Part shown: positions 1 to 33,829 of the stretch, in pieces
How positions within the stretch are numbered: position 1 is the first letter of the stretch
Layout: the number at the start of each line of letters is the position of its first letter
NCBI GenBank assembly: GCA_018399555.1
Contig: JAGYOL010000012.1
Span: 1-33,829 of the forward strand
Length of the DNA: 33,829 bases
Direction: 5' to 3'
Origin: Kiritimatiellia bacterium
Lineage (GTDB): Bacteria; Verrucomicrobiota; Kiritimatiellia; RFP12; UBA1067
The notes under the pieces: generated by a model
Database searches by the model: none
What the model was told of the DNA's origin: nothing
Seen by the model: the letters and a program-made list of their open reading frames with translations, nothing else
Translations under genes and position numbers: made by a program

Positions 1-17
1 TTTTTCTCTTTATTCCT

Positions 18-241
18 ATGCAACGCGTAGCGTTGTTGACTAAACCAGCGGTGCATATCACCCAACTGTTCAATACATGAAAAACCATTTGCATATCACA
101 GAGGCTCAGTTCCTCCTTCGCCAATCTCCTTCGCCAAGGCTTAGGCGTTCAAGAGGCTTCGGTGCTCAAGAGACTACGGCGGGACAAGTTGGTTCCCTGC
201 CTGTGCGTAGCACGCAGACAGGCGGCTCCGCTAGTTTAGGT
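18..241. repeat. Palindromic element copy A, bounded by imperfect inverted repeats CTAAACCAGCGG (40-51) and CCGCTAGTTTAG (228-239)
   Basis: Terminal inverted repeats read directly. The left part is about 81% identical over 43 nt to 24335-24377. A hairpin CAACGC-GTA-GCGTTG sits just outside the left arm. Confidence 0.7.
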
Positions 242-300
242 TTGATAAGTGGATGTTTTTTTGTTTAAATCAAGGTGTTTATTTTGAAAGGGATGCTTAT

Positions 301-1356
301 ATGAGTGAAGTGGATAGGGGAAGACGATCTTTAGGCTGTGGATACGGTTGCCTGCTGCTTTTGGCGGTTTTTGCGGGAATCTTCGCCGCATTCTTCGCGC
401 TGTTCTGGTTCGGCGGACAGCGCGGAGCTTTTGAAACGGGTGAGTTTCAACGTCAGTTTGCCGGTGCCGTTCAATACGGTGGCTATGATCAGTTTCCGCG
501 GATGACGGAAAAGTGGAGCTCCGGCTCCGGCACCACCAAGGTTGTGCGAATTCCCGTTTACGGCATGATAATGTTTGCGCAGCAGGGCATGTGGGGTGCC
601 CGAGGTGCTGAAACCGTCCTGCGCTCAATCAGGCGGGCAACCCATGATCCCGATGTGAAGGCGATCATACTGGAAGTCAACAGCGGCGGCGGCGGGATCA
701 CGGCCAGCGATATACTTTACAAAGAACTGCAGGATTTCAAACAGGTTGATCCTCAACGCAGAATCGTGACCGTGATGGGTGATATCGCCGCATCGGGTGC
801 CTATTACATTTCACTGCCATCGGATTGTATCATTGCGCATCCCACAACCGTTACCGGTTCAATCGGTGTGATTATGCAGTCATACAATATCAAAGAGCTT
901 GCAGCTAAACTGGGCATCAAGGACATTACCGTCAAATCCGGTGAAAATAAGGATTTCTTCAATCCCTTTCAGGAGATAGACCCTGATCAGGTTGCCATTA
1001 TGCAACGGGTTATCGAACGGATGCATGAACGTTTTATCACTCTGGTTTCAGAGAATCGCGGTCTCTCGCGGGAGGTGGTTGCTGAATTGGCGGATGGACG
1101 CGTTTTTCTGGCGGATGAAGCGGTGCGCAACGGTTTGATCGATGAAATCGGTTACTATCAGAGTGCCGAAACGAAGCTTGCCGAGTTGCTGGATGTTGAA
1201 ATGGTGAAGGTTTTCCGTTATGAGGAGCAGATCTCGCTCGGTGATATTTTCCGGGGAGGGCCGGGTATCGGCACCCGGCTTCATGGACTGCTGCGTGGTG
1301 AAACGTCCGCTTCCGGTCTGATGTATCTCTGGCAACCCTCCGCTGTCGGCGAGTGA
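301..1356 (+). CDS. sppA: Signal peptide peptidase SppA-like S49 serine protease
   Basis: N-terminal TM segment, then GDIAASGAYYISLPSDCIIAHPTTVTGSIGVIMQ, typical of S49 proteases. ATG at 301 preferred over 253 (RBS-like gaaaggg upstream). Confidence 0.88.
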   Translation: MSEVDRGRRSLGCGYGCLLLLAVFAGIFAAFFALFWFGGQRGAFETGEFQRQFAGAVQYGGYDQFPRMTEKWSSGSGTTKVVRIPVYGMIMFAQQGMWGARGAETVLRSIRRATHDPDVKAIILEVNSGGGGITASDILYKELQDFKQVDPQRRIVTVMGDIAASGAYYISLPSDCIIAHPTTVTGSIGVIMQSYNIKELAAKLGIKDITVKSGENKDFFNPFQEIDPDQVAIMQRVIERMHERFITLVSENRGLSREVVAELADGRVFLADEAVRNGLIDEIGYYQSAETKLAELLDVEMVKVFRYEEQISLGDIFRGGPGIGTRLHGLLRGETSASGLMYLWQPSAVGE

Positions 1357-1398
1357 GATTATCTTCCATCTGGCGGAGTGGGATTCAGGGGTTTGCGC

Positions 1399-3675
1399 AT
1401 GCGGTTCGCCCAGGGTCAATATGTACATATGGTGGGCATTTGCGGAGTCGGCATGGCCGGTCTGGCGCGTCTGCTGCATGCGCGCGGCTGCGTTGTCAGC
1501 GGCTGTGATGTCGAGCTGAACACATCGGCGGATGATTTGCGCGAGATCGGTGTGGCCGTCGTGCAGGGGCACGGTTCGGCTCATATTGAAGATCTGCCGA
1601 CCAATGCGGTGGTTGTGGTTACACCGGCTGTGCCTGCTGATGAAGATGAGATTCTTGGTGCCCGTCGGCGCGGCTTGAAAATTATTTCGCGAGGCCAGGT
1701 GCTGGCTGCACTGACTTCTGCGCGTGACAGCGTGGCCGTCTGCGGAACACATGGAAAAACTACGACCAGCTGTTTCACCGCCCGCCTTTTTCAGGAGCTG
1801 GGGGCGGATCCCGACTGGTGTATCGGCGGCTGCACCGTGACACTCGGAAAAGTTGCCGAAGCGGGTCATAACGACCTGCTGATTGTAGAGGCGGACGAAA
1901 GCGACGGCACTCTGCGCTGTTATTCGCCCGTGACTATTGTTCTGCTGAATGTCGATATCGATCATCTGGAACATTTTGCGGGAGAGGCAGAGCTGATTGA
2001 GTGTTACAGTATGGCAGTTCGGCAGACCAGGGATGCGGTCTGCGTCAATCGTGATGACCAACGTGCCTGGCGTATCGCACAGGATTACGGCGGCGGCATC
2101 CTGAGCTTTGGTTTTCATGCGGAGGCGCGGTTGCGGGCGATCGATATAGATGTTTCCGGCAACCACTCCGGTTTCAAAGTGATTTACGAAGATTGTGAGT
2201 GTGCACAGATCAGAATTGGTGTGGGGGGGCGGCACAATATCACTAATGCTCTGGGTGCGGCGGCGGCGGCACTGTCGCGCGGCTTCGATCTGCATGCGAT
2301 CTGCGCTGCGCTGCCGCGGGCTTGCAGTGAGCTGCCGGCCCGCCGCTTTGAGTCAATAGGGTCAGTAAATGGTGTGCGCTACGTAGCTGACTACGCGCAT
2401 CACCCGGCTGAAATCCGCGCTGCGACAGGCATGGCGCTTGACTGCTCGGCACTCCGGGTTGTGGCAGTATTCCAACCGCATCGTTATACTCGTACACGTG
2501 CATTGGGAGCTGATTTTCCTGAGGCATTCGCCGGAGTGGATGAGGTTGTGCTGCTGCCGGTGTATCCGGCATCGGAGCAACCGCTGCGCGGCGGTTGTGC
2601 CTGCAACCTCTATGCCGCATTCAGAGAGCGTCTGCCGCAGCTGCCGCTGACCTATACCTCCGGATTGGAGGAGTGTGCTGGCTATCTCCGGCGCAGCTGC
2701 CGCAGCGGTGATCTGGTGATGCTGATCGGTGCCGGCGATGTAATAAACTTGAAGCAGTTGATCTTCACAGATGCGGCTCCGGTTGACGGAGAGTTTTGCC
2801 AGGCTCTGGCTCAACTGGCCGGTGAATCGTTCAGCCAGGCTGCGCAACTGACCGAGTTTTCGGTTTTTCCGACACGTGGTACTGGAAATGCGGTTTACGT
2901 ACGTTCTATGCCGGCACTTCAAAGGGTTGTAAATTTATGCCGCAAATTCAAGGTCAAGTGCCGTCCTGCCGGGCTGGGATTCAACACGCTCATCAGTGAC
3001 TGCGGTTACGATGGTCTGTTTGTGCGGCTTGCCGGCGATGAATTCGAGAGTGTTGTCATAAGCGGAAATCGGGTGCGAGCCGGCGGCGGTGTCAACTCTG
3101 CGCGGCTGCTTGACGCTCTGCAGCGTGCCGAACTGACCGGATTGGAGTTTATGGAGGGTATTCCCGGAACTTTGGGAGGATGGCTTGCGATGAATGCCGG
3201 AGCGCACGGCAGTGAACTGGGTGATCACGTGAAAGAGCTCGAAATTGTCACCTTCGATGGTAGATTGAAGTATCTCGGGGCGGATGAGTGCGGTTTTGAA
3301 TATCGAAATTGCCGGGCATTGGAAAATGCGTTTGCGGTCGGCTGTACATTTGATTTGCGGAGAACAGAGCGCAGTGAGGTTGCCGGTGCCCGCCGCCAGA
3401 TTCGCAACCGGCGTATCCCGCTGCGAGGCTTGCGAACAGCGGGTTCTGTTTTTAAAAATCCGCCTGGTGATCATGCCGGACGGTTGTTGGAAAATTCCGG
3501 CTGCAAATCACTGCGTGTAGGCGGTGCCTTTGTTGCCGATTTTCACGCCAATATAGTGGCTCTCGATGACACGGGCACAGCTTCGGATGTTATGGCACTG
3601 GTGCAGATTATGCGTGAGCGTGTCAGATTTGATGCTGAGGTGGAATTGCAATGTGAGATAAAAGGAGTCTGGTGA
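1399..3675 (+). CDS. murC-murB: MurC-MurB fusion: UDP-N-acetylmuramate--L-alanine ligase / UDP-N-acetylenolpyruvoylglucosamine reductase
   Basis: N-terminal VAVCGTHGKTTTS (Mur ligase P-loop) and C-terminal NAGAHGSELGD and GSVFKNP...AGRLLENSGCK (MurB) in one 765-codon frame. The ORF opens at GTG 1378; ATG 1399 is the likely start. Confidence 0.93.
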   Translation: MRFAQGQYVHMVGICGVGMAGLARLLHARGCVVSGCDVELNTSADDLREIGVAVVQGHGSAHIEDLPTNAVVVVTPAVPADEDEILGARRRGLKIISRGQVLAALTSARDSVAVCGTHGKTTTSCFTARLFQELGADPDWCIGGCTVTLGKVAEAGHNDLLIVEADESDGTLRCYSPVTIVLLNVDIDHLEHFAGEAELIECYSMAVRQTRDAVCVNRDDQRAWRIAQDYGGGILSFGFHAEARLRAIDIDVSGNHSGFKVIYEDCECAQIRIGVGGRHNITNALGAAAAALSRGFDLHAICAALPRACSELPARRFESIGSVNGVRYVADYAHHPAEIRAATGMALDCSALRVVAVFQPHRYTRTRALGADFPEAFAGVDEVVLLPVYPASEQPLRGGCACNLYAAFRERLPQLPLTYTSGLEECAGYLRRSCRSGDLVMLIGAGDVINLKQLIFTDAAPVDGEFCQALAQLAGESFSQAAQLTEFSVFPTRGTGNAVYVRSMPALQRVVNLCRKFKVKCRPAGLGFNTLISDCGYDGLFVRLAGDEFESVVISGNRVRAGGGVNSARLLDALQRAELTGLEFMEGIPGTLGGWLAMNAGAHGSELGDHVKELEIVTFDGRLKYLGADECGFEYRNCRALENAFAVGCTFDLRRTERSEVAGARRQIRNRRIPLRGLRTAGSVFKNPPGDHAGRLLENSGCKSLRVGGAFVADFHANIVALDDTGTASDVMALVQIMRERVRFDAEVELQCEIKGVW

Positions 3676-4571
3676 TGCTGAAAGTTGCTGTGTTAATGGG
3701 GGGCACCTCGCAGGAGAGAGAGATATCAATGAAATCAGGCAATGCTGTGGCAGCGGCTCTGGAGCGCAGGGGCTATCAGACACTGCCGGTTGTTCTGAAT
3801 GAGGATAGTCTTACCGCATTGCCTGATGGAGTCGATGCTGTTTTTATCGCTCTGCATGGCGGTTATGGTGAAAACGGCGGGGTTCAGGCTGATCTGGATG
3901 CACGCGGTATAGCCTACACAGGGCCGGGTGCCGCCGCCAGCCGTCTGGCAATGGACAAGATTGCTGCCAAAAAACTGCTAGTCGCTGCCGGTATTCCCAC
4001 AGCCGAGTGGGAGGTTTTAAGATACGGTGAAGCGTTGCGCAAGTTGAATTTTCCGGTTGTTGTGAAACCGCCCCGTGAGGGTTCCAGTGTGGGGGTTGCC
4101 AAAGTGAATGCAGCTGACGAACTGCCGGCCGCTTTGTCGGCAGCCTGTGCAGCTGATGCGCTGGGTGAGGCCTTGGTCGAAGGCTACATTGCGGGACGTG
4201 AATGGACCGTCGGCATCATCGGTGAACAGGTGCTGCCGGTGGTCGAGATTCTGGCACCGGACGGCTGGTACGGATTTGAAGCAAAATATACCCAGGGCCT
4301 TTCACATTTCGGGTTTCCTGATCCGGATGCAGAGGGTCCGCTGATCGACGAAGCGCAACGCCGGGCACTCTCAGCATACGATGCTCTGGGGTGCCGGGGG
4401 GTGAGCCGCGTGGATTTTCGCATAACTCCGGACGGCACCTGTTCGGTGCTGGAGGTCAACACTGTTCCGGGGATGACGTCAACCAGTCTTCTGCCGCGTG
4501 CGGCAGCTCGGGCCGGTCTGGATTTTGATGATCTTTGTTCAAAGCTGGTTGAGTTATCGGCCCACGATTGA
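3675..4571 (+). CDS. ddl: D-alanine--D-alanine ligase
   Basis: VLMGGTSQEREIS, VVKPPREGSSVGV and VLEVNTVPGMTSTSLLP are characteristic of Ddl. Confidence 0.95.
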   Translation: MLKVAVLMGGTSQEREISMKSGNAVAAALERRGYQTLPVVLNEDSLTALPDGVDAVFIALHGGYGENGGVQADLDARGIAYTGPGAAASRLAMDKIAAKKLLVAAGIPTAEWEVLRYGEALRKLNFPVVVKPPREGSSVGVAKVNAADELPAALSAACAADALGEALVEGYIAGREWTVGIIGEQVLPVVEILAPDGWYGFEAKYTQGLSHFGFPDPDAEGPLIDEAQRRALSAYDALGCRGVSRVDFRITPDGTCSVLEVNTVPGMTSTSLLPRAAARAGLDFDDLCSKLVELSAHD

Positions 4572-4604
4572 TATCATGAGGGGCAGATCAATACGGATAT
4601 CGCA

Positions 4605-5513
4605 GTGAAATTTGAGCTACTCAGAAATATTTTCAGATCAGGCGGAAAATCCGCAGCGCCGAAAAACGCAAAAAGCAGCGCACGGGCAAATTCCCGCTCG
4701 CGCCGCAGTGGTCGTCGCGGTTCGGAAATGCCCCCTTGGGTCAGGAAGGTATTGAAATTCAGTGCGGTGCTTCTGGCAGTACTCCTGATTCTGGCGGTGT
4801 TCCAGCAAGCCTTTTACAGCTTTTACTTTCGTTCTAACTCCTTGTTTGTCGTCAAAGACATAAAGAAAAATGTCAATATAGATACCGGCAAAACTGTGAC
4901 CTCCGATCTGATCAAAGAGTTTCTGGGCATTCAGGAGGGTGTCAACCTCTTTTCTATCAATGTTGATGCCAAGCGGGCTGAGTTGCTGCGTATAGCACCC
5001 AGCATTAAGGATATTGTGATTGTCAGACGTATGCCCGATGTTTTAGATGTTTCCATTATCGAAAGAGATCCGGTGGTGCGCATCGGTCAGGATGGACGGG
5101 TTGCTGATGAAGCGGGCGTCGTTTTTGTGCGCTATAAAAACACCGAGGGATTGCCGGTAATAATTCACTCATCCGGCAACAGGAAAGCCCGACCGGGCGA
5201 CCGTCTGAGTGCGATGGATTTGGCGGCGGTTAAACTGGCTGCCTCCACTTTCCGCCCTGAGTGCAAATTACGTATGCACACCCTCGATTCATCATTCACC
5301 CGTTATATAAAACTCACATTTCACGACGGACGTACGGCCAAAATAGCCTGGCAAGATATGACGGAGTTCAATAAAGACTCATACCGGAAGATGATCAGGC
5401 AGTATGATAATCTAGTACAGTGTATGATTTCAGATGTCGGAAAAATACATTATGCCTGGGATGCCCAGCTCGAACGACGTATCTTCGGGAAACGACGCAA
5501 TTTCACAGAGTAG
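4605..5513 (+). CDS. ftsQ: FtsQ/DivIB-like cell division protein
   Basis: Basic N-terminus, single TM, POTRA-like region (NLFSINVDAKRAELLRIAPSIKDIVIVRRMPDVLDVSIIERDPV), position between ddl and ftsA. Confidence 0.8.
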   Translation: MKFELLRNIFRSGGKSAAPKNAKSSARANSRSRRSGRRGSEMPPWVRKVLKFSAVLLAVLLILAVFQQAFYSFYFRSNSLFVVKDIKKNVNIDTGKTVTSDLIKEFLGIQEGVNLFSINVDAKRAELLRIAPSIKDIVIVRRMPDVLDVSIIERDPVVRIGQDGRVADEAGVVFVRYKNTEGLPVIIHSSGNRKARPGDRLSAMDLAAVKLAASTFRPECKLRMHTLDSSFTRYIKLTFHDGRTAKIAWQDMTEFNKDSYRKMIRQYDNLVQCMISDVGKIHYAWDAQLERRIFGKRRNFTE

Positions 5514-5522
5514 GAGATAACA

Positions 5523-6728
5523 TTGAAAAAAGATCCAATAGCTGTGTTGGAAATAGGTACCTCTCGCACAGTTGTCTGTGTGGGAGAACCCGACGACAGC
5601 GGTAATATACGATTGACCGGTATGGGCAGTTTTCCAACTAACGGAGTACGCAAGGGCCAGATAATCGATTTCAAAAAGGTCGCCAACGGAGTTGAGGCAG
5701 CCCGGGTGCAGGCAGAGGATGAGTCGGAAATAAATATCTGGCAGGTTCATCTGGCGGTGACCGGCGCACACATCACTGCGCAACCGCACTTGGAAAGAGT
5801 CGCCATTCAGGCGGCGGATAAAATTGTGACATCCGATGACATTGAGGAGCTGGATGATATTCTGAGTGAACCGGTGCTGGATGCCGAGCGAGTTTTGCTG
5901 CATACTTTGAACCAGTATTGGGATGTTGATGACCAGAACGGCATCGCCAATCCGGAAGGTATGCGATGCAATATGCTGTCCCGCAACGCTCTGGTTGTCA
6001 GCGGACTGCAGAATCGCGTGGACAACTTCAAGCAGGTGGTGGCCGATCTCAAGATGGATGTTGTTGATGTCGTTTTTGATGGTGTGGCGGCTTCGCGGGC
6101 GGTTCTCAGCACCGCGCAGAAACGCGATGGTGTCGTGCTGATTGATCTCGGGGCAGGCACGACTTCGGTCATGGTTTTTCAGAACCAGGTGGTTACAGAA
6201 CTCTTCTGTCTGGGAGTCGGAGGCGACCACGTGACATACGATATTGCCTGCGGCTTCAATATAAACTGGAGCAAGGCCGAAGAGATCAAATGTAAATTCG
6301 GGCGCGCCACTTTGGATGCGCAATCTGCTCAGGAACGTATTAAAATTCCAGGTCGTGAAACCTTCGGACCTGATTCGATCAATGCCAAGTCACTCCAGGT
6401 CATTATCAATGCCCGCTTGGATGAGATATTTAAAATTATTAAAGACCGCCTGCAGGAAGCAGGCTTGATGTTCAATCTCGGTGCAGGTCTGGTGCTGACC
6501 GGCGGCGGTGCGGCACTCACTGATATTGAAAGCCTCGCACAAAGGATTTTCAATCTGCCCTGCCATAAAGGTAAAATCCTCAATGTTGACGGTTTTTCCG
6601 AACGCAGTGATCCCGAGTCTTACGCAACTGTTGCGGGATTGCTCCGATATGCGTATGATGCGTTAGAAACGAAGAAAAATAGCAGAGGAATCTGGGGCAG
6701 GTTCTCAGAAAAATTCCTGGGAAAATAA
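5523..6728 (+). CDS. ftsA: Cell division protein FtsA
   Basis: Actin-fold motifs (AVLEIGTSRTVV, VVLIDLGAGTTSV, LTGGGAAL) and a C-terminal amphipathic segment GIWGRFSEKFLGK. TTG start. Confidence 0.9.
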   Translation: MKKDPIAVLEIGTSRTVVCVGEPDDSGNIRLTGMGSFPTNGVRKGQIIDFKKVANGVEAARVQAEDESEINIWQVHLAVTGAHITAQPHLERVAIQAADKIVTSDDIEELDDILSEPVLDAERVLLHTLNQYWDVDDQNGIANPEGMRCNMLSRNALVVSGLQNRVDNFKQVVADLKMDVVDVVFDGVAASRAVLSTAQKRDGVVLIDLGAGTTSVMVFQNQVVTELFCLGVGGDHVTYDIACGFNINWSKAEEIKCKFGRATLDAQSAQERIKIPGRETFGPDSINAKSLQVIINARLDEIFKIIKDRLQEAGLMFNLGAGLVLTGGGAALTDIESLAQRIFNLPCHKGKILNVDGFSERSDPESYATVAGLLRYAYDALETKKNSRGIWGRFSEKFLGK

Positions 6729-6731
6729 TTT

Positions 6732-7913
6732 ATGATAGCAAGATCAGATATGTTGCTGCTGGGAGTAGGCGGCGGCGGTTGTGCGATCACATGTGCCGTT
6801 GTCAAACAAGCCGACGTTAATTTCAAGGCATTGGCCGTCGATACCGATGCCGGCTCAAGTCGCGAGGCCGGTGATAACGCGATTGATTTTCTGCTCATAG
6901 GTCGCGATCGTCTGATGGGAAAGGGCACCGGTGGTGATGTGGCCAGCGGACGGGTGGCGGCCGATGACGACATGCAGCGTCTGGACCCGTTTCTCAGCGA
7001 GGTGCGGCTGGCGGTGGTGGTCTGCTCTCTCGGCTCTGGAACCGGTGGCGGTGCAACTCCGAAAATCCTGGATTATCTCTCCGATCGCGGCATTACAACC
7101 CTCTGCTTTGCCACACTTCCCTTTCAATTTGAGAGCGCCAGCCGGGTCGCATGTGCCGCAGGTATAACTTCGCTGCTTGCCGAAAGTGCCGATACACTAA
7201 TCACACTGCCGCTGGATCAACTGCATGAATGCAGCACGGATGACAATCTGAAACAGTGTGTCGATGTGGCCGCCGGAATCATAGGTGCCGGCGTGGCACT
7301 TGTGTGGCGCATGGTCTGTATGCCAGGCTATATCCAGCTTGATTCCGAGAAAATCAGAACTCTGGTGGTTGGCGGCAGGATGGCGAAACTTGGATTTGCC
7401 GGCAGTTCTGATCAGATTGAAGAGCGCGCCGCGGTTGTTCTGGATGGGCTGAGCTCGTTTCCGCTGTTACGGGAGGAAAAGGGCGGAATTCGCGCCGCGG
7501 AAGCACTGTTGGTCGGTATAATCGGCGGTGACGATCTGCGCCTTTCAGAGATCAGGCAGATTATGAACGGGATCAAAGCTCTTTACAATAAGGATGTTCG
7601 CGTTGAAATGGGTACTGTGCAGGATTCACTCTATAACGGACGTATCGATGTGGTGCTGCTGGCTTTCCGGAATCGGACACCGTTCACCGGTGCTGTCGCT
7701 GCGGTACAGCCCGTACTCGGCGATGAACCGCCCGTTGCGGATGTTTTGACTGTTGTGAAACAGACGCGCAAGGCCAAAGTACGCGGCGGTAGCCGCCTGT
7801 CCGTCGGTTCAAGCGGACGTGGCAGATTCCAGAACTGTGATCCCACCCTTCATTGCGGGGTTGATCTGGATGTGCCGACCTACCTGCGCTACGGATTAAA
7901 TATCGAGAAGTGA
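6732..7913 (+). CDS. ftsZ: Divergent FtsZ-family (tubulin/FtsZ) protein
   Basis: GVGGGGCA, AVDTDA, SLGSGTGGGATP (cf. GMGGGTGTGAAP), PFQFES, GGDDLRLSEI. C-terminal DVPTYLRYG resembles the DIPAFLRKQ FtsA-binding peptide. Directly follows ftsA. Confidence 0.88.
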   Translation: MIARSDMLLLGVGGGGCAITCAVVKQADVNFKALAVDTDAGSSREAGDNAIDFLLIGRDRLMGKGTGGDVASGRVAADDDMQRLDPFLSEVRLAVVVCSLGSGTGGGATPKILDYLSDRGITTLCFATLPFQFESASRVACAAGITSLLAESADTLITLPLDQLHECSTDDNLKQCVDVAAGIIGAGVALVWRMVCMPGYIQLDSEKIRTLVVGGRMAKLGFAGSSDQIEERAAVVLDGLSSFPLLREEKGGIRAAEALLVGIIGGDDLRLSEIRQIMNGIKALYNKDVRVEMGTVQDSLYNGRIDVVLLAFRNRTPFTGAVAAVQPVLGDEPPVADVLTVVKQTRKAKVRGGSRLSVGSSGRGRFQNCDPTLHCGVDLDVPTYLRYGLNIEK

Positions 7914-10286
7914 TGACTCTCTGTCGGCACTTGAAGGTTGTTTGCGACAGCCTGCGGCAACCGCTTGCGGCATGTTCCATGAATAGTCGATCCGGAAGCG
8001 GTGAATACCGAGTTTAAGAGCCTGTTTGATCAATGCGCTTCTGTCCAGCGGCCTGGCTGCGATGGTAATCCATAAATTTCCTTTCCGCCAAACTCGCAGA
8101 TCTGTCCCCGCCAAGCTTTGCAGCTCTGTGCAGTGCGCCTCCGCTTTACCCTCTGCCAGCGGAGGTGTGGCGGAGATGTAAAGCGGGGTGTGCTGAAATA
8201 TCAGCAGTTCTTGTTCACATAACTTTTCACTGCATGGATGGAGTGTCTGAAGATCAGACTCCGGTGAGGTCACGTGTGAAACAAAATCCATCTCATGAAG
8301 TTGACGGGCCGCTTCGCTGTTGCCGGCATAAAGTGTCCAGTCAGCTGATATGGGTTTGATTCCGCAGTTGCGCAACATACGGTAGCCAGCCAGACCCGGT
8401 GTTTCCCACTGTGTGTAACCGCATTGTGCAAGCTGACGTATATTGTGCTGCAGTGCTGTGCGGCTGTCTGCGCGAATAATAAGCGGCAGGGCTGGCGTCA
8501 CCAACTCTGTCTTGGGCACGGCCCCGCGCAGCAATTCAATTTTTTCCAGCAGCAGTTCAGGTGCGCGTTCATCAATTTCAACGACCAGTCGATCACACTC
8601 TGCGACAAAGTCGGGTAGGGGTAGTAGAGCCGAAATGTGCAGCTTGAGCGTGATTGTGACTTTGGGCGCGATGGATGCGGTTGCCGAAGTATGTGACGCC
8701 TTGAACGATGATGCATACGCTTTAAATCTGCAGTCGAGACGCTGGGCGCGTTCTCTTTCCAATTCGACAACCAGATCACGGCGCGCTTTGTTCAGTAATG
8801 CGGGGGGAGCAAAGAGCCCCTTGTCGTCCAGGAGTCGTACGGAGTCGGCATACCAGCGAGTGCCGCCCAGCCTGGAACAGGCTTTTCGCACAGCAGTTGC
8901 ACTCAGAACGGGATTGTCTGCCGGCTGTAGCTCTGAATTGACACTCACCTCTGCTGCGTCACCGGTTATTACTGAGCAACCCTGCATCAAAAGCCCATCC
9001 TCTTTCAAGGTCACACATATCCGCAGGGGAATGCCGGTGTTCAGGTCAGCGGGACGCGGGCGTTTAAAACGATATTTTTGTTGAACCTCCTGTGATGCGG
9101 AGCAGTAGATCGGGGTGCCGGGTGCTATGAATGGAACGGGTTGTTCCGTGATTAAAATTTCAAGATAGCTGCCAGCCGACACACTCAGTATTTCGTTTTT
9201 TTCTCTGTGTCTGCGCATAGAACGAATTGAAAACCCGAAGGGCCTTGACATATTGCTGATATCGATTTGAATGCCGTCGAATTTTTTTAAAGTCCGTGTT
9301 GTTTTGAAATACAACCACTGATTGTTCGTGTTGTCACTATAGACAGAGAGCACTTTGCCGATGAGAGCTCCTCTGTGACCGATGGTCTTCGAGTCAATCA
9401 CGGCATCGGGTTGCTGAGATGTGGAAAAGGAGTAGAGTGTTGTCCAGGGACGACTGAAAACGGTCTGGATTTCCTCAGTTGCCTCTCGTTCATCCCGGGG
9501 TGTCAGTTTGCCGTCGAGTTTGCGACGATAAGCGGATGTTACGCAGGCAACGTAAAGCGGATTTTTCATGCGTCCTTCAATTTTCAGAGAGTGCACTCCG
9601 GTTGCGGTGAGTTGATCGAGAATGGGCAGCAGGGCCAAATCTTTCATTGAGAAGGGATGGCTGATTGATCTGCTGCTGTCTGAAAAAGGGTGACGGCAGC
9701 AATAGGCGCATTGGCCCCGGTTGCCGCTGCGTCCGGTTGTCATGGCTGAGAACAGACACAATCCGCTGTAGCTGTAACATAGAGCACCGTGGATGAATAT
9801 CTCAATTTCGACGCCACAGTGACTGACTATTGCTTCAATTTCCTGCAGGGTGAGCTCACGTGCTGTCACTACGCGCCGGAAACCCAGGTCGCGCAGTGCC
9901 ATAACGTCATCAATGCTGTGAGCGGCCATCTGTGTGCTGGCATGCATCTCAATTTCAGGAAAATGTCTGCGGATAATACGCGCGGCACCGATGTCTTGCA
10001 CAATCACACCGTCAGGCCGCAACTCCTCAGCCAGTTCAAGCATTTTGAAAAAATCAGGCAGTTCGCTGTCGGTCAGCAATGTGTTGAGTGTGATGTAAAT
10101 CTTTTTGGTCGGAGTAAAAGTTCTGGCGTAGGCTGATAGCAGAGCGAGTTCTTCAAAGGTTGAATTATCTGCTTCGGCTCTGGCAGAAAAACTCTTTAAT
10201 CCGAGATATACGGCATCCGCGCCATATTGAAAAGCGGCAATGGCTGCATCATAAGAGCCAGCAGGTGACAACAATTCCGGTTTCAT
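7896..10286 (-). CDS. U32 family peptidase (large RlhA/YegQ-like form)
   Basis: MKPELLSPAGSYDAAIAAFQYGADAVYLG and EIFIHGALCYSYSGLCLFSAMTTGRSGNRGQC, hallmark U32 motifs. Converges on and overlaps ftsZ by 18 nt. Confidence 0.9.
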   Translation of the reverse strand: MKPELLSPAGSYDAAIAAFQYGADAVYLGLKSFSARAEADNSTFEELALLSAYARTFTPTKKIYITLNTLLTDSELPDFFKMLELAEELRPDGVIVQDIGAARIIRRHFPEIEMHASTQMAAHSIDDVMALRDLGFRRVVTARELTLQEIEAIVSHCGVEIEIFIHGALCYSYSGLCLFSAMTTGRSGNRGQCAYCCRHPFSDSSRSISHPFSMKDLALLPILDQLTATGVHSLKIEGRMKNPLYVACVTSAYRRKLDGKLTPRDEREATEEIQTVFSRPWTTLYSFSTSQQPDAVIDSKTIGHRGALIGKVLSVYSDNTNNQWLYFKTTRTLKKFDGIQIDISNMSRPFGFSIRSMRRHREKNEILSVSAGSYLEILITEQPVPFIAPGTPIYCSASQEVQQKYRFKRPRPADLNTGIPLRICVTLKEDGLLMQGCSVITGDAAEVSVNSELQPADNPVLSATAVRKACSRLGGTRWYADSVRLLDDKGLFAPPALLNKARRDLVVELERERAQRLDCRFKAYASSFKASHTSATASIAPKVTITLKLHISALLPLPDFVAECDRLVVEIDERAPELLLEKIELLRGAVPKTELVTPALPLIIRADSRTALQHNIRQLAQCGYTQWETPGLAGYRMLRNCGIKPISADWTLYAGNSEAARQLHEMDFVSHVTSPESDLQTLHPCSEKLCEQELLIFQHTPLYISATPPLAEGKAEAHCTELQSLAGTDLRVWRKGNLWITIAARPLDRSALIKQALKLGIHRFRIDYSWNMPQAVAAGCRKQPSSADRESSLLDI

Positions 10287-10313
10287 AACAGTTTGTTTTG
10301 CAGTAAAGCGCCT

Positions 10314-10682
10314 TCAGCAGTTCTCAATCATTCTGATCAGCAACTCCTTGATCAGCCCGGACTCTCCCAGATGAGCTCCGATTGTAATCGACAGTTGCGG
10401 GTATAATTTTCCGGCTTCTTCGAGTGCCGCCGGTATATCGCGAGTGACATGTCGTCCAGAGTTGAGAAAGTAGGGCAGCACCGTTACGCTGGATGCTCCG
10501 TCCCGGACACAGGCACCCACACCCTCCGTAATTGATGGCTGCGCCATGTCAAGAAAAGCGGCATGTATGATCCCGATACCGTTTTTCCGGGCGGTATCGC
10601 GCAGTTGACCGGCAAGAGCCAGAACTTCATCATTGGATGCCTGTCGGCGGCTGCCGTGTGCCACTAGCAAGATTGCTTTCAT
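10314..10682 (-). CDS. cbiX: Single-domain CbiX-like sirohydrochlorin chelatase
   Basis: [13 protein letters not shown] and [19 protein letters not shown], typical of the short CbiX family. Confidence 0.82.
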
Positions 10683-11025
10683 CGCTGCTTACCTTGTTAT
10701 TGTTTTTAATCATAATCGGTTCGTGAAAATTCTGAAAGGTAAATGCCACGGAGTGGTGATAACCGTTCTCGGCCTTGGCAATATATTTGGGAATGAAAGC
10801 GTGCGGCAGATGAGAGTCGACACAGGTTGCGACGGTATGATGGCCGGCTTGCTGCCAGGAGTCATACTGGGGGTTCATAATGTGACAATTTACGCAGGCG
10901 CGGGGATCAGCACTCAGATATGAGAAACCTTCGGCATACTTGAAGGTGTATGCTCCGGTGCCGAGCAAGGCACCCAGCGTGATGGCGGCGGCACAAATCT
11001 GCTTAGCTCCTGTCATTACTCCCAT
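10630..11025 (-). pseudogene. nrfH: Truncated and degenerate NrfH-like cytochrome c nitrite reductase small subunit
   Basis: [41 protein letters not shown]...[22 protein letters not shown] matches the N-terminal half of NrfH. The second heme site reads CVDSH instead of CxxCH and the C-terminal heme sites are absent. Confidence 0.75.
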
Positions 11026-11199
11026 TATCGCAAGTGATTAAATAAAATACAAGCGGGTATAGCCGTTTTTTGGCGTGTATGAGCTGATGCTGTAATTTGC
11101 GGACGGCCAAAAAAGATAAGATTATAGTGGTTTTTAGCAATGAATTTTGCTATTTTAAAACCCTTTAACCCGGAAATTGGGTATTTAGAGGGGGTTCCG

Positions 11200-11294
11200 C
11201 TCTGTTTGAGTGAACAGAGATTGAAAGGAACTCAGATTATTAACACTGAAAAAACGCCTGTGCAAGGTCAGTCGTCTCATCAATGTAATGAGAC
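11200..11294 (+). promoter_or_regulatory. rpsA 5' leader region with two perfect 7-bp hairpins
   Basis: CTCTGTT-TGAGTG-AACAGAG (11200-11219) and GTCTCAT-CAATGTA-ATGAGAC (11274-11294), upstream of the rpsA start at 11331. Confidence 0.45.
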
Positions 11295-11330
11295 ACATTC
11301 AATCACTTTGTCAGGTGGGAAATCCATAAT

Positions 11331-13076
11331 ATGGCAATTCGCAAACCCCAGGCAGCTAAACCGAAAACAGGCCCCATGTATGAGGCAATGGAAGCTGCCT
11401 TGACCCAGCAGATGCAACAGTTCACGGCAGGGTCGATTATCAAGGGTAAGGTAAGCGGTATCAAAGGCAACGAGGTTCTTGTTGATATCGGCTACAAATC
11501 TGAAGGCATTGTTAATGCGAACGAGTTCGAAGATGTTTCCACCGTGAACGTCGGCGATGTTATCGATGTGTTGCTGGTTGAGCTTGAGAGCGACAACGGC
11601 ATGGTGAATCTGAGCAAGGCCCGCGCGGATGAGAAGTTGCGCTGGGATGCCGTGCTTGAAAAATATACCGAAGGATGCATGGTTACGGGTGTGATTCGTA
11701 ACAGGGTGCGCGGCGGTCTGATTGTTGATGTTGATGGTGTCGATTCCTTCCTGCCGGGTTCACAGATCGATGTGACACCGGTTGGTGATGTCGATGATTT
11801 TATCGGTCAGAGCTTTGAGTTTAAAGTTATTAAGATCAGCAATGAACGTAGAAATATAATTGTTTCACGGCGCGAGCTTATCGAAGAGCGCATGGCTGAC
11901 AAGAAACGTGAGCTGCTGGCTTCAATTGAAAAGGATCAGCAACGTACAGGGCGCGTCAAGAATATCACTGACTTCGGTGCTTTTGTTGATCTCGACGGTT
12001 TGGACGGACTGCTGCACATAACCGATATGAGCTGGGGCCGAATCAAACATCCGAGCGAGATGCTCAAGGTGGGTCAGGAACTCGAAGTCGTGATCCTGGA
12101 TGTTGACATGGAACGCGAACGGGTCTCGCTGGGTCTCAAACAGGCTACACCTAATCCGTGGGAGGATATCGAAGGCAACTTCCCGATCGGTAGCCGTCTG
12201 CGCGGCAAGGTCGTCAATCTTGTGCCGTATGGCGCCTTTGTCGAAATTCAGCCCGGTATCGAGGGTCTGGTGCATGTTTCAGAGTTTTCATGGACAAAAC
12301 GGGTCGCACGTGCCTCGGATGTACTTAACGTCGGTGATGAAGTGGATGTTGTGGTGCTCAGTATCGATGCTGATAATCAGAAGATCGCACTGGGCATACG
12401 TCAGACCGAGGATAATCCCTGGGATACCGTGCAGGATCGTTATCCGGTTGGCAGCCGTATCAGCGGCAAGGTACGTAACTTCACGACTTACGGGGCCTTT
12501 GTCGAATTGGAAGAGGGTATTGACGGCATGATCCACGTCTCCGACATGTCCTGGACCCGCAAGATCAACCATCCTAGTGAGGTTCTTCAGAAGGGGCAGG
12601 AGGTTGATGCGGTAGTGCTTGAGGTCAATCCCGCTGATCAGCGCATCAGTCTGGGGCTGAAACAGGCCAGCGACGATCCCTGGAACACAATCACAGCCCG
12701 CTTCGCAATCGGTCAGGTTGTAAAGGGCAGGGTCTCCAAGATCGCCTCTTTCGGTGCTTTCGTCGAACTGGAAGACGGTGTCGACGGACTTGTACATATC
12801 TCGCAGATTTCGGATCAGCATGTTGAAAAGGTCAAGGATGTTCTCAAGGTCGGCGATGAGGTCGAAGCCCGTATCGTCAAGATCGACAGCGATGAACGCC
12901 GTATCGGGCTGAGCATCAAAGCTGTCAATATGGATGAGACCGAGATCGAAGAGCTCACCCGCGATCTCAGTGTCACGGATCTGAAGCCCGGCGAGAATCT
13001 GGTCGGTCTGGCTGCCGCCTTCGATGACGCCTTCGCACAGAGCGAAAGCGAAGAGTGGCATCCCGGTGATAACTGA
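11331..13076 (+). CDS. rpsA: 30S ribosomal protein S1 (multiple S1 domains)
   Basis: Tandem S1 repeats such as GRVKNITDFGAFVDLDGLDGLLHITDMSWGRIKHPSEMLKVGQELEVVILDVD. Confidence 0.95.
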   Translation: MAIRKPQAAKPKTGPMYEAMEAALTQQMQQFTAGSIIKGKVSGIKGNEVLVDIGYKSEGIVNANEFEDVSTVNVGDVIDVLLVELESDNGMVNLSKARADEKLRWDAVLEKYTEGCMVTGVIRNRVRGGLIVDVDGVDSFLPGSQIDVTPVGDVDDFIGQSFEFKVIKISNERRNIIVSRRELIEERMADKKRELLASIEKDQQRTGRVKNITDFGAFVDLDGLDGLLHITDMSWGRIKHPSEMLKVGQELEVVILDVDMERERVSLGLKQATPNPWEDIEGNFPIGSRLRGKVVNLVPYGAFVEIQPGIEGLVHVSEFSWTKRVARASDVLNVGDEVDVVVLSIDADNQKIALGIRQTEDNPWDTVQDRYPVGSRISGKVRNFTTYGAFVELEEGIDGMIHVSDMSWTRKINHPSEVLQKGQEVDAVVLEVNPADQRISLGLKQASDDPWNTITARFAIGQVVKGRVSKIASFGAFVELEDGVDGLVHISQISDQHVEKVKDVLKVGDEVEARIVKIDSDERRIGLSIKAVNMDETEIEELTRDLSVTDLKPGENLVGLAAAFDDAFAQSESEEWHPGDN

Positions 13077-13094
13077 TTGACACTTTAGAAAAGA

Positions 13095-13122
13095 GGGCGT
13101 CTGGCGACAGGCGCCCTTTTTT
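13095..13122 (+). terminator. Intrinsic terminator after rpsA
   Basis: GGGCGTCTG-GCGA-CAGGCGCCC followed by TTTTTT: 9-bp stem with a GNRA-type loop. Confidence 0.88.
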
Positions 13123-13201
13123 GACAGGGTGAACGGTAGAATTGATGGGCAGCCGCCCTCACGGCAATTAAGTCAGAGAACAGAAGCTGAAAGAAAAATA
13201 A

Positions 13202-14473
13202 ATGGCTAATGTATTGGATACACTTAAAGCTCGTTATCTGTTTGAAGATATGACCTCTCCGGATCTGGCTGCGGCACTGGATCAGAAACTCACCGTATAT
13301 GCCGGATTTGACCCGACTGCCGAGAGCCTGCAGGCCGGTAATTTTGTCACTATCATGGCACTGGCTCATATGCAGCGTCAGGGACACAAGGTGATTGCTC
13401 TGGTCGGTGGAGCAACCGGTCTGATCGGCGACCCTTCGGGCAAATCAAAGGAGCGTAATCTGCTGACAGTCGAGACTGTGCAGCGTAATCTCGAGGGTAT
13501 CCGGGAGAATCTTTCACGCTTTCTTGATTTTAACCCGAATGGCGAAAATCCGGCAGTCATGGTGAATAACTATGATTGGTTTAAGGATATATCCTTCATT
13601 GACATTCTGCGTGATGTGGGACGATACTTCCGCATGACCCAGATGCTTGCCAGAGAGAGTGTCAAAAAACGACTCGACTCTGAGGAAGGTATGAGTTTCA
13701 CCGAGTTTTGCTACCAGATTTTGCAGGGGTATGATTTCTGCCACCTTTATAAGGAGTACGGCTGCCGTTTGCAGATCGGCGGTTCCGATCAGTGGGGCAA
13801 TATCACCGCCGGAACCGATCTTGTACGTAAACTCTGCGGGGAAGAGGTCTTCGGCATGACATTCCCGCTGGTCTGCGACAGCAACGGGAATAAATTCGGC
13901 AAAAGTGAGGGGAATGCCATATATCTCGATGCCCGGAAAACCTCATATTATGAGTTCTATCAGTTTTTCATGCGTACTCTCGATGCCGATGTGATCCGTT
14001 TTCTCAAGATATTCACATTTCTTCCGCAGGAACGTATCGACGAACTCGCTGAATGTGTGGCGTGCGAGCCGGAGAAACGCGAAGCCCAGAGGGTGCTTGC
14101 CGAGGAACTGACCCGTTGTGTGCATGGCGAGGGTGGTTTGAGTGTGGCCCGGAAAGCTACGGAGGTGCTTTTCGGCGGATCAATGGAGGGTCTCGGTGCC
14201 GGAGAGCTCACCCGGATTTTTGCCGATGTGCCCTCCGGCACTCTGGCACGAGATCATGTTGTCGGCAGAGCTGCCTTTGAGGTGATTGCCGCTGCCGGAA
14301 TGATCTCCAGCAAAGGCGAGGCGCGTCGTCTGGTTCAGCAGGGCGGTTTGAGTATCAACAACCACAAGGCCGGGGGGCTGGAGCGTCTGATAACGGCGGA
14401 AGACCTGATAGACGGAACGCTTGTGGTTTTGCGCAGTGGCAAAAAGAAGTACTTTCTGCTGAAAATTATTTAA
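13202..14473 (+). CDS. tyrS: Tyrosyl-tRNA synthetase
   Basis: VYAGFDPTAESLQAGN, GGATGLIGDPSGKS, IGGSDQWGNITAG and KFGKSEGNAI, with a C-terminal S4-like domain. Confidence 0.96.
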   Translation: MANVLDTLKARYLFEDMTSPDLAAALDQKLTVYAGFDPTAESLQAGNFVTIMALAHMQRQGHKVIALVGGATGLIGDPSGKSKERNLLTVETVQRNLEGIRENLSRFLDFNPNGENPAVMVNNYDWFKDISFIDILRDVGRYFRMTQMLARESVKKRLDSEEGMSFTEFCYQILQGYDFCHLYKEYGCRLQIGGSDQWGNITAGTDLVRKLCGEEVFGMTFPLVCDSNGNKFGKSEGNAIYLDARKTSYYEFYQFFMRTLDADVIRFLKIFTFLPQERIDELAECVACEPEKREAQRVLAEELTRCVHGEGGLSVARKATEVLFGGSMEGLGAGELTRIFADVPSGTLARDHVVGRAAFEVIAAAGMISSKGEARRLVQQGGLSINNHKAGGLERLITAEDLIDGTLVVLRSGKKKYFLLKII

Positions 14474-14526
14474 TCAGCTCATTGCCGGCCATGTGATAAA
14501 ATCGTTGCTGTCCAATAACTGAAACA

Positions 14527-15558
14527 ATGAAAATCAATGGATATACAGTGCAATTTAATGAGGGCGCGACTATTCTGGAGGTTGCGACCGCTGCCGGTAT
14601 TTTTATCCCGACACTCTGTTATAAAAAAGAGTTGCAACCTTCCGGAGGATGCGGTGTGTGTACCGTGGAGGATATCAACACCGGGAACTTGCTGCCAGCC
14701 TGCGCTACGTGCGCTCAGAACGACCAGAACATCAGCACAACATCCGACCGGGTTATCAGGTTGCGTAAATCCGCGCTGGTGCTGCTGCTGAGCGACCATC
14801 CCGCCGATTGCGAAGCACCTTGCCAGATGGCCTGTCCCTCCGGGCTGCCGGTGCAGCGGATGCTCGAGTCGGTGGCTGCCGGTAAATGGGATGACGCGCG
14901 CAGGATTGCTTTGCAATATCCCTTTGTCTGCGGTGATAAGGTTGACGATACACCTTGTGAACGCGTCTGCCGACGCTCAAAGCTCGGCGGTGCCGTGGCG
15001 ATCTGTGCAATCCATCGCTACTTGTGTTCAGAAGAGTATCCGGTGTCATCCGATAAAAAAAGTGACCAAAGAAAATTTCGCCGCACTTCAACCTTCCGGT
15101 CGCGGATGCGGGGGTTGTCAGCCGAAGAGATGCTGTCTCTTGCCGCAGAGAAAGGTGATCGTGCTTTTAAAGGTGGCGCAACCATGGATCAAGACGCAAT
15201 GCGCTATGAAGCACGACGCTGCCTGCAGTGCGGCTGTGAACGGCCAGATAACTGTGAACTCCGCGATCTTTGTGCCGCATTTGATGTAAAACAGCCGCCC
15301 GCTTCCCGTACCAATCGCAGAATATACAGGGAGCGCGGAGCAGGAGGCTTTCGTTTCGATTCATCCAGATGTATTCTGTGCGAACGCTGCGTACGTGCCG
15401 CAGCCCGGTTGAACGTCATTGTGGCACCGGGTATTCAGGGGCGCGGATTTGACTCCCGCATTGCGCCGCCGCTTGCCCGGAGCTGGGATGATATCGATGA
15501 AAAAACTCTCAGAGTATGCGTTCAGGCATGTCCGACCGGTGCAATGGCCATGCGCTGA
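14527..15558 (+). CDS. Multi-FeS protein: [2Fe-2S] ferredoxin domain + GltD/HydN-like N-terminal FeS module + C-terminal [4Fe-4S] motifs
   Basis: CYKKELQPSGGCGVC...C; CEAPCQMACPSG and CGDKVDDTPCERVCRR; EARRCLQCGC; CILCERCVRAA...CVQACPTGAMAMR. Confidence 0.82.
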   Translation: MKINGYTVQFNEGATILEVATAAGIFIPTLCYKKELQPSGGCGVCTVEDINTGNLLPACATCAQNDQNISTTSDRVIRLRKSALVLLLSDHPADCEAPCQMACPSGLPVQRMLESVAAGKWDDARRIALQYPFVCGDKVDDTPCERVCRRSKLGGAVAICAIHRYLCSEEYPVSSDKKSDQRKFRRTSTFRSRMRGLSAEEMLSLAAEKGDRAFKGGATMDQDAMRYEARRCLQCGCERPDNCELRDLCAAFDVKQPPASRTNRRIYRERGAGGFRFDSSRCILCERCVRAAARLNVIVAPGIQGRGFDSRIAPPLARSWDDIDEKTLRVCVQACPTGAMAMR

Positions 15559-15777
15559 ACCCCCGGAAGATAACTCCACCTGAGTGGATTGACAAGGTTA
15601 ACGGTATTGACTGTCAGACAAAGACAATGCGATAACCGGTCTGTAAATAAACCAAATGGTGGACATGACACGTTCAGGAATTTATGGTTTAATCACGCTG
15701 ACTATGGCTGAGAAGCTCGCGTAAGTCAACCGGGCGGGCCTTCACTTGATAGAATATTCCATCTGCGGGGCGGTGCG

Positions 15778-17130
15778 ATGATTAAAATAAAAAAAGGTTT
15801 GGATCTGCCTGTTCTCGGTAAGCCGGATGAAAAGGTCGCTGAATTCAAGGCAACCGGCCATGTGGCAGTAACCGGTCTGGATTATGTCGGACTGAAGCCC
15901 GGCATGACTGTAAAAGAGAATCAGGTTGTCCGGAAGGGAGAACCGTTGTTTGCCGCAAAGGAAAACAGCGGCGTGGTATTCACCGCACCCTGCGCCGGGC
16001 GTGTGGCGGTGATCAACCGCGGCCCGCGGCGTGTGTTGGAGTCGGTTGTGATAGAGGTTGATCCTGAGGGAGAAAGCCGTAGCTTCGACACCATCACCGA
16101 TGAGCGGCTGAACGATGCTTCATCCGGGGAAATAATCTCTGTTTTAATTGATTCGGGATTATTCACCGCTTTCCGTCAACGGCCCTTCTCACGGATTCCC
16201 GCACCTGAGAGCAGACCGCACTCGATTTTCGTCACTTCAATCGATAGTGATCCGCTCGGTTTCGATCCCGGAATTGTGATTTCCCGCTATGTAAATGATT
16301 TCGTCCGCGGTCTGACCGCCCTGACCCGCATTACGCAGAGCGAGGTCTATAATGTGGTGCATGAGAATTTCAATATCGAACTGCCACCGATTGAGCACTG
16401 CCTGACCTTGAAATTCGGTGGCAGACACCCCTGCGGGCTGGTCGGCACACACATTCACATGCTCGACCCGGTGCATGAAAATAAAGCGATCTGGCATATT
16501 GGAGCACAGGATGTGATTGCGATTGGACGTCTGCTGGTGACCGGTGAGCTGTGGAACGAGCGTTTTGTGGCCCTGGGAGGTCCCCCGTTTCAGGAACCCC
16601 GTATTCTGCATACCACAATCGGGGCCGACATTCTGGAGTTGACTGAAGGAGAGTTGACCGATGATCGTCCGGTGCGGCTGATCGCCGGTTCAATCCTCAA
16701 TGGCCGCAGAGTAGAGGGTGCTGTACGCTATCTGGATCGCTACAGCTATAAGATAGGCGCGCTTGACGAAGATCATGGCCGTAAACTGCTGGGGTGGATA
16801 CGACCTGGATTGAAACAGCATTCGGCTGGAAAAACCTTTTTGTCATCGCTCTTTCCAGCTAGAAAGCTGAACATCACATCGAAGCGTAACGGCGGGGTGC
16901 GTCCGGTTGTACCGCTGGGAATATTTGAGCAGCTCATGCCGCTTGATATTCTGCCCACTCAGCTTGCCAAGGCACTGCTGATGCGGGATATCGAGGATTG
17001 TCTGCGTCTGGGAGTGCTGGAACTCGATGAGGAGGACCTCGCATTGATGACCTACGCCTGCTCCGGCAAGAATGATTACGGCGCATTGCTGCGCGAGGTT
17101 TTGGAGATCGTTTTTAAGGAGGGGGCATGA
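15778..17130 (+). CDS. nqrA: Na+-translocating NADH:quinone reductase subunit A
   Basis: MIKIKKGLDLPVLGKP N-terminus; HPCGLVGTHIHMLDPV; first gene of an nqrABCDEF run. Confidence 0.93.
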   Translation: MIKIKKGLDLPVLGKPDEKVAEFKATGHVAVTGLDYVGLKPGMTVKENQVVRKGEPLFAAKENSGVVFTAPCAGRVAVINRGPRRVLESVVIEVDPEGESRSFDTITDERLNDASSGEIISVLIDSGLFTAFRQRPFSRIPAPESRPHSIFVTSIDSDPLGFDPGIVISRYVNDFVRGLTALTRITQSEVYNVVHENFNIELPPIEHCLTLKFGGRHPCGLVGTHIHMLDPVHENKAIWHIGAQDVIAIGRLLVTGELWNERFVALGGPPFQEPRILHTTIGADILELTEGELTDDRPVRLIAGSILNGRRVEGAVRYLDRYSYKIGALDEDHGRKLLGWIRPGLKQHSAGKTFLSSLFPARKLNITSKRNGGVRPVVPLGIFEQLMPLDILPTQLAKALLMRDIEDCLRLGVLELDEEDLALMTYACSGKNDYGALLREVLEIVFKEGA

Positions 17131-18323
17131 AGTTTCTGAGAAATATGCTGGATAAGATCGAGCCTAATTTCCGTGAAGGTGGCAAACTCGAGTTCTTCTA
17201 TCCTTTCTATGAGGCGATGGACACCTTTTTCTATAATGTCGGTGATACCAACACCGGACGGGTGCATGTGCGTGACAGTGTTGACTTGAAACGCAATATG
17301 ATTCTGGTGATGATTGCTCTGACGCCCTGTATCCTGTACGGATTGTATAACATAGGCAATCAGGTCTTGCTGGCCGGCGGCACGATGGAAGGTTGGCGCG
17401 GAGCATTGATCGCATCTCTCGGAATGACCCTGGCAGATGGAATTACAGCCAGATTCCTCTACGGCCTGACCTGGTTTCTGCCCCTTTACTTCGTGATTTT
17501 CGCGGTCGGAATTTTCTGGGAAATTCTGTTCTCGATGATTCGTAAGCATGAGATTTATGAGGGATTCTTCGTAACATCACTGCTGTTGCCGCTGATTGTG
17601 CCGCCCTCCATCCCGCTCTGGCAGGTGGCCCTGGCGATAAGCTTCGCGGTTATTCTGGGCAAAGAGGTCTTCGGCGGCACCGGAATGAATTTCATGAACC
17701 CGGCTCTGATAGCCAGGGCCTTTCTTTTCTTTGCCTATCCGGCACAGATTTCCGGTGATAAAGTCTGGACGGTCGCCAGCGTGGATGGCATATCAAGGGC
17801 GACACCGTTGAGCAGATTCGCCTCTTCGAGCTCCGTAACGGATATTTCGATGCTGGATGCTTTTGTAGGACGTATTCCGGGATGTATCGGCGAAACTTCA
17901 ACCCTGTGCTGTGTTTTAGCGGGTGTGTTTCTGTTGCTGATCGGTGTGGCCTCTTGGCGCATCATGGCAAGCTGCCTGATCAGTATGGTCGCTGCCGCAC
18001 TTTTCTTCAATGGCCTCTACGCCGCCGGTGTCTGCTCTCTGCCGATGTGCGCTCTCAATCCAGCCTGGCATTTTGTACTGGGCGGGTTTGCTTTCGGCTT
18101 GGTTTTCATGGTTACCGATCCGGTTACCGGCGCGCAAACTACAGTCGGCAAGTGGTACTACGGTGCTTTTGTCGGCGCAATGTGCATTGTTATTCGTAAT
18201 CTGAATGTTGCTTATCCGGAGGGTATGATGCTGGCAGTTCTGATGGGCAATATCGTTGCTCCGTTGATCGACTATTTCGTGATCGAGGCAAACGTCAAGA
18301 GAAGGAGCGCACGTTATGTCTGA
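17127..18323 (+). CDS. nqrB: NQR subunit B
   Basis: Multi-TM; DVKRN-like MILVMIALTPC; GKEVFGGTGMNFMNPALIARAFLFFAYP; flavinylation-type GETST motif. Confidence 0.95.
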   Translation: MKFLRNMLDKIEPNFREGGKLEFFYPFYEAMDTFFYNVGDTNTGRVHVRDSVDLKRNMILVMIALTPCILYGLYNIGNQVLLAGGTMEGWRGALIASLGMTLADGITARFLYGLTWFLPLYFVIFAVGIFWEILFSMIRKHEIYEGFFVTSLLLPLIVPPSIPLWQVALAISFAVILGKEVFGGTGMNFMNPALIARAFLFFAYPAQISGDKVWTVASVDGISRATPLSRFASSSSVTDISMLDAFVGRIPGCIGETSTLCCVLAGVFLLLIGVASWRIMASCLISMVAAALFFNGLYAAGVCSLPMCALNPAWHFVLGGFAFGLVFMVTDPVTGAQTTVGKWYYGAFVGAMCIVIRNLNVAYPEGMMLAVLMGNIVAPLIDYFVIEANVKRRSARYV

Positions 18324-18990
18324 TAATCAATCAACCCGCAAGGTTTTTATCGTTTCACTGGTTCTCTGCGCGGTCTGTTCGGTGATGGTTTCGGTTGCCG
18401 CTGTGCTTCTCAAACCGCTTCAGGAAGCTAACCGGAAGCTGGATTTCAAAAGGAATCTGCTGATTGCGGCAGGGCTGGTTGATGGGGATGTCAACAGACA
18501 GAGTGTGCTGGATGAGTTTGAAAAGATCGAACAACTGGAAGCGTCAACCTCCAGAGGTGAAAAAACCGTCTATGTTGCCAGGCAAGAGGGCCAAATAACT
18601 CATTACATCTTTCCCGTAACAGGAAAGGGGCTCTGGTCAACCATGCGTGGTTTTCTGGCACTTTCATCCGATTTTAAAACCGTCATGGGCATGGGCTTTT
18701 ATGAACACGGCGAGACTCCCGGGCTGGGTGGAGAAATCACCAATCCCGCTTGGCTCGCTCAGTTTAAAGGCAAACAGGCCTATGATGAGTCGCTCAATGT
18801 AAGACTTGAGGTAATCAAAGGTTCGGTTGAGCCGGATTCCGTCGCCGCTGCCTACCAGGTGGATGGACTCTCCGGGGCAACTTTGACCACTCGCGGAGTT
18901 GACGATATGATCGAGTTCTGGCTTTCGGAGGAAGGATACCTTCCGTTTGTCCGTGAGCACGTAAAGAAAGGGAAAGGGGCCGGGCTGTGA
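18316..18990 (+). CDS. nqrC: NQR subunit C (covalent FMN)
   Basis: N-terminal [25 protein letters not shown] with SGAT FMN-attachment motif. Confidence 0.95.
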
Positions 18991-19607
18991 GCACATTGAA
19001 AAACACACTGCTGGATCCGATATTCAAAAACAACCCGATCGGATTGCAGGTATTGGGTATCTGTTCCGCGCTGGCTGTGACCAACAAGCTGGAAACATCA
19101 CTTGCAATGGGTGCTGCTGTGACCCTGGTAACGGCATTCGCCTCGCTGGCAGTCAGTCTGATCCGCCGGCACATACCGGCCAGCATCCGGATCATTGTGC
19201 AGATGACGATCATCGCCTCGCTGGTAATTCTGGCCGATCAGATACTCAAAGCCTTTTTCTTTGAAATTTCCAAGAGCATGTCGGTTTATGTCGGGTTGAT
19301 CATTACCAACTGCATCATTATGGGGCGTGCCGAGGGTTACGCACTCTCGAATACACCGCTGAAAAGCTTTATCGATGGAATTGGCAATGGACTGGGCTAC
19401 AGTGTGGTTCTGATTTTCGTGGGGGTGTTCCGTGAGCTGTTGGGTTCCGGCACCCTGCTGGGACATGCGGTTCTGCCATTGACTAAAAACGGGGGCTGGT
19501 ATCAGCCCAACGGTCTGATGGTTCTGGCACCGAGCGCGTTTTTTCTGATTGCCATATTCATCTGGGTTGTCAGAAGCCTGGATAAAAGTCAGCAGGAGGA
19601 GGGTTAA
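18987..19607 (+). CDS. nqrD: NQR subunit D
   Basis: [39 protein letters not shown]; operon context. GTG start. Confidence 0.95.
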
Positions 19608-19610
19608 GAT

Positions 19611-20219
19611 ATGCAGAGTTTGTTTGATATTTTCTTCACCTCGATCTTCACTCAGAATATGGCGTTGGCCTTTTTCCTGGGCATGTGTACCTTTCTGGCG
19701 GTCTCAAAAAAGGTTAAAACCGCAATCGGACTGGGTGTGGCGGTGATTGTTGTACAGCTGATTACGGTGCCGGTCAACAACCTGATCTACACTCACATCC
19801 TGCGCGAGGGTGCTTTGCGCTGGATTGCGGATGATCTCAGATCAATTGATCTGGGTTTTATCGGTCTTATCATATATATCGGCGTTATTGCTGCCATGGT
19901 TCAGATACTGGAGATGACGCTGGATCGCTACTTTCCCGCACTCTACAACGCACTCGGCATTTTTCTGCCGCTGATCACCGTTAATTGCGCGATTCTCGGC
20001 GGCACACTCTTTATGGTAGAGCGCGACTACAACTTCACCCAGAGCGTGGTTTATGGAGCAGGCTCAGGTATCGGCTGGGCATTGGCGATTGTTCTGCTGG
20101 CCGGTGTGCGTGAAAAGCTTAAATACTCCCATCCGCCAGCCGGTCTGCGTGGTCTAGGGCTGACTTTTGTAGTCGTGGGACTGATGGCAATTGGCTTTCT
20201 GGCTTTTTCCGGTATATGA
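19611..20219 (+). CDS. nqrE: NQR subunit E
   Basis: [35 protein letters not shown]; operon context. Confidence 0.95.
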
Positions 20220-20287
20220 TTGCGCAGCTTTTTTTCTTGGTTTTACGGACGGCGGCTTTTGTTCCGCTAAGTGCTAGGGACTGAATA

Positions 20288-21505
20288 ATGAATGAAATTA
20301 TCTTTGGTGTGATTTTTTTCACCTTGATCGTGCTGCTGCTGGTCTGCATTATCCTGCTGGCGCGCTGGAAACTCGTGCCGGCCGGCAAAGTCAAAATCAA
20401 GATCAACAACGAGAAGGAGTTCGAAGTTCCGATCGGCGGCAAATTGCTGGGTGCCCTGGCCAGTCAGGAAATTTTTGTGCCCTCGGCCTGTGGCGGCGGC
20501 GGAACCTGCGGACAGTGCAAGGTCAAGGTGATCTCCGGCGGCGGATCGCTGCTGCCGACCGAAGAGGGGTGCATCAATCGGCGCGAGATGAAGAGCGGCA
20601 TCCGGCTGAGTTGCCAGGTGGCGGTCAAGCAGGATATGAAGATCGAGGTTCCCGAGGAGGTCTTCGGTGTCAGAAAATGGGAGTGCGAGGTTGTTTCAAA
20701 CCGCAATGTGGCAACCTTTATCAAGGAGTTTGTCGTCCGGCTGCCCGAAGGCGAGGAGGTGCCCTTCCGCGCCGGAGGATATATTCAGATTGAATGTCCT
20801 CCGCACAAGTTGAAATACGCCGATTTTGACATCGATGATGAATATCGCGCCGACTGGGATAAATACAACATGTGGCAGTATGTCTCGCATGTTCATGAAA
20901 CCGTAACCCGCGCCTACTCGATGGCCAACTATCCGGAGGAGCAGGGGGTTATCAAACTGAATGTCAGGATCGCCTCGCCGCCGCCCGGTACCAGACATCC
21001 GCCCGGTGTGATGTCATCCTATATTTTCAGTTTGCAACCCGGCGACACAGTTACAATCTCTGGACCCTACGGCGAATTCTTTGCCCGTGAAACCGGGAAA
21101 GAGATGGTTTTCATCGGTGGCGGAGCGGGAATGGCACCGATGCGGTCACATATTTTCGATCAGCTCAAACGCCTGCGAAGCAAACGTAAAATAAGCTTCT
21201 GGTACGGGGCACGTTCTAAAAAAGAGATGTTCTATACCGATGAGTTTGAACAGCTGGCGGCGGAGAACGAAAACTTTACCTTCAATGTGGCACTCTCCGA
21301 ACCGCTGCCCGAGGACGATTGGAATGGCTATACCGGTTTTATTCATGATGTGCTGCGTGATGAATATCTGGCAGAGCATGAGGCACCGGAGGATGTTGAA
21401 TACTACCTTTGCGGTCCGCCGATCATGAATGAATGCGTGATCAATATGCTGCTTGATCTGGGAGTTGACTGTGACGATATCATGCTTGACGATTTTGGCG
21501 GGTGA
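20288..21505 (+). CDS. nqrF: NQR subunit F ([2Fe-2S] and FAD/NADH domains)
   Basis: [15 protein letters not shown] [2Fe-2S] motif; [32 protein letters not shown]. Confidence 0.96.
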
Positions 21506-21565
21506 TCAATGTCACAACAGCAACCTCCTATGGGTCGTTAGCAACACGTTGTCGTTGCGTGCCTG

Positions 21566-21670
21566 TTCGTTTTTTGCATGGGGCAGAGAGCATAGAGCAT
21601 GGGGAAGAAAATTTGCTGTGCTTAAGTACATCTCTTCTCTATGCTCTATGCAGTTCGTGCAAAGTACGAA
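21566..21670 (+). repeat. Long imperfect inverted repeat/hairpin between nqrF and the small Cys-rich ORF
   Basis: Outer arms TTCGTTTTTTGCATG (21566-21580) / CGTGCAAAGTACGAA (21656-21670); inner arms GCATAGAGCATGGGGAAG (21590-21607) / CTTCTCTATGCTCTATGC (21634-21651). Confidence 0.75.
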
Positions 21671-21704
21671 TCTAGCCTATAACTCATGATGAAAGTGTAC
21701 TGAT

Positions 21705-21866
21705 ATGCTCGGTGTCGTAATTTTTCTGGTTTTTCTGGCATTCATTTTTTTCATGACGATCGTCTTCCGTGCGAAAGAGCTGAAGGTGCGTAAGGGGAAA
21801 AAAGCCGGCACAGATAGCTACTGCTGCGGCAAGTGCGGCAGCTGTGATAACAAGGATGATGCTTAA
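21705..21866 (+). CDS. 53-aa single-TM Cys-rich protein, NqrM-like candidate
   Basis: My translation: MLGVVIFLVFLAFIFFMTIVFRAKELKVRKGKKAGTDSYCCGKCGSCDNKDDA*. Below the ORF-track cutoff; one TM plus four Cys downstream of nqrF. Confidence 0.72.
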   Translation: MLGVVIFLVFLAFIFFMTIVFRAKELKVRKGKKAGTDSYCCGKCGSCDNKDDA

Positions 21867-22726
21867 TCCATCTGTTCAAAAACGCCGTCCTCAGCCTGAC
21901 CCGTCAGCACCTTGAGCCGTTGCCATGCCTCAATATAACTAAGCAGGTATCGGTTTTCAGAGCTCTCCGCCATTTTCTCCAGCAGATTTCGAACCCTCCG
22001 CTGTTCCAGGAGATACTCCTCGGACGTGAACCTTGCAGCGAAACGAGCCATACGCAGCCAGAGCAGATAGGTGGTTATGGCGTCAAAACAGTTGTATTGT
22101 ACAATCTGCTCGAGTCTGCCGCTGTAGTACAGAGAGCACACATCAATGCCGCTGGTTTCCAGTTTGCCCGGTATGCCCGAGAGCGTGGCCGCCTCGTTCA
22201 GCGAAACCGTGTACCCTTTGCCATAGCCGCTGATGATGTTCATCAGATCGACATCATTGCTCTCCCAGGGCTTGGCATTCAGACGGCGGTTGAAAGTGTC
22301 CAGTGCCATGCCTTTGAAAATCGCCCGCTGTGTCAGAATCCGCAGATCGGCGTTGCGCGAGTTGTAACCGACCAGTTGCGGGTTGTATCTTGAAACCCCT
22401 TCATCCAAAAACCGACTCAGAATGTAGCTTTCGTTATTCTGTGAGCGATCAGAGGGATTCTCCGGAATCCCCTGCAGAAAAAGCTGCACACTCCCGTCGC
22501 CGGATTTGCGCCGGATCAGGGTTGCAATAGAAACAACCCGGCAAAGCGCGGTTTTGAGAAAGGGCATGGGATCATCCGCTGTGGCGCCGCCCTCACGCCA
22601 CATGACCTTCAGCACCTCTTCATCGCTCATTTTGTCAGGCAGTTTGTAAAGCAATCTGCCGGCAAGCAGGTCAGGCACCCACTCGCAGTCAAAGGCCCAG
22701 ACTTCATCAGGTATAGTGGTGATCAT
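21863..22726 (-). CDS. Predicted 3'-5' exonuclease, DEDD superfamily, PolB-exonuclease-like
   Basis: AFDCEW (D-E), YNSRNADLRIL (D) and QYNCFDAITTYLL (D) in DEDD order. Confidence 0.75.
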   Translation of the reverse strand: MITTIPDEVWAFDCEWVPDLLAGRLLYKLPDKMSDEEVLKVMWREGGATADDPMPFLKTALCRVVSIATLIRRKSGDGSVQLFLQGIPENPSDRSQNNESYILSRFLDEGVSRYNPQLVGYNSRNADLRILTQRAIFKGMALDTFNRRLNAKPWESNDVDLMNIISGYGKGYTVSLNEAATLSGIPGKLETSGIDVCSLYYSGRLEQIVQYNCFDAITTYLLWLRMARFAARFTSEEYLLEQRRVRNLLEKMAESSENRYLLSYIEAWQRLKVLTGQAEDGVFEQMD

Positions 22727-24243
22727 GGAATATTACCCTCCTCATCCGGTGTCGCCGGTATTGAATCATTGTATCCTCTGAGAACCGGCTGGCGCAACTC
22801 TACTTTGCCGCTGAAATCCGCCACGATACGAAAACGTACATGTGTTGTGCCGCGGTTAAGTTTGATCTTGCGCGATATGGCGGCGACATTCTGGCCTTCA
22901 TTGGTGCGGCCCCGCACCTCGATGCTATCAAGCTTCTTGTTGCTTAGCGTGCCCTCTGCATCAGTGCCGTACGATTGCACCTGGTAGGAGACGGTGCCGT
23001 GATAATTGTCGAGCTTGCGTATTCTGCCCTGCATGCGCAAATGCTCAAGACCGCACTCACCGATCCTGATCAGCGGTGATTCCAGCACAAAGCGCGCTCT
23101 TGAAAGGTGGTTTATTATAATAGAATCAGGGGTCTTGCCAGACTCCAGTTGCTGCGCACGCCGGTCGTTCAGAGTGTAGCGCCATCCCTGCATCCCGGTA
23201 TCCCGGTTGATAACAGAGGGCAGGGCATGAAGATAGTTGTCGGTCGCGAGACCGTCGCCTCCGGGCTGAATCATCGGCATCCGGCCCGTCGGGAGAGTCA
23301 GCGCATAACTGGCCGAAGCATTGGAGCGCCGGATTTTGCAAGTCAGATAGATTGAGGCGCAAAGCGAGAGCGCGGCGATTAAAAATATAATCATTCGGTA
23401 TTTTTTTATCTGCGAACGCTGCGTGTGCTGTAATTTGCGGATGGTCTCGGTGAGGTGATGCTTTTCATCAATCGGTTTGATAAAAGAAAGCCTTTCGCGT
23501 ACAGCAGGCAGAGAGGACTCAGCGGTATGCTCCTTCAGCCAAGGAACTTCATCCATCCCGGCCAGCAGCAGGGCGTTGTTGAAGGAGATGCAGTCAAACG
23601 GCAGATGGTGAAAAACGATGCTGCGTTCTGAGTGATCAAATACGCAGTAGGTGGATTCCAGTTTGCCTGTCCGGGGATAACCGATTGTGCCGGGATTGAC
23701 AATATAACGTTTATGATCTTCCAGGATAAAATCACACGGCTCAAGAAAATGCGCCGTGCCGCTTTGACCGATAACGTAGATGGCCGCCAGATGGGTGTGC
23801 CCCGCGAACATCAACTGCTCGGATCTGTTTTCGAAAGAAGACTGCGCATCTTCGCCAGTAATAATGTAACGGAATGCGCCGGGTTTGGTGAAATCACCGT
23901 GAACACAGCGGAAAGCAGGTGCTCCCAGCGTCAGTGGCAGAGATTTCAGCCAGCTTAAAGCTTGGTCTGAAAGCATCCCGCGATGTTTTAGCACCGCTCT
24001 GCGTGCTTCCGGACAGAAAACCAGTGGATTGAGTTTGCCGCAGACAGCTGCGTCGTGGTTGCCCAGCAGATGACACTCCGTTACCCGATAAACCAGCTCG
24101 AGGGTTTCAACCGGTTGCGGACCGTAACCAACCGTATCGCCCAAACAGATTATTTTATCTATGTTCCGCTTGGCGATGTCGTTCAAAACCATCTGTAAAG
24201 CGGTAAAATTGGCGTGTATATCAGAGATAAACGCGTAACGCAT
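22723..24243 (-). CDS. Calcineurin-like metallophosphoesterase with TM segment and C-terminal extracytoplasmic domain
   Basis: FISDIHANF, CLGDTVGYGP, LLGNHDAA, FAGHTHLA and VNPGTIGYPR in the N-half; TM MIIFLIAALSLCASIYLTC; about 200 further residues. Confidence 0.85.
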   Translation of the reverse strand: MRYAFISDIHANFTALQMVLNDIAKRNIDKIICLGDTVGYGPQPVETLELVYRVTECHLLGNHDAAVCGKLNPLVFCPEARRAVLKHRGMLSDQALSWLKSLPLTLGAPAFRCVHGDFTKPGAFRYIITGEDAQSSFENRSEQLMFAGHTHLAAIYVIGQSGTAHFLEPCDFILEDHKRYIVNPGTIGYPRTGKLESTYCVFDHSERSIVFHHLPFDCISFNNALLLAGMDEVPWLKEHTAESSLPAVRERLSFIKPIDEKHHLTETIRKLQHTQRSQIKKYRMIIFLIAALSLCASIYLTCKIRRSNASASYALTLPTGRMPMIQPGGDGLATDNYLHALPSVINRDTGMQGWRYTLNDRRAQQLESGKTPDSIIINHLSRARFVLESPLIRIGECGLEHLRMQGRIRKLDNYHGTVSYQVQSYGTDAEGTLSNKKLDSIEVRGRTNEGQNVAAISRKIKLNRGTTHVRFRIVADFSGKVELRQPVLRGYNDSIPATPDEEGNIP

Positions 24244-24311
24244 GAGCTGCTTGTTTACAGCGGTGGTGCCGCTGAAAGGTTAAATCGTTCAAGGAGCGGC
24301 GGAAAAAAGTG

Positions 24312-24421
24312 ATGCAAAATATGGCTTTGCGACCTAAACCAGCGGTTCATCTCACACTACTGTTCAGCATGTGAAAAGCTACAGCGCACCGGATGTCTAT
24401 TCCGGCACCGCTGGTTTAGAG
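24312..24421. repeat. Palindromic element copy B with perfect 13-bp terminal inverted repeats
   Basis: CTAAACCAGCGGT (24334-24346) / ACCGCTGGTTTAG (24407-24419); internal CCGGA-TGTCTAT-TCCGG hairpin; similar to 18-83. Confidence 0.75.
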
Positions 24422-24450
24422 GATAAACTTCCAAGTTGCGTCAGGCTGGC

Positions 24451-24621
24451 TCAGCCAGCTTCAATCGCATTGCTCGGACATTCACCGGCACAGGCGCCGC
24501 AATCCACGCAGAGATCCGGGTCGATCGAATAGTGAGGTGTACCCTCTTGAATTGCATCAACCGGACAGGCATCTTTGCACAATCCGCAAGCCACACAGGC
24601 ATCTGTGATTTTATAGGCCAT
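24451..24621 (-). CDS. 2[4Fe-4S] ferredoxin, 56 aa
   Basis: My translation: MAYKITDACVACGLCKDACPVDAIQEGTPHYSIDPDLCVDCGACAGECPSNAIEAG*. Two CxxCxxCxxxCP motifs; RBS-like GGAGACAAT upstream. Not in the ORF track (<60 aa). Confidence 0.95.
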   Translation of the reverse strand: MAYKITDACVACGLCKDACPVDAIQEGTPHYSIDPDLCVDCGACAGECPSNAIEAG

Positions 24622-24859
24622 TATTGTCTCCTTGTTTTTCGTTTGTTAAATGATATGACGTTGTTGCTCTTATACAGCTCCGCTCAATGACCAACAGTAT
24701 ATAAAAATAGAGTGAAGCAACAAAGTACAAAATCAGTTCCGCGGAAATCCCTGTATTTCAGCTTGAAAAATAATGGCGTAACTGCTACCTTTAACGAATT
24801 CGATTAAACTTAATGTCGTTTGATAAAACAATCATAGAAAGTGGATGGAGGAAAAAATA

Positions 24860-25438
24860 ATGGCAGCATTGAAGGGCTCACAGACGGAAAAGAATATTTT
24901 AACAGCTTTTGCAGGTGAGGCTGCGGCACGTAACAGATATACGTACTGGGCATCCAAAGCCAAAAAAGACGGCTATGTTCAGATTGCCGACATCTTTGCA
25001 GAGACCGCTGATCAGGAGAAGGAACATGCCAAACGCCTGTTCAAATTTCTCGAGGGCGGTGATGTAGAAGTGAACATCGCTCTGCCTGCCGGTGTGATTG
25101 GAGAGACTCTTGATAATCTGAAACATGCCGCCGAAGGCGAAGAGCATGAGTGGCAGCATATGTACCCCGAATATGCCGAGATTGCCCGCCAGGAGGGTTT
25201 TGATGCCGTGGCAACCGCTATGGATAGTATTGCCGTGGCAGAGAAGTTTCACGGTGAACGTTATCGCCAACTGGCGGCTAATATTGAAAAGGGTGTCGTA
25301 TTCAAGCGCGACTCCGAGCAGACCGTGTGGCGCTGCCGTAATTGCGGCTATCTGCATGTCGGCAGGGAAGCACCGCAGAGTTGCTCCGCCTGCATTCATC
25401 CGCAGGCACACTTTGAGCTCAAACCGTCCAATTGGTAA
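24860..25438 (+). CDS. rbr: Rubrerythrin
   Basis: AFAGEAAARNRYTYWASKAKKDG, ETADQEKEHAKR, C-terminal rubredoxin domain CRNCGYLHVG...CSAC. ATG 24860 preferred; 24845 lies in the GGAGGA RBS. Confidence 0.95.
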   Translation: MAALKGSQTEKNILTAFAGEAAARNRYTYWASKAKKDGYVQIADIFAETADQEKEHAKRLFKFLEGGDVEVNIALPAGVIGETLDNLKHAAEGEEHEWQHMYPEYAEIARQEGFDAVATAMDSIAVAEKFHGERYRQLAANIEKGVVFKRDSEQTVWRCRNCGYLHVGREAPQSCSACIHPQAHFELKPSNW

Positions 25439-25481
25439 AAGCGCAATTGAGAGTACAGCACTGCATTACAGTGTAGAAATG

Positions 25482-25519
25482 AAAAAAAGAGCATCGCGTC
25501 AGAACGATGCTCTTTTTTT
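25482..25519. terminator. Bidirectional-looking terminator after rubrerythrin
   Basis: AAAAAAAGAGCATCG-CGTCAGAA-CGATGCTCTTTTTTT. Confidence 0.9.
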
Positions 25520-25652
25520 GTCCGGGCAGAGCAGCCTCCCCGGCGCAGACCTGCCCAGTCACATCAGCAGAAAAATAGATTAACCCGCGGCCGGGAGCCC
25601 TGATTCCGTAGCCCTGGTGTGCGCGATGACCGTCACGTATGAGGACGGTAAC

Positions 25653-27035
25653 TCATTTAAACATGGCTTCATAGTGCGGCAGTGGCGCGAAGATTCCGCC
25701 GCTCTTATCATAAAAATCTTTGCCAAGGTCAAAAATTCCTTTGTGTGTTTGTGCCCATTCGGCATTTGGATAAGGGTGATAACTGCGCATGGTCTGCCAG
25801 TTTTTGTAATTTTGATGACCATTGGTTTCGAGCAACCCTAAGCCTGCTAATCCGGGGAATGCGTCAAGGCGCGCAGCCACATTCTTATTCCATTCAATCA
25901 GAATGGGATTGACTGTCAAGTCAGCACAGAAACAGGGTACATTGTGCTGTTTGGCTGTATTGGCAATGCGCAAGGTCATGCTGAGAGTTTTTGCAATTGC
26001 TTTCAAGGCGATTGCACGGTAACCCATCTGAATGCGTTCGATTGCATCCTTATCGGTATGGGCACTCTCGTCAGCCGCCAGTCGCACCGGTATATCGTGA
26101 ACATCGATCTCCAGCTCTTCATCAAAGGGTTCTTCAATGACGGATATCTGATCAAAAGCCCCGATTTTGCGGGTGTGATCCAGCAGACGCATCAAAGTCT
26201 CTTTCGTTTCGTAACGGCCATTGGCATCGAAATAGTAGGGGAGCTTGCCACTCTCGGTGTATGGGGTGCGGTAACCATCCAGTGCGTTGTGAACAGCCGA
26301 GAGGCGCTCCATATCTTTTTTAAGCATCTCCTCCTGTGTGCCACTTTGACCGATCTTAATTTTCATGAAGAAATAACCGTCATTTGCCGCGCCCTTAATT
26401 TCATCAATGGGTATGTTATATGCCATCAGCGGAATTGAGGCGACCTTGGGGTGGTGGTTTGATAAAGCCGGTTTATAGCGCTCGGGAATCAGATCATCGA
26501 AGTTGGTTATACCGTGTTCTTTGGCATAGAGCAGCCAGATGGCGTTGTCCACACCGACCAGCGCATTGAGAGCCAGCGTCTGGCGCAGATGCGGCATCTT
26601 ACAGATGGTTTTGCCGTATTTATAGACCTCCTGGAACAATTCTTCATTTAAAGCGACCGGATCGGTGAAGGAGTGTCCTTTGAGCAGATTGAGCGCATGG
26701 TTGGTCATGGCCAGCAGCAGTGCGTTGCCGCCGACATCAGAGTTTGCCACAAATACCTTGGCGTCGCTCCACAATACACTGTGTGTGCAGAGCCCTATGC
26801 CGCGTTTGCCGCTGGTAGATTGTACCATTGCGGCACTTTGCCAGATGCTGTTAAGAGCACCGCCTTTGAAGCCGAAGGGGCGGATCAGCGGCTCTCTCTC
26901 AAAATCACAGCCGGTGCGTTCAATCCGGATCGCTTTTTTTGCAGTCGAACCGCTTTCTGATTCCATTGTTCTACAACCCGCCACAGCACCCGCCGCAGCC
27001 AGTGAAATACTCTTTAAAAAATCTCTTCTTTTCAT
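25653..27035 (-). CDS. Tat-exported, possibly lipoprotein, enolase-superfamily (mandelate racemase/muconate-lactonizing-like) enzyme
   Basis: MKRRDFLKSISLAAAGAVAGC signal with lipobox-like AGC; MKIKIG, YFDANGRY, IEEPF and ADESAH active-site motifs. Confidence 0.82.
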   Translation of the reverse strand: MKRRDFLKSISLAAAGAVAGCRTMESESGSTAKKAIRIERTGCDFEREPLIRPFGFKGGALNSIWQSAAMVQSTSGKRGIGLCTHSVLWSDAKVFVANSDVGGNALLLAMTNHALNLLKGHSFTDPVALNEELFQEVYKYGKTICKMPHLRQTLALNALVGVDNAIWLLYAKEHGITNFDDLIPERYKPALSNHHPKVASIPLMAYNIPIDEIKGAANDGYFFMKIKIGQSGTQEEMLKKDMERLSAVHNALDGYRTPYTESGKLPYYFDANGRYETKETLMRLLDHTRKIGAFDQISVIEEPFDEELEIDVHDIPVRLAADESAHTDKDAIERIQMGYRAIALKAIAKTLSMTLRIANTAKQHNVPCFCADLTVNPILIEWNKNVAARLDAFPGLAGLGLLETNGHQNYKNWQTMRSYHPYPNAEWAQTHKGIFDLGKDFYDKSGGIFAPLPHYEAMFK

Positions 27036-27061
27036 TCTATACTCCCGCCTGATTACGAATG

Positions 27062-28033
27062 TCAGGTTTTTGAATTGTTATACTTTGTGGGTGGCAAAGT
27101 GCTTTCAAATTCTGTCCTGTAAAAGGCGCACTCACGGGTACACCGTTCTTCGGCGATACGGATTTTATGATCTATCGGCAGTCTGCTCTCTTCTTTGCTC
27201 AGCAGCCCCCATTCAAGATGCACTGTTGAAGGCACCTGAATTTTCAGTTCCTTCAGCAGGCTGAGATACTCTTTCCATGGCACAATTCCCTCTCCGGCTG
27301 GCTGGCGGCGCGGTATAGGCAAACCGTTCTTTTCGTCACCGAAGTCAAAGTCTTTCAGGCAGATACTGCTGATCCACGGTGCAATCACTCTGGTTGCATT
27401 GCTCCAGGAGCTGGGACTTTCCGCGATCGCATGCCGGATATCATACTGGCAGCTGATCTCCCGGGGATCAATCTCCCGAACAGCACTGTATAAATCCCAA
27501 ACCACACCGCCGAATAACTCAGGTTTCCAAGCATAATGATTCTGATAACTGCCGGTCAGTCCGAGTTTTTTATTGAGCTGTGCGAGTTTTTCAAAGCGGG
27601 CCCGGATGTCATCCAGAGAACGGGCTACGCCTCTTTTATAATCATACTTCTGGTAACCCATACGGTACATTTCTACCCCGTTTTCGGCGGCTGTCTCAAG
27701 AATTGTCCGGGCGTATTCATCCTCCGCCGAGGTGATCGCAGTGACAATCATATTCACCTTCAACCCGCGTGACTGCGCGGCTTTGACCGCACGCGGCAGA
27801 TCAGTGCGCACCTTCTCCGGCAGAACATGACCTTTGGGCCGAACCGTCAGATCAATTCCGTCCACGCCGATTGTTGCTAAACAATCAGATAGCTGTTCAT
27901 AATTCATCCAATGCAGCGGCTTGGAAAAAAAATTCATCTGCATCTTTGTTTTGTCACCTTGCGCAAAAAGCGTATGAGCCAAGGTTCCGGCGGAGGCCAG
28001 TATCCCGGTTTTGAGTAAATCACGGCGTGTCAT
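27062..28033 (-). CDS. Tat-exported sugar phosphate isomerase/epimerase-like TIM barrel
   Basis: MTRRDLLKTGILASAGTLAHTLFA signal; TIM-barrel AP-endonuclease-2-like sequence (GVDGIDLTVRPKGHV, DIRHAIAE, VHLEWG). Start moved to 28033, with AAGGAGAG upstream. Confidence 0.78.
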   Translation of the reverse strand: MTRRDLLKTGILASAGTLAHTLFAQGDKTKMQMNFFSKPLHWMNYEQLSDCLATIGVDGIDLTVRPKGHVLPEKVRTDLPRAVKAAQSRGLKVNMIVTAITSAEDEYARTILETAAENGVEMYRMGYQKYDYKRGVARSLDDIRARFEKLAQLNKKLGLTGSYQNHYAWKPELFGGVVWDLYSAVREIDPREISCQYDIRHAIAESPSSWSNATRVIAPWISSICLKDFDFGDEKNGLPIPRRQPAGEGIVPWKEYLSLLKELKIQVPSTVHLEWGLLSKEESRLPIDHKIRIAEERCTRECAFYRTEFESTLPPTKYNNSKT

Positions 28034-28058
28034 ATCTCTCCTTTTGTAATGTGTGAAA

Positions 28059-30143
28059 TTACGGTTGTTTTCCGGGTGATTGCGCGATACGCGTTTCATA
28101 CATGATTGCGGCGATTTCGCGTGCGGCCGCAACCAGTTCAGGATGCGGCTGATCGGTGCCGGTTAGAAATCCGATCTGATAGTTTTCCGCGTCACCGCGT
28201 CCGGTAAGCGGCTGATCCCGCCATTGAAACCAGTGAGTGCCGACATAACGCGGATGATGCAGACATGCTATCAGGAAATCTTTATACGCCTGCGCGCGTT
28301 GCTGCTGATCCTTAACGGCTACGAGTCCGGTGTGAAACATGCCGCGGTCGAGAGCTCCGAAGTGGAACTCGCCATTAATAAGCGGCTTGTCGACACTGCC
28401 TTCAGGAATATCCTTGGTGGGTACGCGGTTGTAGTTGTTGAAGCTGACAATATCACAGTATCGTGACGCAACTTTGAATGAGGCGGGGGAGCCGAAGGCG
28501 AATCGACAGCCGAGATAAAGTTTGTGAGGCGCTGCCTGTTTAAGTGCGGCACTGATGACAGAAAAGTATTCCGCCGCAATGAATTCGTGCAGCGCCAGCA
28601 GATCATCACCGGCGGCGTCAATTTGTGGAACTATCTGCTCTGACAGAAAAGCATCACGTGAAGCATAAGCGCTGCCCCATTTTTGATTGAGCTTTTCAAG
28701 GTTGTCATGTTTTTGCATCAACCACTCGAAAACGGCGTTTTTCACCGGTTGCGCAGCGGGTGATTTTAAGGCCGCTTCCGCCAGAGCGCGGTCGTGATTG
28801 CCCCAGGATAACTCATTGTCCACAAAATATCCGATGCACCAGGGATCATCGGCAGTTTTCCTGCTGTTTGCCAGGCTGCGTTTAATCGACTCCTTGAACT
28901 CAGGGTGAAAAGGATCAGGGAATTTACCCCACCAGCCATCTGAACCCTCTATTGGCGGCGCCTGCGTGCCAAGATTAACAACATAGGGTGTGCGGCGCAT
29001 CATATAGACGGTGTGATCTGACCAGTTGGCAATCGTATTCAGACCCCAAGCGCGCAGACGGCGATGAGCCATGTCGCGATAGATAGCGCGCCACTCCTCT
29101 CCGTATTTGCGCAGCATGTTAGCGGCGGAAAAGCTGTATGTGCGGTGTCGGCCCCGATCTTTATAAAAACCGTGTGGAGCCCAACTGTTCCAATTGTAGA
29201 AAGCGGCAAAAGGAGAGTCAGCTTCCGGCAGCCATTCAAAATAGGGTTCACGATCCTGAATGCCGCTGTATGTTGCCGGCTGCACGCAATTGACACCATG
29301 CGAGAAAAAGAGCTGTCCATCAGGATCTACCAGCCACCACATGCCGCGGAATTTTTCCACTCGGAAATGACCGGTGGCCTGCAATGTCACTCCGTCGGCC
29401 CAGCCACCCCATTGGTTGAATGTTTTCGGTGCCGCATTTTCATCAAGGAATTTCTTTTCAGCGTCTGCCGCTTTATGCAAATCATCTTCAGTTTTTATTT
29501 TGCCTGGCCAGTCGTCGTGTCGGAACTGACCGAAACAATCGACAAACGGAAGGAATTCCTTGCTTTTAAGCACTTTGATTGTCGGTCCTCCCTGTTCGGC
29601 TTCAATTTTGGTTACCGTGAAGGCGGCCCGCTTTGTTGGTCGGTTCAGAAAAAGATGCAGCTCGGCTGTTTCACGCAGGTTGAACTGGTCGTCTTCAATC
29701 GCCTTTGGAAAGCCGCGCATGCCGACAAGTTCCAGCGGGGTGTCAAGAATCCATGGCATCTCGAAAAGTCTGACGCGCATGATACCGGCAGTGCCGGACT
29801 TCAGTGTCAGTGCATCGCCGGGTGAAGAATCTTTCTCAGGCCGATTTTTGATTGAGAGGCAAATTGTAAGGGTCTGGTCGCAACTGTTGGAGAGTGTGAT
29901 GTTTATAAAACTGTAGCGGGTCAGATCGTAACTGTTATTTTTGAAATAGACCGTGACACCCGGCCAGTCATAATCGGTGTCGGTGTTGACGGCGATACTG
30001 CCGTTATCAGGCAGCGCAATCGAAGATGCTTTGTGCGCCCGTGCTTCGCACAGTTCTGATGGCCATAGTTGTAAGAAGGTGTTGCCGAAAAGCAATGCCG
30101 GCACAACTGCAAAAATCAGTGCCGGTGATAGTCTGGTTCGCAT
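28059..30143 (-). CDS. Exported glycoside hydrolase, clan GH-A, beta-agarase (GH50)-like
   Basis: Signal peptide; RGMWWLVDPDGQLFFSHGVNC; WCIGYFVDNELSWGN (acid/base NE); LINGEFHFG (candidate nucleophile). Confidence 0.7.
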   Translation of the reverse strand: MRTRLSPALIFAVVPALLFGNTFLQLWPSELCEARAHKASSIALPDNGSIAVNTDTDYDWPGVTVYFKNNSYDLTRYSFINITLSNSCDQTLTICLSIKNRPEKDSSPGDALTLKSGTAGIMRVRLFEMPWILDTPLELVGMRGFPKAIEDDQFNLRETAELHLFLNRPTKRAAFTVTKIEAEQGGPTIKVLKSKEFLPFVDCFGQFRHDDWPGKIKTEDDLHKAADAEKKFLDENAAPKTFNQWGGWADGVTLQATGHFRVEKFRGMWWLVDPDGQLFFSHGVNCVQPATYSGIQDREPYFEWLPEADSPFAAFYNWNSWAPHGFYKDRGRHRTYSFSAANMLRKYGEEWRAIYRDMAHRRLRAWGLNTIANWSDHTVYMMRRTPYVVNLGTQAPPIEGSDGWWGKFPDPFHPEFKESIKRSLANSRKTADDPWCIGYFVDNELSWGNHDRALAEAALKSPAAQPVKNAVFEWLMQKHDNLEKLNQKWGSAYASRDAFLSEQIVPQIDAAGDDLLALHEFIAAEYFSVISAALKQAAPHKLYLGCRFAFGSPASFKVASRYCDIVSFNNYNRVPTKDIPEGSVDKPLINGEFHFGALDRGMFHTGLVAVKDQQQRAQAYKDFLIACLHHPRYVGTHWFQWRDQPLTGRGDAENYQIGFLTGTDQPHPELVAAAREIAAIMYETRIAQSPGKQP

Positions 30144-30171
30144 CTTGATTACCTTTCAGAAAAACCGCGAT

Positions 30172-31182
30172 TTACTCTATGTCTTGATCTGTGTTGTTGA
30201 GCCATAGTTGAATGGCTTTGTTCATCATCCGTTTTGCAGTGCCCAATGGCTCTTTGATTGTGCAGCCGGCCGCACGGGGATGCCCGCCGCCGTCAAAATC
30301 ACTGATCAACAGAGTGGCGTCGAGCGGTTCGCGGGCCCGGATGCTGACGCGTGTCTCGCTTTTATCCTCACTCTCATAATAAAAGATCGCCACTTTATTG
30401 CCAATCAGCGAGCGCGGAATTTCGATAATGTCCTCGGCATCAGCTTTGGTGCCGCCGGTCTCTTCAAAATCACGTCCGGTCAGAGCGACAGAGGCCACGA
30501 TGTTGTTATCAGAGATTGCCAGGGTGCGAAAGGCGCGCCGCTTGAGCTCCATGTTGATGCGTGAAAAAGAGCAGTAGAGTTGATCGTTGATGTACGAAGT
30601 CCGCACGCCGCGTTTGAGCAGTTCCGCCGCGCAACGCAGGGTTTTAGGTGATGTCATATCATGCGCGAAGCGTCCGGTATCGGTAATCAGAGCCACCCAG
30701 AGGGCCTCGGCTGTCGTGGTATCAATTTCCCAGTGCGCCTTGCGTGCCATTTCCCAGAGCATCTCGGCAGTTGATGAGGCTTTGCTGTCAATTTTGTTGT
30801 AAGCACCGAAACGTGTGTTTGTCTGATGATGATCGATGTTTATGACGGTATTTTTAAGAATGATTTTATGCAGCTGCTCTGGAACACGATCCAGTGATCC
30901 GCAGTCCACGGTCACAACTGTGTCATAACGTTTGCGGACAGCGGTTTTCAGCGGTATCAGATTTTTAACTCCGGTCAGAAACTGCGGACCTCCCAGACCT
31001 TTCTTGCCGCAGGCGGCAACGGCTGTAACGCCAGTACTTTTAAGCATGCGCGCCAAAGCGATCATGCAGCCGAGCGAATCTCCGTCAGGACGCACATGAC
31101 CGGTGATGAGCACACTGCGCGAGTGCTGCAAAAGAGCGATGATTTCAAGGTAAGAGGCGTTTTTTTTAGGTTTGTCAGCCAT
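30172..31182 (-). CDS. DHH/DHHA1 phosphoesterase, NrnA-like oligoribonuclease/pAp phosphatase
   Basis: GHVRPDGDSLG, TVDCGSLDRVP, NIDHHQTNTRFG, ALITDTGRF and GGGHPRAAG motifs. Confidence 0.9.
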   Translation of the reverse strand: MADKPKKNASYLEIIALLQHSRSVLITGHVRPDGDSLGCMIALARMLKSTGVTAVAACGKKGLGGPQFLTGVKNLIPLKTAVRKRYDTVVTVDCGSLDRVPEQLHKIILKNTVINIDHHQTNTRFGAYNKIDSKASSTAEMLWEMARKAHWEIDTTTAEALWVALITDTGRFAHDMTSPKTLRCAAELLKRGVRTSYINDQLYCSFSRINMELKRRAFRTLAISDNNIVASVALTGRDFEETGGTKADAEDIIEIPRSLIGNKVAIFYYESEDKSETRVSIRAREPLDATLLISDFDGGGHPRAAGCTIKEPLGTAKRMMNKAIQLWLNNTDQDIE

Positions 31183-31199
31183 AACGAAGATACTCCTCT

Positions 31200-32456
31200 C
31201 TAGCGTATCTGACCGGTGCCGGTGATAACATATTTATAGGTTGTCAGTTCTTCGAGACCCATCGGGCCGCGGGCATGAAGCTTGTCGGTGCTGATGCCCA
31301 TCTCGGCTCCCATGCCAAACATGGCGCCATCCGTGAAACGTGTCGATGCGTTAACATATACCGAGGATGAGTCAACTTCCTTTAAGAACTTGTTGGCATT
31401 GCGTTTGTCATCTGTCACAATTGCGTCGGAGTGATGAGAGCCGTAGATATTGATATGCTCGATGGCGGCCTTCAATCCGCTTACCACGCGCACCGCCAGG
31501 GTCAGATTCAAGTATTCCTCGCTCCAGTCTGCCTCGGTAGCGGGTTGACAGCCTTCGATGACAGCACAGGTTTTGCCACACCCGCGCAGTTGCACGCAAC
31601 GTTGTTCAGCCATCTGTTTCAGAAGCGGCAGAAAATCAGCGGCGATATCGCTGTGTATCAGCAGATTTTCAATGGCGTTGCAGACTCCCGGACGCTGGCA
31701 TTTGGCGTTCTCCGTAATGGCAAGTGCCTGCTGAAGATCGGCACTGCGATCGATGTAGAGATTGCAGACACCCTTGTAGTGTTTGAGCACCGGTACCGTG
31801 GCACTGCTTACCACCGCTTTGATCAGCGACTCCCCGCCGCGCGGGATAATAACATCTATGCGGTCGTCCATGCGGGCCAGGATGTGTACGGCGTCACGAT
31901 CGGTTGTGCCGACCAGCTGAATTGCTCCGGCTGGCATGCCGGCCTTGGTGCCGCCGGTCTGCAACGCCTCCGCAATAGCACTGTTAGAATGCAGGGCCTC
32001 CTTGCCGCCGCGTAGAATTACGGCGTTGGATGTCTTGAAACAGAGCACTGCGGCATCCGCCGTGACATTCGGACGTGACTCGAATACAATGCACACCACA
32101 CCCAGCGGAACACGGCGCTTCTCAATGATCAATCCGTTGGGCCGGGTGCGCTTCCAGATGCGCCTGCCAACCGGATCGCTGAGAGCCGCGACATCGCGAA
32201 CGCCCTGAATCATCGCATCCAGTCGTGCGTCGGTCAGCGTCAGACGGTCGGTCAGCGCCTCGGTCAGCCCGTTTTCAGCAGCTGCCTGCAGATCAAGTTT
32301 GTTGGCGGACTGGATGATATCGCGGCGCATCTCGAGTTCTTCGGCCATCGCCATAAGAATGCGGTTTTTCTTTTTTGCCGAGAATCCGATCAGTCGGCGG
32401 GATGCTTTTAAAGCGTTGTCACCCAGTCGGCGCATCTGTTTTTCTAGTTCTGTCAT
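31200..32456 (-). CDS. proA: Gamma-glutamyl phosphate reductase
   Basis: PLGVVCIVFESRPNVTADAAVLCFKTSNAVILRGGKEA; RFTDGAMFGMGAEMGISTDKLHARGPMGLEELTTYKYV. Confidence 0.97.
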   Translation of the reverse strand: MTELEKQMRRLGDNALKASRRLIGFSAKKKNRILMAMAEELEMRRDIIQSANKLDLQAAAENGLTEALTDRLTLTDARLDAMIQGVRDVAALSDPVGRRIWKRTRPNGLIIEKRRVPLGVVCIVFESRPNVTADAAVLCFKTSNAVILRGGKEALHSNSAIAEALQTGGTKAGMPAGAIQLVGTTDRDAVHILARMDDRIDVIIPRGGESLIKAVVSSATVPVLKHYKGVCNLYIDRSADLQQALAITENAKCQRPGVCNAIENLLIHSDIAADFLPLLKQMAEQRCVQLRGCGKTCAVIEGCQPATEADWSEEYLNLTLAVRVVSGLKAAIEHINIYGSHHSDAIVTDDKRNANKFLKEVDSSSVYVNASTRFTDGAMFGMGAEMGISTDKLHARGPMGLEELTTYKYVITGTGQIR

Positions 32457-33280
32457 TCTTTTTTCTCTCCGTTTAACTCAGAATCGACCAGCAGTGTGCC
32501 GATATCTTTGCCGGCAACAATGTCCAATAGAATACGCTCGGTGCGCCCATTTGCAATTACCACTGTGCATCCGCTTTTTAACGCACGACGGGCGGCATCA
32601 AGTTTAGACTGCATTCCGCCTTTGGATAAACCGGTGCCACCCAGATTCGGATCAATAAACTTGTAAGCTGCTTCCACCTTGTCTATAAAGGGCACACGAG
32701 TTCCGTCGCCGTCCAGAACTCCGTCAACTGTCGAAACTACTATCAGCATGTCGGCATTCACCAGATTGACAACTCTGGAGGCCAGATAGTCGTTGTCGCC
32801 TAGCGACATCGCTGCCTGAAGTTCTTCATCCGTAACAACATCGTTTTCATTGATTATCGGTACAACACGATTTTCAATCATGTTCCGCATCGTGCGTTTG
32901 GCACTGGCAAAACGTTTCTTGTGGTGAAAGTCGTTATGAGTCAGCAACACCTGTCCGATCTTGATCTGATGCGGCTTGAAGAAATGGTCGTAAAGCGCCA
33001 TAAGCTGGGCCTGACCCACAGCGGCGCACATCTGCAGATCGGGAACATGAACAGGACGTGTTTTCATGCCCAGCGCCTCCATGCCGGCTCCGACCGCTCC
33101 AGATGAGACCATCAGCATGTCATGGCCCATGACGTGCAGCGCGGCGACTTGATCCGAGAGCCTTTTAAGCTGATTAAGATCGGGTTCACCGGTTGCCAGA
33201 GTGATGACACGCGTGCCGATTTTCACAACAATTTTCTGCTTGTTTTTGAGTGTTTCGCGATATTGTTCTGCAAGGTTCAT
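32453..33280 (-). CDS. proB: Glutamate 5-kinase, short form without a PUA domain
   Basis: KIVVKIGTRVIT; VSSGAVGAGMEALG; PIINENDVV; GDNDYLASRV; GTGLSKGGMQSKLDAARRAL. Likely start 33280. Confidence 0.93.
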   Translation of the reverse strand: MNLAEQYRETLKNKQKIVVKIGTRVITLATGEPDLNQLKRLSDQVAALHVMGHDMLMVSSGAVGAGMEALGMKTRPVHVPDLQMCAAVGQAQLMALYDHFFKPHQIKIGQVLLTHNDFHHKKRFASAKRTMRNMIENRVVPIINENDVVTDEELQAAMSLGDNDYLASRVVNLVNADMLIVVSTVDGVLDGDGTRVPFIDKVEAAYKFIDPNLGGTGLSKGGMQSKLDAARRALKSGCTVVIANGRTERILLDIVAGKDIGTLLVDSELNGEKKE

Positions 33281-33430
33281 AAACGCTTTCCTAGAAAATA
33301 CCTCTGAATAATAGCTTAATTCACCCGTTACCGCAAGCAGGGGGTGTGCATGATCTGTATGATCGCCATGTGATTTTGTCTGTTGACATTTCACGCAGCA
33401 TTTAATAAATTGTCCACACCTGAAAAACAA

Positions 33431-33507
33431 GGGGGATTAGCTCAGTTGGTTAGAGCACTTGCTTGACATGCAAGGGGTCGATGGTTCGAGTCCATTATCT
33501 CCCACCA
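33431..33507 (+). tRNA. tRNA-Val (GAC) with encoded CCA
   Basis: Cloverleaf by eye: acceptor GGGGGAT/ATCTCCC, D-stem GCTC/GAGC, anticodon arm CTTGC-TTGACAT-GCAAG, T-arm TTCGAGT, terminal ACCA. Confidence 0.95.
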
Positions 33508-33521
33508 TTTTTTCAGGTTGC

Positions 33522-33565
33522 AAAGGTCGTTTTATGGTAGAAAAGCCAATAAAAACGGCCTTTTT
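33522..33565 (+). terminator. Intrinsic terminator downstream of tRNA-Val
   Basis: AAAGGTCGTTTTAT ... ATAAAAACGGCCTTTTT near-perfect stem followed by T-run. Confidence 0.7.
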
Positions 33566-33630
33566 GCTTTTCCGGCCGCATTGCCCGTTTTCATTGTTAC
33601 GGTATGATTTAGGGTGAAAAGTGAGGGGAC

Positions 33631-33770
33631 AAACCACAAACAAAACCACAAACAGCCGGAAATACCAAAACGGCTTGATCGTCAAAATATGCACGCCTGC
33701 TTATGTTTTATTGCATTTCCTTTGTTTTCGGTCTTCAGTGTTCTCTTTTGTTTGTGGTTGTTTGTGGTTT
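33631..33770. repeat. Inverted repeat pair downstream of tRNA-Val
   Basis: AAACCACAAACAAAACCACAAACA (33631-33654) versus TGTTTGTGGTTGTTTGTGGTTT (33749-33770), complementary apart from a 2-nt indel. Each arm is an internal duplication of CCACAAAC. Confidence 0.65.
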
Positions 33771-33829
33771 TCCAGCACCAAAACACGCCTGCCAATCACA
33801 TATAGCCCGGTGACATTTAACGGATTGCG

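Follow-up and report, generated by a model that had tools for sequence, protein, structure and literature searches.

Background

Within the enolase superfamily, the substrates known for the muconate-lactonizing subgroup are amino-acid derivatives, muconate and succinylbenzoate precursors, not sugars, and the dipeptide epimerases hold the amino group of the substrate by a DxD motif at the end of strand 8. The 3,6-anhydro-L-galactonate cycloisomerase is an intracellular agar-sugar enzyme. Relatives of the two exported enzymes described below normally work intracellularly as well.

A periplasmic 3-keto-glycoside pathway is encoded by BT2156-BT2160 of B. thetaiotaomicron, in which BT2157 has been described as a 3-ketotrehalose hydrolase (PMC9007349). 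Elimination and hydration of 3-keto-glucosides by TIM-barrel enzymes have also been described (PMC10628242).

Organization of the locus

The window, a stretch of 33,829 nucleotides analysed at its full length, comes from an incomplete 2.86 Mb assembly of a Kiritimatiellia bacterium (GCA_018399555.1, contig JAGYOL010000012.1), whose named relatives are metagenome-assembled genomes of Kiritimatiellae and other PVC bacteria. The minus strand carries, in the order of transcription, the genes for a GH50 hydrolase, a TIM-barrel protein and an enolase-superfamily enzyme, separated by 25 bp (GH50-TIM) and 26 bp (TIM-enolase) and provided with recognisable ribosome sites. The features are as follows.

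30172..31182, minus strand: NrnA/DHH-type phosphoesterase, housekeeping, context outside the module (PF01368/PF02272; NF053633 below cut-off)
28059..30143, minus strand: GH50 beta-agarase-type hydrolase with a signal peptide, 694 aa (phmmer to 4bq2, 4bq4, 5z6p and 6xj9)
28036..28044, minus strand: ribosome site of the TIM gene, AAAGGAGAG (sequence)
27062..28033, minus strand: xylose-isomerase-like TIM-barrel protein, predicted exported, 323 aa (PF01261, AlphaFold, Foldseek)
27959..28033, minus strand: putative Tat signal of the TIM-barrel protein, MTRRDLLKTGILASAGTLAHTLFAQ (sequence; RR kept by 90 % or more of the homologues in an alignment of 13)
25653..27035, minus strand: enolase-superfamily enzyme, predicted exported, muconate-lactonizing-type active site, 460 aa (PF13378, profile, AlphaFold, Foldseek)
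26973..27035, minus strand: putative Tat signal of the enolase, MKRRDFLKSISLAAAGAVAGC, with lipobox Cys21 (sequence; no such extension in cytoplasmic homologues)
26355..26357, minus strand: codon of invariant Lys227, the second Lys of KxK, strand 2 (profile alignment, 35 homologues)
26001..26003, minus strand: codon of Lys345, strand 6, invariant and the predicted acid/base facing Lys227 (2zad profile alignment, invariant)

A preliminary description of this DNA had presented the three genes as a tight run of a GH50-like enzyme and two enzymes with Tat signals, the second of them an enolase with intact catalytic motifs, and had noted that no transporter, sulfatase or regulator was adjacent. All of this was borne out. 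None of these three gene types adjoined the run among the window neighbours examined with Pfam and NCBIfam, which are nrnA-, proA- and proB-type genes upstream and, downstream of the enolase, a rubrerythrin gene on the opposite strand. The nrnA-type gene ends 28 bp upstream of GH50, a short spacing that had gone unmentioned, and is itself preceded by the proA- and proB-type genes. The gene run therefore extends upstream into housekeeping genes, and a dedicated promoter has little room; a simple promoter scan of the locus gave no decisive signal either way.

The GH50 enzyme

The GH50 protein matched the solved beta-agarases 4bq2 and 4bq4 with an E value of 1.7e-92 (phmmer), 5z6p and 6xj9 being also its relatives, and the homology to 4bq2 fell into two stretches, residues 198-291 and 297-687. 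The acid/base Glu was located with the help of the mutant 4bq4, in which the residue that is Glu in 4bq2 has been replaced by Gln; its counterpart here is E444. The nucleophile motif GEFH is conserved, with E592 placed within NGEFH. Judged by its sequence, the protein is an ordinary beta-agarase relative with both predicted catalytic Glu residues retained.

The best GH50 orthologues (56-62 % identity) in five relatives were encoded on a different contig from the enolase, and their neighbours differed, with none in common. GH50 is therefore ordinary and its placement here local, and its membership of a conserved unit was rejected. Some relatives contain dozens of GH50-like matches, with many paralogues.

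The conserved TIM-enolase pair and its Gfo/Idh partner

The conserved unit is not the three-gene cluster but the pair formed by the TIM-barrel and enolase genes. These two were adjacent at 12 loci: in the window, in six genomes of the same family, in two further genomes of the phylum Verrucomicrobiota (L087, L088) and in three Bacteroidota (L023, L140, L144), with gaps mostly of -4 to about 110 bp. The pairwise identities of the two proteins were correlated (Mantel r 0.86, p 2e-4, 11 pairs), part of which is the yield of species kinship alone.

At five loci, two of them in Bacteroidota (L023, L140), the pair is preceded by a Gfo/Idh-type gene in the order Gfo-TIM-enolase, all three products bearing Tat signals; one of the five (L048) has a 108-residue open frame between Gfo and TIM. 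At five loci (L022, L089-L092) a Gfo/Idh/MocA gene directly precedes the enolase. Where the sequence around a Tat-type enolase was long enough to judge (14 cases), a Gfo/Idh gene was no more than two genes away in 11, and the abundance of Gfo/Idh genes in these genomes is insufficient to expect such an association. The three exceptions are the window, L144, where a DUF6797-cytochrome c protein occupies the Gfo position, and L145.

All four partner Gfo proteins tested had NF058561 (BT_2158 glycoside 3-dehydrogenase) as the best NCBIfam model, but their 95-146 bits fall well short of its cut-off, which is 750. Among the solved structures nearest to them are 8tdf, 8tdh and the glucuronide-3-dehydrogenase 8tdi. 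In the window the pair has no adjoining Gfo/Idh gene of the kind that marks the 3-keto-glycoside pathway, and the nearest copy in the window genome is 35 % identical to the partner type. An exported oxidoreductase partner is undetectable from the window alone. The IlvD/EDD gene behind the L088 enolase was considered as a sugar-acid dehydratase and rejected, its start resembling that of an ordinary IlvD.

Two Bacteroidota loci place the module in a polysaccharide context. The gene order in L140 is SusC, SusD, Gfo, TIM, enolase, and in L023 it is SusC, SusD, GH29 fucosidase, FG-GAP/ASPIC protein, Gfo (split over two frames), TIM, enolase and GH31, followed by an RraA-like gene, an SSF symporter and a DHDPS-type aldolase (SusD was identified in L140 by a Pfam match, SusC by where it lies and by its sequence). 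A 2-keto-3-deoxy acid as the product would be compatible with the symporter and aldolase genes, which were seen in L023 only, a single case. The window genome gave 41 Gfo/Idh, 45 sulfatase and 10 3-keto-disaccharide hydrolase matches above cut-off, and at least two of the last group adjoin Tat-type Gfo genes.

The TIM-barrel protein

The TIM-barrel protein matched PF01261 (AP_endonuc_2) with an E value of 7.5e-15 and 55.7 bits, over a cut-off of 31.1. Its true start is the ATG at 28033, preceded by the ribosome site listed above, and the protein begins with MTRRDLLK. Foldseek searches with a confident AlphaFold model (pLDDT 88.6) returned folds of sugar isomerases, epimerases and hydratases alike, the hydratase AtHYD (8ro4) among them, with no clear winner. 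The positions of the usual E-D-H-E metal ligands appear to be taken by Q164, D198, C225 and H272, an uncertain reading made by eye from alignments. The protein would therefore be a barrel that has lost most of the residues by which the metal-dependent sugar epimerases of PF01261 usually bind their metal, and this speaks against the sugar epimerase proposed earlier.

The enolase active site

Neither the TIM-barrel nor the enolase sequence used singly gave a PDB match at 0.01 (phmmer), and sequence profiles were required to link them to PDB entries. The enolase matched PF13378 (E 5.8e-11), and its profile had 3s5s and the dipeptide epimerase 2zad as the best PDB hits. The motifs KIK (225-227), DANGRY (270), IEEPF (300-304) and AADES (320-324) were found, and an alignment of 35 sequences from several phyla showed K225, K227, D270, E301, E302, D322 and K345 among the invariant residues, so the metal ligands are intact. 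In the profile alignment the KxK motif, the D, E and D ligands and the strand-6 Lys coincide with those of 2zad from Thermotoga, the combination that defines the muconate-lactonizing subgroup. Strand 7 comprises residues 368-370 and is followed by ADLTVNP; no invariant catalytic His was found after it in the 35-sequence alignment or the model, which sets the enzyme apart from those acid-sugar dehydratases that belong to the mandelate racemase subgroup. At the end of strand 8 stands ETNG (403-406), with E403 and N405 invariant, and the DxD of dipeptide epimerases is absent from this place in alignment and model.

In a Foldseek search with a confident AlphaFold model (pLDDT 92.2), the top ranks went to dipeptide epimerases and N-acylamino acid racemases, with talarate dehydratases and the anhydrogalactonate cycloisomerase lower. 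The active site is thus of the muconate-lactonizing/dipeptide-epimerase type and not of the His-dependent acid-sugar dehydratase type; membership of the dipeptide epimerases is not claimed. From these residues Lys/Lys-type chemistry is expected, that is, transfer of the alpha proton or an elimination next to a carboxylate bound to the metal.

This active site bears on the agar pathway put forward in the preliminary description. In such a self-contained pathway GH50 would free oligogalactans, the TIM-barrel protein would epimerise and the enolase would dehydrate a galactonate- or anhydrogalactonate-like acid sugar. GH50 does lie directly upstream, at 25 bp, the anhydrogalactonate cycloisomerase 5xd9 is found at rank 28 of the enolase fold matches, and a Kiritimatiellae isolate, Pontiella agarivorans, is known to grow on agar (PMC10880615). 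The pathway is nevertheless improbable. The GH50 orthologues are unlinked in five relatives, the enolase family is found far outside GH50 contexts, no aldose-oxidising gene adjoins, and the Lys/Lys pattern with no invariant strand-7 His argues against dehydration of the galactonate type. Agar specificity of the module is not supported by the evidence.

Slightly less probable still is that the enolase serves as an exported dipeptide or N-acyl-amino-acid epimerase, using its Lys/Lys site on peptides of the cell wall or of glycoproteins. The best fold and profile matches point in this direction, and a Tat paralogue of the enolase (L145) adjoins pxpABC-type 5-oxoprolinase genes. The strand-8 ETNG in place of DxD argues against such a function, as do the low scores with the NCBIfam racemase/epimerase models (27 and 25 bits against cut-offs of 400 and 500) and the sugar-type gene partners.

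The long branches of the enolase family, its unusual N-terminal motif FEREPLxxPFGFKGG and its low best bits to any known family could also mean that the enzyme no longer handles carboxylates and that the substrate of the pair is a plain keto sugar or a carbohydrate ether. This is unlikely in view of the metal ligands and both Lys residues, which are kept in all 35 sequences across several phyla.

Export signals and the enolase family

The enolase starts with MKRRDFLK and has AGC at residue 21. Most of its homologues are signal-less and start level with residue 36 or so of the window enolase. Compared with these, the Tat members are longer at the N-terminus by about 30 residues, and the predicted Tat assignment draws on more than a motif match. 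Twin-arginine extensions occur on the enolase, the TIM-barrel protein and the Gfo partner in separate lineages, in several of them with a lipobox; in L087 and L088 the TIM-barrel protein has a Tat signal and the enolase none.

The enolase belongs to an uncharacterised, mostly cytoplasmic family. In genome samples of three phyla, homologues with 43-80 % identity turned up in 34 of 388 genomes from the window's phylum, in 6 of 396 from the Bacteroidota-side phylum and in 2 of 392 from the Planctomycete-side phylum; one more came from a Clostridia record. The Tat-type enolases are confined to one supported clade (100/99), which includes some signal-less members, so that 3-4 label changes are required on the trees. 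The neighbours of the cytoplasmic members (a tyrA/aroA-type run in one genus, a LMW phosphatase, a class II tRNA synthetase) were treated as incidental. Although the deeper branches of the family are cytoplasmic, it is very improbable that the Tat-like N-termini do not export and that both proteins stay in the cytoplasm, since the twin-arginine extensions recur on three proteins in separate lineages and are missing from the cytoplasmic relatives.

Proposed pathway

The explanation preferred here, with about an even chance of being right, is a module of exported enzymes that works outside the cytoplasm on a sugar with a carboxylate group, which is first oxidised and then rearranged. The pair loci with SusC/SusD genes and exported oxidoreductases back the earlier idea of an extracytoplasmic saccharide pathway. 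We infer a carboxylated sugar as the substrate because enolase-superfamily enzymes bind a carboxylate.

The reactions would take place outside the inner membrane, to which the enolase is probably lipid-anchored via Cys21. The substrate may be a uronic or aldonic acid freed from a polysaccharide. The Gfo/Idh-type enzyme would oxidise a ring hydroxyl of this acidic sugar, and the TIM-barrel protein would rearrange the resulting keto sugar by epimerisation, elimination or hydration. The enolase would hold the carboxylate through a metal on D270, E301 and D322, while Lys227 and Lys345 take off and give back the alpha proton, and the product, either an epimer or, after elimination, a 2-keto-3-deoxy acid, would then be imported. 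In the window genome, which has no dehydrogenase gene next to the pair and a GH50 galactanase gene in the upstream place instead, the dehydrogenase would be supplied from an unlinked gene.

That this constitutes a hitherto undescribed extracytoplasmic acidic-sugar pathway common to Kiritimatiellae, Verrucomicrobiota and Bacteroidota is a tentative proposal, somewhat less secure than the preferred explanation. In it an exported Gfo/Idh enzyme, a TIM barrel whose metal site has changed and an enolase of the muconate-lactonizing type with a new cellular destination would act one after another, and the proton abstraction typical of the enolase superfamily would take place in the periplasm. If correct, bacteria of two phyla use enzymes of types familiar as cytoplasmic ones to handle acidic sugars extracytoplasmically, which would widen the oxidise-then-eliminate route described recently for glycan breakdown. 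An uncharacterised enolase family would gain its first role, and a testable triplet would be named in SusC/SusD loci. The locus also cautions that one neighbouring glycoside hydrolase is a poor guide to pathway membership.

Comparison with known systems

Each of the enzyme types is already known. For the exported enolase branch and the Gfo-TIM-enolase unit no paper was found in a search that had most subscription journals outside its range, and in the literature searched for the enolase superfamily or mandelate racemase together with Tat export none was relevant.

With the beta-agarase Aga50D (4bq2) the window GH50 shares homology (E 1.7e-92) and both catalytic Glu residues; its agarose specificity is a prediction from sequence. 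The enolase has in common with the muconate-lactonizing subgroup (2zad, 3jva, 1jpm; racemase 2zc8) the fold, the KxK motif, the D/E/D ligands and the strand-6 Lys, but at 13-19 % identity only, and differs in its strand-8 ETNG, distinctive N-terminal motif, putative export signal and sugar-type gene partners. The 3,6-anhydro-L-galactonate cycloisomerase (5xd8/5xd9) shares the superfamily fold (Foldseek E 3.4e-16), but it ranks under the dipeptide epimerases in this comparison of folds.

The TIM-barrel protein resembles AtHYD of the AtOGE/AtHYD system (PMC10628242) only distantly. The periplasmic 3-keto-glycoside pathway of B. thetaiotaomicron (BT2156-BT2160; DUF1080, PMC9007349) and those pair loci that include a Gfo gene both have an exported Gfo/Idh enzyme and a TIM-barrel sugar enzyme, whereas the pair itself has no adjoining DUF1080 gene and adds an enolase-superfamily enzyme.

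Export signals of the enolase and TIM proteins in relatives

The enolase-superfamily protein and the adjoining xylose-isomerase-like TIM-barrel (TIM) protein differed in their export signals in two Verrucomicrobiota-phylum loci, L087 and L088, where TIM carries a Tat tag but the adjoining enolase does not, and therefore the two enzymes would occupy different compartments. In genome G003 (locus L053) the enolase has a signal sequence similar to the one on the neighbouring species' TIM protein (MNRKEF...AGCYTS...MPQARNAHL), as though a deletion had taken out the TIM gene between this signal sequence and the enolase.

L053:4496-5938, + strand, G003 enolase with TIM-like signal sequence

Further enolase-type genes and neighbours of the pair

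A second enolase-superfamily-like gene lies directly 3' of the enolase in L087; a Pfam search of it at 1e-5 gave no match. The Bacteroidota genome containing L145 has three enolase paralogues, and in this locus three 5-oxoprolinase-type genes are followed by a Tat-type paralogue.

L087:6282-7826, + strand, second enolase-superfamily-like gene (KIK, DGNE, EQP and DES motifs)
L145:4362-8454, + strand, 5-oxoprolinase-type genes and Tat-type enolase paralogue
L144:10341-13178, - strand, DUF6797-cytochrome c fusion

The fusion occupies the position before the TIM-enolase pair in L144 (Bacteroidota) and is possibly an alternative oxidising partner of the pair.

Other genes of the window and GH50 expansion

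1378-3675, + strand, Mur ligase and MurB in one open frame, 765 aa
22723-24243, - strand, calcineurin-like phosphoesterase protein, 506 aa

The Mur ligase half of the fused frame, which sits amid the cell-division run of ddl, ftsQ, ftsA and ftsZ, is in the MurC-type position. In the 506-aa protein (22723-24243) the phosphoesterase domain is N-terminal; the long C-terminal extension contains a hydrophobic stretch, and no domain beyond the phosphoesterase was named. The GH50 protein (beta-agarase-type hydrolase) had 28-40 matches per genome in the relatives G041, G048, G050 and G052, an unusual expansion.
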